DNA of 64,000 nucleotides from Planctomycetota bacterium (GTDB lineage: Bacteria > Planctomycetota > UBA1135 > GCA-002686595). Below, piece after piece: positions 1-64,000 of the stretch. Positions within the stretch are counted from its first letter, which is position 1. Each line of letters begins with the position of its first letter. The notes under the pieces are model-generated. The model searched no databases. It worked only from the letters and a program-made list of their open reading frames with translations, and was not told the DNA's origin. The translations under genes were made by a program, and so were the position numbers. Location of the stretch: NCBI GenBank assembly GCA_029259595.1, contig JAJDEW010000101.1, positions 1 to 64,000 on the forward strand, given 5' to 3'.

Positions 1-48
1 CTGCGTCCCGAGGTCGTCGCCCAGGGCTCGGACGGGGGTGTGTCATGA
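1..48 (+). CDS. 3' end of an upstream gene (partial)
   Basis: Frame 1 is open from the window edge and ends in TGA at 46-48, coding for the last 15 residues of a protein that starts outside the window. The stop overlaps the ATG of the next gene in an ATGA arrangement, the same coupling used at several other junctions in this window. That coupling is the main reason to believe it. Nothing can be said about its function. Confidence 0.45.
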   Translation: MRPEVVAQGSDGGVS

Positions 49-1076
49 GCGAGTACATCGTCGTGCCCGAGGAGCGCGCCGGGTTGGAGCTCGACGAGTT
101 CCTCTGCCTGCTCTATCCGGACCTGAACAAGGGCTTCATCCGCCGCCAGGTCCGCGACGGCCGGATCTTGCTGGACGGGGAGTCGCCGCGCCCGTCCCAA
201 CGCCTGCGCCGTGAGCAGGTCGTGACCGTCGCGTTCGACGAGTTGGACGAGCTTCCGAAGGCTCCCGTCGCTCCGCGCCAGGAGATTCCCGTCTTGTACG
301 AGGACGAGGATCTCCTGGTCGTCGACAAGCCCGCGGGGCTCGCGGTCGAGCCCGAGCGTTGGGCGCGCGAGAAGCCGACCCTTTCGGGCGCACTCCTGGA
401 GCTCGCCGAGGCGCGGAGCTCGGACGAGGCTGCGGACGAGGAAGGCGGCTTGCACGCCCTCGGGTTCCGTCCGCGGCTCGTGCATCGGATCGACAAGGAC
501 ACCACGGGAGCCGTCGTCGTCGCCAAGCACCTCGATTCCGAGCGTGCCCTGCGAGCGGCCTGGGACGCGCGGACCGTCGACAAGCTCTACCTGGCTCTGG
601 TTGAGGGCGAGGTGCCGCTCGAGGACGGAGAATCCGAGCTGATCGATCAGCCGCTCGGACCCGATTCGCGCCGGACCGGGCGCCAGCGTGTGATGCCGCG
701 GGGTGGCAAGCCCGCGCAGACGCGCATCGAGGTCGAGCGGCGCTACCGCGGCTTCACGCTGCTCGCTTGCCATCCGCTGAGCGGACGCACGCACCAGATT
801 CGTGTCCACCTGTCCAGCCACGGCTTCCCGCTCGCGGTCGACCCCTTCTACGGTCGGCGCGACCGTTTCCTGTTGTCCGAGATCAAGCCCGGCTATCGCG
901 CGAAGCCCGGTCGCATCGAGCGACCCCTCATCGCCCGACTCACGCTGCACGCCGCTGCCATCGCCTTTCCCTCTCCGTCCGATCCGACCCGGCGCATCCG
1001 CGTCGAAGCGCCGCTCTCGAAGGATTTCGCAGCGACGTTGAAACAGCTGGACAAGGTCCGCAAGTACTACCGATGA
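45..1076 (+). CDS. RluA-family pseudouridine synthase
   Basis: Predicted to isomerise uridine to pseudouridine in rRNA or tRNA. The 343-aa product has an S4-like RNA-binding region at about residues 10-65 and the RluA catalytic domain after about 80. The signature HRIDKDTTG lies at residues 147-155, with D150 as the expected catalytic aspartate. A second family motif, GRTHQIRVH, lies near residue 250. Length is normal for RluA/RluC/RluD enzymes. The exact target site cannot be deduced. The ATG at 45 overlaps the stop of an upstream frame, and its own stop overlaps the ATG of truD, so two pseudouridine synthases are probably co-translated. Confidence 0.93.
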   Translation: MSEYIVVPEERAGLELDEFLCLLYPDLNKGFIRRQVRDGRILLDGESPRPSQRLRREQVVTVAFDELDELPKAPVAPRQEIPVLYEDEDLLVVDKPAGLAVEPERWAREKPTLSGALLELAEARSSDEAADEEGGLHALGFRPRLVHRIDKDTTGAVVVAKHLDSERALRAAWDARTVDKLYLALVEGEVPLEDGESELIDQPLGPDSRRTGRQRVMPRGGKPAQTRIEVERRYRGFTLLACHPLSGRTHQIRVHLSSHGFPLAVDPFYGRRDRFLLSEIKPGYRAKPGRIERPLIARLTLHAAAIAFPSPSDPTRRIRVEAPLSKDFAATLKQLDKVRKYYR

Positions 1077-3472
1077 AGCTCAAACAACGGGTCGGCGATT
1101 TCCGCGTTCGGGAACTGCTCCAGGACGACTACCTCCGGGACGAAGAGGGCGAATTCCGCATCTACCGGGTCACGAAGCGCAAGCTCACGACGCCCGAGGC
1201 CTGCCGCGCGTTGGCGGACGAACTCGGCGTCGACTCGGCCACGGTCTCCATTGGGGGACTCAAGGACCGTCAAGGCATCACGATCCAGCACGTCAGCGTG
1301 CCGCGCGGCCGCAAGGTGCGGATCCAGAGCCAGGAGCTGGGCGTCGAGCCGGTCGGCTTCGCCGACGAGGCGATGTCGAGTGCCGCGGTGCGCGGCAACG
1401 GCTTCGAGGTCTCGGTGCGCGCGCTGCTCGGCGCCGACGCGCACCGTCTCCGCAAGAATCTCCCGCTCGTGCGCAGCCACGGCCTCGTCAACTACTTCGA
1501 CGACCAGCGCTTCGGCAACCTGACGCACGGTCAGGGCTGGATCGCGAAGCACTTGATGCTGGGTGAGAACGAGACGGCGCTGCACGACTTCTTCACGGCC
1601 CGCTCCGAGCGCGACGACCCCGAGCGCGGGCGGTTCAAGCAGTCGCTGGCGGACAACTGGGGCGACTGGCGTGCCTGTCGGGAGATCGCCGGTCGGCGTG
1701 GCGAGCATCACTCGGTGTTCGAGCACCTGATGAAGAACCCCACCGACTTCGGCGGGGCGTTCTACTACGTCAGCTCGCGTCTGCGCCTGATTCACCTGTA
1801 CGCCTTCCAGTCGCACCTCTGGAATCGGGCGGTGGCCCAACTCGTGCGTGAGAAGGTTCCGGTCGCGAAGCGCTCCTTGATGGAATGCGTCGAAGGCCAG
1901 CTCGTGGCGCACTCGAGCCACTTCCCCGAGGGCCAACGCCCGGACGCCACCTTCCGTCTCCCGGGCGAAGGCCTCGAGGACGTCGAAGACGAAGACCAGC
2001 GTCGCCTGTTGGCCGACGTTTTGGCCGAAGAACGTCTCGTCCCGGATCAGTTTCGCATCTCCGACGTCAGCGGCTTCGCGCTGAAGGGCGAGGAGCGTGC
2101 CCTGTTCGTCTTCCCCGAGCATCTGCGCGTGCGTCCGGCCGAGTCCGACGGCCTGAACCGCGGACTGCAGATGATCCGTGTGCGCTTCGAGCTCCCGCGT
2201 GGTTCCTATGCGACGCTCGTCATCAAGCGCTTGCTCGCGGTGGCGGTCGGCGGCGAGGACGACCGCGCCAAGCGTGCGGTCCGGGGCTCGTCCCACGGCA
2301 CGCGCGTGACGCAGCGGCGCCCCTACGTGTCGACCTCGCGCTACATCGACGAGCGCGACCGCGAGGATCGCTTCCAGGACGAGCGTGCGAGCGGTGACCG
2401 ACGCGAGCGTGCTCCAGGCGGGCGTCCAGGTGGCTTCGCGGCGGGAGGCCGGGATCGAGATCCGCGCCAGCGTGGATCCGGCGACCGGGCGGGCTCCGGG
2501 GGCCAGCGCTCGGGAGGTGGCGGTTGGCGCGGTCGCGACGACGGACGCGGCGGCGGCGCACAGCGCGGCGGAGAACGCTCCAGCGGCGATGCCTGGCGCG
2601 GCCGCGACGAGGGGCGCGGTGGCGGCGCACAGCGCGGCGGAGAACGCTCCAGCGGCGATGCCTGGCGCGGTCGCGACGAGGGACGCGGTGGCGGTGCACA
2701 ACGCGGCGGAGAACGCTCGGGCGGCGGTGCCTGGCGCGGTCGCGACGAGGGGCGCGGTGGCGGCGCACAGCGCGGCGGGGAACGCTCCGGCGGCGGTGCC
2801 TGGCGCGGCCGCGACGACGCTCGCGGTGGCGGCACACAGCGCGGCGGAGAACGCTCGGGCGGCGGTGCCTGGCGCGGCCGCGACGACGCTCGCGGTGGCG
2901 GCGCACAACGCGGCGGAGAACGCTCGGGCGGCGGCGCCTGGCGCGGCCGCGACGACGCTCGCGGCGGCGGCGCACAGCGCGGCGGGGAACGCTCGGGCGG
3001 CGGTGCCTGGCGCGGTCGCGACGACGGACGCGGTGGCGGCGCGCAGCGCGGCGGGGAACGCTCCGGCGGCGGCGCCTGGCGCGGCCGCGACGACGGGCGC
3101 GGGTCGCGCGGCGGTCAAGGGGCCGGCGGCAGCTGGCGCGGACGCGATGCCGGCCGTGGCCAAGGCGGAGGCGAACGCCCCGGGGGATCCCGCACGGGCG
3201 GCGGTGCTTGGCGCGGTCGGGACGACGGCCGTGGCTCGAGCGGCGGACAGCGCGGCGCCGGCGGCGGCGGTTGGGGCGGCTCCGGGGAGCGACGCGGATC
3301 CCAAGGCGGCGGCGGTTGGGGAGGGCGTGACGACGCGGGTTCGGGTGGCAATCCCGGGCGCCCCGACTCCCGCGGTGACGCGCGCGATCGCACCGACCGC
3401 GGTGCGAGCCGGCGCAGCGAGGACACGAGCAAGAAGACCCGTCCCGAATCGTCCGGAGGAGACGACGAATGA
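1073..3472 (+). CDS. truD: TruD tRNA pseudouridine synthase with long Arg/Gly repeat tail
   Basis: TruD makes pseudouridine 13 in tRNA. The ATG at 1073 overlaps the previous stop (ATGA), giving 799 aa, whereas TruD is usually about 350 aa. Residues 1 to about 385 are the enzyme: the GGLKDRQGITIQ motif carries the expected catalytic Asp65, and NYFDDQRFG is the conserved motif of the TRUD domain. Residues from about 386 onward are a low-complexity tail rich in Arg, Gly, Asp and Ser. It includes eight tandem 23-residue units with the core WRGRDD(A/G)R. Such RG-rich tails usually bind RNA or mediate condensation, which is inference here. The reading frame stays open through every repeat because 69 is divisible by 3. 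The stop overlaps the mtnP start. Confidence 0.92.
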   Translation: MKLKQRVGDFRVRELLQDDYLRDEEGEFRIYRVTKRKLTTPEACRALADELGVDSATVSIGGLKDRQGITIQHVSVPRGRKVRIQSQELGVEPVGFADEAMSSAAVRGNGFEVSVRALLGADAHRLRKNLPLVRSHGLVNYFDDQRFGNLTHGQGWIAKHLMLGENETALHDFFTARSERDDPERGRFKQSLADNWGDWRACREIAGRRGEHHSVFEHLMKNPTDFGGAFYYVSSRLRLIHLYAFQSHLWNRAVAQLVREKVPVAKRSLMECVEGQLVAHSSHFPEGQRPDATFRLPGEGLEDVEDEDQRRLLADVLAEERLVPDQFRISDVSGFALKGEERALFVFPEHLRVRPAESDGLNRGLQMIRVRFELPRGSYATLVIKRLLAVAVGGEDDRAKRAVRGSSHGTRVTQRRPYVSTSRYIDERDREDRFQDERASGDRRERAPGGRPGGFAAGGRDRDPRQRGSGDRAGSGGQRSGGGGWRGRDDGRGGGAQRGGERSSGDAWRGRDEGRGGGAQRGGERSSGDAWRGRDEGRGGGAQRGGERSGGGAWRGRDEGRGGGAQRGGERSGGGAWRGRDDARGGGTQRGGERSGGGAWRGRDDARGGGAQRGGERSGGGAWRGRDDARGGGAQRGGERSGGGAWRGRDDGRGGGAQRGGERSGGGAWRGRDDGRGSRGGQGAGGSWRGRDAGRGQGGGERPGGSRTGGGAWRGRDDGRGSSGGQRGAGGGGWGGSGERRGSQGGGGWGGRDDAGSGGNPGRPDSRGDARDRTDRGASRRSEDTSKKTRPESSGGDDE
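2549..3100 (+). repeat. 69-bp tandem repeat, 8 copies, inside truD
   Basis: Eight head-to-tail 69-bp units encode the 23-residue repeat of the TruD tail. The GGAGAAC/GGGGAAC core recurs at exact 69-bp spacing (2571, 2640, 2709, 2778, 2847, 2916, 2985, 3054). Copies differ at few positions: the first two read SSGDA and later ones SGGGA, and DEGR changes to DDAR and DDGR. Looser RG-rich sequence continues to about 3460. The pattern suggests recent slippage or unequal crossover. Confidence 0.95.
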
Positions 3473-4341
3473 GTGCAGAGCGGCAAGTGGTCGGCGTGAT
3501 CGGGGGCTCGGGCCTGTACGAGATCGACGGGCTCCAAAACGTGCGCGAGGTGAGCTTGTCGACGCCCTTCGGCGAGCCGTCCGACGCCTTCGTGCAGGGC
3601 GAACTCCAGGGCGTGCCGATGGTCTTTCTCCCACGCCATGGGCGCGGTCACCGGATCGCGCCGAGCGAGATCAACTTCCGCGCGAACATCTGGGGCCTGA
3701 AGCAGCTCGGCGTGACGCGCATCCTGTCCGTGTCCGCGGTCGGTTCGATGCGCGAGGACATCGCGCCTGGTGACTTCGTGGTGATCGACCAGTTCTTCGA
3801 TCGCACCCGCCATCGCGTCGACAGCTTCTTCGGGGACGGCGTCGTCGCGCACGTGCTCTTCGCGGACCCCACCTGCAACGACATGCGGCGGCAGATCGTC
3901 GAGGTCGCCGGTGGAGTGGGCGTGCGGGTCCACGACGGTGGGACCTACGTGAACATGGAAGGGCCGCAGTTCTCGACCCGGGCCGAATCGCGCATCTACC
4001 GCTCGTGGGGCGTCGACGTCATCGGCATGACGAATCTCCAGGAGGCACGGCTCGCGCGCGAGGCCGAGATCTGCTACGCGACGATCGCGATGGCCACGGA
4101 CTACGACTGCTGGCACGAAGGCCACGACGACGTCACCGTCGAGGCCGTGCTCGAGGTCATGGCCAAGAACGTCGGCCATGCCAGGGCCCTGATCGCCTCC
4201 GTGACGCCCCGGCTGGGGGGGGAGCGAAGCTGCCCTTGCAAGGATGCGCTCCGGTTCGCGATCATGACGCAGCCCGATCGGATCCCCGCCGAGGCGCGGG
4301 ATCGTCTGGGCCTCCTGATCGACCGCCATCTTCCGCACTAG
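3469..4341 (+). CDS. mtnP: S-methyl-5'-thioadenosine phosphorylase (MTAP/PNP family)
   Basis: Phosphorolysis of methylthioadenosine to adenine and methylthioribose-1-phosphate in methionine salvage. The 290-aa protein shows the family motifs in order: IGGSGLY near the N-terminus, TPFGEPSD, LPRHGRGHRIAPSEINFRAN, PQFSTRAESRIYRSWG, GMTNLQEARLAREAEICYA, and TDYDCWH with the purine-site aspartates. The GMTN..EA..AREAE stretch is typical of MTAP. Relaxed purine nucleoside phosphorylase activity is possible. Its ATG overlaps the truD stop, so it is coupled to RNA modification genes. No other methionine-salvage gene is present in the window. Confidence 0.93.
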   Translation: MSAERQVVGVIGGSGLYEIDGLQNVREVSLSTPFGEPSDAFVQGELQGVPMVFLPRHGRGHRIAPSEINFRANIWGLKQLGVTRILSVSAVGSMREDIAPGDFVVIDQFFDRTRHRVDSFFGDGVVAHVLFADPTCNDMRRQIVEVAGGVGVRVHDGGTYVNMEGPQFSTRAESRIYRSWGVDVIGMTNLQEARLAREAEICYATIAMATDYDCWHEGHDDVTVEAVLEVMAKNVGHARALIASVTPRLGGERSCPCKDALRFAIMTQPDRIPAEARDRLGLLIDRHLPH

Positions 4342-4431
4342 CAGCGCCCGATGGCACCAAACGCAACGTCGCTGACCGACGCGCCGGCCCACGGTCGTCG
4401 GGTCGCCCCCCCTCGAACGTCGGAATCTTCC

Positions 4432-6129
4432 ATGCGCGCATCTCGCCACCTCGGTACGGTCGCTCTCGTCCTGGGAATCAGCGCGTGGGCCACGTCGCTC
4501 GCCTGCCGCTCCGTTCCCTACCTGCCTTCCGAGCTCCTGCAGGATCCCAAGGCACCCGTGGGAGCCGAGTGGCATCGCGGACCTGAGGTGGCCGCGGGTG
4601 CGAACGGCCCCGCACGCTTCGTCGCCCTCCTGGACGAGGCCTTCCAAGAGGAGCGGGCGATGGAGATCGTCACCTTCGCGGACCGCTACTACCGGGCTCC
4701 GGCCAACCCCGGCTACGACGCGGTGATCGATCACGTCGCGGAAGTGCTGCGCGAGGCGGGCTACGGAAGCGATCCGCGCTTCGAGCTGCAGATCTACGAA
4801 GACCAGGCTGAAGCTCCGGCCTGGACACCGGTCAGCGCCGAGCTCGTTCTCTCGACGGCGAAAGGAGAAGAGCGACTGCACGGCTTCTCGAAGCCTGGCG
4901 ACGTCGATCGTGTGATGTTGCCGGTCTACGCGCCGAGCTGCTCGATCGAGGGTCCAGTGGTGATGAACCTCGACGACGTGGTCCCCGGCTCCATCTTCGT
5001 CACCGACGTGGCGGCTTCCCAGGCCATGCGTCGCGCACGGGGGCGTGGAGCGATCGGAGTCATCTCAGCTTCGCTGGGCACCTACAACGAAGACCCCAGC
5101 GGCGCCGCCCGGCACCTGAACGCGATCCAGTTCCGCACGCTGTCTTCGCGCAACGAGATGCCCGTGGCGCAGGTCTCGCGCGCGAGCTACCAGCGCATCC
5201 TCGACGCGGTGGAGGGAGCGAACGGAGCTGACGTGCGTTTGCGCTACGACGCGAAGGTCGAGCGCGAGGATCGTCCGTTGCGCACGCTCGTCGCCACTGT
5301 CGTCGGGCAAGACAGGCCGGAAGAGGCCGTCGTCATCGTCAGCCACGTGCAGGAGCCGGGTGCCTGTGACAACGCGTCCGGCGTCGGCGGTCTGGCCGAG
5401 AGCGCCCGCGACCTGGCGGAGCTCTTGAAGGCCGAGAAGCTGGAGTTTCCCGACCGCACCATCGTCTTCGTCTGGGGCGACGAGTTCCGCCAGAGCGAGG
5501 TTTGGCTCGAGCACACGAGCCGAACGCCGATCGCGGCCTTCTCGTCGGACATGACGGGGCAGTCGGCCGAGACCGGGGCGATCGCCTTGCTCGAGCGCAT
5601 GCCCGATCCCGGTGCCCTGACCGTTCTGCCGCCGGACGAGCACACGCCCTGGGGAGCGGGTGAGGTCACGGCGGACAGCCTGGCGCCGAACGGGCTCGCG
5701 ATCATCGCACGCTGCGCGATGATCGATGTCGGACGCCTCGAAGGCGGCTGGAAGTCGGCCGACCATCCGTGGGAGGGAGGCAGCGACCATGACGTCTTCA
5801 TCCGGCGCGGCGTGCCGGCCGTCCTCTTCTGGCACTTCACCGACTTCACCTACCACACGAGCCTCGACCGTCTCGAATTCGTCGATCCTGGCGAGGTGCG
5901 CCGTACGGCGGTCGCGCTCTTGGCTTCGGCCTTGTCGGTCGCCAGCCCGCGGCCGGACGACCTCGATCGCTACCTGAGCAGCTTGAAGCTCGAAGAGACC
6001 GTGCGCCGGGAGGCCGCGCTGGCCGTCGAGGATGAGGAACTCGACGCCTTGTGGGAGAGCTGGTGCATCGGCTCGCGCGAATGGCTCCGCAACCACTGCC
6101 TCGGCATCACCGAAAGGATCCCGCGCTGA
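4432..6129 (+). CDS. M28-family zinc peptidase, lipoprotein
   Basis: Predicted exported, membrane-anchored aminopeptidase/carboxypeptidase of the M28 type. An upstream in-frame ATG exists at 4351, but the ATG at 4432 gives a clean lipoprotein signal peptide: basic start MRASR, hydrophobic core, lipobox S-L-A-C. This start gives 565 aa. The M28 metal ligands appear in order: H305 (SHVQEPG), D313 (CDNASG), D350-E351 (WGDE), D373 (SSDM) and H475 (YHTSLDR). The stop overlaps the next ATG (TGATG), so it is translationally coupled to the glycosylasparaginase gene. The substrate is unknown. Pairing with an asparagine-linked glycan amidase suggests extracellular protein or glycoprotein breakdown, which is inference. 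Confidence 0.88.
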   Translation: MRASRHLGTVALVLGISAWATSLACRSVPYLPSELLQDPKAPVGAEWHRGPEVAAGANGPARFVALLDEAFQEERAMEIVTFADRYYRAPANPGYDAVIDHVAEVLREAGYGSDPRFELQIYEDQAEAPAWTPVSAELVLSTAKGEERLHGFSKPGDVDRVMLPVYAPSCSIEGPVVMNLDDVVPGSIFVTDVAASQAMRRARGRGAIGVISASLGTYNEDPSGAARHLNAIQFRTLSSRNEMPVAQVSRASYQRILDAVEGANGADVRLRYDAKVEREDRPLRTLVATVVGQDRPEEAVVIVSHVQEPGACDNASGVGGLAESARDLAELLKAEKLEFPDRTIVFVWGDEFRQSEVWLEHTSRTPIAAFSSDMTGQSAETGAIALLERMPDPGALTVLPPDEHTPWGAGEVTADSLAPNGLAIIARCAMIDVGRLEGGWKSADHPWEGGSDHDVFIRRGVPAVLFWHFTDFTYHTSLDRLEFVDPGEVRRTAVALLASALSVASPRPDDLDRYLSSLKLEETVRREAALAVEDEELDALWESWCIGSREWLRNHCLGITERIPR

Positions 6130-7265
6130 TGAGTTCAGTCCACCGTCCCTCGCGTCGCGGACTCCTGGGAGCCGCCGCGGGTCTTGCCGGCTCGTCCTGC
6201 TTGAGCTCCTCGACGGCCCCGCGTGCAAAGGCCGCCTTCGGTGCACCGTCCGTCAAGGGACCGGTGCTCGTGGGGAGCGCGAACGCGCTGGCCGGAATGC
6301 GCGCCTCGTATCCGGCACTGGTCGCGGGCGGGCATCCGCTCGACGTCGCGATCGACGTCGTCAAGGTGGTCGAAGCCGATCCGAACGACACGTCGGTCGG
6401 TTTTGGCGGCCTGCCGAACGAGGACGGCGTCGTGGCGCTCGACGCGGCCTGCATGGACGGTCGCACGCACAACTCCGGTGCCGTGGCGTCGATCGAGAAC
6501 ATCATGCATCCCTCCGAGGTGGCGCGGCTCGTCATGGAGCGCACGGACCACTGCCTCCTGGTGGGAGCCGGCGCCTACGAGTTCGCGCGTGCTCACGGGC
6601 ACCCGCACGCCGAGCTCTTGACCGAGCGCGCGCGCGCGATCTGGTTGCGGTGGAAGGAGACGATGAGCAGCATCGACGACCGTCTCCCGCCGGCTCCACA
6701 GTCCAAGGAGGACGAGGTCGAGACCGGCGCGCTCCTGCGCGAAGCCGATCCGCTCCTCGCCGGCGATCCGCGCACGCCGCCGCCGGTCGTTCGGCACGGC
6801 ACGATCCACTGTTCGGCTCTGTCGACGACGGGCGAGGTGGCCTGCACGACGACGACCTCCGGGCTCGCGTTCAAGATTCCCGGCCGCGTGGGCGACTCCC
6901 CGATCGTGGGAGCCGGGCTCTACTGCGACCAGGAGGCAGGCAGCGCCGGGGCCACGGGGCGCGGCGAGGCCGCGATCCTCGCGAACGGCAGCTTCGCGAT
7001 CGTGGAGCTCCTGCGGCAGGGCCTGGCGCCGGTGGATGCCGGTCTCGAGGTCCTGCGACGCATCGTTCGCCAGGTCGCTCGCCAGGCGCTCTGGCAGCCC
7101 GGGCTCGCACGCGAGGACGGCACTCCGTCCTTCGGCCTCAACTTCTACGTGCTCGGGCTGGACGGGACCACCGCCGGCGTGACCCTGCGCGGTGGCGGCA
7201 GCTTTGCCGTGGCGGACGAGGCCGGCGGGCCGCGGCACGAGCCGTTGGTCCCGCTCTACGAGTGA
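6129..7265 (+). CDS. Tat-exported N4-glycosylasparaginase-like Ntn hydrolase
   Basis: Belongs to the asparaginase-2/aspartylglucosaminidase family, self-cleaving N-terminal-nucleophile hydrolases that cut the GlcNAc-Asn bond. The 378-aa precursor begins with a twin-arginine signal (SRRGLLGAAAGLAG), so it is exported folded. The autocleavage site HGTI places the nucleophile at Thr225, followed by the family pattern GLAFKIPGRVGDSP and the glycine-rich GAGLYCDQEAGSAGATG. The HNSGAVA segment lies in the alpha chain. The start was chosen at 6129 because it overlaps the M28 stop by one base and sits just ahead of the Tat signal. A longer frame from 6051 would bury that signal. Confidence 0.9.
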   Translation: MSSVHRPSRRGLLGAAAGLAGSSCLSSSTAPRAKAAFGAPSVKGPVLVGSANALAGMRASYPALVAGGHPLDVAIDVVKVVEADPNDTSVGFGGLPNEDGVVALDAACMDGRTHNSGAVASIENIMHPSEVARLVMERTDHCLLVGAGAYEFARAHGHPHAELLTERARAIWLRWKETMSSIDDRLPPAPQSKEDEVETGALLREADPLLAGDPRTPPPVVRHGTIHCSALSTTGEVACTTTTSGLAFKIPGRVGDSPIVGAGLYCDQEAGSAGATGRGEAAILANGSFAIVELLRQGLAPVDAGLEVLRRIVRQVARQALWQPGLAREDGTPSFGLNFYVLGLDGTTAGVTLRGGGSFAVADEAGGPRHEPLVPLYE

Positions 7266-7277
7266 GCCCCGGATCGT

Positions 7278-8255
7278 TCAGCGCTTGCCGAGGGCGCGCT
7301 CGAACTCCGCTTCCGACAGCCGACCGTCACCGCTCGTGTCCATGGCGGCGATGACCGTCGTCGAGCGGATCTCGAGTCGCGCGGGTACGAGCAGTTCGCG
7401 CAGATCGTCCGCGTCGATGTAGGTGTCCCCGTAGAGGTCGAGTCTGCGGAAGTGCGTGACCGGCCCCGGGATGAGTGGCGGCGCGGGTTGCCCGCCGTCG
7501 ATCGTGCGGCGCGGAATGACGCTGCGGTAGAGCTCTTCGAAGGCGACGGCGCTCGTCGTCGAGGACGTAAAGGACGGTGGCAGGCGCTGGCCGACCAGGA
7601 GCGCCAAGGGACCGAGCTCGTCGAGCTCGAGCTCGCCCGACTCGTTCGGATCCATCTGCACCGCCAGGAGGTCGGCGGACAGCTCCATCTGCAGGTCGCG
7701 AAACAAGCGCGTCAGCTCGTCCCGGTCGAGGCCTCGGCTCTTGTCGCGGTCGTAGGTCGACAACACGTCCTCGGGCGCGGGATAGGGGCGCTTCTTGGGC
7801 GGGGGTGCTTGGAAGACCTGGGGCGGCTCGTCCGAGTCCGTTTCGGGTTTCGGTGCGACGGGATCGGGGGAGCGAACGCCTCCGATGCGCGCGAGGATCG
7901 TGCGATAGCGCAGCTTGAACTCGGCCGAGTTCAGCCGCCCGTCCGCGTCTTGGTCGTAGGTGCGGTACTCGGAACGGGTGAGCTTCAAGGAGTCCTGGGC
8001 CTCGCGGAAGGAGATCCAACCGCTGCCGTCGGCGTCCGCCAAGCGGAAGTCCTGGAGCATGCGCAGCGCGTGCTCGGCCTCGCGCTTCTTCTTGAGCGCG
8101 GGAGGTATCTCGATGGGGGGCTCGACTTCCTCCTCGCCTCCTTGCGGCTGGGCCGGCCGGGGCTTCTGGGCCGGCTTGGGCTTCTGGGCCGCGGGCGCGG
8201 TGGCGAGGGGCAGGCCCAGCACGAGGCCGAGGAGCAAGAGGCGCGTGACGATCAT
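7278..8255 (-). CDS. Secreted EF-hand protein with six calcium-binding-like motifs
   Basis: The 325-aa product starts MIVTRLLLLGLVLGLPLA, a signal peptide, followed by a Lys/Pro/Gln linker. EF-hand loops are visible at DADGSGWISF, DQDADGRLNS, DRDKSRGLDR, DPNESGELEL, the looser DLYGDTYIDA, and MDTSGDGRLS close to the C-terminus. Such proteins in planctomycetes are usually periplasmic or surface calcium-binding proteins of unknown role. The frame is open well upstream (to 8981) but that part lies antisense to lon, so the ATG with signal peptide was chosen. It converges with the glycosylasparaginase gene with only 12 bp between stops. Confidence 0.85.
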   Translation of the reverse strand: MIVTRLLLLGLVLGLPLATAPAAQKPKPAQKPRPAQPQGGEEEVEPPIEIPPALKKKREAEHALRMLQDFRLADADGSGWISFREAQDSLKLTRSEYRTYDQDADGRLNSAEFKLRYRTILARIGGVRSPDPVAPKPETDSDEPPQVFQAPPPKKRPYPAPEDVLSTYDRDKSRGLDRDELTRLFRDLQMELSADLLAVQMDPNESGELELDELGPLALLVGQRLPPSFTSSTTSAVAFEELYRSVIPRRTIDGGQPAPPLIPGPVTHFRRLDLYGDTYIDADDLRELLVPARLEIRSTTVIAAMDTSGDGRLSEAEFERALGKR

Positions 8256-8371
8256 GAGGACGGGACCACGATAGCCTCGCCGAGCCGGCGGAGCGAACCG
8301 GGCGAACGGTTCAACCGGCTCGGATCGTTGCGGTCGCGCGAGAATCCGCTCCTGTCGAGGCGAGGCACGCT

Positions 8372-10795
8372 TCAGGCCTCCAGCGCGTCCGGCCCTTGTT
8401 TTTTGGCCGAGGCCCGCGAGCGTCGTCCCTGCGTTCCACCGCGACGGCGCGACTTCGGTCCGGGCAGCTTGACGAGGGAGAGTCCGAGCGCCTGCTGGAC
8501 GTCTTGGACGAGGTGGACGGTGACGCGATTGCGGATCGCGGACGGCAGGCGCAGGATGTCCTCCGCGTTGGTCTTCGGGACGACGACCTCCGGGATCCCG
8601 GCACGAATCGCGGCCAGGAGCTTCTCGCGAACCCCTCCGACCGGTAGGACCTGCCCCAAGAGCGACATCTCGCCCGTCATCGCGACGTCGTGGCGGGCCG
8701 GCCAGCCGGTGAGCAGCGAGACGAGCGCGGTCACGACGGCGATGCCGGCGGAGGGGCCGTCCTTCGGGGTCGCGGCCGACGGAAAGTGCAGGTGCACGTC
8801 GACCTGGTCGAGACAGTCGGGGGCGAGGTGCAGCTGGCCGAAGCACGTCCGCACGTAGGACACGGCCGTCTGCACGGATTCGCGCATGATGTCGCCGATC
8901 TGGCCGGTCAGGATCATGCGCCCCGATCCGGGCATCGAGATCGCCTCGATGGGGAGCAGCGCGCCGCCGACGGACGTCCACGCGAGACCGGTCGCGACGC
9001 CGACCGCCGGGCGACGCAGGCGCAGCTCCTCGTCGACGGTCCGTGGCCCCAAGAGCTGGACGAGGTCGGCCTTCTTGACCGACAGCCCCTTGCTCTCCCC
9101 GATGACGCGCACGGCGGCCTTGCGCGCGAGGGAGATCAACTGGCGCTGGAGCTCACGCACGCCGGCCTCCTCCGTGTAGCCGCGGATGATGGCCCGCAGG
9201 GTCGACGGTGAGATCTTGAGTTGCGCCGCGCTGACGCCGGCCTGCGCGCGCGCGCGCGGTACGAGGTGATGGCGCGCGATGCTGTACTTCTCTTCCTCGG
9301 TGTAGCCGTTGAACTCGATGATCTCCATCCGATCGAGCAACGCGTCCGGAATGTCCTCGGCGTCGTTGGCGGTGGCGAGCAAGAGGCACGGGGACAGATC
9401 GAACGGCAGGCCGAGATAGTGATCGAGGAACTCGGCGTTCTGCTCGGGATCCAGCAGCTGGAGCAGCGCGCCGGCCGACGTGCCCTCGCCGCCCAGGCGC
9501 AGCTTGTCGATCTCGTCCACGAGGATGACCGGGTTGCGCACGCCCGTGCGGTGCAGACCGGCCAGGATCGCGCCGGGTGCGCCGTTCTCGTGCATGTGCG
9601 AGACGCCGACGATCTCGCGCTCGTGCGTCATGGCGCCGACGGGAATGCTGACGAAGGGGCGCTCGAGAGCCTTCGCGACCGCGCGTCCCATGCTGGACTT
9701 GCCCGTGCCCGGCGGACCGAGGAAGCAGAGCACCGTGCCCTGCGCGCCACCGCCGAGCTGGCGGATGGCGAGGAACTCGAAGATGCGCTGCTTGACCTCT
9801 TCCAGACCCTCGTGGCTCTTGGCGAGGAAGGCGGCCACCTCGCGGGCGCGTTCGCGGCCCTCGAGCGGCGGGCGCGCCGATGCCACCCACGGGAACTCGA
9901 TCATCCAGTCGAGCCAGTTGCGCACACGAGCCGCTTCGTAGGAAGTCGGGACGAGCCGTCGGATGTGTTCGAGGGCGCGCGTCGCCGAGGCGCGCGCGGC
10001 GTCCGTCATCGGCGTCGCGTCGAGGCGATCGGAGAGGCGCCTGCTCTCGCGTTCGATCGGAGAGAGCTCGCCTAGCTCGTCTCGCAGCGCCCGCATCTTG
10101 GCGATGAGGAAGTCGCGCCGGACGCGGTCCTTGACCTTCTCGTCGACCGAGTCCCCGGTCTCGATCCGGACCCGAGCTTCCGTCAAGTAGCGCTCGAGCA
10201 GCGCGACGCGTGCACGAGGATCCGTTTCGACCAGGAGTTGCACGCGCTCCTCCTGGGGCAAGGGCAGCGAGCTCGTGGACAGGTCGGTGAGGCGGCCGAG
10301 GTCCGTTCCGTAGAACGGCATCATGTCCGAGAGCTCGCGCGGAAACGACGCGTCGCAGGCCGCGAGCTCACGCAGCGCGCGGCCGAGCCGCTCGACCGCG
10401 AGCCGTTCCCACTCCTGCGCGTCCTCGTGTGCGACCGCGGCCTCGTTCTCGCGCGGGGTGGCGACGAGCGCACCGCCTTCCAGCGCGAGCCCGTCGAGAT
10501 GGACGCGCCGCAGACCCTGCAGGACGAGGCGCGCGCCGCCCGCCGGGAGGGGATCGCTGCGGAGCACGCGCGCCAGGGTCCCGACCGGGGCCAGGTCCGA
10601 GGGCCCGAAGCCACCCCCGCAGGGGCCGTCGAGCGGGGCCACGATCCATTCGCCACTCCCTCGCTCGCGGCCCAAAGCCAGGGTCCGCAGGTTCTCCGGC
10701 CGCACGAAGGCGATCGTGGCCACGTCCCCGGGCAAGAGAACGCTCTCCGCCAGGGCCAGCACGGGCGTTCGGTCGGAGAGCGGGCTGTGGGTCAT
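8372..10795 (-). CDS. lon: ATP-dependent protease Lon
   Basis: Cytoplasmic AAA+ serine protease that degrades damaged and regulatory proteins. The 807 aa match the usual length. Order: N-terminal LON substrate-recognition domain, coiled region, AAA+ module with Walker A GPPGTGKSS (about residue 357) and Walker B ILVDEIDKL, then the protease domain. The catalytic dyad is clear: Ser682 in KDGPSAG and Lys725 in GGVREKLLAA, 43 residues apart as in E. coli Lon. The C-terminus ends in a basic tail (KSRRRGGTQGRRSRASAKK). This may help DNA binding, which is inference. It may be the last gene read from the DegT side, although a possible hairpin terminator lies in the 152-bp gap upstream. Confidence 0.96.
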   Translation of the reverse strand: MTHSPLSDRTPVLALAESVLLPGDVATIAFVRPENLRTLALGRERGSGEWIVAPLDGPCGGGFGPSDLAPVGTLARVLRSDPLPAGGARLVLQGLRRVHLDGLALEGGALVATPRENEAAVAHEDAQEWERLAVERLGRALRELAACDASFPRELSDMMPFYGTDLGRLTDLSTSSLPLPQEERVQLLVETDPRARVALLERYLTEARVRIETGDSVDEKVKDRVRRDFLIAKMRALRDELGELSPIERESRRLSDRLDATPMTDAARASATRALEHIRRLVPTSYEAARVRNWLDWMIEFPWVASARPPLEGRERAREVAAFLAKSHEGLEEVKQRIFEFLAIRQLGGGAQGTVLCFLGPPGTGKSSMGRAVAKALERPFVSIPVGAMTHEREIVGVSHMHENGAPGAILAGLHRTGVRNPVILVDEIDKLRLGGEGTSAGALLQLLDPEQNAEFLDHYLGLPFDLSPCLLLATANDAEDIPDALLDRMEIIEFNGYTEEEKYSIARHHLVPRARAQAGVSAAQLKISPSTLRAIIRGYTEEAGVRELQRQLISLARKAAVRVIGESKGLSVKKADLVQLLGPRTVDEELRLRRPAVGVATGLAWTSVGGALLPIEAISMPGSGRMILTGQIGDIMRESVQTAVSYVRTCFGQLHLAPDCLDQVDVHLHFPSAATPKDGPSAGIAVVTALVSLLTGWPARHDVAMTGEMSLLGQVLPVGGVREKLLAAIRAGIPEVVVPKTNAEDILRLPSAIRNRVTVHLVQDVQQALGLSLVKLPGPKSRRRGGTQGRRSRASAKKQGPDALEA

Positions 10796-10877
10796 CTTGG
10801 GCTCGGAGCGGGCGTGGCGACCCTCCTCTATCGACCCGACCCGGCTCCCTCTTGGCCCAAGCTGAGAGAGAACACGA

Positions 10878-10901
10878 GCCCGCCCCCCGAAGGTCGCGGG
10901 C
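10878..10901 (-). terminator. Possible terminator after the DegT-type gene
   Basis: On the minus strand a GCCCGC/GCGGGC stem with a 12-nt loop is followed by TCGTGTTCTCTCTC, a pyrimidine-rich but imperfect U tract. It lies between the DegT-type aminotransferase stop and the lon start. Weak evidence. Confidence 0.3.
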
Positions 10902-10947
10902 CGTTCTTTCTCGCCGCTCCCAAACCCCTGCTGGAAAAGGCCTTGCG

Positions 10948-12063
10948 TCAGGCGCTCGCGAGCGCGAGGAGGGCCCCCGCGACGCGCTCGACGCGGGCCG
11001 CGTCGAGGTAGGGGTGGATCGGGAGGCAGAGCACCCGCTCGGCCAGGGCCTCCGCCACCGGGTAGCTGCCGGGAGCGGGGTCGAAGGCCCGCGCAGCCGG
11101 CTGGAGGTGGACCGGGCGGGGGTAGTGGACCGCCGCGTGGATGCCGCGTTCGGCCAGGCCGGCCAGGACCTTGGCGCGGTCGAGGCCCTCCGCCAGGCGG
11201 ACCGTGTACTGGTGATAGACGTGCTTGGCGCCCGGGACGACCGCGAGCGGGAGCACGCTGGTCGAGTCGGCGAAGGCCGCGTCGTAGAGGGCCGCGAGCT
11301 CGGCCCGGCGGGCATTCCAGGCCGCCAGCCGGGGCAGCTTCGCATTCAATACCGCGCCCTGGATGGCGTGCATGCGTCCGTTCGTTCCGATCGATTCGTG
11401 CACGTACTTCTCGCGGCTGCCGTGGTCGCGCAACTCGCGCAGGCGTGCGGCGACTTCGGCCTCGCGCGTCACCACGAGTCCGGCTTCCCCGGCAGCCCCC
11501 AGGTTCTTCGTGGGATAGAAGGAGAAGGTGCAGGCGTCGCCGAGCTCACCACAGGAGGCGTCGTCGCGCATGGCGCCATGCGCTTGTGCACCGTCCTCGA
11601 GCAGGCGGAGGTCGTGCGCGTCCGCCTGCTCGCGCAGGGCACGCATGTCGGCCATCTGACCGTAGAGGTGCACGGGCAAGATGGCCTTCGTATCCGGCGT
11701 CAGCGCGGCCTCGACCTTGCGAGGATCGAGCAGCGCGGTCTCGGGGTCGACGTCGGCGAAGATCGGGCGAGCGCCGATCCAGGCGATCGCGCCCGCGCTG
11801 GCGAAGAAGGTGAACGGACTCGTCAGCACCTTGTCGCCCGGACCGATGCCGAGCGCACGCAAGCCCAGGATCAGAGCTTCCGTGCCGGATGCGACGGCGA
11901 CGGCGTGGGGGACGCGACAGAGCTCGGCGAAGTCGCGCTCGAAGCGCTCGACCTCGGGCCCGAGCACGTAGCGTCCACTGGCGAGCACGCGCAGGACCGC
12001 TTCGTCGACCGCCTCACCGACCTCCTCGCGCTCGGCGACCAGGTCGAGGGGAAAGACGTCCAT
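10948..12063 (-). CDS. DegT/DnrJ/EryC1-family PLP aminotransferase
   Basis: Family members transaminate keto-sugar nucleotides for surface glycans or antibiotics. Visible motifs: VASGTEAL, SPFTFFASA, DVDPETALLD, PVHLYGQMADM, LLEDGAQAHGA and FSFYPTKNLGAAGEAG, where the lysine forms the PLP Schiff base. The C-terminus has the HYPRPVHLQP pattern. I chose the ATG at 12063 (371 aa) because AGGTGAG sits just upstream. A GTG at 12072, directly after the AGCS stop, is the alternative. The sugar substrate cannot be told. No nucleotide-sugar genes flank it, though a mannose-1-phosphate guanylyltransferase lies 15 kb away. Confidence 0.9.
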   Translation of the reverse strand: MDVFPLDLVAEREEVGEAVDEAVLRVLASGRYVLGPEVERFERDFAELCRVPHAVAVASGTEALILGLRALGIGPGDKVLTSPFTFFASAGAIAWIGARPIFADVDPETALLDPRKVEAALTPDTKAILPVHLYGQMADMRALREQADAHDLRLLEDGAQAHGAMRDDASCGELGDACTFSFYPTKNLGAAGEAGLVVTREAEVAARLRELRDHGSREKYVHESIGTNGRMHAIQGAVLNAKLPRLAAWNARRAELAALYDAAFADSTSVLPLAVVPGAKHVYHQYTVRLAEGLDRAKVLAGLAERGIHAAVHYPRPVHLQPAARAFDPAPGSYPVAEALAERVLCLPIHPYLDAARVERVAGALLALASA

Positions 12064-12072
12064 GGCGCTCAC

Positions 12073-13701
12073 CTACTTGAAGACCTTGAATTCGCCCGCG
12101 GAGAGCTTCTGGAAGTACTCGGTCAACTTGGTGCGTACCTGACCGGACAGGAGCAGCACGCCGATGACGTTCGGGAACACCATGCCGAAGATCAGGAGGT
12201 CGCCGAAGCCGAGGATGTTGGTCGCGGTGATGATCGAGCCCAAGAAGACGAAGACGACGAACATCCAGCGATAGACGACCGACGAGGCGTCGCCGAAGAG
12301 ATAGGCCCAGCAGCGCTCGCCGTAGTAGGACCACGAGATCATGGTCGAGAAGGCGAACATCAAGGTCGCGAGCGAGAGCACCCACGGGAAGAAGGGCAGA
12401 ACCTCGCTCATGGCAAGCGAGGTCAGCGCCGCCCCGTTGTTGTTCGCGGCCAGGTCGCTGACCTGAGCGGCGACGTCGGCGGCCTGGGGTGCGTTCGCGT
12501 GCATGGACATGTAGACATCCGCGTCGTACGTGCCCGTGATGACGATGACGAGGGCGGTCATCGTGCAGACGATGACCGTGTCGATGAACGGCTCGAGCAG
12601 GGCGACGACGCCCTCGCGAATGGCGAAGGGCGTCTTGGCGGCCGAGTGCGCGATGGCCGCGGAGCCGATGCCGGCCTCGTTCGAGAAGGCGGCGCGCTGG
12701 AAGCCGATGATCAGGACGCCGAGCGCGCCGCCGAGCCCGGCGCGCGGCGTGAAGGCGCCGCCGATGATCTCTCGGATGGCGTGCGGGATCTCCCCGAAGT
12801 TCACGGCCAGGATGTACAGCGCGGAGGCGACATAGATCCCGCACATCAGGGGGACGATCTTCTCTGCCGTCGCGGCGATCCGCTTGAGACCGCCCAGGAT
12901 GACGATCGCGACGAGCGTCGCCATGACGAGACCGTAGATCCAGCGGTAGTCCGCCAGCACGGGCACGGTGCGGATGATGGCATCCAGCGACTGGTTGACC
13001 TGGAAGGTGTTGCCGCCGCCGAAGGAAGCGCCGATGCACATGATCGCGAAGACCACGGCGAGCACCTTGCCGAGGCCCCCGAGCCCCATCGTCGCGAGTC
13101 CGCGCGAGAGGTAGAACATGGCCCCCCCCATGACGCGCCCGTCGGGTCGCACTTCGCGGTACATCTGCCCGAGCGTGCACTCGGTGAACTTCGAAGCCAT
13201 GCCCAGGAGGCCCGCGCAGATCATCCAGAAGGTCGCACCCGGGCCGCCGGTGCAGACCGCGATCGCCACGCCGCCGATGTTGCCGAGCCCGACCGTCGCC
13301 GAAAGCGCCGCGGTCAGGGCCTGGAAGTGGCTGACCTCGCCCTCGTCCTTCGGGTCGTCGTACTTGCCGCGCGTGACCGCGATGGCGTGGCCCAGGACGC
13401 GGAACTGGAGAAAGCCCATCCGGACCGTGAAATAGATCGCCCCGAGCACGAGGATCGCGACGGCGAGCGGAACCTGGGTGTGCTCGTCCGACCACGGGTT
13501 GATGTCATAGAAGATGACCGTGGCGAGGACGGAATTGACCGACCCCATCGCCCCGTCGACCATGTCCATCCAGCCGCCCTCGTCCGCCGCCTCGGTCTGG
13601 ACCGAGGTGAGCAGCGCAAAGCTCGGCGCCTGGACCAAGGCGAGAGCTCCGAGGGCGAACAGGAACGTGCGGAGGGCGCGTGGGAGGGCGGTGAGCCGCA
13701 T
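12073..13701 (-). CDS. Sodium:alanine (AGCS-family) symporter
   Basis: Integral inner-membrane sodium-coupled uptake of alanine or glycine. The 542-aa protein begins with a signal-like hydrophobic segment (ALRTFLFALGALALVQ). About ten further membrane spans follow. AGCS signatures include ALTAALSATVGLGNIGGVA and the GFQRAAFSNEAGIGSAAIAHSAA stretch (split by eye), both in the expected order. The conserved SFSTMISWSYYGE-like segment appears as FAFSTMISWSYYGERC. A longer open frame runs upstream to 14811 but lacks membrane character and overlaps another gene, so the ATG at 13701 was taken. The DegT-type gene follows immediately. Confidence 0.93.
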   Translation of the reverse strand: MRLTALPRALRTFLFALGALALVQAPSFALLTSVQTEAADEGGWMDMVDGAMGSVNSVLATVIFYDINPWSDEHTQVPLAVAILVLGAIYFTVRMGFLQFRVLGHAIAVTRGKYDDPKDEGEVSHFQALTAALSATVGLGNIGGVAIAVCTGGPGATFWMICAGLLGMASKFTECTLGQMYREVRPDGRVMGGAMFYLSRGLATMGLGGLGKVLAVVFAIMCIGASFGGGNTFQVNQSLDAIIRTVPVLADYRWIYGLVMATLVAIVILGGLKRIAATAEKIVPLMCGIYVASALYILAVNFGEIPHAIREIIGGAFTPRAGLGGALGVLIIGFQRAAFSNEAGIGSAAIAHSAAKTPFAIREGVVALLEPFIDTVIVCTMTALVIVITGTYDADVYMSMHANAPQAADVAAQVSDLAANNNGAALTSLAMSEVLPFFPWVLSLATLMFAFSTMISWSYYGERCWAYLFGDASSVVYRWMFVVFVFLGSIITATNILGFGDLLIFGMVFPNVIGVLLLSGQVRTKLTEYFQKLSAGEFKVFK

Positions 13702-13841
13702 GGGGCTGGCGGAAGGGGTAGGTGGGAGCGGGCGGGCGCGCGGAGATCCTGCCAAGGGTGCCGCGAGCTTGCAAATGCGGGCCCTGGGGCCGCCCGCCGG
13801 GCAGCGGGCGCAGCGCGAGCACCCGGGGGGCGAGCGCCGGC

Positions 13842-14690
13842 TCAGACGGGCGAGCGGTGGCGGCGGGAGGGCGGCAGACCCCCGGAAACGCGTCCGGTGA
13901 AGAGAAAGGCCCCTTCGATCCGCCAACCCGGGCGTGGAACCTCGAAGCCCGCTGCCGCCAGGTGCCAGCGGCTGACGAAGAGCTCGAGCGGGCGTCCCGG
14001 CGCGTCGGTCTCGAGGACTTCGATCGGATGGCCGCTCACGCCGTTCTCGAGGTGACGCACGCGTTGCACCCGCAGGGAGAGCTCCATGCAACCCCCCGGA
14101 CGCTCGTCGTCCCCGAGCGGAAGCAGCCGCGCGCCGTGGGGCTCTTCCAGGATGTAGGGGTCGTGCACCCCCGTGTTCGGCCCGACGTAGGTGATGTCGA
14201 GCGAAAACCCCGCGATCGAGACGGCCAGGACGTGATCCGACGACAGGCTGCGCGGCAGCTTGCGTGCATCCGTGAGGTAGGTGGCGAGCGGATAGTCCTC
14301 GCGCTCGGCCTCGGACTCGAGCGAGCCGTCCAGGTGCGGGACGGGCGGATTCGCGATCCCGTACAGGAGCGCGTCGAAGGGCGAGTCGGGGACCCCGACG
14401 ACGCTCTTGACCGCCACGCGCAGGCGCCGCTCGGTCGCGAAGTGGGGCCAGAGCGACGGACAGGGCTCGCCCTCGTCGCGGTCGAGGCGAACGTCCACGC
14501 CGGGCGCGACCGCCAGGCGCAGGTGCTCGCCCTCCGGGCCGCGCCAGGCGACGGGCTCCCCCTCGGACCGGATCTGCCGCGCGAGGGCGTCGAGGTCCGC
14601 TTGGGGCGAGAAGCCGATGCTTTCGAGCAGGAAATCCAAAGGGAGTCCACGGCCGCGGAGCATCCGCAGAGGGAGTGCCGCGACGCGCAT
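13842..14690 (-). CDS. Conserved-looking protein of unknown function
   Basis: I do not recognise this 282-aa protein. It has no signal peptide or membrane span and is rich in acidic and hydrophobic residues with balanced composition, unlike the shadow frames. Features worth noting are the motifs VPHLDGSL, YVGPNTGVHDPYIL and ELFVSRWHLAAAGFEVPRPGW, the last with several aromatic residues. It is transcribed divergently from the M1 peptidase gene with 68 bp between starts, and ends 140 bp before the AGCS symporter start on the same strand. An enzyme acting on a small polar substrate is possible but not supported. Confidence 0.6.
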   Translation of the reverse strand: MRVAALPLRMLRGRGLPLDFLLESIGFSPQADLDALARQIRSEGEPVAWRGPEGEHLRLAVAPGVDVRLDRDEGEPCPSLWPHFATERRLRVAVKSVVGVPDSPFDALLYGIANPPVPHLDGSLESEAEREDYPLATYLTDARKLPRSLSSDHVLAVSIAGFSLDITYVGPNTGVHDPYILEEPHGARLLPLGDDERPGGCMELSLRVQRVRHLENGVSGHPIEVLETDAPGRPLELFVSRWHLAAAGFEVPRPGWRIEGAFLFTGRVSGGLPPSRRHRSPV

Positions 14691-14708
14691 CTTCCCATAT
14701 CGCCCCGC

Positions 14709-14737
14709 GTGAGTCGTCCGCTTCCATTCGGTACGAT
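14709..14737 (+). promoter_or_regulatory. Possible promoter of the M1 peptidase gene
   Basis: GTGAGT at 14709-14714 and TACGAT at 14732-14737 are separated by 17 bp. The -10 element matches four of six consensus bases. The ATG follows 21 bp later. Confidence 0.35.
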
Positions 14738-14758
14738 CCGGCTTTCCGCACCCCTACG

Positions 14759-17281
14759 ATGAAAACCACCATGGCGCGACGGACGAAAGTGCTCCCCTCC
14801 GGCTTCTGCACCCTCCTCTTCGGATCCCTTCTGTGGACCGCTTGTCAGAGCCAACCGGCGGATGGGCGCGCCGGTCGCCCGGCCCGCGAGGGGAGCGCCC
14901 GCAGGGCCGATCCGGCGGCTGTCCGGGGCTTCGACGTGGAGCATCTCGCGATCGACGTGGCGCTCTTGCCCGAGTCGCGCGCGATCGAGGGGCTGACGCG
15001 GATTCGCCTGGCGTCGGCGCGGCCGGACCTCGCCGAGATCGCGCTGGACCTGCAGGGCCTCACGGTCCGCTCGGTGCGTGACGTCCGCGCGGGCGAGCTC
15101 GCCTGGGAGCACGAGGACGAGCTCCTGCGCGTCAGGCTCGACGGCCCGCTCGATCCCGGCGAGCTGGTCGAGCTCGAGGTGCGCTACGACGGCATGCCGC
15201 GGACCGGCCTGCACTTCTCGGGCCTGCGTTCGGACGGCTCGGGCCCGACCCAGGTCTTCTCCCAGGGTGCTCCGCAGGAGAACAGCGGTTGGTTCCCGTG
15301 CGTCGACCGGCCCTACGACCGTGCGACGTCCGAGGTCCGCGTCACGATGCCCGAGCGCTGGGTCTCGTTCGCGCCAGGCGTGAAGATCGATTCGTACGTG
15401 GGCGAAGGGACCCGCACCGAACACTGGCAGATGGACTTCGCCCACCCGAGCTACCTGGTCAGCCTGGTGGCCGGCGAGTTCGTCGTGAAGAACGGAGAGT
15501 GGGACGGCGTGCCGCTCGTCTTCGCGGCCGAGCCGCAGTACGAGTCCATGATGGACGCGACCTTCGAGGAGACCGACGAAGTGCTCGCCTTCTTCTCGGA
15601 CTACACGGGCGTGCGCTATCCCTACGCCAAGTACAGCCAGGTCGCCGTCGCCAACTTCATGTGGGGCGGCATGGAGAACATCTCCGCGACGACCCTGACG
15701 CCCTTGACCTTCGACGACGCGCGCGGTCGCCGCGACGCTCAGAGCCACGGGCTCGTCGCTCACGAGGCGGCGCACCAGTGGTTCGGAGACCTTCTGACCT
15801 GCGAGGATTGGTCCCACGTGTGGTTGAACGAGGGCTTCGCGACGTACATGACCGAGCTCTACTTCGAGGCAACGCGCGGACGCGACGTCTTCCGAGCTCG
15901 CATGCGCGACCTGCAGGACGAGTACCTGAAGATGGACCGGGGCGGCAAGCGTCAGGCGGTCGTCAGCGGGGCCTACCGCGACCCCTCCGACCTGTTCGAC
16001 GAGCAGGTCTACCAGGGTGGAGCGGCTCGTCTGCACTACCTGCGCTTCCTGGTCGGGGACGACGCCTTCCGGGCCGGAGTGCGCACGTACGTGGCCGAGA
16101 ACGCAGGGCAGAGCGTCACGACCGCGACGTTCCAGGAGGCGATGGAAAAGGTCACGGGCGAGGACCTGGACTGGTTCTTCGAGCAGTGGTTCCGCTCCGC
16201 CGGCTACCCCGAGTTCACCCTCGCCTGGAACTACGACGAGAAGCGCGACGCCATCCGGCTCGACGTGCGCCAAACGCAAGCGAGCGGTCGTGGCACCCCG
16301 TCCGTGTTCCGCGTGCCCGTGGACGTCGAGATCAGCGACGCGAGCGGGACGAGCTTGCACCGGCTCGTGGTCGACGAGCGGCGTCAGCGCTTCGACCTGC
16401 CGGGCAATGGCAAGCCCTTCTACGTGCGCTTCGACAAGGGCGGCTACGTGCCGAAGGTCGTCCAGTGGTCGAAGGCCCCCGCGGAGTGGCTCGCGATCGC
16501 CAACAGCGACGACGACGTGAACGGTCGGCGCGATGCCGTGCGCGCCCTGGGCGAGCTGGGGCGCGAGGCGCGGCTGCCCAACCCCGAAGCGCGCGAGACC
16601 TACGTCGCGGAGCTCTCGAACCTGTTGAAGTCCGACCCGAGCCCCTGGGTGCGAGCCGAGGCGGCCGAGGCGCTCGGACGCGCGGGTGGACTCGAAGCCC
16701 GCGAGCGCATGAAGTTTGCCGCGCGCAACGATCCCGAGGCCCGGGTGCGGGCGGCCTCGCTGCGCGGACTGGCGACCTTCGGAACCGAGCGGGAGATGAT
16801 CGAATTCGCCGACGCGGTCTTCGCCGAGGGCTTCAGCTACGAGACGATGGTCGCGGCCGCCGCGCTCCGGTGCGCGAGCGCACCCGAACAAGCCTACGCC
16901 TACCTGACGCAGAAGCTCTTCGTCACGTCACCGCACGACGAGCTCTGCCGACTGCTCTTGATCGAGCTCGGCCGGCTGGACCATCCGGCGGTGGGGGACC
17001 AACTCCTGCGCTGGTCGCGAGACTCGTCTCTTTCCGGTCCGGCGCGCGGCGAAGCCCTGCGTCAGTTGGCCCAGCAGAACACGAACCGTCCGCGCAACGC
17101 GCGGGTCATCGCCGAGCACCTCGCGTCCGACGATTTCCGCCTGCGCAAGGCGGCGGTCGAGGCCTTGGTCGAGATGGGCGACAACACCGCCCGCAAGGCG
17201 CTCGAGGCCTACTACGAAGGCACGGCGAGCGAGCGCGAGAAGCGCATCATCGAAGGTTCGATGCGTCCGCGCTTTCCCTGA
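14759..17281 (+). CDS. M1-family metallo-aminopeptidase lipoprotein with C-terminal HEAT repeats
   Basis: Zinc aminopeptidase predicted to be exported and lipid-anchored (signal peptide ending in the lipobox W-T-A-C). The 840-aa protein has the M1 beta-saddle domain, then the GGMEN-type motif WGGMENIS, then HEAAHQWFG with H335, E336 and H339, and the third ligand E358 in NEGFATYM, exactly 18 residues on. After about residue 590 the ERAP-type domain is replaced by HEAT-like helical repeats (EARLPN, DPSPWVRAEAAEALG, DPEARVRAASLRGL, DDFRLRKAAVEALVEMGD). The ATG at 14759 was chosen for the signal peptide. An ATG at 14771 is possible. It may be co-transcribed with the selenoprotein candidate 24 bp downstream. 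Confidence 0.92.
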   Translation: MKTTMARRTKVLPSGFCTLLFGSLLWTACQSQPADGRAGRPAREGSARRADPAAVRGFDVEHLAIDVALLPESRAIEGLTRIRLASARPDLAEIALDLQGLTVRSVRDVRAGELAWEHEDELLRVRLDGPLDPGELVELEVRYDGMPRTGLHFSGLRSDGSGPTQVFSQGAPQENSGWFPCVDRPYDRATSEVRVTMPERWVSFAPGVKIDSYVGEGTRTEHWQMDFAHPSYLVSLVAGEFVVKNGEWDGVPLVFAAEPQYESMMDATFEETDEVLAFFSDYTGVRYPYAKYSQVAVANFMWGGMENISATTLTPLTFDDARGRRDAQSHGLVAHEAAHQWFGDLLTCEDWSHVWLNEGFATYMTELYFEATRGRDVFRARMRDLQDEYLKMDRGGKRQAVVSGAYRDPSDLFDEQVYQGGAARLHYLRFLVGDDAFRAGVRTYVAENAGQSVTTATFQEAMEKVTGEDLDWFFEQWFRSAGYPEFTLAWNYDEKRDAIRLDVRQTQASGRGTPSVFRVPVDVEISDASGTSLHRLVVDERRQRFDLPGNGKPFYVRFDKGGYVPKVVQWSKAPAEWLAIANSDDDVNGRRDAVRALGELGREARLPNPEARETYVAELSNLLKSDPSPWVRAEAAEALGRAGGLEARERMKFAARNDPEARVRAASLRGLATFGTEREMIEFADAVFAEGFSYETMVAAAALRCASAPEQAYAYLTQKLFVTSPHDELCRLLLIELGRLDHPAVGDQLLRWSRDSSLSGPARGEALRQLAQQNTNRPRNARVIAEHLASDDFRLRKAAVEALVEMGDNTARKALEAYYEGTASEREKRIIEGSMRPRFP

Positions 17282-17305
17282 TTCTGCGCGCGACGAGGAC
17301 CGACG

Positions 17306-17878
17306 ATGGGATGGATCCGCACGATCGCACCGGACGAGGCCACGGGCCTCGCGAAGGCAGTCTATGACGCCGCGCTACGGCGGGCCGGCCGGGTCTTCCA
17401 GATCGTGCGTTGGATGAGCCTCGCTCCCCGCGTCATGGAAGCGTCGATGGAGCTCTACAAGCGCGTGATGTTCGAGCGCGGGGGTCTGCAGCGCTACCAG
17501 CGCGAGCTCCTGGCCGTCGTGGTCAGTCGAACGAACGGCTGCCACTACTGAACCGAAGCTCACAAGGCGGACCTCCGGGCCGAGGTGCGCAGGCCGCAAC
17601 GCGAAGGGCTCGAGGACTGGCTCGCTGCGGTCGCTACGGACTGGACGAAGGCCGAGCTCGAGCCCGAGGACCGCGCCCTCTGCGCCTACGCCCAAAAACT
17701 CACGCTCACCCCGACAGCGATGCAAGCGGACGACGTCGAGGACCTGCGCGCGGCCGGCTTCGACGACACGGCCGTGCACGACGCGATCCAGGTCATCGCG
17801 TACTTCAACTACATCAACCGCGTGGCCGACGCCGTGCACGTGGACCTCGAACCCGAGATGCCGGCCTACCCGGGCTGA
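17306..17878 (+). CDS. AhpD-like peroxidase-related selenoprotein candidate (in-frame TGA)
   Basis: Two open frames, 17306-17548 and 17552-17878, are the same frame joined by one TGA at 17549-17551. Read through, they give a 190-residue protein matching the whole length of the carboxymuconolactone decarboxylase/AhpD-like peroxidase-related family. The TGA falls at residue 82 in CHY-U-TEAH, exactly where the family has the second Cys of its CxxCxxxH redox site. The first Cys (79) and the His (86) are intact. In AhpD the second Cys is the reactive one, the place where selenocysteine would matter. The C-terminal half keeps family-like sequence (AQKLTLTPTAM, ADDVEDLRAAGF, YFNYINRVADAV), arguing against decay. 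RBS GAGG lies 7 nt before the ATG. A nonsense mutation or sequencing error remains possible. SelA/B/C genes are not in this window. Confidence 0.82.
17567..17590 (+). promoter_or_regulatory. SECIS-like hairpin just after the in-frame TGA
   Basis: Downstream of TGA (17549-17551) the RNA can form a stem of GCG/CGC (17567-17569 with 17588-17590), one G-G mismatch, then ACCTC/GAGGT (17571-17575 with 17582-17586), closing a six-base loop CGGGCC. The loop starts 24 nt after the TGA and has G at its second base, which fits the published general description of bacterial SECIS elements. GC-rich DNA forms such stems often by chance, so this supports but does not prove recoding. Confidence 0.5.
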
Positions 17879-17893
17879 CGGCGCTCGGCCGAA

Positions 17894-20479
17894 TCACGGC
17901 TGCGAGAGCGTGACGAAGCGGTCGATGCCGCCGAGCTCGGTGCCTGCGTGCGAGCTCCGGGAACCGTCGGGCCAGCGCACGCGAACTTCCGTCACCGCCG
18001 TGGCCGGGCCGATTCCGAACGAGAGCTCGGGGGCGTTGCCGCCCAGGTAGCCCGTGCCGGCCCGCAGCTCACGCCGCTGGGAACCGTGTGGGGTCACGAG
18101 CTCGACCAGCGCGCCGATCGCCTGCGTGTTGCCTCCCCGACCGCGCAGACGCACGCCGAGCCAATGTCCCCGGTCGCGTGCGGTGTTGTGCAGGAGCTGA
18201 ACGGGGCCGTTGTTGGCGGTCACGACGAGATCCACACCTCCGTCCTGGTCGTAGTCGCAGGCGATCACGCAGCGGGAGGCCAGCTGCACCGCGAGAGCCG
18301 GACCGGCGGAGGCGCTGGCCTCGGTGAAGCGCCCCTTGCCGTCGTTCTCGAACCAGTGGTTGGGTTGGCCGATGCAGATCCCGGTCGATTCGTAATCGGG
18401 GCTCGTGTAGCCGTTGGCGACGAAGGCGTCCAGGTCGCCGTCATTGTCGGCGTCGAAGAGCTCGACCCCCCAGGAGGTGAACCCGATGCCCCAGGGGCCG
18501 AGGCCGGCGGTGACCGTGATGTCGCGGAAGGTGGCGACGCGGTGGCGACGGCTGGACTGCGAGACCACGTTGTTGCGGTAGATGGCGTTGGCCTCGAGCT
18601 CCCAGTTCGTCAGGAAGAGGTCGAAGTCGCCGTCGCCCTCGATGTCGCCGACCGCCACACCCATGCCGCCGCGCGGATCGTCCATGCCCGTCGCGAAGGA
18701 GACGTCGCGAAACGTGCCGTCACCTTCGTTGCGGAAGAGCACGTTGTACGACACGTCGTTCGCGACGTAGAGGTCCTGATCCCCGTCGTCGTCGAAGTCC
18801 CAGAACACCGCCTGCATGCCGCGGCCGAGTTCGTCGGCGAGTCCGAGCGCCTCCGTGGCGTCCTCGAAGCGCGGGTGCCCGTCGCCGCTGGACGTGACGT
18901 TGCGCAGGTAGACGTTGCGCTGACCCGGGAAGGCGAAGGGGAGCATCTCGATGGGATCCTCGCGCTGGTAGCGGCCGAGTTCGTTCGCCGCGGGCATCTT
19001 TTCGAGGTCGTAGTCGAGGTAGCTCGTGACGTACACGTCGAGGTCGCCGTCGACGTCGGGGTCGGCTGCGACCACCGAGGCGCTCCAGAGCTCGTGTTTC
19101 AAGCCGGCGGCAGCGCTCACGTCCTCGAAGCCACCGCGCCCATCGTTGGCCAGCAGCGTGTCGCGCCCGTAGTTCGCGACGTACAGGTCGAGGTCGCCGT
19201 CCCCGTCGCCGTCGAAGAAGAGCGCGCCCATGCCTGCACCGGTGTCGCCGGCGCCGCTCTTCGCCGTGACGTCCACGAAGGTCTCGCGTCGGTTCAAGTA
19301 GAGCCGGTTGGCGAGCGGCGTGCACTCTGGACGCGCACCCCCCTGCACGAGATACAGGTCCACCAATCCATCGCCGTCGGCGTCGCCCCAGGCCGCGCCC
19401 GGGCCCATCGTCGGGCGGATGTCGAGCTGCTCGTCGGGGCCCTCGAAGTGGACCATCCCCAGGGCATCGGCGACGTCGGTGAACAGGGGTCGCACCGGCA
19501 GACGCGAGCGGCCCCGGCGCGGGGGTTCCGGCTGTTCGAGCGCGCTCGCCTCGATCATGAGGACGACGCTGCCCGTCGCCTCCGTCTCCGGCGGAGCCTC
19601 GAACCACAGTTCGAGCAACGTGTCGGGCGTCAGCTCGAGGGCCGCGTCGGAGCCGTCGGGAAAGGTGAGCTCGGCCGGATCGCGAACGTCGGCGAGCGGG
19701 GCGCCGCGCACCGGGCCGCGCCCGTGGCGCTGTGTTTCGACGCGGCGCGCGATCGAGCGACGCAGGGCCGCGCGTGGGCGCAGCTCGACGTGGACTTCGT
19801 TCGTGGACAGGAGCTCGACCGAGCGCAGGGCGGCAGCGTCGAGCCAGGCCTCCGCCGCCGTCGTCTCGAGGCGCAGGCCGCGGCGCCCTGCCGCGGCGAC
19901 GTCGAGGATCGTGGCTTGGCCCTGCTCCGAGCGCAGCGTCGCCTTCGTCGTCGCCCCGTCGGCTGTACGCACGACGAGCTCCCAGGGGCGGGCCACGTCG
20001 GTCTCGGCGCCGAAGAGGACCAGCCGCGCTCCGCTCGGGAGCGCCTCGGGCAGTTCGAAGGCGAGGCCCGGCCCCGCGATGGCGACGCCATCGAGGCGCG
20101 CGATGCGGTCGGTCACGTTGCCACCGACCGGTGCGAGAACGTGTTTGGGAAGGAGCGGCGGGCCGACGCGGACGAGTTCCCCGTTCGCGGCCAGAACCAG
20201 CTCGTCGGTGGCGTGGGGGACGAAGACCGCGCGCACGCGATCGATCCGAAGGTGGCTCTCGGGAGCGTCGAGCCGGACGGCGACGCCATCCACTCCCGGC
20301 GAGATCCGGACGACGCGTTCGGAGCGTGTGGTCAACGGAAGGACGAAGGTCGCCGGGAAATCCGTCGTGCAACCGACCGGGATGAAGGCGTCGCCTTCCT
20401 GGCTCGAGAGCTGGAGTCGCGGCGATTCCGACGTCCCTCCAGCGGGGAGCGCGAGAAGCAGGGCCAGAAGGGTGAACAT
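17894..20479 (-). CDS. Secreted FG-GAP/VCBS repeat protein with ASPIC/UnbV C-terminal domain
   Basis: The 861-aa protein has a short signal peptide (MFTLLALLLALPAGG), about 300 residues of beta-rich sequence, then at least seven Ca-binding FG-GAP/VCBS-type blades. Examples are GDADGDGLVDLYLVQ, DGDGDGDLDLYVANYG, DFDDDGDQDLYVAND and DADNDGDLDAFVANGY. It ends in an ASPIC/UnbV (CRTAC1-type) domain: GHWLGVRLRG, IGALVELVTPHG, VRVRWPDGS. Such proteins fold as secreted beta-propellers, and many are abundant in planctomycetes. The molecular role is not established. It converges with the selenoprotein candidate, 15 bp between stops, and has its own promoter-like sequence upstream. Confidence 0.9.
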   Translation of the reverse strand: MFTLLALLLALPAGGTSESPRLQLSSQEGDAFIPVGCTTDFPATFVLPLTTRSERVVRISPGVDGVAVRLDAPESHLRIDRVRAVFVPHATDELVLAANGELVRVGPPLLPKHVLAPVGGNVTDRIARLDGVAIAGPGLAFELPEALPSGARLVLFGAETDVARPWELVVRTADGATTKATLRSEQGQATILDVAAAGRRGLRLETTAAEAWLDAAALRSVELLSTNEVHVELRPRAALRRSIARRVETQRHGRGPVRGAPLADVRDPAELTFPDGSDAALELTPDTLLELWFEAPPETEATGSVVLMIEASALEQPEPPRRGRSRLPVRPLFTDVADALGMVHFEGPDEQLDIRPTMGPGAAWGDADGDGLVDLYLVQGGARPECTPLANRLYLNRRETFVDVTAKSGAGDTGAGMGALFFDGDGDGDLDLYVANYGRDTLLANDGRGGFEDVSAAAGLKHELWSASVVAADPDVDGDLDVYVTSYLDYDLEKMPAANELGRYQREDPIEMLPFAFPGQRNVYLRNVTSSGDGHPRFEDATEALGLADELGRGMQAVFWDFDDDGDQDLYVANDVSYNVLFRNEGDGTFRDVSFATGMDDPRGGMGVAVGDIEGDGDFDLFLTNWELEANAIYRNNVVSQSSRRHRVATFRDITVTAGLGPWGIGFTSWGVELFDADNDGDLDAFVANGYTSPDYESTGICIGQPNHWFENDGKGRFTEASASAGPALAVQLASRCVIACDYDQDGGVDLVVTANNGPVQLLHNTARDRGHWLGVRLRGRGGNTQAIGALVELVTPHGSQRRELRAGTGYLGGNAPELSFGIGPATAVTEVRVRWPDGSRSSHAGTELGGIDRFVTLSQP

Positions 20480-20507
20480 GCGATGGCGAAGGTGGCCGGA
20501 GCGTCGG

Positions 20508-20535
20508 ATTGTACTCTACGAACGCGTCCGGTCTT
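20508..20535 (-). promoter_or_regulatory. Possible promoter of the FG-GAP/UnbV gene
   Basis: On the minus strand AAGACC (20530-20535) and TACAAT (20508-20513) lie 16 bp apart. The -10 matches five of six consensus bases. The -35 keeps only the GAC core. The ATG is 28 bp downstream. Confidence 0.45.
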
Positions 20536-20648
20536 CGTGGGGGCGTCGCGTCCGAACGCCGCGCGCCCCGCGCGGCATCTCGGCCGGGCGGGGCGCGGTA
20601 GGGGGCCGTCGAAGGCAAGGGTCCGGCGCGCGGACCCCGTCGACGGGA

Positions 20649-20876
20649 TCAGAACTTCAGGTCGCGAATCTCGTCGACACCGAAGTCGACGGAGATCTCT
20701 TCATCGACGTTGATCAAACGTCCGGTTCCTTTGAATTGGTTGAAGACCAACGCGCCACGCAGGATCCGCCCATCGCGGAAGTGCAGCGTGGCCTCGGAAG
20801 CCGTACGGGCTCCGAGCAGGAGGTCATAGATGCGTTCAGGATCGACTGCACGGCCCTTGCGTGTGCTTGTGGTCAT
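20649..20876 (-). CDS. Small hypothetical protein next to the Nudix gene
   Basis: A 75-aa, soluble-looking protein, not recognised. It has a charged N-terminal helix-like part (VDPERIYDLLLGARTA) and a beta-rich part (ATLHFRDGRILRGALVFN, RLINVDEEISVDFGVDEI), as in small SH3- or LSm-like barrels. That resemblance is only suggestive. It starts 22 bp after the Nudix stop on the same strand, so the two are probably one transcript. No clear Shine-Dalgarno site precedes the ATG. Confidence 0.6.
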   Translation of the reverse strand: MTTSTRKGRAVDPERIYDLLLGARTASEATLHFRDGRILRGALVFNQFKGTGRLINVDEEISVDFGVDEIRDLKF

Positions 20877-20898
20877 CGAATCGACTTTTCGTTTTTGT

Positions 20899-21534
20899 TC
20901 AAACGTGGGGTTGGAGCGTGCGCGGCAGGATCTCGTCGAGCCGCCGAACCAGGGTAGAGGACCAGGTTTCGAAGTTCGCTCCGCGCGAGAGCTCCTCCCT
21001 TAGTTCACCAGGCGTGACCAGGCGACCCTCGAGGACGTCCTCTTCGCGGATTTCGACGGAACCTTTTACATGCAGGACCTGGACCCAGCCGACGTGGACC
21101 GCTCCAACGGGATTGGAATCGTCGTTCAGCAAACCGATCGAGCGGATTTCGTACGTCCCTTGGACGCGGAGTTCCTCGTCGACCTCACGTCGCGTTCCGG
21201 CTTCGACCGGATCGCTGACGCCGGATGTCCCGATGTCCTCGGGATTGATGTGCCCACCGACTCCGATGGACAGCTTGTCGTGGAGACGCTTTTCTCCGCC
21301 GCGCGAGAGGCGTCGCATCAAGAGCACGTGTTCGTCCCGAACCAGGATCGAGTACGGGATGATCTGCTTCCAATCCGGGTTGTGCTCCGCAGTCTCCCGC
21401 TGGACGAAGAAACCGTGCTCGCGAATCGTGCGTGCGGTGCTGGCGCGCGCGTTGTCGTCGTCGAAGCGCACGAGCCCCTGCGGATAACTCTGGGGGAAGA
21501 GCTCCTTGCGGGGGACGACGTAGACGAATTCCAT
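20899..21534 (-). CDS. Nudix-family hydrolase
   Basis: A 211-aa protein expected to hydrolyse a nucleoside diphosphate linked to another group. The Nudix region runs from LSIGVGGHINPED to REVDEELR. The REVDEE core with the metal-binding glutamates is present, but the spacing before it is longer than the classical 23-residue box, as in a subgroup of large Nudix proteins. The conserved-looking N-terminus MEFVYVVPRKELFP defines the start at 21534; the frame is open further upstream but without protein-like composition. Substrate unknown. It is followed by the 75-aa gene and preceded by a promoter-like sequence about 180 bp upstream. Confidence 0.85.
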   Translation of the reverse strand: MEFVYVVPRKELFPQSYPQGLVRFDDDNARASTARTIREHGFFVQRETAEHNPDWKQIIPYSILVRDEHVLLMRRLSRGGEKRLHDKLSIGVGGHINPEDIGTSGVSDPVEAGTRREVDEELRVQGTYEIRSIGLLNDDSNPVGAVHVGWVQVLHVKGSVEIREEDVLEGRLVTPGELREELSRGANFETWSSTLVRRLDEILPRTLQPHV

Positions 21535-21715
21535 GGCGGGCGCTCGGGCAGCGGACGGTCGGGTCGGAGGCTCGGAGGCGAGGCGGTTCGGTAGCGGACG
21601 AGGGGATGGGACGCCGCGTACGGGCGCGTGCCTTCGGCGAGGGCCCCCCCTCGCGATCCCTGGGTCCGTTCCACCGGGCCCGGATCGCATCGCCGCGCTC
21701 GAACTCGAGCAGGTC

Positions 21716-21743
21716 ATTCTCGGTGGGTTCAGCGAGGTGTCAA
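21716..21743 (-). promoter_or_regulatory. Promoter-like pair upstream of the Nudix gene
   Basis: On the minus strand a perfect TTGACA (21738-21743) is followed after 16 bp by GAGAAT (21716-21721), four of six consensus. The untranslated leader to the Nudix ATG would be about 175 nt. Confidence 0.5.
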
Positions 21744-21866
21744 GATCTGCTCCCAAGGAGCGCAAGTCCATACAACATGTTGCGGTCCGGAGGAATTCAC
21801 GGCGGATTCCCAGGGCTGGGAGACGGCGCCCGCGCTGCGCAAGTTGCGAGCTCCTAGCGGTGCCCT

Positions 21867-21888
21867 CCCGAACTCGCGCGAGTTCGGG
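21867..21888. repeat. 22-bp perfect palindrome downstream of rnpB
   Basis: CCCGAACTCGC and its exact reverse complement abut. It lies 66 bp beyond the rnpB 3' end. It could fold as a terminator hairpin without a U tract, or be a dimeric protein-binding site. Confidence 0.5.
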
Positions 21889-21954
21889 CTGGAGCTGGGC
21901 CAGGGCCGCACTGTGCTGCGCGACGCGGGGTCGTCCGAGCTGGGGCGGTGAAGT

Positions 21955-22315
<361 letters not shown>

Positions 22316-22322
22316 GCTGCGG

Positions 22323-22328
22323 AGGATA
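22323..22328 (-). promoter_or_regulatory. -10 element of rnpB
   Basis: TATCCT on the minus strand, with 7 nt between it and the 5' base of the P1 helix at 22315, the normal -10 to start distance. No convincing -35 was found. Confidence 0.5.
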
Positions 22329-22478
22329 CCCGCGCGCGGTCGGCTGGCGCCAGCCCGCAGCCGGCGAGGGGCGCGCGAGCGCGGCGCAGCGTGGCCGGCG
22401 AAGGCGACCGGTCGGACCGTGTGGTGACGCCGACTTCCGCTCCCGGACACTAGACTCGAAGGGTCGCCTTTCACCGCC

Positions 22479-24470
22479 ATGCTGGCCCTTCTCCTCACGC
22501 TTCTCCTGCCGCTTGCCCCGGCCATTGGAGGCTCCGATCGCGAGCTCGACGAGGCCCAGAGGCGCTTTCTCCTGGCCTGTCAGGCGCCCGACGTGGCGGC
22601 CCGTGAAGTGGCCCTGTCCCGGCTGCTCGAGCTCGATCACCCGGGCGTCGTCGTGGCGCTCCAACGCGGCCTGGCGGGGACCCTCGACCGTCTGTGGAGC
22701 ACGGCTCGCCGGACCGCCGCGACGCGCGATCGCGTGACGCACGGCCGGGCGCTGCTCGCGGCGCTGCGTTTGCGCAGTGGAGCGGATTCCTCGTTGACCG
22801 AGACCGTGACGCGATTCGAGCAGCGCTTGGTCGAGGACGAGGGCGATCTGGGCCGCTTCGAGATCGAGCTTGCTCAGGAGCAAGCGTGGAAGCGAACGGC
22901 CGAGCAACGCGTCCGTGCCTGGTGCGCGGGGCTGTCGCGCGGACTGGCGCAGCGCGCGCTGGCGCGCCTGGTCGACGACGCGGAGGACGCCACCGACTTC
23001 AGCCTGCGAAGGGGGGCGATCGTCCTCGTAGGGTGGCTCGGGCCACCGAAGGGCACGCTCGAACTCTTGAAGCTGCTCGAGCGGATCTACGGCGAACGCG
23101 TCACGCTCCTGCGCTCGCTGCCGGAGCTGGAAGGGCGCGTGATCGAGGAGGAGCGTCGCCTGCAGGAGGTCGAGCGGCTCGCCGCGGCCGACCCGCCGCG
23201 AGCCGGGCGCCGACAAGTCCAGGTCGCGCGCGCGGAGGTCCAGCGCGTCCGCAAGGAAGCGGCCGAGCCCCGCCGCAAGGCGACGCTGTGTACGTTCCTC
23301 CTCGAGGCGGCCAGCGAGGCCGCAGGAGCGTCCCTCGAGCGTGAGGAGGGCAAGGCCTTCGACGAGGCCCTGCGACGACTCGTGCACGACATCGAGCGCT
23401 CGAAGGGCGAACTCGCCCTCGTTCGGCTCGATGTGTTGGCCCACGCTCCGCAGGCCGCCGTGGCCGAGCGCTTGTGGGAGCTCGCGCTCGAGACGAAGGC
23501 GCCGGCCCTGCTCGCGGCGACGATCGACGCACTCGCGGCACACGGTGATCCGCGCTTCGTCGACGGACTCGTCGAGCAGCATCTGGAACACCCGAGCTGG
23601 CAGGTGCGCAGCCGCACCGTTCAAGCGCTCGCGAGTCTGCGAGCGAAGGCCGGGATCGAGCCCCTGATCCGCCGGCTCGACGAGGAGGAGGGGCGGCTTC
23701 GAACGGACATTACGCGCGCACTTCGCTCGTTGACCGGCCAGCGCTTCCACTCCGATTCGACGCTCTGGCAGGCCTTCTGGGCGGAGCAGGGAACGGACTT
23801 CGTGGTTCCGCCCGAACCGCCGCTGGGCGGACTCTTCGGCACGCGGGACGATTCTGCCGACGTCACCTTCTTCGGGATCCCGACGGAGAGTCAGAACGTG
23901 CTGTTCGTCCTCGACGTGTCGCTCTCGATGTCCCTTTCGATCGTGCCGCGCGCGAACCCTGACGACGATCCCGGGCGCGGTCTCGACCTGCCGCAAGCCA
24001 ACGAGGAAACGCGCCTCGCGGTCGCCCGTCGTGAGTTGATGCAGGCACTGGCCGGGATCCACGACGGGGGGCGCTTTAACGTGGTGCTCTACGCCACCGA
24101 CGCGTGGAGCTATGCCGACTCTCCCTGCACCATGTCCGGCGAGGAGCGTACGAGGGTGGCCGAGTTTCTGCGGACGACGGACGCGGCGGGGGCGACGAAC
24201 ATCTTCGGCGCGCTGCGTGTCGCCTTCGATGTCGCGCTGGGGAAGGGAGGTCCCCTCGGCGAGCCGCCGCTCGACACGATCTACTTCCTGTCCGACGGAC
24301 GGCCGACGACCGGAATCACGCTCGACGCCGAGGAGCTCCTGTCCTACGCGCGCCAGCGAAACGTCGCGGCCGGCATCACGATTCACACGGTCGGGCTCTC
24401 CGGCGCCCAGGACGCCTACCTGCTGCGGCGCCTGGCGCAGGACTCCGGTGGGACGTGGGCCGCGCGCTGA
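22479..24470 (+). CDS. Secreted protein with HEAT-like repeats and a C-terminal von Willebrand A domain
   Basis: The 663-aa protein has a signal peptide (MLALLLTLLLPLAPAIG), a helical region with HEAT-like segments (AREVALSRLLELDHPGVV, ATIDALAAHGDPRFVDGLVE, WQVRSRTVQALASLRAKAG), and a vWA domain from about residue 470. The MIDAS motif is FVLDVSLSMS, followed by later strands FNVVLYATDAW and YFLSDGRPTTG. Such proteins usually act in metal-dependent protein contacts. A specific partner is not visible. The frame ends right after the domain. A TAGACT hexamer at 22451-22456 may be its -10 element. It lies divergent to rnpB. Confidence 0.85.
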   Translation: MLALLLTLLLPLAPAIGGSDRELDEAQRRFLLACQAPDVAAREVALSRLLELDHPGVVVALQRGLAGTLDRLWSTARRTAATRDRVTHGRALLAALRLRSGADSSLTETVTRFEQRLVEDEGDLGRFEIELAQEQAWKRTAEQRVRAWCAGLSRGLAQRALARLVDDAEDATDFSLRRGAIVLVGWLGPPKGTLELLKLLERIYGERVTLLRSLPELEGRVIEEERRLQEVERLAAADPPRAGRRQVQVARAEVQRVRKEAAEPRRKATLCTFLLEAASEAAGASLEREEGKAFDEALRRLVHDIERSKGELALVRLDVLAHAPQAAVAERLWELALETKAPALLAATIDALAAHGDPRFVDGLVEQHLEHPSWQVRSRTVQALASLRAKAGIEPLIRRLDEEEGRLRTDITRALRSLTGQRFHSDSTLWQAFWAEQGTDFVVPPEPPLGGLFGTRDDSADVTFFGIPTESQNVLFVLDVSLSMSLSIVPRANPDDDPGRGLDLPQANEETRLAVARRELMQALAGIHDGGRFNVVLYATDAWSYADSPCTMSGEERTRVAEFLRTTDAAGATNIFGALRVAFDVALGKGGPLGEPPLDTIYFLSDGRPTTGITLDAEELLSYARQRNVAAGITIHTVGLSGAQDAYLLRRLAQDSGGTWAAR

Positions 24471-24550
24471 ATCGTGGTCCCGGCGTGGATCGGAAGGGCC
24501 ACGAATCCTAGGCTGAGCCGCCCGTCCCGCATTCGGAGCCTGGAGCAGAC

Positions 24551-25213
24551 ATGACCGAACCGATGAGTGCCTTGGAGGATCCCCCGAAGAAGTCCGCCGC
24601 CTTCAAGTGGCTCATCGGATGTTCGATCGCCCTGGTCGTCGTCGGTGTCCTCTGCGCGGGTGGAGCCTGGTATGCCTTCTCGCACCTGGCCGACTTCGTC
24701 TGGGAAGCCACGATCGAAGGGACGGTCGCGATGCTCGAGGAGGTCGGGCTGCCCGAGGAGGACGTGGCCTCGATCCAGTCCGACCTCGAACGCCTGCGCG
24801 CCGCCTACGAAGACGGCCGCGTCGACCTGCAGAGCCTCGGCGAGTTCGCGAGCACGACGATGCAGGGGCCGTTCCTCCAGGTCGTCTTGCTACGCGCTTT
24901 CGGAAACGAGTACCTGCCCCGGGCCGAACTGGATCCGGAGGCCCTCGCGCGCGCCGAGCGCGACCTGCAGCGGCTCGAGCGCGGGGTCTGGGAAGGGGTC
25001 GTCAGCACGCACCGCGTCCAGACGCTGCTCGGGACGAGCGATGGCAACGCCAACGAGTGGGAGGAGCGCTGGGCCGAGCCCGCCGAGATCCGCGCGACCC
25101 TCGACGAGGTCAGCGCGATCGTGAACGAGAAGGCCATCGCGGACGAGCCCTTCGAGCTCGACATGATCGCGGAGTTCCGCCAGCTGATCGACGACGTGAT
25201 CGAAGGCTCTTAG
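24551..25213 (+). CDS. Single-span membrane protein of unknown function
   Basis: The 220-aa product has a short cytoplasmic N-terminus (MTEPMSALEDPPKKSAAFK), one membrane span (WLIGCSIALVVVGVLCAGG) and an acidic, helical, presumably extracytoplasmic domain without recognised motifs. GGAG lies 5 nt before the ATG, and a TAGGCT hexamer at 24509-24514 may be a -10 element. Codon composition and the clean membrane span support a real gene. It follows the HEAT-vWA gene by 80 bp. Not recognised. Confidence 0.75.
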   Translation: MTEPMSALEDPPKKSAAFKWLIGCSIALVVVGVLCAGGAWYAFSHLADFVWEATIEGTVAMLEEVGLPEEDVASIQSDLERLRAAYEDGRVDLQSLGEFASTTMQGPFLQVVLLRAFGNEYLPRAELDPEALARAERDLQRLERGVWEGVVSTHRVQTLLGTSDGNANEWEERWAEPAEIRATLDEVSAIVNEKAIADEPFELDMIAEFRQLIDDVIEGS

Positions 25214-25231
25214 CCCGCTTCCTTCAGGTTG

Positions 25232-25651
25232 CTAGGTCGGCTCGCCGGCCGAGATCCAGCTGGTGAGCAGGACCCAGGCAGCCCAGCTGTCCTTGAGCGC
25301 GCGCATGTCTTGACCGCGATAGCCGGCTTCGAAGAGCCGGCTCTCGGCTTCCTTGGTCGTCAGGCGCTCGTCGAACAGGTGCAGGGATTGACGGGGTAGA
25401 CGTGCCAGGAGGCGTTCGCCGAAGGTCCGTACGGCCGCGGCGCGGGAACCCTCTTCGCCGTCCATGTGGATCGGCAGGCCGAGCAAGAGCGTGTCGATCG
25501 GATGCTCGTCCGTGTGATGAGCGATCCGGTCCAGGAGATCGTCGCCGGAAGCGCGCACGACTTCGAGCGGACGCACCACGATGCGCAGACCGTCCGCGAT
25601 CGCGAGACCGGTCTTCTTCTCGCCGTAGTCGATCGCAAGGACTCCTCCCAC
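25232..25651 (-). CDS. ruvX: RuvX/YqgF-family RNase H-like nuclease
   Basis: RuvX (YqgF) is a putative Holliday-junction resolvase also linked to 16S pre-rRNA 5' processing. The 139-aa length is typical. Family signatures: LAIDYGEKKTGLAIAD with the first catalytic Asp, the LLLGLP strand, and FDERLTTKEAE near the C-terminus. The start is GTG at 25651, because a TAGACT hexamer lies exactly 6 nt upstream, arguing for a leaderless message. It converges with the membrane-protein gene, 18 bp between stops. Confidence 0.93.
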   Translation of the reverse strand: MGGVLAIDYGEKKTGLAIADGLRIVVRPLEVVRASGDDLLDRIAHHTDEHPIDTLLLGLPIHMDGEEGSRAAAVRTFGERLLARLPRQSLHLFDERLTTKEAESRLFEAGYRGQDMRALKDSWAAWVLLTSWISAGEPT

Positions 25652-25657
25652 CGGCGC

Positions 25658-25663
25658 AGTCTA
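25658..25663 (-). promoter_or_regulatory. -10 element directly before ruvX
   Basis: TAGACT on the minus strand ends 6 nt before the GTG start, so transcription would begin at or within a base or two of the start codon. The same TAGACT-6 nt-GTG arrangement is found at hutI. Confidence 0.5.
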
Positions 25664-25732
25664 ACGTCAGGTCGCTCGCATCTCGATCCCGGGATCGGGC
25701 GAGCTGATCCGCGGGGCGCGTTGGCGCGCGAC

Positions 25733-26593
25733 TCAACCGTAGGCGGCGACGACCTGGGAGAAGCGCTCGGAAACGCGCTCGCACAGCTCGTCGAACATCG
25801 ACTGGGAGATCCCCAGTCGGTCGGCGATAGCCGGCGTCAAGCCCTCCTGGGAGGCCTCGCCGCAGCCGGCGCCGATGGCGGTGGCGACGGCGTCCGCGAG
25901 CTGCAGCTGGTAGCAGAGCTTGCGCGTCTCCTCGTCGGGAGCGGCCGAGGGGACGTGGTGGTACTGGATGCCGAGCGAGATGCTCTCGGGCAGTTTCCAA
26001 TAGCGCGCGACGATCGCTCCGACCTCTGCGTGTCCGACATTGAGGATCTCCTGTTCGGCTTCCTCCTCGGTCCGGCCGTCGTCGCCGCAGGCGCGCGTGA
26101 GGAAGGACAGGATGGTGGGATCCAGATGTCGCGCGAGGACGAGCTTGCCGAGGTCGTGGAGCAAGGCCGTGGCGAAGGCTTGCGGACCGATCGGCACGCG
26201 ACAGAACGAACGAGCGTTCTCGACCGTGAGCGCCGCGGCGATCGAGTGGCGCCACAGCTCTCCCTCGCTCAGCCCGTACTGGGGCACCGCCGCCTTCATG
26301 TCGTTCTTGACGGAGTCCCCGATGGCCATCGAGAGCACCGCGCCGGGTCCCATCCGCACGATGGCCTGGTCGATGGACGTGATCCGGTGGCGAGATCCGC
26401 TGACGACCGAGTTGGCCGCTCCCAGGATCCTTCCCGTCAGCGCCTGGTCGAGCCGGACGATCTCGGAGACGTCCCGCACGTTCCAGTCCTCGTTCGCGAT
26501 CACGGTCGCGAGGCGCAGCGTGCTGGCCGGGAGAGGCTCGAGGCTCTGGGCCTCTTCCACGAGGAGGTCGAGGTCGATGAGGTCGGAGCTCAT
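25733..26593 (-). CDS. HDOD-domain protein
   Basis: HDOD proteins are HD-superfamily relatives that lack parts of the metal site and act in signalling, stress or motility control. The 286-aa protein shows the HDOD order: LPASTLRLATVIANED near the N-terminus, LDQALTGRILGAANS, the RITSIDQAIVRMG helix, then FATALLHDLGKLVLARHL. This HDLGK resembles the HD motif and may hold a metal. HAEVGAIVARYWKLPESI follows. Length is typical for single-domain HDOD proteins. ATG at 26593 was preferred to an in-frame upstream start at 26626, which adds a basic stretch. No partner gene indicates its signal. Confidence 0.9.
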   Translation of the reverse strand: MSSDLIDLDLLVEEAQSLEPLPASTLRLATVIANEDWNVRDVSEIVRLDQALTGRILGAANSVVSGSRHRITSIDQAIVRMGPGAVLSMAIGDSVKNDMKAAVPQYGLSEGELWRHSIAAALTVENARSFCRVPIGPQAFATALLHDLGKLVLARHLDPTILSFLTRACGDDGRTEEEAEQEILNVGHAEVGAIVARYWKLPESISLGIQYHHVPSAAPDEETRKLCYQLQLADAVATAIGAGCGEASQEGLTPAIADRLGISQSMFDELCERVSERFSQVVAAYG

Positions 26594-26666
26594 GTGCTTG
26601 GTGCGTGTCAGACGCGCGAACGGCACATTCTTCGGCGATCGGCCGGCGCTGCTTGAGAGCTCACCT

Positions 26667-26790
26667 GCAGCCCGATGAAAAAATCACCCGGCGTGCCGGC
26701 CGCCTCCGTTGCACGTTTCCATCGGACTTCCGGGCCCGCTGAAACAACCATCCGGCGCGCTGCACGCGTCCTCGTGGCCCGGCGGGCACA
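26667..26790. repeat. Two degenerate partial copies of the fold-back repeat
   Basis: 26667-26693 matches the arm end of the 59.5 kb element (24 of 27 positions: GCAGCC.GATGAAAAA..TCA.CCGGCG). 26732-26790 matches a longer part of the same arm, including an identical CATCCGGCGCGCTGCACGCGTCC, and both run in the same direction. They fill the gap between the HDOD gene and the mannose-1-phosphate guanylyltransferase gene. The rest of this 281-bp gap shows nothing else. Confidence 0.65.
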
Positions 26791-26874
26791 CCGCGTCCAT
26801 GGCAGCCGGAGGCTCGAAAGGCCGGGCCTACGCTCTTCTCGAGGTCCCGGATCCTGGACGCTGCGCGCCCCGAA

Positions 26875-27957
26875 TCAGAGGTAGGGGCTGTTTTCGTTCT
26901 TCAGCCGCTCGACGATCTTCTTGACGTCCTGGGCGCTTTCCCGCCGGCACACCAAGGTGGTTTTGCCCGACCGGACCACGACCAGGTCTCGGACCCCGAC
27001 CAGGGCCAGGATCTCCTCACCCTCGCAGTAGACGACGTTGCCGCTCGAGGCCTCGGCGAAGAGCCGGGCGCCGCCCGAAAGGACGTCGTAGTTGCCCTGC
27101 GAGTCCGAGTCGTAGATCTCCGGCAAGGCAGCCCACGAACCGACATCGCTCCAGCGATAGTCGACGGGCAGAACGCGCACGTTGCGGGCCCGCTCCATGA
27201 TGGCCTTGTCGATCGGCACGGGGGTCAGCTCGGCGTAGACCGCGTCCAGAGGCTTGCCCGCCTCCACCTCGCGCAGTCCGGCAGGCACCTCGGGCAGGTG
27301 CTCCTCGTAGGCGGCCAGGATGGCGCCCGTCGCCCAGACGAACATGCCGGAGTTCCAGAGGAACTTGCCGCTGGACAAGAACTCCTTGGCGGTCTCGAGG
27401 TCGGGCTTCTCCACGAAGCGTTCGACCGAGTGCACGGCGAAGCCGTCCACATCGGACAGGAGCTCACCGACCTCGATGTAGCCGTAGCCGGTCGCCGGTT
27501 GGTTCGGACGGATGCCGAAGGTGAGCAGCGCCTCGCTCGCGACGGCTTCCGCGGCCGCTCGAGTCAGCGATTCCTGGAAGGTGCGCTTGGGTTGGATGAT
27601 GTGATCGGCGGGCAGGACGATCTGGACCGAATTCGGGTCGCGCCGTGCGATCTCGAAGGCCGCCAGCGCGATGCAGGGGGCGGTGTTGCGCGCCATCGGC
27701 TCGAGGAGCACGTTCTCGGATGCCAGGTCCGGCAGGGCCTCCGCGACGAGCTCCCGCTGTTCCTCGGCCGTGACGACCAGGATGCGCTCGGGCGGTACCT
27801 GGCCCGCGAGGCGTTCGTAGGTCTCCGCGATCATCGGGCGTGAACCCTCGCCCGAGATGGGCAGGAACTGCTTGGGGCGCGCGCGCCGGCTGGCCGGCCA
27901 GAAGCGCGTGCCAGAACCGCCGGCCATGATGACCGCGTAGAGGGAAGGCTCGCTCAT
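26875..27957 (-). CDS. manC: Mannose-1-phosphate guanylyltransferase
   Basis: Makes GDP-mannose from mannose-1-phosphate and GTP for glycan synthesis. The 360-aa, single-domain protein starts YAVIMAGGSGTRFWPASR, the nucleotidyltransferase signature with the GTP loop, followed by RPKQFLP, LEPMARNTAPCIALAA, VLPADHII, FVEKPD and FLWNSGMFVWA, all typical of the ManC/GMPP family. The phosphomannose isomerase half found in bifunctional ManC proteins is absent. It begins 30 bp after the AsmA-like gene and may be the last gene of the alr operon. The gene symbol reflects function, not a checked orthology. Confidence 0.93.
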   Translation of the reverse strand: MSEPSLYAVIMAGGSGTRFWPASRRARPKQFLPISGEGSRPMIAETYERLAGQVPPERILVVTAEEQRELVAEALPDLASENVLLEPMARNTAPCIALAAFEIARRDPNSVQIVLPADHIIQPKRTFQESLTRAAAEAVASEALLTFGIRPNQPATGYGYIEVGELLSDVDGFAVHSVERFVEKPDLETAKEFLSSGKFLWNSGMFVWATGAILAAYEEHLPEVPAGLREVEAGKPLDAVYAELTPVPIDKAIMERARNVRVLPVDYRWSDVGSWAALPEIYDSDSQGNYDVLSGGARLFAEASSGNVVYCEGEEILALVGVRDLVVVRSGKTTLVCRRESAQDVKKIVERLKNENSPYL

Positions 27958-27987
27958 GGGGGTGAAGGTCTCAGGGTCGTTGCTGGC

Positions 27988-30900
27988 TCAGAACCGCTCG
28001 GGCGGTTGCGAGAAGGCGGGCAGGGGCAGCGCGCGGTTCTTGCGTTCTTCGAAGCCGCGGAGGAACTCGAAAAGGGTGTTTCGAATCACGACACGCGGGC
28101 GATCCATGTCCCCGCGGATGTTCACGCGCCACAAGCTGTTGTTGAGCCAGTAGAGAATCTTGCCGAAGGGGCCCAGGCGGTCGAGCAACCCGTAGCGCAC
28201 TTCGAGGTCGTAGCGAAGGCTGCCCGTGAAATCCAGATCTCCCTCCCCGATCAGGTACACGAGGTCGCTCTTGAGCCGCAATTCGGGTGTGGTGACGACG
28301 CCATCCCGGATCTGAAAGCGCGCGCGCAGCGTGTCGAAGACCGCCGTCTTGTCGAGCCCGAGCTGGCCGAACAGCGCTCGCACGGCGGGGATCGACCAGA
28401 GCTGACCGTCGTCCAGACTGAGCCAGCCGCTGCCGGTGATACCGAGGACCTCACCGGGCTTGCCCTTGAGGCGTAGCCCGACGTCGAGCTGGCCGCTGTC
28501 GGCGATCGACGAGTGGAAGACTCCCCGCAGGAGCGAGTCGACGTGCACTCCTTCGAGCTCGACCCGCAGGTCGAAGCCGTAGGGCTCCGACAGGTCCACG
28601 GCGAGGGCGGTGCCGCCTTGCTGTTCCCCCCCGAGCGAGGCCAGCTTGCCTCCTTCGAAGGTCCCGCCCAGATCGTCGATCGTGAGGCGTCCGTCGATGT
28701 AGCTCACGATCATGTGGGCGTTCTCGAGATCGCGCTCTGCGATCTCGGCACGCAGCCCCTCGATACGGCCCCAGCCGCGCACGCGTCCGCCTTCGAGGAC
28801 GATCTCGCGCAGATCGACCTCGGCATCCTCGATGCGGATGGGAAAGCCGTAGCGCAGCATGAGGTTGTTCGGTCGGACCTTTCCGTGGACCGCGAATTTG
28901 CCCGTGCCGCCTTGCTCGGCGCTGACCAGAATGCGGGCTCCGAGGACGTCGATGGTCCCGTCCCAGGACGCGCTCTCGCGTAGCACTTCGAGGGTCTCGG
29001 CATCGAGGATCGCGGACAGGTGCGATTCGTCGAGCGGCAGATCCTTCACGTAGAGCTCGGCCTGGAGGACGGAACCGTCGGGGTCGTTCCAGAAGCCGGG
29101 GCGCAGGAGCAGCGGATCCGCTTCGGGCACCTTGTGGGAATCCCCGAGCCGGAAGATCATGACGTTCTGGAGCTCGATCGGATGATCGCCGATGGCAGCT
29201 TCGATCCGTGCACTGCGCAACACGTCGTCCATGTAGTCGAGCGGGCCGTGCAGCTGACGCAGGCGAATACCTTCGCTCTCGAGTTCGTTGTGCCGCAGGA
29301 AGACGCGGTAGACGTTCACCTCCTCGTCTTCGGATCCGGCCTCGAAGGTCGTGTGCGAGCGGAAGTCGAGCGTTCCTCCGATGTGCTGGTCGGACAGGTC
29401 GAGCGAATCCGAGCTGGACTCCTCATCGAGGGTCAAGGCGTGTTCGAAGGCTCCGCGGAAGACGAGGTTGGAGGGATCGATGCCCGCACCGAAGCCGAAG
29501 ATGTTCGCTGTCCCGGTGAACGGAATGTGGCCGTGGGCCGCTAGCGCGACGTTGCCCGGCCATTCGCCGGCGATGGCGAGGCGGGCCTCGAATTCGCTCT
29601 CGGACACGAGCCCCGCGGCGCGCTCTGCGGGAGTGAGCATGAGCTCCCTGGTCCGGATCAAGAGGCGCCCCTCGAGGTCCTTGGTGCGGCGCGGGAAGAA
29701 CTCCGGCGTGACCTCGACGACCTTGGGGTTGACCTCGATCGACGCGACATAAGGCGTGTCGGCCACGCCGCGACTCCCGTAAAAGCCGGCCTGCACGCTG
29801 CCCTTGGCCTTGTACTCGGACACCGTCAGGCCCATGTCGGGATAGGCGGCGGCGAGAATGTCCCAGTCGCGACCTCGCAGCAGGACGTCGTCGAGAGCGA
29901 GTTCGGTCGCGTGCAACAAGGCCGTCTCTTCCTCGACCGGCGTCGGGGCACGCTCCAGCGGCGTCTCGAGTCGCGCGAAGCCGTCGATGCGCGCGTGCAC
30001 CGAAAGCGGAGCCTGGGGGTCGCGCTCGTTCCAGAAGCGATAGACGAGCCCGGAAGGGCGGTAGGAAGCAGGCGAAGCGGGGATCGGGACGGAATCGCTC
30101 GACCACCGGAACTCGAGCTCTCCGCTCGCGTTCTCCATCGGAACGGGCAACTCTTCCCAGGCGATGCGCGTGTCCTCGATCGAGAGCTCGCCCCAGCCCG
30201 TGAAGCCGTTCACGTCCGCGCCTTCGTGGAACGCCCACGTCCCGGAGACGGTGCCGCCTTCCGGTCGGTACGTCGGCCAGATCGAGGCCAAAGTCGGATT
30301 GGCAGCCATGGCTTCCCGGAGCGTCTCATCGATCGGGATGCCCTCGAAGCTCGCGCGAAAATCGAACGCGGTCTCCATCCCGCTGTCGCGCGCCGGGTCA
30401 TAGAGGATGCCGGCGCCTCGACCCGAGCCTGCGCCACGCGTGGCGGCGAGGTCGCTCAGTCCGAGCACCCAGGAGTTCTCGCGCGCACGGTCGTAGCTGT
30501 AGAGGAGCTCGCCCCCGGTGACCTCGAAGGGAACCGGCAGACCTTCGCGCGCACCGGTGGCATCGCGGAAGCCAGCGTAGCGGACCTCCGCGCTCTCCAA
30601 CCCCGTGAGGTGAACGGCGATCTCCGGGACGACGAGTCCGCGCTCGCCGGGATGGGGCCTGCGCAGCCGCAGGTCGAGCAAGGCGTCCACGCTGCCCCGT
30701 GGAGCGAGCGCGGCCAGCACTTCGTCGGTGATCGGGGGCAGTCCGAGACCCAGGAGTGCGTCGCTTCCGACGGCGATGTGCGGGACGCGCGCCCACATGC
30801 GTCCGAGCATCGTGTCGCCGCCGTGCTGCCCGTAGAGCGCCCAGGCGCGACCACGGATCCCGCTGTCCTGCGGTCGGCCGCGGCCGCGCGCGCGCGCGTC

Positions 30901-31863
30901 GACGCGCGACGTGACGCTCCAGGACTCGGGCCGCCAGATTCCACCGCCGATCCCCGGAGCGAAGCGTGCGTCGAGCTCGAGCTGGACGTCCTCGAGGGCC
31001 TCGGGACCCGCCACGAGCGCGATCGTCGCTTCGTCGAACGAGGCTCGCAGCGTTCCCGAGGGTACGGCGGTCTCGTCGAAATCGAGCGTCGCGTGGGCCT
31101 CGAGGGTGAGGCGACCCCGAAACGAGCTGACCGGCGAGACGGTTCGCGGGACGAGCGAGAACATCGCGGGGACCTCGAGCGGCAGCTCGCGCGCCGAGGC
31201 GAAGAGCTCGATCGAGGACTCTGCCTTCACGCCCCACAGGTAGATCGCGGAGCGCTTCGGGTTGGGCCCGAGGTGGGTGGGGAGGAGGCGCCCTCGAATC
31301 TGGAAGTCGCCCGCAGCGTCCGGCTCCGCGACGAGGTCGACACGACCGACGGGAAAGGGCGTTCCGTCCGGAAGATCGACGACGATCTCGAAGTCGTCCA
31401 GGAAGACGGGAGGCGGCACGATCCGGGCGGCGTCCGGCAGGTCGCCGGTGCTCCAGACCGGCTGGATCTTGCGAAAGCTCGCGAACAAGCTGTCGGAGAC
31501 CCGCAGTCGACCCCCGCGTACGGTCACGCTCTCGACCAGCTCGCGCGGATCGAAGGTGGTGTTGAGACGTACGTGGACCTTGTTCAAGCGCACGAGCTCG
31601 GAGTCGATCCCGTCGCGCGGGATCGAGGTCGAACGCACCGTGATGTCCTCGACGATGATGCCGGGCTCGAACCACTTCAACGTGACGCGGCCGATCCTGA
31701 GGTCGCCGGCGAATTCCCCGAGGCGCCAACGCGCCTGCAGTCGGAGGATGTCGGCGAGGATGTTGCTCTCTTCGATGACGAGCAGGCCGACCGCGCCGGC
31801 CACGAGCAACCAGGCCGTGATCAGGGACAGTCGACGCAGGATGGCGAGAACGCTACCGAGCAC
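27988..31863 (-). CDS. Large AsmA-like/DUF3971-type envelope protein
   Basis: The 1291-aa protein has one N-terminal membrane span (residues about 10-31, LSLITAWLLVAGAVGLLVI) and then a very long beta-rich region, the layout of AsmA/YhdP/TamB-type proteins that bridge the envelope and may move phospholipids. The C-terminal 200 residues look like the AsmA C-terminal domain: GSGWLSLDDGQLWSIPAVRAL, VVTTPELRLKSDLVYLIGEG, and SLRYDLEVRYGLLDRLGPFG. Assignment to a subfamily is uncertain. Its start overlaps the alr stop by 11 bp, so the cell-wall enzyme and this envelope protein are co-translated, and manC follows. Confidence 0.82.
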   Translation of the reverse strand: MLGSVLAILRRLSLITAWLLVAGAVGLLVIEESNILADILRLQARWRLGEFAGDLRIGRVTLKWFEPGIIVEDITVRSTSIPRDGIDSELVRLNKVHVRLNTTFDPRELVESVTVRGGRLRVSDSLFASFRKIQPVWSTGDLPDAARIVPPPVFLDDFEIVVDLPDGTPFPVGRVDLVAEPDAAGDFQIRGRLLPTHLGPNPKRSAIYLWGVKAESSIELFASARELPLEVPAMFSLVPRTVSPVSSFRGRLTLEAHATLDFDETAVPSGTLRASFDEATIALVAGPEALEDVQLELDARFAPGIGGGIWRPESWSVTSRVDARARGRGRPQDSGIRGRAWALYGQHGGDTMLGRMWARVPHIAVGSDALLGLGLPPITDEVLAALAPRGSVDALLDLRLRRPHPGERGLVVPEIAVHLTGLESAEVRYAGFRDATGAREGLPVPFEVTGGELLYSYDRARENSWVLGLSDLAATRGAGSGRGAGILYDPARDSGMETAFDFRASFEGIPIDETLREAMAANPTLASIWPTYRPEGGTVSGTWAFHEGADVNGFTGWGELSIEDTRIAWEELPVPMENASGELEFRWSSDSVPIPASPASYRPSGLVYRFWNERDPQAPLSVHARIDGFARLETPLERAPTPVEEETALLHATELALDDVLLRGRDWDILAAAYPDMGLTVSEYKAKGSVQAGFYGSRGVADTPYVASIEVNPKVVEVTPEFFPRRTKDLEGRLLIRTRELMLTPAERAAGLVSESEFEARLAIAGEWPGNVALAAHGHIPFTGTANIFGFGAGIDPSNLVFRGAFEHALTLDEESSSDSLDLSDQHIGGTLDFRSHTTFEAGSEDEEVNVYRVFLRHNELESEGIRLRQLHGPLDYMDDVLRSARIEAAIGDHPIELQNVMIFRLGDSHKVPEADPLLLRPGFWNDPDGSVLQAELYVKDLPLDESHLSAILDAETLEVLRESASWDGTIDVLGARILVSAEQGGTGKFAVHGKVRPNNLMLRYGFPIRIEDAEVDLREIVLEGGRVRGWGRIEGLRAEIAERDLENAHMIVSYIDGRLTIDDLGGTFEGGKLASLGGEQQGGTALAVDLSEPYGFDLRVELEGVHVDSLLRGVFHSSIADSGQLDVGLRLKGKPGEVLGITGSGWLSLDDGQLWSIPAVRALFGQLGLDKTAVFDTLRARFQIRDGVVTTPELRLKSDLVYLIGEGDLDFTGSLRYDLEVRYGLLDRLGPFGKILYWLNNSLWRVNIRGDMDRPRVVIRNTLFEFLRGFEERKNRALPLPAFSQPPERF

Positions 31864-33067
31864 GAGAGGGTCCTTCGGCGCTCACCCTGGGGCGGCTGGA
31901 GCCTCGCTCTTGTCCGAGGTACACGCGGTGCACGCGCTTGCCGATCGAGCAGAGCAAGACGTGGGGGATCGACTCGGTCAAGCGGGCGAGGTCTTCGATC
32001 CGGATGACCGCGTCTCCGTCCTCCCCGATCAGGGTCGCCCGCTCGCCGAGCTCCAGGGGATCGTGATCCGTGACGTCGACCGTCGTGTAGTCCATGGAGA
32101 TCCGGCCGACGATCGGAGCGCGTCGCCCCCGGATGAGGACGTAGCCGCGATTCGCGAGCCGCCAATCGACGCCATCGTCGTATCCGATGGGAAGGACCGC
32201 AATCCGCGAATCCCGGGCCGCGCGGAACGTGCCCTCGTAGCCGACCGTTGCGCCCGTGGGAAGCGAGCGCAGCGCCACGATGCGCGTTCGGACCGAGAGC
32301 ACCGGCTGATAGTCGGTCAGCTCCCACTCGGGGCCCGGAGGGACGCCATAGGCCAGGATACCGGGGCGAACGGTGTCGTAGCGACCACCGGCGCCGCTCA
32401 GGATGCAGGCGGAGTTGCCGGCATGCACTTCGACGGTGGGCGCGAGCCAGCCGCGTTCGCGCGCTTGGTTCAGCCAGTGGTCGAAGATCGAGAGCTGCTC
32501 GCGCCCGGTCGGATCGGCGATTCCGCGCCCCGCCGCGACGTGTGTCATGACGCCCTGGAGAGTGACGTGGTGCGAAGAGGAGATCGCCGCGACCAGCTCG
32601 AGGGCCTCGTCGGGTACCGCGCCCAGGCGCCCCATGCCCGTGTCGATCTTGAGATGCACGCGGACCTCGCGCCCCCGTCGACCGGCGGCCCTCTCCAGGA
32701 TCCGGAAGTGCTCGAGCGACGGCACTTCGACTTCGAGGTCCAGTTCGAGCACCGTCGGCGCTTCCTCCTCGAGAATCGTGCCGAGCAAGAGCAGGCGCTC
32801 CTGGATGCCCGCACGGCGCAGCTCGAGGGCTTCGGTGCATGTCGTCACGGCGATGCCGGCAACGCCCGCGCGTAGCGCTCGGTGCGCCACGGCGACCGCG
32901 CCGTGGCCGTAGGCATCGGCCTTGGCGACGAGCAGGATCCGCGGCGGGCGCGCGTTCGTGTGCGAAGGATCGGCGCGCGCGTCCGCTTCGAGGCGTGCAC
33001 GGATCCGACCCAGGTTGTGCTCGAGGGCATCGAGATCGATCTCGGCCCATGCCCGCGCGGTTTGCAT
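31853..33067 (-). CDS. alr: Alanine racemase
   Basis: PLP enzyme making D-alanine for peptidoglycan. The 404-aa protein has the N-terminal barrel with AKADAYGHG, where K49 is the expected PLP lysine, and the LKIDTGMGRLG, HAGNSACIL and GYDDG motifs in order, then the C-terminal beta domain with GRISMDYTTVDVTD. The expected catalytic tyrosine lies in GYEGTFRA. The frame is open further upstream, but the ATG at 33067 fits family starts and lies 7 nt after a -10 element. The product supports peptidoglycan cross-linking. The AsmA-like gene follows with overlap. Confidence 0.95.
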   Translation of the reverse strand: MQTARAWAEIDLDALEHNLGRIRARLEADARADPSHTNARPPRILLVAKADAYGHGAVAVAHRALRAGVAGIAVTTCTEALELRRAGIQERLLLLGTILEEEAPTVLELDLEVEVPSLEHFRILERAAGRRGREVRVHLKIDTGMGRLGAVPDEALELVAAISSSHHVTLQGVMTHVAAGRGIADPTGREQLSIFDHWLNQARERGWLAPTVEVHAGNSACILSGAGGRYDTVRPGILAYGVPPGPEWELTDYQPVLSVRTRIVALRSLPTGATVGYEGTFRAARDSRIAVLPIGYDDGVDWRLANRGYVLIRGRRAPIVGRISMDYTTVDVTDHDPLELGERATLIGEDGDAVIRIEDLARLTESIPHVLLCSIGKRVHRVYLGQERGSSRPRVSAEGPSRAR

Positions 33068-33074
33068 CGACTCA

Positions 33075-33102
33075 ACGATACCCCTGCGACAGACCGGATC
33101 AA
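33075..33102 (-). promoter_or_regulatory. alr promoter
   Basis: Minus-strand TTGATC (33097-33102) and TATCGT (33075-33080) are 16 bp apart. The -10 ends 7 nt before the alr ATG, which predicts a leaderless or nearly leaderless transcript. Confidence 0.5.
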
Positions 33103-33284
33103 AGCTCGTCCCGGCCGCTCGAATCCCGGGTTTCGAGTGCGAAACCGGACGTTTTTTAGGAAGCGGAGCTTCAGCTTCCGGGAAAGCGGACCGATGTCTT
33201 TTCTGCCATGGGAGTCCCTGTGTGGATTTCCGGATTCGAGGCTCGATACGGGCAAAATGCGGGGGATTCCCCGAGTTGCCCGTG

Positions 33285-33313
33285 TTGACACTGCCCATGG
33301 CCGTAGCCATTCT
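33285..33313 (+). promoter_or_regulatory. Probable promoter of the histone-fold gene
   Basis: Perfect TTGACA at 33285-33290, 17-bp spacer, then CATTCT at 33308-33313, which keeps the most conserved A and T of a -10. The leader to the ATG would be about 75 nt. AGAGG lies about 10 nt before the ATG. Confidence 0.45.
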
Positions 33314-33394
33314 CTTTCACGCGTCACGATGGCAACGACTCGAAGACCCAACATCGACCCCTATCTCCCGTTTCACGGGTAGAGGCAAAGAATC

Positions 33395-33658
33395 ATGGCA
33401 AGGAAGAAGAAAGCGACCCGCAAGGCGGCCCGTAAGCCGGCTGGCCGCAAGACCACGAAGAAGACGGCCAAGCGCCGTGGCAAGAAGTCCATCAGCGACA
33501 TGATCATCAGCAAGGCCCGCACCAAGGCGGCCTCTGACATCAACGTCTCCGGTGACTTTTACGTGGCCCTCGACAGTGCCGTCCGCGAGCTCATCAACGC
33601 CGCCGAGAAGCGCGCGACGGACAACGGTCGCAAGACCCTTCGTCCCTACGATCTGTAG
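33395..33658 (+). CDS. Bacterial histone-fold DNA-binding protein with basic N-terminal tail
   Basis: An 87-aa basic protein. Residues 1-32 are almost only Lys, Arg, Ala, Thr and Gly (MARKKKATRKAARKPAGRK and on), like a histone or histone H1 tail. Residues 33-87 resemble a single histone fold: a first helix (ISDMIISKARTKAA), the N-x-SGDF start of the central helix (VSGDFYVALDSAVRELINAA), then a third helix ending in the characteristic NGRKTLRPYDL, close to the archaeal and Bdellovibrio-type R-K-T-(V/L)-x-x-x-D pattern. It is predicted to bind and compact DNA as a dimer. It is a single-gene unit with its own TTGACA promoter and a strong downstream hairpin, suggesting high expression. An HU-like or H1-like label would miss the C-terminal fold. 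Confidence 0.85.
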   Translation: MARKKKATRKAARKPAGRKTTKKTAKRRGKKSISDMIISKARTKAASDINVSGDFYVALDSAVRELINAAEKRATDNGRKTLRPYDL

Positions 33659-33710
33659 GCCCTGAGCCCGGATCGCCGCCGCGGGGCGCGCCTCCGCGCG
33701 TGGCAAGCAC

Positions 33711-33738
33711 GGCCTCGACCGTTTCGACGGTCGAGGCC
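33711..33738. terminator. Strong hairpin between convergent genes
   Basis: A perfect 12-bp stem, GGCCTCGACCGT with ACGGTCGAGGCC, closes a TTCG loop. It lies 52 bp after the histone stop and 8 bp before the tsaB stop, so it can serve both strands. The following GTTGCCGTTC is only weakly U-rich. Confidence 0.7.
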
Positions 33739-33746
33739 GTTGCCGT

Positions 33747-34442
33747 TCAGGGGCGCCGCGCGCGCGTGCGGGGCGTGAATTCCATGAGATAGAGCGGTTC
33801 GAGCGCGTCCTGTGGGGTGGCCCCGTGGGTCGCGAAGCGCGCGCGGCCGAGCTCGAGCACGTGCTCGGCCCGAGCCGTGACATCCCCGCGGATGTGCTCC
33901 TCGTGGTCGGTGTTCGCGAGCAGCGCGCGCGTGCGCTCGTCGACGAAGATGACGTCGGTCGCGTTCCAGACCTGGGCCAACTCTTCGGCGGGGACCGCGT
34001 GAGGCGCGCTCAGGACGTCGACGTCCGTAGCGCTCCGGGTGTAGCGCGCGCAGGCATAGCGGCCGGCGCGGACGTCCAGGACGACGGTCGCGGTCTCGCC
34101 CGGCTCGAGCCCGCCGAAGGCGAGCGCTTCGACGCTCGGCACGGCTCGCAGCGCAGCGCCGGTTCCGCGCGCGAGACCGATCGCGGTCGCGAGTCCGACG
34201 CGCAGCCCCGTGTAGCTGCCGGGCCCGACCCCGACACAAACGAGCTCGCATGTTCGAAGGCCCGCAGCGCCGAGGCCGGCCGTCGCGCGCAAGGCGTCGA
34301 GGGCCGGAAGCAGGTCGCTCGCGTGCGCGCTCTCGCGGGCGAGCGAGCGTGCGTGCACGACTCCGCCGGCCCACAGGGCGACCGATCCGGCCCGCTGCGA
34401 GGTCTCGAGACCGACGGCGATACCCGAGCTTGCGTCGTTCAT
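33747..34442 (-). CDS. tsaB: tRNA t6A37 threonylcarbamoyltransferase complex subunit TsaB
   Basis: Partner of TsaD/TsaE in making t6A37 on ANN-decoding tRNAs. The 231-aa length is usual. The ASKHA-fold N-terminus VGLETSQRAGSVAL, the conserved HASDLLPALDALRA, and the signature VGVGPGSYTGLRVGLATAIGLA are all present. The start overlaps the glmM stop (ATGA at 34439-34442). It ends the large recO-ftsH-cdaA cluster. TsaD, TsaE and TsaC are not in the window. Confidence 0.92.
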   Translation of the reverse strand: MNDASSGIAVGLETSQRAGSVALWAGGVVHARSLARESAHASDLLPALDALRATAGLGAAGLRTCELVCVGVGPGSYTGLRVGLATAIGLARGTGAALRAVPSVEALAFGGLEPGETATVVLDVRAGRYACARYTRSATDVDVLSAPHAVPAEELAQVWNATDVIFVDERTRALLANTDHEEHIRGDVTARAEHVLELGRARFATHGATPQDALEPLYLMEFTPRTRARRP

Positions 34443-35803
34443 GCCCGCTCGGCGCCGATCTCGCCCGCGATCAAGCCGGCGAGTTCGTCGGCCCAGGCCC
34501 GGATCACGCCGACCTCGGGACCTTCGACCATCACGCGCGCGAGGGGCTCGGTGCCCGAGTAGCGCAACAGCACCCGTCCGTCATCGCCGAGCTGCGTTTC
34601 GATCTCGCGCACACGCGCGGCGACGCTCGGCAACGAGGACAGCTTCGGCTTCTCGGCGACGATCACGTTGACGAGGACCTGGGGAAACTCCTGAAACGGC
34701 GCGGTCAGGGCCGAGAGCGGGCGGTCCGCCGCGCGCATTGCGGCGAGCGAGCGCAGCGCCGTATACGTACCGTCGCCGATGAAGGCGTTGTCGGGTCCGA
34801 AGACGATGTGGCCCGACTGCTCGCCGCCGAGGGCATAGCCGTGCTCCTTCAGGGCTTCGACCACGCGCCGGTCGCCGACGCCGACCGTATGCACGCTGAT
34901 GCCGGCCGGGCGCAGGGCGCGGTGGAGGCCGCGATTGGACATCACGGTCGCCACGATCGTGTTGCCCGGGAGCGCGCCGCGTGCATGGGCTTCCAGAGCG
35001 AGCAGAGTCAGCATCCCGTCGCCGTGCACCAGCGCACCCTGTTCGTCGACGAGCAGGCAGCGGTCCCCGTCGCCGTCCAGGGCGATGCCGAGCCGGGCCT
35101 CGCAGGCGCGCACGCGCTCGCGCAGACCATCGGGATGGGTCGAGCCGCAATCCCGGTTGATGTTGTCGCCGTCGGGCTCGCAGGCGTGGCGGATCACCTC
35201 GGCGCCCAGCCGCTCGAGCACCCGCGGTGCCACGTGACTGCCGGCGCCGTTGGCGCAGTCGATCACGATCCGCAGTCCGTCCAGATCGAGGCCCTCGACC
35301 ACGGACAAGAGCTCGGCCTCGTAGGCCGCTTCGAGCGCGTCGTCGTGCGCGATCGGAGCGTCCTGGTCCGCGGGCGTGGGCGTCGGGTCGCTCGCGACGC
35401 GCGCTTCGATGCGATCCTCGGTCGCGTCGGAGAGCTTCTCACCATTGCGATCGAAGACCTTGACCCCGTTGTCGCGCGCGGGGTTGTGGGAGGCACTGAT
35501 CATGATGCCGAGGTCGAAGTCGCCGACCCGTGTCATGCGCGCGAGGCCCGGAGTCGTGAAGAGCTCGGCACTCGTCACCTCATAGCCGGCCGCGCGCAGG
35601 CCGCGCGCCAGACCGCGCGCGAGCTCGGGGCCCGAGCGTCGTCCGTCGTGCGCCAGGAGTGCTTTCGGTGTCGATGGACGCGCGGCCTGCGGCGCGAGCT
35701 CCTGGCCGACCGCACGCGCGAGCACGGAGAGCCGCTCCGGTCGGAGCCAGCCTTCACCGGCGCGCCCGCGAATTCCGTCGGTTCCGAAGAGACGCTGAAC
35801 CAT
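34439..35803 (-). CDS. glmM: Phosphoglucosamine mutase
   Basis: Converts glucosamine-6-phosphate to glucosamine-1-phosphate for UDP-GlcNAc synthesis. The 454-aa protein has the N-terminal FGTDGIRG, the phospho-serine loop ISASHNPARDNG with Ser105, the metal-binding DGDGDR, and the C-terminal RYSGTEPLARVMVEG phosphate-binding loop. The ATG at 35803 lies 2 bp beyond the CdaA-CdaR stop. A TTG at 35809 is less likely. Its place directly after the diadenylate cyclase matches the conserved cdaA-cdaR-glmM order in Gram-positives, where GlmM and CdaA interact. Confidence 0.95.
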   Translation of the reverse strand: MVQRLFGTDGIRGRAGEGWLRPERLSVLARAVGQELAPQAARPSTPKALLAHDGRRSGPELARGLARGLRAAGYEVTSAELFTTPGLARMTRVGDFDLGIMISASHNPARDNGVKVFDRNGEKLSDATEDRIEARVASDPTPTPADQDAPIAHDDALEAAYEAELLSVVEGLDLDGLRIVIDCANGAGSHVAPRVLERLGAEVIRHACEPDGDNINRDCGSTHPDGLRERVRACEARLGIALDGDGDRCLLVDEQGALVHGDGMLTLLALEAHARGALPGNTIVATVMSNRGLHRALRPAGISVHTVGVGDRRVVEALKEHGYALGGEQSGHIVFGPDNAFIGDGTYTALRSLAAMRAADRPLSALTAPFQEFPQVLVNVIVAEKPKLSSLPSVAARVREIETQLGDDGRVLLRYSGTEPLARVMVEGPEVGVIRAWADELAGLIAGEIGAERA

Positions 35804-35805
35804 GG

Positions 35806-37758
35806 TCAACCGTCCGATTCTTCACGTTCGCGGGCTTCGAGCAACACCTGCTCGTCGCTCTCGAGCTGCACGTCGAGTTCCTCGCGGCCACCGAGCGAAC
35901 CTCGATCGAGGCCGAGCGATTCGAGCGACTTGCGCCAGTTCTTTCGCCACGTCCAGCGTACGGGCAGGCTGCGCCGCCCGCCGTCGGGCGGCAACTCCGC
36001 GACGTCCGCATAGACCAGGAGGTTGTCCTCGACGAACTTGCGGATGGTCCGGTTGCGCTCGGCCAGCGCCGGCGACCCAGGACCCGCATTGATCGGGATG
36101 AGCCCCGAGGTCTGGATCGTGAAGCGCGCCGTGCGTTGGTGGACCGGCAGGTTCCACTTCGAGCTTTCCTCGGCCCGTTCCGGTGCCAGCGAGATGAGCG
36201 CGATCTCGCGCTCGATGCCGCCGAGGTCACGCCGTGCGGGGACGATCGGCAGCTCGATGGCGACCGTGCCTTCCTTCAGGGTGAACCCGAGGGCGGTCAG
36301 GCGACTCGAGAGTCCCACGCGCACGATGCGGTCGCGGCGATCCTCGGGGCGCAGGACGATCGTCTCGAGCTCGAGCGCGAGGTCGTCGCCGAGACGGTCG
36401 ACGAGATCCGACGGCCCCGAGACGGTGATCGACGTCAGGTTCTGGATCTTGGCGTCTTCGACGCGGGTCTCGTAGCGCGGGTCCAGGTTGGTGGCGTCGA
36501 TCGAGAGGTTCTCGTTCGTGACCGGGACCGTTCGCGTCTCGTAGCGGGCCACGACGAGGTCCGGCGGGGAGCCCTTCAGCCACTCGTACTCGATCCCGAG
36601 GACCGGTTGGTTCCAGCGCACCTGCGACAAGAACAGCGGTCCGCCGGTCCAACCCTGCTCGAAGACCTCGAACTGTCCTGCGAGGGAATCGCCGATCGCA
36701 TCGATCTGCGACCGCGAGCCTTGTACCTCGATCCGCAGGCGCTGGTCGGCGGCCGGCTCGGTCAGCTGGTAGTTCTCGTCCGGCAAGACGACCAGGAGCT
36801 CGCCCTCGGCCGGTTGGCGCCGCTCGCTGGGGCCGACCCCCGTGACGCGCACGGAGAAGGGCCGCGTGATGCGGATGTCCTGGTGCGCGAAGACCAGGAT
36901 CGCCGACGCCAGAACGAGCGACATCGAGAACCAGGTGATGTCCCGCTTCCAGTTCTGGTTCGGGATGGGGAAGAGGCGGCGTTCCTCGGGCTTCTTGGCC
37001 GGATTCGCGTGCTGGAGCAGCTTGCGCAGCTCGTTCTCGACGTCGTCGAGTGGGATGTTGCGCTGAATCCGGCCCTCTTGAGCGATCGAGATCGACCCGG
37101 TCTCCTCGGAGACGACCAGCACGATGGCATCGGTCTCCTCCGTCACTCCCAGGGCGGCGCGGTGGCGCGTTCCCATCGAGCGATCGATGTCGCCCTCCTG
37201 GGGCAGCGGAAAGAAGCAGCCGGCGGCGACGATGCGGTCCCGGCGAATGACGACGGCGCCATCGTGCAGGGCCGCACCGGGATAAAAGAGGCTCTCGATC
37301 AGCCGGGTCGTGATGTGAGCGTCGAGATCCGTGGCCTCTTCGACGTAGGCGCTGAGCGACGACTCGCGTTCGAAGGCGATCAGCGCGCCGTGACGGCGAC
37401 GGGCCATCGAGATCGCCGCGCGCGCGATGCGGTGGACCGAGTCGCGCGCCGCCGCTTGGGGGATCAAGCGTCCGAGCAGCGAGTGCTCACCGAGCTGGGC
37501 GATGCCACGGCGCAGCTCGGGTTGGAAGACGATCGCGAAGACGATCACGACGATGCCGGCGGCACCCTGGACGACGTGCTCGAGCTCGGCCAATCCCAGC
37601 GACTTGGAGAGTCCCCACAGACCGAGGACACCGATCAAGACCGAGACGAACAGGCCGCGGATCAAGCGACTGCCGCGCGTCGTGCGGACGAAGCGCAGGA
37701 ACAGGTGGATGCCTGCCGTCAGGATCAGGATCTGGAGCGCCCATCCGAGCAGTTGCAC
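35806..37758 (-). CDS. cdaA: Fusion of diadenylate cyclase CdaA with a CdaR/YbbR-type regulator
   Basis: Makes cyclic di-AMP. In this 650-aa protein residues 1-80 hold three membrane spans as in CdaA. Residues about 100-240 are the DAC domain with DGA (166-168) in LHDGAVVI and RHR (198-200) in GTRHRAALG. A fourth span (about 274-291, WFSMSLVLASAILVFA) is followed by some 300 extracytoplasmic residues containing YbbR-like repeats. That second half corresponds to CdaR, normally a separate gene between cdaA and glmM. No stop or frameshift separates the two, so synthesis and regulation are in one chain. It starts 2 bp after folP ends. Confidence 0.9.
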   Translation of the reverse strand: MQLLGWALQILILTAGIHLFLRFVRTTRGSRLIRGLFVSVLIGVLGLWGLSKSLGLAELEHVVQGAAGIVVIVFAIVFQPELRRGIAQLGEHSLLGRLIPQAAARDSVHRIARAAISMARRRHGALIAFERESSLSAYVEEATDLDAHITTRLIESLFYPGAALHDGAVVIRRDRIVAAGCFFPLPQEGDIDRSMGTRHRAALGVTEETDAIVLVVSEETGSISIAQEGRIQRNIPLDDVENELRKLLQHANPAKKPEERRLFPIPNQNWKRDITWFSMSLVLASAILVFAHQDIRITRPFSVRVTGVGPSERRQPAEGELLVVLPDENYQLTEPAADQRLRIEVQGSRSQIDAIGDSLAGQFEVFEQGWTGGPLFLSQVRWNQPVLGIEYEWLKGSPPDLVVARYETRTVPVTNENLSIDATNLDPRYETRVEDAKIQNLTSITVSGPSDLVDRLGDDLALELETIVLRPEDRRDRIVRVGLSSRLTALGFTLKEGTVAIELPIVPARRDLGGIEREIALISLAPERAEESSKWNLPVHQRTARFTIQTSGLIPINAGPGSPALAERNRTIRKFVEDNLLVYADVAELPPDGGRRSLPVRWTWRKNWRKSLESLGLDRGSLGGREELDVQLESDEQVLLEAREREESDG

Positions 37759-37760
37759 GA

Positions 37761-38900
37761 TCAGAGGTCCTCCGACGGCGGCGGGGTGGCGAAGGCGCGC
37801 GCCAAGCCCAACGCGCCGCGCAGCGCAGCGACGTCGTGGACGCGGTGCAGGTCGGCACCCCAGAGATCGGCGCAGGTTTGCGCGGCCACGGTCGCCCCAT
37901 CCCGGCGGGACGGCTCTTGCGGAGCGCCGCAGGCGGCGAGGAAGGCCTTGCGCGAGGCGCCGACGAGCACCGGCAGCCCGAGCGAACGCAGCTCACCCGT
38001 GCCCCGCAGGAGCGCCAGGTTGTCCGTGAGGCGTTTGCCGAAGCCGATTCCAGGATCCACGATGAGCTGTTCGGGGGCGATACCCGCGGTTATGCAGACC
38101 GCGGCACGCTCGCGCAAGTGTGCGAGCACCTCCGCGACGGGGTCCTCGTAATCGGGGGCGATCTGCATGGTCCGGGGCTCACCGAGCATGTGCATGAGGA
38201 CCAGCCTGACGCCGCGGTCCCGCACGAGCTCGATCATGGCCGGATCGAAGCGACCGGCGCTGACGTCGTTCACCATCGTCGCTCCGGCATCGAGGGCCCG
38301 AGCGGCAACGGTACTTTTCATCGTATCGATACCGAGCGGCGTGTCCGTGGCCTTCGCAAGGCCTTCGAGGACCGGCAGGACCCGATCGAGCTCCTCGGCG
38401 GCCGAGACCGGCTCGGCCCCCGGTCGGGTGGACTCTCCGCCGACGTCGATCCAATCCGCGCCGGCTTCCGCCAGGGCGAGCCCGCGCGCAATCGCGGCCG
38501 CCGGATCGGAGTCGCGACCTCCGTCGGAGAAGCTGTCGGGGGTCACGTTCAGGATCCCGAGCAAGCGTGGAGGGCCGTGGTCGCGCCAGGCGTTCTCGTG
38601 GGCGGCGAGGAGCAGCTGCGCCAGCTCCGCGCCCGCGCTCGCGCCTTCGGCCACGTCCGTGAGGGCGCTCACCGCAGCCTGGAAGCTGCAGCGGTCGTGG
38701 GCGCGCTGTTCCAGTCGTCCGACCTGCGCCAGGGCGGTGCGCTCGGCCGCGTCGGTGGCACTCGATCGAAAGAGGAGCCGCGCCAGGCCGGGCTCCCAGG
38801 CGGACCGCGGGCATGCGGCCCGCTCGACGCGCGCCTCGACCCGCAGGGCTCGGTCGCCGAAGGTGTCCGCGAGCCGTCGGGCGAGCGCAGGACGGTTCAT
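37761..38900 (-). CDS. folP: Dihydropteroate synthase with N-terminal extension
   Basis: Condenses p-aminobenzoate with the pterin pyrophosphate in folate synthesis. Motifs: GILNVTPDSFSDGG, ADWIDVGGESTRPGA, DTMKSTVA, MVNDVSAG, VLMHMLGEP and IVDPGIGFGK, then VGASRK. The 379-aa protein is about 100 residues longer than usual. The extra part is N-terminal (residues 1 to about 110), with no domain I recognise, rich in Ala, Arg and Glu. A shorter start is not obvious because few Met/Val starts follow before the barrel. It sits between ftsH and cdaA, the same neighbourhood as in other bacteria (ftsH-folP-glmM). Confidence 0.93.
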   Translation of the reverse strand: MNRPALARRLADTFGDRALRVEARVERAACPRSAWEPGLARLLFRSSATDAAERTALAQVGRLEQRAHDRCSFQAAVSALTDVAEGASAGAELAQLLLAAHENAWRDHGPPRLLGILNVTPDSFSDGGRDSDPAAAIARGLALAEAGADWIDVGGESTRPGAEPVSAAEELDRVLPVLEGLAKATDTPLGIDTMKSTVAARALDAGATMVNDVSAGRFDPAMIELVRDRGVRLVLMHMLGEPRTMQIAPDYEDPVAEVLAHLRERAAVCITAGIAPEQLIVDPGIGFGKRLTDNLALLRGTGELRSLGLPVLVGASRKAFLAACGAPQEPSRRDGATVAAQTCADLWGADLHRVHDVAALRGALGLARAFATPPPSEDL

Positions 38901-39012
38901 CGCGGAGGCGAGGCCGCCGGCCGCGCGCTCCCGGAGCCCAGACGTCGGAGCGACGTCGGCCGGGTCACGTTTCGGACGGCCGCGCTCGCGTCGGGGGGAA
39001 GTCTCACGGCGC

Positions 39013-41397
<2,385 letters not shown>

Positions 41398-41467
41398 GGG
41401 GCTCTTATCGTCTCTTGGCAGCCGTCTCTGCAGGGGCTGGTCACCGTTTCCGGGACCTCACCCTACA

Positions 41468-42142
41468 TTAAAAAGGGGCGCGAACCTCGCTCCGAGGGCC
41501 TGACGGGGGAGCAGCGGCGCTCCCCTCGCCCTCCGGGGCGGCGGCCGCCTCCGACGCGGCGCGCGGGGGTGCATTCGATCCGCTCGCAGATTCGGGACGC
41601 GGCTTCGCCTTCCCGCTCGCATCGCCGGCGGCGGGGTCCCCGAATAGGTCCAGCACGAGGGTCTCCGCGATCTGGCGCAGGGCGCGATCGCGCGCGGCCC
41701 GTTCGTTGTCGATGGCGAGCTCGGGACCGGCCGTATAGCCGCTCCAGATCCCGACGGTCGTCGAGGGCCGGACCGTCTTGCCGCTGGCCCGCTCGACGAG
41801 CTCCGCGCTCGCGACGATGCGGACTCCCGATTCCAGGAGCTGGTTCGCGCGGTTGCGGATCCCGCCCCGGCGCCGGTACTCGAGGATGCGGCCGCGGATG
41901 ACGTAGTCGGCGTTCTTGGGTGAGGCGAGCCGGGCGTGTACGAGGTCGGAAACGACCTCGGTGAGCTGGCTCTGGAGCAGGGGTTCGAGATCGCGGACCG
42001 GGATGTCCTCCCGCAGGATGAAGAACTCGACGCCCACGGTGGCGCCCTCGGGGAGGTCGTCCGGCAGGGTCAGGCCTGTGTTCCAACCACAGCCCGCGAA
42101 GAGGAGCAGGCCGCAGGCGATCAGGGTCGGGCGAGGGCTCAT
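41468..42142 (-). CDS. LptE-like outer-membrane lipoprotein
   Basis: A 224-aa lipoprotein: signal peptide MSPRPTLIACGLLLFAGC with lipobox F-A-G-C, then the LPS-assembly (LptE-type) fold pattern of early strands (VGVEFFILREDIP), a helix LEPLLQSQLTEVVSDLV, and the A-D-Y-V-I-RGRILEYR strand. The last 50 residues are a low-complexity Ala/Pro/Ser/Gly tail. LptE works with LptD to insert lipopolysaccharide, but assignment is by pattern only. It overlaps the stop of the upstream BamD-like gene (ATGA), coupling two envelope assembly lipoproteins. Confidence 0.75.
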   Translation of the reverse strand: MSPRPTLIACGLLLFAGCGWNTGLTLPDDLPEGATVGVEFFILREDIPVRDLEPLLQSQLTEVVSDLVHARLASPKNADYVIRGRILEYRRRGGIRNRANQLLESGVRIVASAELVERASGKTVRPSTTVGIWSGYTAGPELAIDNERAARDRALRQIAETLVLDLFGDPAAGDASGKAKPRPESASGSNAPPRAASEAAAAPEGEGSAAAPPSGPRSEVRAPF

Positions 42143-43215
42143 CGCGGGGCCTCCTCGCGCGGGGGCGGGGGCGGAGCGGCGGTCGGGACGTCCTCGGTCG
42201 GGACCGCGGCGAGCAGCGCCCGCGCCCGCTCCTGGAGCTCGGCGTCACCGGCGGTGCGAGCCTGCGCGAGCGCCCGCTCGGCGTGGATCTGCATGCCGTA
42301 GGCGGAGTCGACCGTCGCGTAGTACCGCGCCAGGATCAGGTCGCCCTGCGCCAGGCGCGAGCGACAGGTCGCGAGCGTCCCGTTGACGCGCGGCTCCAGC
42401 TCGTGCCCTGCGTGGCGGACGAGCCAGTCCTCGAGCTCCTGACGCGCGAGCAAGAGCTCGCCGCGGTCGTAGTCGTCGCGCGAAACGCGCTTCATCCGGA
42501 GTTCGGGTAGACGGGCCTCCGCGCGGACCGCCCGAGGGCTGTCGATGTGGTAGACGATCAGGTCCTCGAGGCGTTCAATCGCGCGGTCCAGATCGCCGCG
42601 CCCTTCGTAGATGTTCGCGAGCGTGGCGTAGGCCTCGGGACAGGCCGGGTTCGACGGATAGGTCAGGACCAGGAACTCGAGCGCCTCGACACCGCGCGCG
42701 CGGTAGTGGAAGAACAACCCGTACTTGCCGTCGTCGGCCGCCAGCGAGAGACCGGCGCGCGCCAGGATCTCGCCCGCGCGGGCACGTTCGTAGCGTGCGA
42801 AGACGGTCTCCTCGACCCGCCGCACGAGGCGATACGACTCCACGCGGCGATCCTGGGCGAGCAGGCGGTCGGCCGCCTCGACGCCGAGGCGGGCCCGCAG
42901 GTTGGCCGGAAGCTCCTTGCGGAAGAGCTCGAGCAAGGGTTCGGGATCCGCCTCGACGGGTACGGCCTCGATCCAGGTCTCGACGGCGGCTTCGAGGCGA
43001 GCCTCGCAGACGTTGCGCTGCTCGGGACGGATGCCCGCCAGGGCGTGGACGGCGCTCAGTCGATCGATCGCGAGCTCGATCTCACCGCGGGCGAGCTCCT
43101 CCTCCGCCCGGACGAGGTGCGCATCGACCTCGGCCCGTTCGATGTCGCCGATCGGGTTGGAGCGGCAGCCGCTCGCGAAGAGCACGAGGAACAGGATCGG
43201 GACGAGGGAACGCAT
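42139..43215 (-). CDS. BamD-like TPR lipoprotein
   Basis: The 358-aa protein has a lipoprotein signal (MRSLVPILFLVLFASGC, lipobox A-S-G-C) and many tetratricopeptide-like helices, for example YPSNPACPEAYATLANIYEG and GDLDRAIERLEDLIVYHID, as in BamD/YfiO, which supports outer-membrane protein insertion. A Pro-rich tail (TAAPPPPPREEAPR) ends the protein. It is longer than typical BamD (about 245 aa), so it may be another TPR lipoprotein. The frame is open much further upstream, antisense-free but overlapping recO. The ATG at 43215 overlaps the recO stop and starts the signal peptide. Confidence 0.75.
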   Translation of the reverse strand: MRSLVPILFLVLFASGCRSNPIGDIERAEVDAHLVRAEEELARGEIELAIDRLSAVHALAGIRPEQRNVCEARLEAAVETWIEAVPVEADPEPLLELFRKELPANLRARLGVEAADRLLAQDRRVESYRLVRRVEETVFARYERARAGEILARAGLSLAADDGKYGLFFHYRARGVEALEFLVLTYPSNPACPEAYATLANIYEGRGDLDRAIERLEDLIVYHIDSPRAVRAEARLPELRMKRVSRDDYDRGELLLARQELEDWLVRHAGHELEPRVNGTLATCRSRLAQGDLILARYYATVDSAYGMQIHAERALAQARTAGDAELQERARALLAAVPTEDVPTAAPPPPPREEAPR

Positions 43216-44018
43216 CAGACGGGGCGCAACGAGCGGGGTGGACGTGGGGCGGGGCGGCGGCTCTTCAGTGGCGATTCGAGATGGTATTCGAGGAAGCCCG
43301 AGAGGAGCTCGCGCACGCCGGCGAGGGCCGCCGGGTCGAGGCGGACCCGTGGGAGCGCCGCGAACGGCGTGCGCTTCAGGCTGCCCGCCACGCGCACCGC
43401 TTGCAAGGAGACGTCGCGGATGCGTTCCCCGTGGCCCCGTGCGGCGTCGGCGCAGGAGATGCAGAGCCGGCCGCCCGCCCCGAAGGAAAACGGCACGCGC
43501 GGCGTCGTGGGGAGGTTCTTGTCGCGCCCGCAGGAGGCGCAGTGTTCGAGGGCCGGGGACAAGCCCATGCCGTCCAGGAAAGCCAGGTCGAACCCCACGA
43601 GAACCAGGGCGGGCGGTGCGGCCGGATCCAGGAGGAGATCGAGCGCCTGGGTGCACCGGTCGAACAGGAGCGGATCGGCCAGGGCGGGGCGGGCGCCGGC
43701 GCGCGTCAGCTCGAGGAGGGTCAGCGCCGCCCGGTAGCGCTCGAGGTCGGTGGCCAGCCGGTGGCGACGTGTCTGGATCGAGGCCGCAACCAGCAGGGTG
43801 AGCTCGCGTCCGCCCGTCGCGCGCCATTCGACGTTCAGCGTGTCGAACCAGTCGAGGGTCGCGAAGTAGCGCGACTTGAGGCGGTAGACGCCCTTCGCGA
43901 GGACGGACACGAGCCCGTGCTCACGTGTCAGGAGCTGGACGACGAGCGAGGACTCGCCGTACGGCGAGCGCCGCAGGAGGACGGCCTGATCGTGGCGGTG
44001 GTTCGTGGAGCGTGCCAC
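43215..44018 (-). CDS. recO: DNA repair protein RecO
   Basis: Loads RecA with RecR in gap repair. The 267-aa protein has the N-terminal OB-fold start DQAVLLRRSPYGESSLVVQLLT, then EHGLVSVLAKGVYR, and a central helical part. A four-cysteine zinc site (CASC and CISC) lies in HCASCGRDKNLP and LCISCADAARG. The C-terminal tail is basic and Pro-rich. It is the first gene of the minus-strand cluster, with TGATG coupling to the BamD-like gene. Upstream 125 bp separate it from the CorC-type gene. Confidence 0.9.
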   Translation of the reverse strand: MARSTNHRHDQAVLLRRSPYGESSLVVQLLTREHGLVSVLAKGVYRLKSRYFATLDWFDTLNVEWRATGGRELTLLVAASIQTRRHRLATDLERYRAALTLLELTRAGARPALADPLLFDRCTQALDLLLDPAAPPALVLVGFDLAFLDGMGLSPALEHCASCGRDKNLPTTPRVPFSFGAGGRLCISCADAARGHGERIRDVSLQAVRVAGSLKRTPFAALPRVRLDPAALAGVRELLSGFLEYHLESPLKSRRPAPRPPRSLRPV

Positions 44019-44143
44019 GTGTCAACGACCCGTGATCCGGTTTCCGTTTCGACGCGACGCGCGACGAAGGCAGCTCTGCTGTGGGGCATTCATGGGCCGT
44101 CTCCTCGTCAGGGCGCCGAACGGGCGCTCGCGACGCGCGGGTT

Positions 44144-45469
44144 TCAGTCGCTCGTCCGCTCCGCGAGCTTGCGGACACGCACGGAGAACACGCGCCGGTC
44201 GTTGGCCTCGGTCACGTGGAATTCCGCGTTGTCCTTGGAAAAGGACTCGCCCCGCTTGGGGAAGCGTCCGAACTCGGCCAGGACATAGCCGGCCAGGGTC
44301 TCGTAGTCGGCTTCCTCGGGCAGTTCGAGGTCCAGCTCGACGTTGAAGTCCGAGATCCGGATGCCGGCCTGGACCTCGACCGAGCCGTCGTCCAGGCGGC
44401 GGATGGGCTCGGGCAAACCGGCGCTGAACTCGTCGCCCATGTCGCCGACGATCTCGGCCACGATGTCGCCCATCGTGACGAGCCCCGCCGTGCCGCCGTA
44501 CTCGTCGAGCACGACCGCGAGCTTGCGCTTCTCGTGCCTGAATTCGCCCAGGAGCTCGGAGACGAGCTTGGTCTCGGGCACGAAGCTGATCGGACGGACG
44601 AGCTCGCGCAGGTTGGCCTCGTCCAGGCGCTGCTCGGAGACGAGGCGAATGATCTCCTGGGCGTACGCCAGGCCGATGATCGTGTCGATGCTGCCCTCGT
44701 AGACCGGGATCCGTGTGTGGCCCGTGTCGGAGATCATCTGCATCACGGCTTGGATCCCGGCTTCGACGTCGATCGCCATCACCTCCGTGCGCGGCGTCAT
44801 GACCTCGGCCACGTCGACGTCGTGGAACTCGACGAGGTTTTCGATCATCTCGCGCTCGGCCTGATCCAGCTCGTGCTCGAGGTCGGACTCCTCGATCACG
44901 TCGCGCAAGTCTTCGAGGATCCGACGGGCCATGCGCGGCTTCTCGGGGATGCGCAAGAGACGCATCGTCGCGCGGCGCGTGCCCTCGAGGCCGAGGAGCA
45001 GGGTGCCGAGCGGCTTCTGCAGGAGCTCGAACAGCGGCAGGACGGAGCGCAGGAGCGTGTCGGTACGCTCGCCGCGCAGGGCGCTGGGCAGGACCTCGCA
45101 GGCGAAGACGAGCGGAGGCACCCCGACGATGAGCGAGAGGACGAGCCCGCGCCAGTCGCCGCTTCCGATCAAGGCCAGGACCACGACCATGAACAGGATC
45201 TGCGCGGAGATCTCGAACACGCTGGCGCTCGTCGCCAGGGCCTCGGCCCGCTCCAGAAGGGGGCGCAAGCCGTCCTTCTCGCGTTCGGAGCGCGCGCTCT
45301 CGAGTACGCGCGAGGGGACAGAGTGCAGGAGCCCCGATCGCAGAGCGGCGAAGAAGCCGGCCAGGATCAGGGCCACGCTCGCGAGCAGGACGAGCTCGAT
45401 CCGGCCGAGGACGAACTCCGCGATGGGCAGGAGGAGCGCGGCGCGTTGCGCTGGAATGGGATCGATCAA
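44144..45469 (-). CDS. CNNM/CorC-HlyC-type membrane protein with CBS pair
   Basis: Domain order over 441 aa: DUF21/CNNM transmembrane region (about residues 1-175, with FVLGRIELVLLASVALILAG and later spans), two CBS domains (VMTPRTEVMAID, GHTRIPVYEGSIDTIIG, LDEANLRELVRP), then the CorC_HlyC domain with LAVVLDEYGGTAGLVTMGDIVAEIVG. Members transport or sense Mg2+/Co2+, and several are mistakenly called haemolysins. The EYGGTAG signature is intact. It lies upstream of recO on the same strand but 125 bp away, probably as its own unit. Confidence 0.92.
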   Translation of the reverse strand: MIDPIPAQRAALLLPIAEFVLGRIELVLLASVALILAGFFAALRSGLLHSVPSRVLESARSEREKDGLRPLLERAEALATSASVFEISAQILFMVVVLALIGSGDWRGLVLSLIVGVPPLVFACEVLPSALRGERTDTLLRSVLPLFELLQKPLGTLLLGLEGTRRATMRLLRIPEKPRMARRILEDLRDVIEESDLEHELDQAEREMIENLVEFHDVDVAEVMTPRTEVMAIDVEAGIQAVMQMISDTGHTRIPVYEGSIDTIIGLAYAQEIIRLVSEQRLDEANLRELVRPISFVPETKLVSELLGEFRHEKRKLAVVLDEYGGTAGLVTMGDIVAEIVGDMGDEFSAGLPEPIRRLDDGSVEVQAGIRISDFNVELDLELPEEADYETLAGYVLAEFGRFPKRGESFSKDNAEFHVTEANDRRVFSVRVRKLAERTSD

Positions 45470-45950
45470 GGGGGCGGGGGCAGGGATCGCTCGCGCCGCA
45501 GAGTGGACTCGCGGGGCAGACGGGGGGCGTCGAAGCGCGTCCCGTATCCTACCTCTTCACGGCGCCTCTTCGGCTCCGTTGCGGCGTGTCGATTGCGATC
45601 GACCGACTGCGATCGGCCGGCTGTCATCGGCTGGTTTTGATCGGCCGCGATCCGCTCTCCCCGCCGGATCCGCGCTGGACAGGGCGAAAGTGCCGTGCCA
45701 TTTCGCTCGCAAGGCGTGCGAGCTGTCGGCCGGGCCCTGTGCGGGATCGCCCTTCAGGGCCTCGCGCGGGCTCCGTTGCAGCCCTGCGCACGACGCTCCG
45801 AACGGGGGTCAGCCGGGTCGCGCCGCGAAGCGATCGCCGGCCCGCGCGGAAGATCTCGCCGAAATCGCTAACTCGTGCTCTTGCAGCTTTTTGGGGTTCA
45901 TCAGTCGGCACGAACTCGGGCTCTGGAACGGCATGTGAACGGTCCAGGGC
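45470..45950. other. 481-bp divergent intergenic region
   Basis: Between the CorC-type gene and the sigma factor gene. An open frame from 45586 lacks protein-like composition. The main feature is a 14-bp tandem repeat at 45595-45650. No clear promoter pair was found. Confidence 0.5.
45595..45650. repeat. Four 14-bp direct repeats
   Basis: The four units are GCGATCGACCGACT, GCGATCGGCCGGCT, GTCATCGGCTGGTT and TTGATCGGCCGCGA, with core ATCGGCCG. They lie in the large divergent gap and resemble iterated binding sites spaced by slightly more than one helical turn. Confidence 0.65.
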
Positions 45951-46760
45951 ATGGCCCGCACACTCGCGCTTGCGTCCGGTGGCCCCGCCGCCCCGTCGTC
46001 CGACCCCCTCGATCCCGCCGAAGCCCTGCGCTTTTGGCCCCCGGTCACGCACGCCTTGCGGGAACGGGGCGTCGAGCTGCGGCGTCTGGAAGGCGAAGAC
46101 GAGGAGAGCGTGCGCAACCGCATCGGAACGCGCCTGATGGCGCTCTACCGCGACGAGCGCAGTGCGGAGAGCTTCGAGGCGCTCTACAGCTTTTCGTGCC
46201 CGGCCGTCCTGCAGTGGATTCGGGGTCTCCTGGCGCGCGGCCGCTCGCACCTGGACCCGGCCGAGCTCCTGCAGGACACCTTCGTGAACGTGTACCGCTA
46301 CCCGACGGCCTTTCGCGAGGACCACGCCGGCAGCTTCCGGGTGTGGGTGCGGACGATCGCGGGCAACATCGTGCGGCGCGCGAGCGCGCCGCGCTCGCGC
46401 TTCTCGTTCCAGGAGCTGCCCGAGGGGCTGCAGGAGCCGGAAGACACGAGCGAGAATCCGGTCCGGCTGGCCGAAGCGGACGAACAAGAGGACCGCCTGA
46501 AGGCCTCCTGGATCCTCTTCCTGCAGCACTACGCGCGCGCCTGGGAGGGACTCTCCCAGCGCGACCGTCGCACCCTCCACCTGGTCGAAGTCGAGGGCCT
46601 CTCGTACCAGGAGGCGGGTGCCGTGCTGCGGGTGGGGCGCTCGAACATGAAGATGATCGTCTTCCGTTCCCGCAAGCGCATGGCGCGCGCCATGCGCAAC
46701 GCCATGGCGGGTGGCCGGGCGACGCTCGGCGTCGAGGGCCGGGACCAGGACGTGGCCTGA
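45951..46760 (+). CDS. ECF-like RNA polymerase sigma factor
   Basis: A 269-aa sigma-70 family protein with region 2 at about residues 60-130 (AESFEALYSFSCPAVLQWIRG, LLQDTFVNVYRYP, FRVWVRTIAGNIVRR) and region 4 at about 185-245 (LSQRDRRTLHLVEVEGLSYQEA helix-turn-helix, then AVLRVGRSNMKMIVFRSRKRM). There is no region 1.1 or 3, so it is of ECF type. A 50-residue N-terminal extension precedes region 2. Anti-sigma genes are not adjacent. It could act through the binding site upstream of the next gene, rimK, but this is inference. The start ATG at 45951 has no strong RBS. Confidence 0.88.
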   Translation: MARTLALASGGPAAPSSDPLDPAEALRFWPPVTHALRERGVELRRLEGEDEESVRNRIGTRLMALYRDERSAESFEALYSFSCPAVLQWIRGLLARGRSHLDPAELLQDTFVNVYRYPTAFREDHAGSFRVWVRTIAGNIVRRASAPRSRFSFQELPEGLQEPEDTSENPVRLAEADEQEDRLKASWILFLQHYARAWEGLSQRDRRTLHLVEVEGLSYQEAGAVLRVGRSNMKMIVFRSRKRMARAMRNAMAGGRATLGVEGRDQDVA

Positions 46761-46815
46761 AGCGCCGCCGGCGGAGGCGCGGCAGGGGACAGCCGGGCGA
46801 TTGCCGGAGGAAAGT

Positions 46816-46831
46816 CGAGGTCGCGACCTCG
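46816..46831. promoter_or_regulatory. 16-bp palindrome upstream of the rimK-like gene
   Basis: CGAGGTCGCGACCTCG is a perfect palindrome, ending 6 bp before CACAAT (46838-46843), a possible -10. It covers the -35 region, suggesting an operator. No bound protein is known. Confidence 0.4.
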
Positions 46832-46952
46832 GTCGAGCACAATGGCCGACGAGGGTCCGACGCTGCGTTGTGCCCGTCTCGGTTGTCGCCAGCGACCGAG
46901 GCGCACCCCGGACCTGACTCCCTACGTCGCCCTGCCTTCCCGAGGAAGCGTC

Positions 46953-48149
46953 ATGAAGATCGGAATCCTCTCCTGCGGTCCGAAGAGCTACAGCACCCGG
47001 CGTTTGAAGGAGGCGGCCCAATCGCGGGGGCACGACGTCAAGGTCCTGAACACGCTGCGCTTCGCGATCGATCTCGACAAGGGTCGGCCCGACCTCTACT
47101 TCCGCGGAAAGAGCCTTTCGACCTACGACGCCGTGATCCCGCGCATCGGTGCGTCGGTCACGTACTTCGGTACCGCCGTCGTCCGCCAGTTCGAGCAGAT
47201 GGACGTGTTCTGCATGAACGGTGCGAACGGCATCACGAACTCGCGCGACAAGCTGCGCTCGCTCCAGATTCTCTCGCGGCACGACATCGGCATTCCGCCC
47301 ACGGAGTTCGTCAAGGACCGCTCCGATGTCCTGGCTGCGATCGAACGCGTCGGGGGCGCGCCGGTGATCATCAAGCTCCTCGAGGGCACGCAAGGGGTCG
47401 GCGTCATCCTGGCGGACAACACGAAGGTCGCCGAGGCGATCATCGAGACGCTGCAGAGCACGCGTCACAACGTTCTGATTCAGAAGTTCGTGGCCGAGAG
47501 TCGCGGCAAGGACGTCCGCGCGTTCGTCGTGGGCGATCGGGTCGTCGGGGCCATGCGCCGTGTCGCCCAGGGGGCCGAATTCCGCAGCAACGTTCACCGC
47601 GGCGGACGGACCGAGCGCATCGAGCTCGAACCCGCGTACGAAGAGGCCGCCGTGCGTGCGGCTCAGATCATGAACTTGCAGGTGGCGGGGGTGGACATGC
47701 TCGAGAGCAGCAGTGGTCCCCAGATCATGGAGGTGAATTCGTCTCCGGGCCTCGAGGGGATCGAGGGTGCGACGAAGCTCGACATCGCCGGGACGATCAT
47801 CGATTACATCCAGGAACACGTGCGCTTCCCGGAGCTCGACATCCGCCAGCGCCTCACGGTCAGCCGGGGCTACGGCGTGACCGAGCTGCACATTCCGGAG
47901 GGCTCGGCCTTCGTCGGCCATTCGATCGTCGCATCCGGGCTTCGGGAGAAGGACATCGCCGTGCTCGCCTTGCACCGCGGCAAGACGGTGATTCCCAATC
48001 CGCGCGACGCGCGTGTGCTCGAGTCCGGCGACAGGCTTCTGTGCTTCGGCAGGCGCGAGTCCATGAAGGATCTGCTCCCCGAGCGCCGACGCCGCTTGCG
48101 CAAGCGCAAGATCGGCGAGCTCCCGGAGCCCTCGGCCCCGACCGGTTGA
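46953..48149 (+). CDS. RimK-family alpha-L-glutamate ligase fused to a TrkA_C (RCK_C) domain
   Basis: RimK-type ATP-grasp ligase adds glutamates or other amino acids to a protein or peptide. Residues 1 to about 300 hold the RimK N-terminal fold (MKIGILSCGPKSYSTRRLKE) and ATP-grasp core (APVIIKLLEGTQGVGVILAD, VLIQKFVAESRGKDVRAFVVG, QIMEVNSSPGLEGIEGATK). The last about 80 residues (VTELHIPEGSAFVGHSI, DIAVLALHRGKTVIPNPRD, LESGDRLLCFG) match the TrkA_C domain that binds nucleotides or ions in K+ channel regulators. ATG at 46953 has GAGGAA upstream. A longer frame from 46842 is less likely. Confidence 0.88.
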   Translation: MKIGILSCGPKSYSTRRLKEAAQSRGHDVKVLNTLRFAIDLDKGRPDLYFRGKSLSTYDAVIPRIGASVTYFGTAVVRQFEQMDVFCMNGANGITNSRDKLRSLQILSRHDIGIPPTEFVKDRSDVLAAIERVGGAPVIIKLLEGTQGVGVILADNTKVAEAIIETLQSTRHNVLIQKFVAESRGKDVRAFVVGDRVVGAMRRVAQGAEFRSNVHRGGRTERIELEPAYEEAAVRAAQIMNLQVAGVDMLESSSGPQIMEVNSSPGLEGIEGATKLDIAGTIIDYIQEHVRFPELDIRQRLTVSRGYGVTELHIPEGSAFVGHSIVASGLREKDIAVLALHRGKTVIPNPRDARVLESGDRLLCFGRRESMKDLLPERRRRLRKRKIGELPEPSAPTG

Positions 48150-48229
48150 CCAGCTCGGTCGCGAAGAGCCGGGAACGGACGAGCGCGAAGTCAGGGCGCG
48201 ACCTTCGAGATCTTTGGATGGAGGCGCGC

Positions 48230-48235
48230 TAGACT
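48230..48235 (+). promoter_or_regulatory. -10 element directly before hutI
   Basis: TAGACT ends 6 nt before the GTG at 48242, predicting a leaderless hutI transcript, as at ruvX. No good -35 was found. Confidence 0.45.
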
Positions 48236-48241
48236 CCCGGC

Positions 48242-49495
48242 GTGAACGCCGACTCAGCCGATCTGCTCGTCGTCGGTGCGGCCGCCGTCGCGACGGGGCG
48301 CGGGTCCGAGGCCCTGCGTGGGACGGACCTGGATCGTATCGACGAAGCCCCCGCGGCCGTCGCGATCCGCGGTGACCGCATCCTCGCCGTCGGCGACGAG
48401 GCCGAGCTGCGCGCGGCCTCGCCAGGCGCCGCCTGTCTCGACGCCCGCGGCGGGCTCGTCGTGCCGGGCTTCGTCGATGCCCACACCCACCCGGTCTTCG
48501 CCGGCACGCGCGAGGACGAATTCGAGCTGCGCACGCGCGGGGCCACCTACGTCGAGATCGCGGCCGCCGGTGGGGGCATCCTCTCGAGCGTGCGCGGTGT
48601 GCGCGCGGCCTCCGAGGAACAACTCCTGGCGCTCCTGCTGGTGCGCCTGGACCGTTTCCTCGAGCAGGGGACGACCACGGTCGAAGCCAAGACCGGCTAC
48701 GGCTTGACTCTGAAGGACGAGTTGAAGTGCCTGCGCGTGATCGCCAGCGCGAACGCCTCCCATCCGGTCGACCTCGTGCCGACTTTTCTGGGGGCGCACG
48801 ACGTGCCGCCCGAGTTCCGCGACACGCCCGCACGCTACGTCGACCTCCTGATCGAAGAGCTGATCCCCGCCGTCGCCGCGAGCGGCCTGGCGGAGTACTT
48901 CGACATCTTCACCGAGGAGCACGTCTTCGGGCTGGCGGACTCGCGCCGCATCCTGCTGGCCGCGCGGGAGGCCGGCCTGCGCCTGCGGTTGCACGTCGAT
49001 CAGCTCACGCCCCTCGGCGGGGCCGAGCTCGCGGCCGAGCTGGGCGCGCGTAGCGCCGATCACCTGGAGTTCGTGAGCCGGGCGGGCATCGAGGCCTTGG
49101 CCGCCGCGGATGTCGTGCCCGTGCTCTGTCCGCTGGTTCCGCTCTACCTGCGCGTCGCTCGCGAGGTGCCCGCGCGCGAGATGATCGCGGCCGGCCTGGC
49201 GCCGGCGCTCGCGACCGACTTCAATCCGGGGAGCTGCTACACGCAGTCGATGCCGGAGGTTTTGACCTGGGCGGCCCTGCGCCTGCGCTTTACCCATGCC
49301 GAGGCCCTCAACGCCGCGACGCTGAACGCGGCGGCCTCGCTGGATCGCGCCGCGGACCGCGGAACGCTCGAGCCGGGCAAGCGCGCCGACCTCGCCGTGC
49401 TCGATGTTCCGAACGCGAAGTTCCTGTGCTACGAAATGGGCCGCAACCCCGTACGTGCCGTCGTCAAGGACGGCCGGGTCGTGCTCGAGCGCTGA
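48242..49495 (+). CDS. hutI: Imidazolonepropionase
   Basis: Third step of histidine degradation, hydrolysing imidazolonepropionate to formiminoglutamate. The 417-aa amidohydrolase has VPGFVDAHTHPVFAGTREDEFELR with the metal-binding HxH, AKTGYGLTLKDELK, the PTFLGAHDVP motif, and the LRLRLHVDQLTPLGGAELA strand. The C-terminal EPGKRADLAVLDV is typical of the family. GTG start chosen because -10 TAGACT lies 6 nt before it. The product of HutI is a substrate for FtcD, encoded next. HutH and HutU are not in this window. Confidence 0.93.
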   Translation: MNADSADLLVVGAAAVATGRGSEALRGTDLDRIDEAPAAVAIRGDRILAVGDEAELRAASPGAACLDARGGLVVPGFVDAHTHPVFAGTREDEFELRTRGATYVEIAAAGGGILSSVRGVRAASEEQLLALLLVRLDRFLEQGTTTVEAKTGYGLTLKDELKCLRVIASANASHPVDLVPTFLGAHDVPPEFRDTPARYVDLLIEELIPAVAASGLAEYFDIFTEEHVFGLADSRRILLAAREAGLRLRLHVDQLTPLGGAELAAELGARSADHLEFVSRAGIEALAAADVVPVLCPLVPLYLRVAREVPAREMIAAGLAPALATDFNPGSCYTQSMPEVLTWAALRLRFTHAEALNAATLNAAASLDRAADRGTLEPGKRADLAVLDVPNAKFLCYEMGRNPVRAVVKDGRVVLER

Positions 49496-49522
49496 GCGCG
49501 GCGGGTCTCCCAGAACGACTCC

Positions 49523-50398
49523 ATGTGGATCGAATGCGTTCCCAACTTCAGTGAGGGCCGCGACGTGGCGGTCCTCGAGCGTCTCGTCCGGGCGGTCGAG
49601 GCCGTTCCCCGCACGGTGCTGCTCGATCAGGGGATGGACGCCGACCACAACCGCGCGGTCGTGACCTTCGCCGGTACGCGCGCAGCCGTCGTCGAGAGCG
49701 CCTTCCAAGCCTGCGCGGAAGCCCTGCGCTCGATCGACATGGCGAGTCACCTGGGCGTGCATCCGCGCATCGGAGCGATGGACGTCTGCCCCTTCGTTCC
49801 GCTCGAAGGTGCGAGCCACGGGGACTGCCGCGCGGCGGCCTGGGAGCTCGGCGAACGAATCGCGGCCGAGCTCGCGATCCCGGTGCATTACTACGGTGGC
49901 GCCACCCGCACGGGAGCGGCGCGCTCCTTGCCGGCGCTGCGCCGCGACGTGCGCGCAGGCTGCGCGCCGGACGCGGGCCCACCCGTCGCGCACCCGCGCG
50001 CCGGGGCCGTCGCGATCGGTGTGCGCGACCCGTTGATCGCCTTCAACGTCGAGCTCGACGGCCCCGAGGTGGAGGCCGCCAAGACCATCGCGGCGCGCAT
50101 CCGTGAGGCGAACGGCGGACTGCCCGGGCTGCGCGCGCTCGGATTCCTGCTCGCGAGCAAGGGCATCGCCCAGGTCAGCACGAACGTGTGCGACGTCGAG
50201 CGCACGTCCCTGCGCGACGTCTTCGACGCGGTTCTGGTCGGAGCGCAGGAGCTCGGGGTCGGCGTGCGCGGCAGCGAGCTCGTCGGCCTCGCGCCTCGCG
50301 CCGCGCTGTCGATCGAAACGGCGGAACACGTGCGGCTCGCGGACTTCGATCCCGAACGCGATTGGATCGAGGCGCGGCTCGAGCGGGCGGGGTCGTGA
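49523..50398 (+). CDS. ftcD: Glutamate formimidoyltransferase (N-terminal FTCD-type domain only)
   Basis: Moves the formimino group of formiminoglutamate to tetrahydrofolate, finishing histidine degradation. The 291-aa protein has the family start MWIECVPNFSEGRD, then LDQGMDADHNRAVVTFAG with the histidine motif, GVHPRIGAMDVCPFVPL and HPRAGAVAIGVRDPLIAFNVEL. The cyclodeaminase half of the animal enzyme is absent, as in other bacterial stand-alone forms. It follows hutI by 27 bp, and its stop overlaps the next start (TGATG). Confidence 0.92.
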   Translation: MWIECVPNFSEGRDVAVLERLVRAVEAVPRTVLLDQGMDADHNRAVVTFAGTRAAVVESAFQACAEALRSIDMASHLGVHPRIGAMDVCPFVPLEGASHGDCRAAAWELGERIAAELAIPVHYYGGATRTGAARSLPALRRDVRAGCAPDAGPPVAHPRAGAVAIGVRDPLIAFNVELDGPEVEAAKTIAARIREANGGLPGLRALGFLLASKGIAQVSTNVCDVERTSLRDVFDAVLVGAQELGVGVRGSELVGLAPRAALSIETAEHVRLADFDPERDWIEARLERAGS

Positions 50399-51831
50399 TG
50401 CGCTCCCTGATCCTGGTCCTGTTCGCGTTCCCCGTGGCCGCTCTCGCCCTCGGAGAGGCGCCGAGCGCGCAGATGCGCTGGCCGGTCGAAGAGGCGCAGA
50501 AGCGGCACGTCAAGGTCGTGCGTGCGGAGCGCACGGTGCGCTTTCTGGCGGCCTGGCGCGACGCCGACGAGGCGCGCCGGGAAGCGGCGGTCGGCGCGCT
50601 CCAAGCGGCGCGCGCGGCGGGCACTCCGCCCGAACGGGCACCCGACCTGGCTGCGCTGGGCCACGCCACGCGGCTCCTCGTGGGCGAGCCCGCGGAACGC
50701 GCTGCGGCCGAGCGCGCCCGCTTCCTGGATCGCCTGGACTTCCAGGTGTGGCCCGGTGCCTTCGCCGCCGCCGCCCCCGAAGACGTTGACAGCGGCGGCG
50801 ACGGGCAAGCGCCTCAGGACGCGCCGGGGCAGGCCCTGCGCGTGCGGGCCTACCGGCTCGAGCCCGACCTCTACCGTGGGCCGGTGCGGCTGCGGCTCGT
50901 GTGGGAGGGGCCGGACGGAGCGAGTCTGCCCGCGCGCTCGGAGCCCTTCCGAGCCGCCGATTTCGACACGCCGGGCTTGGATCTCTTCGTGCGGGCGCCG
51001 CGCGCCGAGCCGGGCATGTGGTCGCTCGTTCCCTTCGTTCAAGACGGCGAGCTGTGGCACCGCGGCTCCCCGGTTCCGGTCGCCTGCATCGCGGACCTCG
51101 ACGCGAAGAAGGCACGGCTGATGGAGCACCCCTGGCCCTGGGCCGAGGTGGACGTTCCCGAGCTCTTGGAACGCGGCCTGCGGATCGCGAACGGCAGCCC
51201 GCCGTCGGTCTGGATCGATGCCGCGCTGGCGGAGGGGCGGACCGACCGCCCGGCGGCCGCGCCGCTGCCCGGCTATCCCGACGGATGGCACGCCTTCGGA
51301 GTCGCCCGTGCGGAGGACACCTCCGACGTCGACGACCGACCGGTCCGGCGCCTCGTGGTCCTCGTCCGAACCGAGGAATCCGCCGCGGGCTTCTTCGCGC
51401 TGCCCGAGGCCGCGGGCTGGATCGACTGGGCGCAAACGGCCGGGGTGGAACTCGTCGCGCTCGAGGTCGAGCCGGGCGAGGCGGCGGCGCTGCGGGCCAG
51501 ACTCCTGCGGGAGATCGCGGCCGGCGACGAACTCTGGCTCCTGGCCCGGGGCGATGCGAGCTGGAACCTGCCGTGGATCCTGCGGGGCGGCCTGGAGGGC
51601 CTGCGAGGGCTGGTACGGGTCACCGCCTCGGCGCCCCGCGTGAACGTCGACGTGCCCGGCCTCGTGGTCACCGAGATCAGCGCACCCGGCGCTCGGGCGG
51701 GCACGCAGGGCGGCCCGGCGGAACTCCCGGGGACGACCGAGACCGAGTTCCTGTTCCTGCCCACGGTCCATGCCGCGGATCTGGGACTGCTCGACCCCGT
51801 CCGTGCTTTCTTCGCCCGGCACGAACGATGA
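50398..51831 (+). CDS. Secreted protein of unknown function
   Basis: Not recognised. The 477-aa protein has a signal peptide (MRSLILVLFAFPVAALALGEAPS), an Ala/Glu/Arg-rich helical part with an acidic linker (GGDGQAPQDAPGQ), then a beta-rich region. It contains LDLFVRAPRAEPGMWSLVPF and GTTETEFLFLPTVHAADLG. Coupling by TGATG to ftcD and 10 bp to the M20 amidohydrolase suggests one transcript. It may relate to peptide or amino-acid handling, but no domain supports this. Confidence 0.7.
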   Translation: MRSLILVLFAFPVAALALGEAPSAQMRWPVEEAQKRHVKVVRAERTVRFLAAWRDADEARREAAVGALQAARAAGTPPERAPDLAALGHATRLLVGEPAERAAAERARFLDRLDFQVWPGAFAAAAPEDVDSGGDGQAPQDAPGQALRVRAYRLEPDLYRGPVRLRLVWEGPDGASLPARSEPFRAADFDTPGLDLFVRAPRAEPGMWSLVPFVQDGELWHRGSPVPVACIADLDAKKARLMEHPWPWAEVDVPELLERGLRIANGSPPSVWIDAALAEGRTDRPAAAPLPGYPDGWHAFGVARAEDTSDVDDRPVRRLVVLVRTEESAAGFFALPEAAGWIDWAQTAGVELVALEVEPGEAAALRARLLREIAAGDELWLLARGDASWNLPWILRGGLEGLRGLVRVTASAPRVNVDVPGLVVTEISAPGARAGTQGGPAELPGTTETEFLFLPTVHAADLGLLDPVRAFFARHER

Positions 51832-51841
51832 TGATGCGCGC

Positions 51842-53182
51842 ATGAAGCGCAACGTCTCGATCCCGTTTTCGGCCCTCGCCGCTGCGACCTTCCTCGTCGC
51901 CCTCGCACCCTCCGTCGCCGCTCAGTCCGCTGCATCGCAGCCGGCCTGGCGCTCCGCTCCCTGGGCGGGTGCCATCGAGCGCCTGTTGCCGCTCGTCGTC
52001 GAGGCGCGCCGCTCGATCCACGCCCATCCCGAGCTGGGCGAGCGCGAGCTGCGAACCGCGGCCCTCGTCGCCGAGCAGCTCACGTCCTTTGGGCTCGAGG
52101 TGCGCACGGGCATCGGCGGCACCGGCGTCGTCGCCGTGCTCACGGGCGGTCGACCGGGCGCCGTCGTGGCCTACCGCGCGGACATGGACGCCCTCCCGAT
52201 CCGCGAACAGACCGGGCTGGCCTTCGCCAGCACGCGGACGGACACCTGGGACGGCAAGGAAGTGGGGGTGATGCACGCGTGCGGTCACGACATGCACACC
52301 GCGATCGGGCTGGGGGTCGCCGGCGTCTTGGCGAGCGACGAGGTGCGCCCGAACCTGCCCGGGCGCGTCGTGTTCCTCTTCCAGCCGGCCGAGGAGAGCA
52401 TGCCGGACCCCGGTCTCCACGGTGCCGCGCGGATGCTCGCCGACGGCGCCTTCGAGGACCCGCGACCGGCGGCCGTCTTCGGACTGCACGTGAACCCGTT
52501 GCTCGCGCTCGGGACCGCGAGCGCCATTCCCAAGGGCGCGATGGCCGCGGTCGATCGCTTCACGATCGCGATCCAGGGCAAGCAGGCCCACGGCGCCTAC
52601 CCCCATGCGGGAATCGATCCCGTCGTCGTCGCCAGCCACGTCGTCACCGCTCTGCAGACGATCGTGTCGCGCAACGTGGACACGCACGAGCCCGTCGTCG
52701 TCACCGTGGGCAAGATCGAGGCGGGCAACCGCTTCAACATCATCCCGGATACGGCCGAGCTCGTGGGCACGATCCGCACGCACGACGAGACCGTCCAAGC
52801 GCTCGTACACCGCCGCCTCGAAGCGCTCGCCACGGGCATCGCGGCTTCCTTCGGTGCGACCGCGACCGTCACCATCGACCGCGTGACGCCGGTCACCTGG
52901 AACGATCCCGAGCTCGTCGAGCGCATGCGGCCCTCCTTCGAGCGCGCCCTCGGTCCGGGCCAGCTCGTACCCGAACGACCGCACATGGGAGGCGAGGACT
53001 TCGCGTTCTTCGCCCGCGAGGTCCCGGGCCTGTTCTGGTTCCTCGGCGTCTCGGACTTCTCGAAGGGCAGGCCGACCCTGGTCCACACACCCACCTTCGC
53101 TCCCGAAGAGGACGCGCTGGTTTTCGGCGTCGGGACCTCGGTCCAGCTCCTGGTCGATTGGCTGGGAGCCGAGGCCCCATGA
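51842..53182 (+). CDS. Exported M20D-family amidohydrolase/peptidase
   Basis: Members hydrolyse N-acyl amino acids or peptides (hippurate, IAA-amino acid). The 446-aa precursor has a signal peptide (MKRNVSIPFSALAAATFLVALAPSVAAQS), then the M20D motifs: HAHPELGERELRT, RADMDALPI, HACGHDMHTAIGLG starting at residue 145, FLFQPAEE, GIEAGNRFNIIPDTAELVGT-like VGKIEAGNRFNIIPD, and MGGEDFAFFA near the C-terminus. The dinuclear metal ligands appear intact. ATG at 51842 was chosen for the signal peptide. Its neighbours are a secreted unknown protein and the histidine genes. Confidence 0.93.
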   Translation: MKRNVSIPFSALAAATFLVALAPSVAAQSAASQPAWRSAPWAGAIERLLPLVVEARRSIHAHPELGERELRTAALVAEQLTSFGLEVRTGIGGTGVVAVLTGGRPGAVVAYRADMDALPIREQTGLAFASTRTDTWDGKEVGVMHACGHDMHTAIGLGVAGVLASDEVRPNLPGRVVFLFQPAEESMPDPGLHGAARMLADGAFEDPRPAAVFGLHVNPLLALGTASAIPKGAMAAVDRFTIAIQGKQAHGAYPHAGIDPVVVASHVVTALQTIVSRNVDTHEPVVVTVGKIEAGNRFNIIPDTAELVGTIRTHDETVQALVHRRLEALATGIAASFGATATVTIDRVTPVTWNDPELVERMRPSFERALGPGQLVPERPHMGGEDFAFFAREVPGLFWFLGVSDFSKGRPTLVHTPTFAPEEDALVFGVGTSVQLLVDWLGAEAP

Positions 53183-53217
53183 AAACGAGCCCCGCGACGG
53201 GAAGTGTCGCGGGGCTC
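53182..53217 (-). terminator. Intrinsic terminator for the 53.2-53.7 kb gene
   Basis: A perfect 12-bp stem (GAGCCCCGCGAC with GTCGCGGGGCTC) and a 7-nt loop; on the minus strand it is followed by GTTTTC. It lies just past the stop of the basic secreted protein gene. Confidence 0.7.
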
Positions 53218-53240
53218 CATGGAGTCCGATTCCCCTGCGG

Positions 53241-53705
53241 TCAGACTCCGTGCGTTCCGTAGGACCAACAGCCTCCGACCCAGACGCGAACGGAGCGCTC
53301 CTCGAAGTGCGCGGGACGGACCACCAGCTCCCAGCGCCCTTCGCACACGAGCACGCGGTAGGTGCAACCGCGGTAATCGACGCGGGTCTCGTAGATCGGC
53401 TCGATCCAGACCCTTTCCTTCGAGGCGGGGACCCAGACGCGCTTGGCGCGCAGCTCGAAGTGGCCGGGGACCCAGTGTTTCGTGGAGTAGACACCGATCC
53501 GTGCCACGCTGCGGTGGCTTCGACCGCGCGAGCTTCCGTAGCGGTGCCTGTCACTTCGGGAGCCCCTGCGATCGGCCAGGGCCAGCTCGGTGTCCGGGGC
53601 TCGGCGGATGGCGGCGGCCGGCTTGTGTTCCTGGGCCGTGGCGTCCGGCGCGAAGAGTCCGGCGGCGGCGAGCGAGAGAACCGAGAGGAGGAGGGTGGAT
53701 TTCAT
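53241..53705 (-). CDS. Small basic secreted protein of unknown function
   Basis: A 154-aa protein with a signal peptide (MKSTLLLSVLSLAAAGLFAPDATAQ) and a basic N-terminal part rich in Arg, Ser and His. A beta-rich, Trp/Tyr/Val-rich second half follows, with repeated W-V-P-G-x-F / W-V-P-A patterns (HWVPGHFELRAKRVWVPASK) and two Cys in YRGCTYRVLVCEG. Similar W-x-P-rich small exported proteins occur in Gram-negatives but I cannot name a family. It has its own terminator, and a 19-bp inverted repeat lies 20 bp upstream of the start. Confidence 0.7.
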   Translation of the reverse strand: MKSTLLLSVLSLAAAGLFAPDATAQEHKPAAAIRRAPDTELALADRRGSRSDRHRYGSSRGRSHRSVARIGVYSTKHWVPGHFELRAKRVWVPASKERVWIEPIYETRVDYRGCTYRVLVCEGRWELVVRPAHFEERSVRVWVGGCWSYGTHGV

Positions 53706-54053
53706 CGAGCGACTCCTGAACAAGGTCCGGCACCGTGCCGGACGGGGAGAAGGATCCAAAGCGCGTGCCAGGCGTCCGCAAGATCGGGCAGCGGGGGGCC
53801 CGGTGGGGCCCGCGACGGCCTTGGCAGGGCCCGGCGCCCGCTTCGAGGCGGCGGGGCGGCGCGAGGTCGGATGGCCGGAGCGGGCCGCGGGCTGGAACGG
53901 ATGGCCCGGATCGGGCTCCGGGGCGGGCTGTGGCGACCTCCCGGTGAGACCCCTGTGCTCCGCAGAGTCCACCGTGCATCAAGTCCGCGCGGGGATCGTT
54001 CGATAGGGAGGCCTTCGGGTCGATCCTCGGCCCACGGAGGACTCAGGAAAACG
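53706..54053. other. 348-bp divergent intergenic region
   Basis: Between the basic secreted protein and the PilZ gene. It contains an inverted repeat, GTCCGGCACCGTGCCGGAC, at 53725-53743, and GGAGG plus AGGA ahead of the PilZ start. No gene was seen. Confidence 0.55.
53725..53743. promoter_or_regulatory. 19-bp inverted repeat near the start of the basic secreted protein gene
   Basis: GTCCGGCAC and GTGCCGGAC flank a single C. It lies 20 bp before the start codon on the minus strand, where it could be an operator or a 5' UTR hairpin. Confidence 0.4.
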
Positions 54054-54332
54054 ATGCAAGACCAGCCCACAGCAGGCGTGGCGGACAGCCGCCGATCGGA
54101 CCGCGCCGAGAGTGACGCGCCGCTTCGGATGCGGATCGTGACCCAGACCATCGAGGGGATGGCGGACAACCTCTCGGAGATCGGCTTGATGTTCTTCACG
54201 GAGAATCCGCTCCGTGTCGAGGTCGATATCGAAGAGGGGGGCAGCGTGCGGACCCTCCAAGGGCGACTCGTGCGGGCTCAACGCCTGAACGAGACGAACA
54301 CCGGCATCGCGATCGAATTCGATCCGAAGTAG
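54054..54332 (+). CDS. Small PilZ-domain-like protein
   Basis: A 92-aa protein resembling a minimal PilZ (cyclic-di-GMP receptor) domain. It has an RxxxR-like element (RRSDRAESDAPLR) and the D/N-x-S-x-x-G element (ADNLSEIGLMF), followed by strands (PLRVEVDIEEGG, LQGRLVRAQ, GIAIEFDP). The first motif keeps both arginines. The fold would be the usual six-stranded barrel, though the protein is short. RBS AGGA lies 7 nt before the ATG. No flagellar or type IV pilus genes are near. Confidence 0.7.
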   Translation: MQDQPTAGVADSRRSDRAESDAPLRMRIVTQTIEGMADNLSEIGLMFFTENPLRVEVDIEEGGSVRTLQGRLVRAQRLNETNTGIAIEFDPK

Positions 54333-54406
54333 GCGGGGGTCGCTCGTTCCAGGGCCTGGGTCCCGGACGTAAACTGGCGGCGTCCCGGCTGCCGGCCGGG
54401 CCTCTG

Positions 54407-55141
54407 ATGCCCGACTCGAAGCCCGGAGCCCGCAATCTCGTCGAGCGACGTGAGCGCTTCATCCAGCGCGCGATCGAAAGCCGTCCGGAAACGGTCGACG
54501 TCGCCTTGGATTCCGAAGCCACGGAGCCGCCCCAGGGCCAGGGGCCGCCCAATCGCCACGGCCGGCCGCTCGTGCCCGTCGGACAGCGCGTCGTGAAGAA
54601 CTGGCCGGTGCTCGACCTCGGGCACACGCCACGGATCGAGCGCGCGGCCTGGAAGCTCACCGTCGGCGGTCAGGTGGCGAACCCCGTCACGCTCGACTTC
54701 GAAGGGCTGCTCGAGTTGACGCAGGTCGAGGACGAGAGCGACTTCCACTGCGTCACCGGTTGGAGCCGGTTGGACAACCGCTGGCGAGGCGTGCGTCTGC
54801 GCGATCTGGTCACGCTCGTCGTGCCCGAGGAGAGCGCGCGCTTCGTCAAGTTCACCGGTTCCGATCGTGCGCCGGGTAGCGACGTGGCCTACACGACGAC
54901 CCTGCCGCTCGAGCGTGCGCTCGACCCGGACGTGCTCCTCGTGCACACCTTCGAAGACGAGCCGCTGCCCCTCGAACACGGCGGACCCGTGCGCGTCATC
55001 ACGCCGCGGCTCTACGCCTGGAAGGGGACGAAGTGGGTCGAGGCGATCGAGTTCCTGCCCGAAGACGAGCTCGGCTTCTGGGAAGTGCGTGGGTACTCGA
55101 ACACCGCCGAGCCCTGGCAGAACGATCGCTACAGCCGATGA
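54407..55141 (+). CDS. Molybdopterin-dependent oxidoreductase (SUOX/MsrP-like)
   Basis: A 244-aa protein with the oxidoreductase molybdopterin-binding fold. The expected Mo-ligating Cys115 is in DFHCVTGWSRLDNRW, followed by KFTGSDRAPGSDVAYTTTLP and the GGPVRVITPRLYAWKGTKWV segment that packs on the pterin. No signal peptide is evident, so it is probably cytoplasmic or co-exported. The substrate is unknown; sulfite oxidase and MsrP are the closest types. A TAAACT hexamer at 54370-54375 may be the -10. The aminotransferase follows after 50 bp. Confidence 0.88.
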   Translation: MPDSKPGARNLVERRERFIQRAIESRPETVDVALDSEATEPPQGQGPPNRHGRPLVPVGQRVVKNWPVLDLGHTPRIERAAWKLTVGGQVANPVTLDFEGLLELTQVEDESDFHCVTGWSRLDNRWRGVRLRDLVTLVVPEESARFVKFTGSDRAPGSDVAYTTTLPLERALDPDVLLVHTFEDEPLPLEHGGPVRVITPRLYAWKGTKWVEAIEFLPEDELGFWEVRGYSNTAEPWQNDRYSR

Positions 55142-55190
55142 TGCGCCTGCTTCCGCAATCGAGTTTCACCACCGCGCGAGGAGTGCGCAC

Positions 55191-56462
55191 GTGACCAACG
55201 CACCTACCGCTACCCCGCGTCTCGGCGCCTTTCGCGACATTCCGTTCATGGGAGTGATCTGGGTCGTCGCCGAAGCGATGAAGCTCGGGTTCCAGAACGG
55301 TCACCCCGACTGGTGCAACCTGGGGCAGGGCCAACCGGAGGTCGGTGAGCTCGAGGGAGCACCGCCGCGCCTGAGTTCGATCGAGCTCGCGCCGGGCGAT
55401 CACGCCTACGGTCCCGTCGACGGCATCCCGGAACTGCGCACGGCCATCGCCGAGCACTACAACCGGCTCTTCCGACCGGGCGGAGCGAAGCCCTACGGTC
55501 CCGAGAACGTCACCATCGCCAGCGGGGGGCGCCTGATGCTGTCGCGCATCGTCGCCGCGCTCGATGCGGGGCGGCTGGGCTTCCAGGTGCCGGACTACAC
55601 CGCCTACGAGGACCTGATCGCCTACCACAGCCATCGCGTTCAACCTGTCGCGCTCGAGGCGCGTGAAGAAGACGACTTCAGCCTGCCCGCGCAACGCGTC
55701 GCCGACGAGATCGAGCGCTCGAACCTCACGGCCTTCCTGATCAGCAATCCGTGCAATCCGACCGGGCGCGTGTTGCGGGGGGAAGAGCTCGAGCGCTACA
55801 CCGGGTTCTCGACGCGCTGCACGATGATCTTCGACGAGTTCTACAGCCACTTCGTCTACGACGGCGAGCGCCCGGGGGCGGGGCCCGTGTCCGCGGCGCG
55901 CTACGTCGTGGACCCGGAGACCGAGCCCGTGCTCCTCGTCGACGGCTTGACCAAGAGCTTTCGGTATCCGGGCTGGCGCCTGGGCTGGGCCGTCGGTCCC
56001 AGCGAGATGGTCGCCGCCCTGGGACGTGCCGCGAGCGCGATCGACGGAGGTCCGAGCGTCCCGATGCAGCGCGCCGCGCTCCAGGTGCTCGAGGCCGGAC
56101 GCGCCGATCGCGAGACTTCGGCCGTCAGGCGCGCTTTTTCGAGAAAGCGCAACCTCATGGTCGAGCGCCTCGAGGCGCTGGGAATCCGCTGCGCGCGGCC
56201 CAGCGAGGGCACCTTCTACGTCTGGGCTTCGATCGCCGGGCTCCCCGCGCCCCTGAACGAAGCCTTCGCCTTCTTCCGCGCAGCCCTCGCCGAGCGTGTG
56301 ATGACCGTTCCCGGGGCCTTCTTCGACGTCGATCCGGAGAAGAGCCGAACGGGGGAGTCGCCCTACCGTTCGTGGGTCCGTTTCTCGTTCGGACCGCCGG
56401 AGGACAACGTCGTCCTCGGGCTGGATCGCCTGGAACGGCTCATCACCGCGGCGCGCGACTGA
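55191..56462 (+). CDS. Class I/II PLP aminotransferase
   Basis: A fold-type I aminotransferase of 423 aa. Substrate-binding motifs: DWCNLGQGQPEVG, GDHAYGPVDGIPELRTAIAEHYN, SNPCNPTGRV, and FDEFYSHFVYDG. K255 in DGLTKSFRYPGWRLGW is the Schiff-base lysine. The C-terminal SWVRFSFGPPEDN resembles the usual carboxylate-binding Arg region. Substrate not assignable. The GTG at 55191 was chosen because GGAG lies 7 nt upstream. The frame is open further left in the oxidoreductase gene. Confidence 0.9.
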   Translation: MTNAPTATPRLGAFRDIPFMGVIWVVAEAMKLGFQNGHPDWCNLGQGQPEVGELEGAPPRLSSIELAPGDHAYGPVDGIPELRTAIAEHYNRLFRPGGAKPYGPENVTIASGGRLMLSRIVAALDAGRLGFQVPDYTAYEDLIAYHSHRVQPVALEAREEDDFSLPAQRVADEIERSNLTAFLISNPCNPTGRVLRGEELERYTGFSTRCTMIFDEFYSHFVYDGERPGAGPVSAARYVVDPETEPVLLVDGLTKSFRYPGWRLGWAVGPSEMVAALGRAASAIDGGPSVPMQRAALQVLEAGRADRETSAVRRAFSRKRNLMVERLEALGIRCARPSEGTFYVWASIAGLPAPLNEAFAFFRAALAERVMTVPGAFFDVDPEKSRTGESPYRSWVRFSFGPPEDNVVLGLDRLERLITAARD

Positions 56463-56519
56463 CGAATCGACGACACGAGACCGAAGAGCAGGATCGAACC
56501 GAGGAATCTGAAGAGGACC

Positions 56520-57809
56520 ATGGCAGACGCATCGCAAGACACGGCACAGCTCACCTACGACGGCAAGACCTACAACCTGCCCGTGGTGGAGGGGAGCGAG
56601 GGAGAGCGGGCGATCGACATCCGCACCCTGCGGGCCGAGAGTGGCTTGATCACGCTCGACCCCGGCTTCGGCAACTCGGGCTCGTGCCGCAGTGCGATCA
56701 CCTACATCGACGGCGAGAAGGGGATCTTGCGTTACCGCGGCTATCCGATCGAGGAGCTCGCGTCGCACAGCACCTTCCTCGAGGTCGCCTGGTTGTTGCT
56801 CTACGGTGAGCTGCCCTCGGAGGCCGAGCTGGCCACGTTCACGGACGAAATCACGCGGCACACGATGCTGCACGAGGACTACCGCCGGCTCTTCGACTTC
56901 ATGCCGAAGAACGCGCACCCGATGCCGGTGGCGGCGGCGGCGGTCGCGGCGCTGTCGACCTTCTACCGCGAGGCCGACAACGAGGACCGCATCCATCGTG
57001 CGGTCGTCCGCCTGCTGGCGAAGATGCCGACGATCGCGGCCTACGCCTACAAGCACTCGATCGGACAGCCGCCGACCTACCCGAAGAACGACCTCGGCTA
57101 CTGCTCGAACTTCCTGCACATGATGTACGCGACCCCGTGCGAGCCGTACGCGGTCGACCCGGTCGTGGCCAAGGCGCTCGACCTCCTGCTGATCCTGCAC
57201 GCCGACCACGAGCAGAATTGCTCGACCAGCACGGTGCGGCTCGTCGGCAGCTCGCTCTCGAGCCTGTTCGCGACGATCGCCTCCGGCATCAGTGCGCTCT
57301 GGGGGCCGCTGCACGGCGGTGCGAACCAGAAGGTCATCGAAATGCTCGAGCGCATCGCCGACGAGGAGGGCAGCGCCGACGTCTTCCTCAAGAAGGCCAA
57401 GGACAAGGACGACACGACGCGGCTCATGGGCTTCGGCCACCGCGTCTACAAGAGCTATGACCCGCGCGCGGCGATCCTGAAGGAAACCTGCAAGGGCGTC
57501 ATCGAACGCGTCGGCGGCTCCAGCCAGCTGCTCGAGATCGCCATGCGCCTCGAGGAGATCGCGCTCTCCGACAGCTACTTCGTCGAGCGCAAGCTCTATC
57601 CGAACGTCGACTTCTACTCGGGCGTCATCTACAAGGCGATCGGCATCCCGGTGAACATGTTCACCGTGATGTTCACGATGGGCCGCCTGCCGGGTTGGAT
57701 CGCGCAGTGGCTCGAGATGCGCAAGGACTCCGACTTCCGGATCGGTCGGCCGCGCCAGGTGTACACGGGCTCGGCCAAGCGCGCCTACGTGCCGCTCGGC
57801 AAGCGCTGA
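56520..57809 (+). CDS. gltA: Citrate synthase
   Basis: First step of the TCA cycle, acetyl-CoA plus oxaloacetate. The 429-aa size is that of the hexameric bacterial type. N-terminal IDIRTLRAESGLITLDPGFGN, active-site His in GPLHGGANQKVIEML, the second His in MGFGHRVYKSYDPRA, and the catalytic Asp in LYPNVDFYSG are all present. AGAGG 4 nt upstream of the ATG. The stop overlaps the ATG of the M32 peptidase (TGATG), an unusual coupling. Confidence 0.96.
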   Translation: MADASQDTAQLTYDGKTYNLPVVEGSEGERAIDIRTLRAESGLITLDPGFGNSGSCRSAITYIDGEKGILRYRGYPIEELASHSTFLEVAWLLLYGELPSEAELATFTDEITRHTMLHEDYRRLFDFMPKNAHPMPVAAAAVAALSTFYREADNEDRIHRAVVRLLAKMPTIAAYAYKHSIGQPPTYPKNDLGYCSNFLHMMYATPCEPYAVDPVVAKALDLLLILHADHEQNCSTSTVRLVGSSLSSLFATIASGISALWGPLHGGANQKVIEMLERIADEEGSADVFLKKAKDKDDTTRLMGFGHRVYKSYDPRAAILKETCKGVIERVGGSSQLLEIAMRLEEIALSDSYFVERKLYPNVDFYSGVIYKAIGIPVNMFTVMFTMGRLPGWIAQWLEMRKDSDFRIGRPRQVYTGSAKRAYVPLGKR

Positions 57810-59344
57810 TGTCCGAGGAGACGGGGTTCGAGTCCGGAGCCAAGCGGCTCGTCGAGCTCTGGGGCGAGATCGCCGACCTGGAGGCGACGATCCAGGTGCT
57901 GTCGTGGGATCAAGAGACCTACATGCCGGCCGCCGGGCAGGCCGCGCGCGGTTCGGCCCTGGGAACGCTGGCGGGGCTGCGGCACGCGAAGCTGTCGCAG
58001 ACCGAGCTGGGGGACGCGCTCGCCGCGGCGGAGGCGTGCGCGGAGTCGGGGACACCGACGGCGGCGCTCGCGCGCTCGGCCCGGCGCGTCGTCGACAAGA
58101 CTCGACGGATTCCGGCCGATCTCGCGCGTGAGCTGGCCCGCGCGCAGAGCCGCGGGCACGCGGCCTGGCGCAGCGCGCACGCGGAGGCGAACTTCGCGCT
58201 CTTCGCTCCCGATCTCGAGAACCTCGTTCGTCTGAGTCGTCTCGAAGCGCAAGCGCTCGCAGACGGGACGCCGGCCGGTGACGGCGGTGAGGCCTACGAT
58301 GCGCTGCTCGACAAGTACGAGCCCGGGGCGAAGGCGGCCGAGCTCGAACCGCTCTTTCGGTCGCTCTTGGCCGAGCTGACCCCGCTCCTGCAGGCCGTGC
58401 GTGCCACCGGTACGGAAATCGACGAGTCGCCGCTTCAAGGAGCCTGTCCACGGGACGCGCAGCTCGCCTTCGGAACGCGCGTGGCGAAGGCCTTCGGCTT
58501 CGACTTCGACGCCGGGCGGATCGACCGCGCGCCCCATCCCTTCTGCACGAGCTTCGGTACGGGCGACGTCCGCATCACGTGGCGCTGGAACGACACCGAC
58601 TTTCGACCGGGCTTCTTCGGCATCCTGCACGAGACGGGACATGCGCTGTACGAGCAGGGCCTGCCCGCGCGTTGGGGACGCACGCCGCTCGGCAAACCCG
58701 TCTCGCTGGGCGTGCACGAATCGCAGTCGCGGTTGTGGGAAAACCTCGTGGGCCGCAGCCGCTCGTTCTGGGAGTGGGCCCTGCCCGAGCTGCACGCCCA
58801 CTTTCCGGCGCTGTCGGGAGTGACGCTCGAGCAGCTCTGGCCGGCGTTGCACACGGTGAAGCCCAGCCTGATCCGGGTCGAAGCCGACCAGGGCACCTAC
58901 GACCTGCACGTCGCCGTGCGCTTCGAGCTCGAGCGCCGACTCATCGCCGGCGACCTCGCGGTCTCCGACCTGCCCGGAGCCTGGGACGAAGCCTACGAGC
59001 GCACGCTGGGCCTCTCGCCCGCGGGGCCGGCCAACGGTGTCCTGCAGGACATCCACTGGTCGATGGCCGCCTTCGGTTACTTCCCGACGTACACGCTCGG
59101 GAACCTGATGATGGCGCAGCTCTTCGAAGCGGCGCGGGCCGAGCTCGGGGACCTGGACGCCGCCTTCGCGCGCGGCGAATTCGCTCCCCTGCTCGACTGG
59201 TTGCGCCGCAACGTACACGGACACGGCCACCGCTTCCGGGCCGACGAGCTCATGCGACGGGCGACGGGCCAGCCGCTCGGCGCCGAGGCCTTCCTGGCGC
59301 AGCGCAAGGCGCTGACGGCCGAGGTCTACGGCGTCCGCGTCTAG
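57809..59344 (+). CDS. M32-family carboxypeptidase (Taq-type)
   Basis: Cytoplasmic zinc carboxypeptidase. The 511-aa protein has the typical M32 length and motifs: LSWDQETYMPA near the N-terminus, DPR-type region, HETGHALYEQ with H274, E275 and H278, HESQSRLWENLVGRS with the third ligand, and the C-terminal GYFPTYTLGNLMMAQLFEA. The ATG at 57809 overlaps the citrate synthase stop. Both genes end at a hairpin with TTTT at 59392-59416. Coupling to gltA is not common and has no obvious reason. Confidence 0.94.
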   Translation: MSEETGFESGAKRLVELWGEIADLEATIQVLSWDQETYMPAAGQAARGSALGTLAGLRHAKLSQTELGDALAAAEACAESGTPTAALARSARRVVDKTRRIPADLARELARAQSRGHAAWRSAHAEANFALFAPDLENLVRLSRLEAQALADGTPAGDGGEAYDALLDKYEPGAKAAELEPLFRSLLAELTPLLQAVRATGTEIDESPLQGACPRDAQLAFGTRVAKAFGFDFDAGRIDRAPHPFCTSFGTGDVRITWRWNDTDFRPGFFGILHETGHALYEQGLPARWGRTPLGKPVSLGVHESQSRLWENLVGRSRSFWEWALPELHAHFPALSGVTLEQLWPALHTVKPSLIRVEADQGTYDLHVAVRFELERRLIAGDLAVSDLPGAWDEAYERTLGLSPAGPANGVLQDIHWSMAAFGYFPTYTLGNLMMAQLFEAARAELGDLDAAFARGEFAPLLDWLRRNVHGHGHRFRADELMRRATGQPLGAEAFLAQRKALTAEVYGVRV

Positions 59345-59391
59345 CGCGCGTCCATCGCAAGCTCGCACGGCCTTCCGGCCTGACCGAAGCG

Positions 59392-59416
59392 GGGGCCCGT
59401 CGCGAGGCCCTTTTCT
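59392..59416 (+). terminator. Terminator after the citrate synthase-M32 pair
   Basis: GGGCC/GGCCC stem with an 8-nt loop followed by TTTTCT, located 48 bp after the M32 stop. Confidence 0.55.
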
Positions 59417-59512
59417 ACGAGGTCGCTGTCCCTAACCGGCGTTTCGGGGGGGACTAGGACTCGCGAGATGCGCTCGGTTGCGGATCCCCTTCCCGATCCG
59501 TCGGCGGGACGT

Positions 59513-59679
59513 CTAGCAGCCTGATGGAAAAGTGCTTCGGATGCGATGCATGCGACCGGGAGGCCCAGCGGGTGCGCGAGAACGCAGGCGAATCGGTCGA
59601 TTCGGCGAGGCTTTCGGGTGCCGGCCGGGCTTTCCGGACGCGTGCAGCGCGCCGGATGACTTTTTCATCAGGCTGCTAG
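59513..59679. repeat. 167-bp fold-back (MITE-like) element
   Basis: Both ends carry CTAGCAGCCTGATG as an exact inverted repeat, and the similarity continues over the whole of both arms to the centre (59596), where CGAATCG and CGATTCG meet. It therefore folds almost completely on itself. It encodes nothing evident. CTAG at both ends may be part of the repeat or a target duplication. Degenerate partial copies lie at 26667-26790, so it is a dispersed repeat, possibly mobilised by a transposase elsewhere. Confidence 0.75.
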
Positions 59680-59680
59680 G

Positions 59681-61438
59681 GTGGGTCCCGTGCCCCGGCC
59701 TCCGCTCTCCGAGGCGGGCACGGTGTTCCTCAGGTACCTGAGCCACCTCCCTCCGGAACCTCTCATCTCGTCGTCTTTCCGGGTCGAACAGCGGGCGAGC
59801 CCTGCGCTTCGAGACGGGAGGACTCACTCCTCGAGGAGGATCCGATGTCTTCACAGACACCTCTCAGCTTCGGTGCTCTCTCTCTGTCTGGTGTCGCTGG
59901 CGAGCTCGTCGGGGGCCCAGGAAACCGACATCACCCAGACCCCCAACGCGGCCGGAGCCGGGATCCAGAAGTCCCTGGCCGAAGAGGTGGGCGCGGGTCG
60001 CGGCGACATCCTGACGCCCGCTTCGTCGGCCTACGTGATCGCGCGCGATCCGTTTCGTGCGATCGCTCGCGGTCGACAGTTGTTCCAGCGCAAGTTCACC
60101 CATGGTCAAGGCCTCGGTCCGCGCACGTCGGACGGGGAGGGCGACATCATGAGCGACGGCTCGCTCGGAGCCGGGCTCTCCGACAGCTGCGCCGCTTGTC
60201 ACGGTCGGCCCCAGGGCGCGGCCGGCTTCGGCGGCGACGTCTTCACGCGTCCGACGAGTCGCGATGCGCCGCACCACTTCGGGCTAGGCCTGCAGGAGAT
60301 GTTGGCGGACGAGATCACGCGCGATCTGCGCGCGATCCGATCGCAGGCCGTGGCGACCGCCGCGAGCTCGGGGGTCGTCGTCGACGCCGTTCTCACCTCG
60401 AAGGGCATCGACTACGGCGATCTGAGCGCTGACCCCGCGGGCAGCGTGGACACGAGCGGTGTGCGGGGAGTCGATTCCGATCTGCGCGTTCGTCCCTTCT
60501 TCGCGGAAGGCACGACCATCTCGATCCGTGAGTTCGCCGTGGGGGCCTTCAATGCCGAGATGGGGCTCGAGTCACCCGACCCGGACTTGCTCGTGGCCTC
60601 GGCGGGGTCCGATGTCGTGACGCCGGCGGGGATGCGGCTCACGGGTTCGCTCGATGCGATCGAAGCGCCGCCGGCCCGATCGGTCCTCGACGATCCCGAC
60701 GACGATGGCGTGCGTGACGAGATCCCCACCAGTCTCGTGGACTTCATGGAGTTCTATCTCCTGAACTACTTCCGTCCCGCCCAGCGCGTGGAGGGTCCCG
60801 GGTTCTCCCGGGAACGTCGCGGTCTGCACTTCATGGACCAGATCGGATGCACGGCCTGTCATGTCGAAGACTTGGCGATCGAGTCGGATCGCCGCGTCGC
60901 GGACGTTCATACGGGGCTGGACCGGACGAACGGCAACCCCTTCAACAACCTCTTCGCCGTGGCGACACCCTTCTTGGTCGAGGTCGACGATGGCTCGGGC
61001 CATCCGACGCGGAAGCTTCCTGCCCTCGGTCCCTTTCGGGTGCGCGGGATCTTCGCCGACTTCCGCCGGCATGATCTGGGGCCCAACTTCTGGGAGCGCA
61101 ACTTCGATGGCTCACTCCAGAAGGAGTTCATGACCGAGCCCCTGTGGGGCGTCGGTTCGACCGCGCCCTACGGCCACGACGGGCGCAGCCCGACGTTGGA
61201 AGACGTCATCCTGCGCCACGGTGGGGAGGCCGCCGGTGCCCGCGCGCGTTTCGCGGCCCTACGGCGCTCGGAGCGCGAGGACATCCTCGCGTTGCTGCGC
61301 TCGCTGGTCCTGTTCTCGCCGCCCGCAACCGCTTCGAATCTGAAGCCGGCCGACCTCACCGATCCCGAGTACCCGGTCTTCGGTCACGGAAGCATCGACC
61401 TGTCCGTCCTCTTCAACGACCCGAGCGACAAGGAGTAG
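59681..61438 (+). CDS. Dihaem cytochrome c oxidoreductase (DUF1111/COG3488-type), start uncertain
   Basis: A periplasmic di-haem protein with CxxCH at residues 170-174 (SCAACHG) and 390-394 (GCTACHV), numbered from the GTG at 59681. The conserved order GRQLFQRKFTHGQGLGP, ISIREFAVGAFNAEMGL, and WGVGSTAPYGHDGRSPTLED matches DUF1111 proteins, whose role is electron transfer or thiosulfate/other oxidation. In this frame a signal-like stretch (HLSASVLSLCLVSLASSSGAQ) has no ATG before it. The only well-placed ATG, at 59845 with GAGGAGG upstream, is in another frame. A start-proximal indel or an unusual start is likely. Confidence 0.85.
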   Translation: MGPVPRPPLSEAGTVFLRYLSHLPPEPLISSSFRVEQRASPALRDGRTHSSRRIRCLHRHLSASVLSLCLVSLASSSGAQETDITQTPNAAGAGIQKSLAEEVGAGRGDILTPASSAYVIARDPFRAIARGRQLFQRKFTHGQGLGPRTSDGEGDIMSDGSLGAGLSDSCAACHGRPQGAAGFGGDVFTRPTSRDAPHHFGLGLQEMLADEITRDLRAIRSQAVATAASSGVVVDAVLTSKGIDYGDLSADPAGSVDTSGVRGVDSDLRVRPFFAEGTTISIREFAVGAFNAEMGLESPDPDLLVASAGSDVVTPAGMRLTGSLDAIEAPPARSVLDDPDDDGVRDEIPTSLVDFMEFYLLNYFRPAQRVEGPGFSRERRGLHFMDQIGCTACHVEDLAIESDRRVADVHTGLDRTNGNPFNNLFAVATPFLVEVDDGSGHPTRKLPALGPFRVRGIFADFRRHDLGPNFWERNFDGSLQKEFMTEPLWGVGSTAPYGHDGRSPTLEDVILRHGGEAAGARARFAALRRSEREDILALLRSLVLFSPPATASNLKPADLTDPEYPVFGHGSIDLSVLFNDPSDKE

Positions 61439-61467
61439 GCCAGCGGGAGCTCTTGCTCCGGAGGCGT

Positions 61468-61494
61468 CGAGGCGGTCCTTCGCGAACCGCCTCG
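61468..61494. terminator. Hairpin between convergent genes
   Basis: CGAGGCGGT pairs with ACCGCCTCG around a 9-nt loop. It is placed 29 bp after the dihaem protein stop and 14 bp before the PKD protein stop, so it could stop both. No U tract. Confidence 0.45.
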
Positions 61495-61508
61495 GCGCCC
61501 GGGCGCGC

Positions 61509-63356
61509 TCAGAAGCCCATGCGCATCCGCACGGCGTCGGCCAGGCCGACGCGGACGCCGGTCGTAGCACTCGCGCTCGGATCGAACATGAGGCCCTGGG
61601 CATACAGGAAGAAGCCGACGATCGAGGGAACGACGGGGATGTTGAAGGCCACCGGGGCGGGGTTGCCCGGACCGGACCAGACCGTGCCGATGATCAACGG
61701 TCGCAACAGGAGGGGGCCGGTCTGGATCAGGAGCTCGCCCGCACCGTTCATGCCGAGCGTCGGCACCGTGATCCCACAAGGGAAGGTCGGCCACGTGTCG
61801 ATCGAGATCGCCACCAACGGGACCGAGCCCGCGTTCTGCGTGCCGGTGGGGTTGTCGACGCCGAAGACCATCGTCGTGCCGATGACAGGCTCGCCGGCGA
61901 GAACCTGGAAGCTACCGACCGGGTTCGTGCCACAGCCGTAGGCGAGCGTCTCCGCCGCCGGCAAGAAGCGGAAGTGGTCGATGTAGCCGAGCGAGCTCCC
62001 GGTCCCGTTGCCGCCGTTGCCGACCTGGATCGTGATCGTGAAGGGCGTGTTGGGCGTGGAGCCGGGGAAAGACGTCTCCAGGTTGAGCCCCGCGTACTCG
62101 GCGGAGGTCGACGGAAAGCCGTGGATGGCGGAGGTCGTCGGGAACACCGAGAACGTGTCGCGGTAGTAAGCGTTGACCGTCGTCACCCCGTCCGTGACGT
62201 CGACGCTCATCCAGTCGTTGCGTGCAGCGGAGTTGGCCGCTTCGGCCCGCAGGAAGGCGGCCTGGAAGAGCAGGTTCGGATTGTCAGGGGGATACGTGAA
62301 GACCTGCGAGATGCCGGCCCCGCCGACCGCGGGCAGCGTGACACCTCCGGGGTTCGAGGGCGGCGTCGCGTTGTTGGTGCCGGTCGCGCTGAGCTCACAC
62401 CACTGCGAGCCGTTGAAGGGCATCGCACCGTCGTTTGCCAGACCGAACGGACGGATCAGGTGCGCGGTTCCGTTGAACACGTTCCAGGGCGGGCTCGGCG
62501 GACTGCCGGGAACCTGGAGCTCGAAGCTCGGGTCCAACAGGTCGGCTTCGACGACCACGAGGTCGGGCATGGTGTTCACGTCCGAACCACCCGGACCGGT
62601 CGCGGTCAAGCTGACGGTATACGACCCCGGTAGCGTGTAGATGTGCCCGGGATTCTGCAGGCTCGACGTGCCGCCGTCGCCGAAGGTCCAGCTCCAGGCC
62701 GTGACGTTGCCCGTCGAGAGGTCGCTGAAGTTGACGGCGAGCGGCGCCTGGCCGGCCGGCGGGTTGGCCGAGAAGTCGGCCACCGGCGGCGGATCCCCGA
62801 TGGTGATGTAGCCGACCTTCGTTTCGACTCCGGAGCCGCCGGGGCCGGTCGCGGTCAGGGCGACCGTGTACACGCCGGGCGTCGTGTAGTCGTGGCTCGG
62901 GTCCTGCAGCGTGCTCGTCGCGCCATCTCCGAAGTCCCAGGCCCACGAGCTGACGGGTCCAGAGGAGAGGTCGGTGAAGCTGACGGACACCGGAGCGACG
63001 CCGGAAGTCGGTGTTCCCGAGAAGTCCGCGACGGGAGCCGGGGGATCGACCGAGATGAAGTCGACCTTGGTCTCGCTGCTCGTGATCGCGAGCGCGTTCT
63101 CGACGCGCAGGATCACCGTGTAGGTGCCTGGCGTCGTGTACGTGTGCATCGGGTTCTGCAGCGACGACTGTCCGCCGTCCCCGAAGCTCCACGACCACTG
63201 CACGGGATTGCCGCTCGAGAGGTCGGTGAAGTTCACCGCGAGGGGAGTTGCGCCCGTCAAGGGGCTGGCGCTGAAGTCGGCGTCGGGACCCTGAGCGGAC
63301 GCCAGGGAGGCGAGACCGATGGCCACGAGAGTGGATGCAAGGAAGCGACGGATCAT
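61509..63356 (-). CDS. Secreted protein with three PKD domains
   Basis: The 615-aa protein has a signal peptide (MIRRFLASTLVAIGLASLASAQ) and three PKD domains in tandem, at about residues 24-110, 115-195 and 200-285. Each has the WSFGDGG/WDFGDGA motif and an HxYxxPGxYTV strand. A jelly-roll-like region (LLDPSFELQVPGSPPSPPW) follows, then a C-terminal module with YGCGTNPVGSFQVLAGEP, repeated in many planctomycete secreted proteins. PKD domains mediate surface or polymer contacts. The ATG at 63356 starts the signal peptide. A TACCCT hexamer at 63402-63407 may be its -10. Confidence 0.9.
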   Translation of the reverse strand: MIRRFLASTLVAIGLASLASAQGPDADFSASPLTGATPLAVNFTDLSSGNPVQWSWSFGDGGQSSLQNPMHTYTTPGTYTVILRVENALAITSSETKVDFISVDPPAPVADFSGTPTSGVAPVSVSFTDLSSGPVSSWAWDFGDGATSTLQDPSHDYTTPGVYTVALTATGPGGSGVETKVGYITIGDPPPVADFSANPPAGQAPLAVNFSDLSTGNVTAWSWTFGDGGTSSLQNPGHIYTLPGSYTVSLTATGPGGSDVNTMPDLVVVEADLLDPSFELQVPGSPPSPPWNVFNGTAHLIRPFGLANDGAMPFNGSQWCELSATGTNNATPPSNPGGVTLPAVGGAGISQVFTYPPDNPNLLFQAAFLRAEAANSAARNDWMSVDVTDGVTTVNAYYRDTFSVFPTTSAIHGFPSTSAEYAGLNLETSFPGSTPNTPFTITIQVGNGGNGTGSSLGYIDHFRFLPAAETLAYGCGTNPVGSFQVLAGEPVIGTTMVFGVDNPTGTQNAGSVPLVAISIDTWPTFPCGITVPTLGMNGAGELLIQTGPLLLRPLIIGTVWSGPGNPAPVAFNIPVVPSIVGFFLYAQGLMFDPSASATTGVRVGLADAVRMRMGF

Positions 63357-63576
63357 GGCGGCACGCAGGGAAGGGGACGGATCCCACGGTGGGGATCGTC
63401 TAGGGTATCGCAATCCCCGCGGGAACGGGGAGCCTCCGAGCTTCCGCTTCCGAGGGGATTCCGTCAATCGACCGGGAACGGGTCACCGCGCGCAGGCCTC
63501 GCGCGCGTGGGAGAGCCCCGATCCGGAACGGATTTCCGAAGGTCGCGGCTCCTGGCCGCGGTCGGTTTCCACGACG

Positions 63577-64000
63577 TCACGCACGGGGACCTTCCGCTTC
63601 GACGCGCGTGGCGCGGGCCGCGGAGCAGAGCGACGCCTGCAGGCGTTCGAGCGCGTGCGGTCCGAGCCCGCGCTCGACCAGGACCGCCCGTAGCCCGCGC
63701 ACCCCGGCGGGCCGGTTCGCGAGGCGGCGTGCGGGGGAGACGAGGCGCCCCGCGGTCTGGAGGGCGAAGACGTCGCCGCTCGAGCGGTCCTCGGCGAGGA
63801 TCTTGACGCGCAGGAGTTGCGGACCGTCGACCTGCGTCACGAGCCGCAGCCACAGCGCGAGGAGTTCGACGTCCGCCGGCTCGCGGAGCTCGACGAGGTG
63901 CGAGCGACAGGCTGCTGCGCCTTCCACGGAGTCCGTTTGGTGGTGGAGCCAGGTCCGTGCGTTCGCGGCGTCAACGAGCCGCGCGAAGGCTGGCTCCGCG
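63577..64000 (-). CDS. C-terminal part of an unknown protein, cut by the window edge
   Basis: On the minus strand a frame is open from the window edge and ends at 63577, coding for at least 140 residues. The sequence has protein-like composition (FARLVDAANARTWLHHQ, LVELREPADVELLALWLRL, PQLLRVKILAEDRSSGDVFAL). The start lies outside the window. A GTG at 63927 could be a start but the frame continues upstream in the same style. Not recognised. It precedes the PKD gene on the same strand. Confidence 0.6.
   Translation of the reverse strand, partial: AEPAFARLVDAANARTWLHHQTDSVEGAAACRSHLVELREPADVELLALWLRLVTQVDGPQLLRVKILAEDRSSGDVFALQTAGRLVSPARRLANRPAGVRGLRAVLVERGLGPHALERLQASLCSAARATRVEAEGPRA

Follow-up and report, generated by a model that had tools for sequence, protein, structure and literature searches.

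Selenoproteins of the AhpD-like type, bearing a CxxU motif, were described in surveys of marine metagenomes. According to the sections of these papers that were available, 27 such sequences came from the Sargasso Sea, in a study that also reported SECIS-like stem-loops past the UGA of its new selenoproteins (PMC1088965), and the GOS survey gave two groups, of 299 and 70 sequences (PMC2398784). An earlier, sequence-only reading of the DNA considered here had mentioned AhpD-like selenoproteins from marine surveys, and this statement is correct (PMC1088965, PMC2398784). A table in a 2026 review, likewise available in part, lists an AhpD-like protein, assigned to TIGR01926, with the CxxU motif and an example accession (PMC13188914). 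Since CxxU selenoproteins of TIGR01926 are already in print in these sources, the gene discussed below should be regarded as a further member and not as a new family. Our literature search, which was of partial coverage, found no paper naming an AhpD selenoprotein gene in planctomycetes, and in the main text of a planctomycete selenoprotein paper, to the extent available, the terms AhpD and alkylhydroperoxidase are absent (PMC4807772). For PA0269, a relative with the same active-site spacing, weak reduction of H2O2 is described in the accessible part of the report (PMC3141380).

The gene lies in what we call the window, i.e. the whole stretch of 64,000 nucleotides of planctomycete DNA that was analysed. 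On the forward strand (17306-17878), a frame of 190 codons starts with an ATG at 17306, stops at a TGA at 17876-17878, and is interrupted once, by a TGA at 17549-17551. The latter falls in the context CHY-TGA-TEAH, at the second residue of the CxxC motif; it is kept in aligned relatives and is predicted to be read as selenocysteine (Sec), residue 82 of a 190-aa protein. A listing of open reading frames by the standard code splits the locus into an 81-aa piece and a 97-aa piece starting at GTG. With Cys put at the TGA, the joined protein matches the peroxidase-related NCBIfam model TIGR01926 with 142.2 bits (cut-off 81.8; residues 3-183) and Pfam CMD with 45.4 bits (cut-off 23), and it fails the model of AhpD proper, TIGR00777 (27.8 vs 191.95 bits). 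When scored separately against TIGR01926, the halves align with the expected parts of the model and give 46.5 and 78.9 bits; as both values are below the cut-off, annotation pipelines will probably split the gene or overlook it. Thus, two claims of the sequence-only reading, namely that two same-frame ORFs are joined by one TGA in CHY-TGA-TEAH to give 190 aa, and that the sequence is family-like on both sides of this codon, are borne out by the sequence itself and by the model matches of the halves, respectively, the latter together with the similar pN/pS values given below. The score above the TIGR01926 cut-off, the spacing of Glu, CxxU and His, and a predicted all-helical AhpD-like fold place the protein in the AhpD-like TIGR01926 family, and we consider it very probable that the gene encodes a complete, Sec-containing member of it.

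The AlphaFold2 model, built from the window protein and 52 relatives, is all-helical (pLDDT 94.1), and its best match in the PDB is 6k40, an AhpD (TM 0.85, 37% identity), which is also the best match by sequence (E 1.3e-27). The residues of the putative proton relay, Glu67, Cys79, Tyr81, Sec82 and His86 (codons within 17504-17563, forward strand), are unvaried in all 51 rows of alignment A1, and their spacing equals that of Glu36, Cys48, Tyr50, Cys51 and His55 of PA0269; the Tyr position varies in more distant Sec homologues, e.g. L092 and L093. In AhpD it is the second Cys of the pair that attacks. In the mechanism which we propose for the window protein, Cys79-His-Tyr-Sec82 would be placed in the AhpD core of two helices, where Glu67, Tyr81 and His86 would serve as the proton relay. 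The selenolate of Sec82 would attack a peroxide or a disulfide and Cys79 would resolve the product as a selenenylsulfide, after which the enzyme would be regenerated by a thiol system of the cell. Such Sec-based peroxide or disulfide chemistry appears to us the probable function of this protein.

The neighbourhood of the gene bears on the question of substrate. An ORF for an M1 peptidase with HEAT repeats (14675-17281, forward strand; Pfam PF01433, PF13646) ends 24 nt upstream and may possibly be its operon partner. In the window gene's group, 32 of 103 distinct contexts have a homologue of this M1 peptidase upstream and in the same orientation, vs 0 of 30 other homologues, the flanks of the latter being mostly of about 500 bases; when 500 bases were used for both, the counts were 13/103 and 0/30. 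This recurrent pairing suggests a possible functional link between the selenoprotein gene and the M1 peptidase. On the other side, the gene is adjoined by a minus-strand ORF for a protein with FG-GAP repeats and an ASPIC/UnbV domain (17894-20479), and RNase P RNA of class A (292.9 bits) is encoded further on, at 21954-22312 of the window, also on the minus strand. One could propose that neither peroxides nor disulfides of the thioredoxin type are the substrate, and that the enzyme acts, for example, as a peptide oxidoreductase tied to the M1 peptidase or as a reductive dehalogenase similar to Bmp8. Such a proposal would alter only the reaction assigned to the enzyme and leave the Sec reading intact. 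It would agree with the pairing just described, and also with the ability of the AhpD fold to host several chemistries, the model matching the debrominase Bmp8 with TM of 0.77-0.78. However, the enzyme most closely matches AhpD and peroxidase-related proteins, and it retains the proton relay at all five positions; hence another substrate is, in our opinion, possible but rather doubtful.

A different kind of objection would be that an AhpD-like gene was broken recently by a nonsense mutation, and by the standard code alone the locus does consist of two pieces. The distribution of the TGA codon among relatives makes a pseudogene most improbable. In the set used for the protein search, which comprised the window's own genome and 60 relatives (61 in total), a homologue was present in 54 genomes, and the best match contained the in-frame TGA in 54 of 54. 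Of the seven genomes in which no homologue was found, five have tRNA-Sec (G019, G029, G045, G046, G052), and in two (G023, G038) tRNA-Sec was not found either. Among the 82 loci fetched from this set, 74 have TGA three codons past the conserved Cys; the remaining 8, which are distant homologues, have Cys and no TGA. Alignment A1 shows TGA at this codon in 51 of 51 rows. In a scan of named genomes, TGA occupied the same codon in all 80 of the best 80 of 573 relatives; these were found by one peptide pattern derived from A1, an alignment of Sec forms exclusively, so Cys forms are under-sampled among them. The 80 named loci, the 51 rows of A1 and the 61-genome set overlap partly in genomes. Record titles of the best 80 name Planctomycetota, Chloroflexota, Acidobacteria, Gemmatimonadetes, Thermoleophilia (Actinomycetota), a Deltaproteobacterium and Zixiibacteriota, and since nearly all named loci are metagenome-assembled, a few of these phylum labels may be wrong. 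One of the TGA-containing homologues belongs to Planctomycetes bacterium Pla86, whose record is titled complete genome (CP036296.1, L179) and which we take to be a cultured strain. Because the TGA is conserved in 51/51 rows of A1 and in 80/80 named loci, overlapping as these samples are, chance is excluded.

No decay is seen beyond the TGA. For the 50 other rows of A1, the median pN/pS relative to the window gene was 0.56 before the TGA and 0.55 after it, these being rough ratios, since they are uncorrected proportions over large distances; pN was lower than pS after the TGA in 50 of 50 rows. Judged by these substitution patterns, the stretch after the TGA is constrained like the stretch before it, contrary to what a broken gene would require. 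In the alignment the in-frame UGA stands opposite a redox Cys of homologues, and the frame beyond it is conserved; the codon was TGA or Cys in the fetched loci examined, save one Leu. Hence, the alignment of homologues proposed in the sequence-only reading turned out in its favour: close relatives neither stop nor decay at this site, and the TGA is kept with the gene intact beyond it. In 54 genomes of the 61-genome set, what looks like a split gene is predicted to encode a complete selenoprotein.

A search across the phylum gave a match at 1e-30 in 137 of 392 genomes, and by hand count TGA was present in 142 (including the first 106) and lacking in 8 of the 150 rows listed. Four of the eight genomes with listed non-TGA rows are ones in which tRNA-Sec was not found (G077, G419, G374 and G303, completeness 79 to 95). 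The other four (G323, G327, G141 and G386) possess tRNA-Sec despite the non-TGA row, and G386 also has a Sec copy; Cys forms thus do occur in Sec-using genomes. The single Leu at the Sec position (L216) comes from G303, where tRNA-Sec was not found, and possibly reflects loss of the redox function. The genome G035 presents the converse case: it carries a TGA-containing gene (L047), yet tRNA-Sec was not found in it and its selA match is partial. The assembly is listed as 92% complete, and the missing tRNA-Sec is perhaps an assembly gap. Nevertheless, G035 counts against the Sec reading, as do those Sec-using genomes that have a Cys copy or no copy.

If the TGA is decoded as Sec, the appropriate machinery should be encoded in the same genome (6.07 Mb, 186 contigs). 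The sequence-only reading had proposed a search for selA, selB, selC and selD and had named a lack of selB or selC as evidence against itself; all four genes were found. tRNA-Sec scored 71.8 bits (cut-off 47), with the anticodon UCA according to ARAGORN, selB 303.2 bits, or 335.4 with an in-frame neighbour (cut-off 242.25), selA 430.8 bits, and selD 316.8 bits. The latter shares a contig with tRNA-Sec, at a distance of about 2.6 kb; neither selA nor selB lies on this contig. The selD gene itself (L018 1501-2442, G000:C113) is a predicted selenoprotein gene, with one in-frame TGA in the context CAG-TGA-AAKLPQG, which we take to be the usual Sec/Cys position of SelD. Among the 61 genomes (the window's own and the 60 relatives), tRNA-Sec matched above the cut-off in 58 and selA was present in 59. 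This complete set, comprising tRNA-Sec, SelA, SelB and SelD, also bears on the idea of a changed code, in which TGA would mean Trp or Gly, or of plain read-through of a stop without Sec. A single gene with TGA in a conserved frame would look alike in these cases. However, TGA serves as the stop of the gene and of the M1 peptidase ORF before it, and also of 67 of 131 homologous genes (a count that includes the window's own gene and some duplicates), and the internal TGA falls at the position where homologues have the redox Cys, so we find a changed code or simple read-through scarcely credible.

Decoding of UGA as Sec in bacteria depends on a SECIS hairpin located directly after this codon, with G in the first two bases of the loop and a suitable spacing. 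A predicted hairpin of this type, GCG-G-ACCUC-CGGGCC-GAGGU-G-CGC, occupies positions 17567-17590 of the forward strand, with stems of 3 bp and 5 bp around a G.G mismatch. Its apical loop, CGGGCC (17576-17581), starts 24 nt past the UGA, and reads CGTGCC in 43 of 107 distinct sequences. These 107 sequences, on which the following tests are based, remained after merging 24 of 131 that were identical over 48 bases. The six inner pairs are formed in 91.7% of cases vs a mean of 74.1% under synonymous randomisation, and none of 2000 randomisations reached the observed pairing. Synonymous shuffles within columns gave a mean of 89.5%, with 0 of 1000 as high as 91.7%. When the register was slid, pairing dropped to 26-51%. 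Cells changed on both sides numbered 18 vs 4.6 by shuffling, with 0 of 500 shuffles as high, although 16 of these 18 belong to one pair, which counts against the hairpin. Codon choice is also restricted: 104 of the 107 sequences have Arg in the loop and encode it by CGT or CGG, never by CGC, although CGC is the Arg codon used most often in these genes (1094 of 2091). The codon preceding that of the loop Arg is CTC in 101 of 107.

Folding predictions were less uniform. The hairpin appeared in the predicted fold of 78 of the 107 Sec genes and was absent from that of 29, vs 26 on average and 39 at most in 20 rounds of the synonymous null. It appeared in none of the 16 homologues without Sec when the same register was tested; one of these, L098, a homologue with Cys, has the potential for five pairs in this register, and its predicted fold lacks the hairpin. 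Among four pieces of the window that were folded, the 47-nt piece alone shows the hairpin and the other three favour other structures; the 45 nt past the TGA of the window gene also fold into it. The hairpin of the window gene is no more stable than shuffled sequences (z from -0.36 to 1.05), and RNAalifold, run on the 107-row alignment A2, returned no consensus structure, which counts against it. A bacterial SECIS directly past the UGA is thus indicated by the comparison of sequences, with the folds of single pieces of the window and RNAalifold as the adverse results. Direct pairing tests are more specific than RNAalifold and were given more weight, and in our opinion the comparative evidence that the hairpin is constrained beyond the protein sequence is strong. 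We propose that the ribosome would read the UGA at 17549-17551 as Sec, while the hairpin, which starts 15 nt past it, would recruit SelB with Sec-tRNA(UCA), the latter made with SelA and SelD; the same gene would then terminate at an ordinary UGA. The reading of this codon as Sec is strongly supported by gene structure, machinery genes, the conserved TGA, the constrained hairpin, the family and its predicted fold taken together, and the claim of the sequence-only reading that TGA stands for Sec in a CxxU enzyme gains in particular from the machinery, the conserved codon and the hairpin.

The genome of the window is a draft in 186 contigs, and a TGC or TGT could in principle be misread as TGA in it, but the same codon recurs across dozens of separate assemblies, including CP036296.1 (L179), which makes a sequencing or assembly error very unlikely, and it is accompanied by the conserved downstream hairpin, so that this explanation may be practically disregarded.

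The same genome contains a second AhpD-like gene with predicted Sec (L056 503-1051, G000:C168:30872-31423; CHYUITHHRRGL), which matches TIGR01926 with 121.4 bits. Its SECIS arrangement differs from that of the window gene, the loop being GGTCT, 18 nt after the UGA. A hairpin with a GGTCT or GGGCT loop 18 nt past the TGA is found in 16 of 18 rows of its group, L056 included, and L052 and L067 deviate from it. Several paralogue matches also contain TAG, which we considered as a second recoding and rejected, since it belongs to the C-terminal tail and resembles a stop in L051, L055 and L066; the aligned spans of L052, L053 and L054 end ahead of any TAG. TAG is present as well in rows G187:C161 and G101:C24 and in selA of G021. 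Rows that seemed to carry two TGA codons were likewise set aside, as L058, L217-L219 and L220 have one TGA in the aligned span and the second TGA of L057 is in the tail. Within the window there are 43 other TGA-interrupted frames with a nearby Cys, none of which, by eye, looks like a conserved redox site.

A tree was built from 153 rows (138 Sec and 15 Cys), with rows shorter than 140 residues, duplicates and those without the CxxC/CxxU...H pattern (L216) excluded. The Sec and Cys labels require four changes on it. One group, with support 89/92, consists of 115 Sec rows from seven phyla by record title and has no Cys row inside; the nearest Cys row, L210, is placed just outside it on a weak branch. 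Neither the direction of change nor the apparent lack of Cys reversions is firm, since the tree has many open forks, a warning of long branches was given by the program, and Sec forms were sampled preferentially. One may speculate that this is a Sec-locked branch, its codons held by the SECIS, linked in many planctomycetes to an M1 peptidase with HEAT repeats, and acting on a substrate for which Cys cannot substitute, in contrast to a Cys peroxidase in a freely exchangeable Sec form. We consider this rather unlikely, and the sampling bias towards Sec forms limits such a reading; still, the apparent lack of Cys forms inside the Sec branch is worth explaining.

Comparison with the systems described so far places the gene among the CxxU selenoproteins of TIGR01926, with which, in the table cited above, it shares both the model and the motif (PMC13188914). 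The marine surveys, in their available sections, dealt with metagenome sequences under COG2128 and pfam02627 (PMC1088965, PMC2398784), whereas the present gene is seen in a planctomycete genome with its context. The alkylhydroperoxidase-related (seleno)protein model NF041238, AhpD_rel_CFYUT, is homologous over residues 2-185 of the window protein, but has CFYUT where CHYUT is found here, and the window protein is not its member: it scores 78.8 vs 175 bits, and the 357-position model is matched from position 151 only. The best solved relative is 6k40, the AhpD of Deinococcus radiodurans R1, which presumably has Cys at the Sec position, as expected from the family pattern. Among the remaining structures, PA0269 chains match the model of the window protein with E between 7e-6 and 7e-5, and M. 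tuberculosis AhpD is a weak fold match (1gu9_L, TM 0.49, E 0.027). Both proteins, as presented in the accessible part of the PA0269 report, have the same relay spacing of E, C, Y or H, C and H as the window protein, and differ from it in having Cys at the position of the predicted Sec (PMC3141380).
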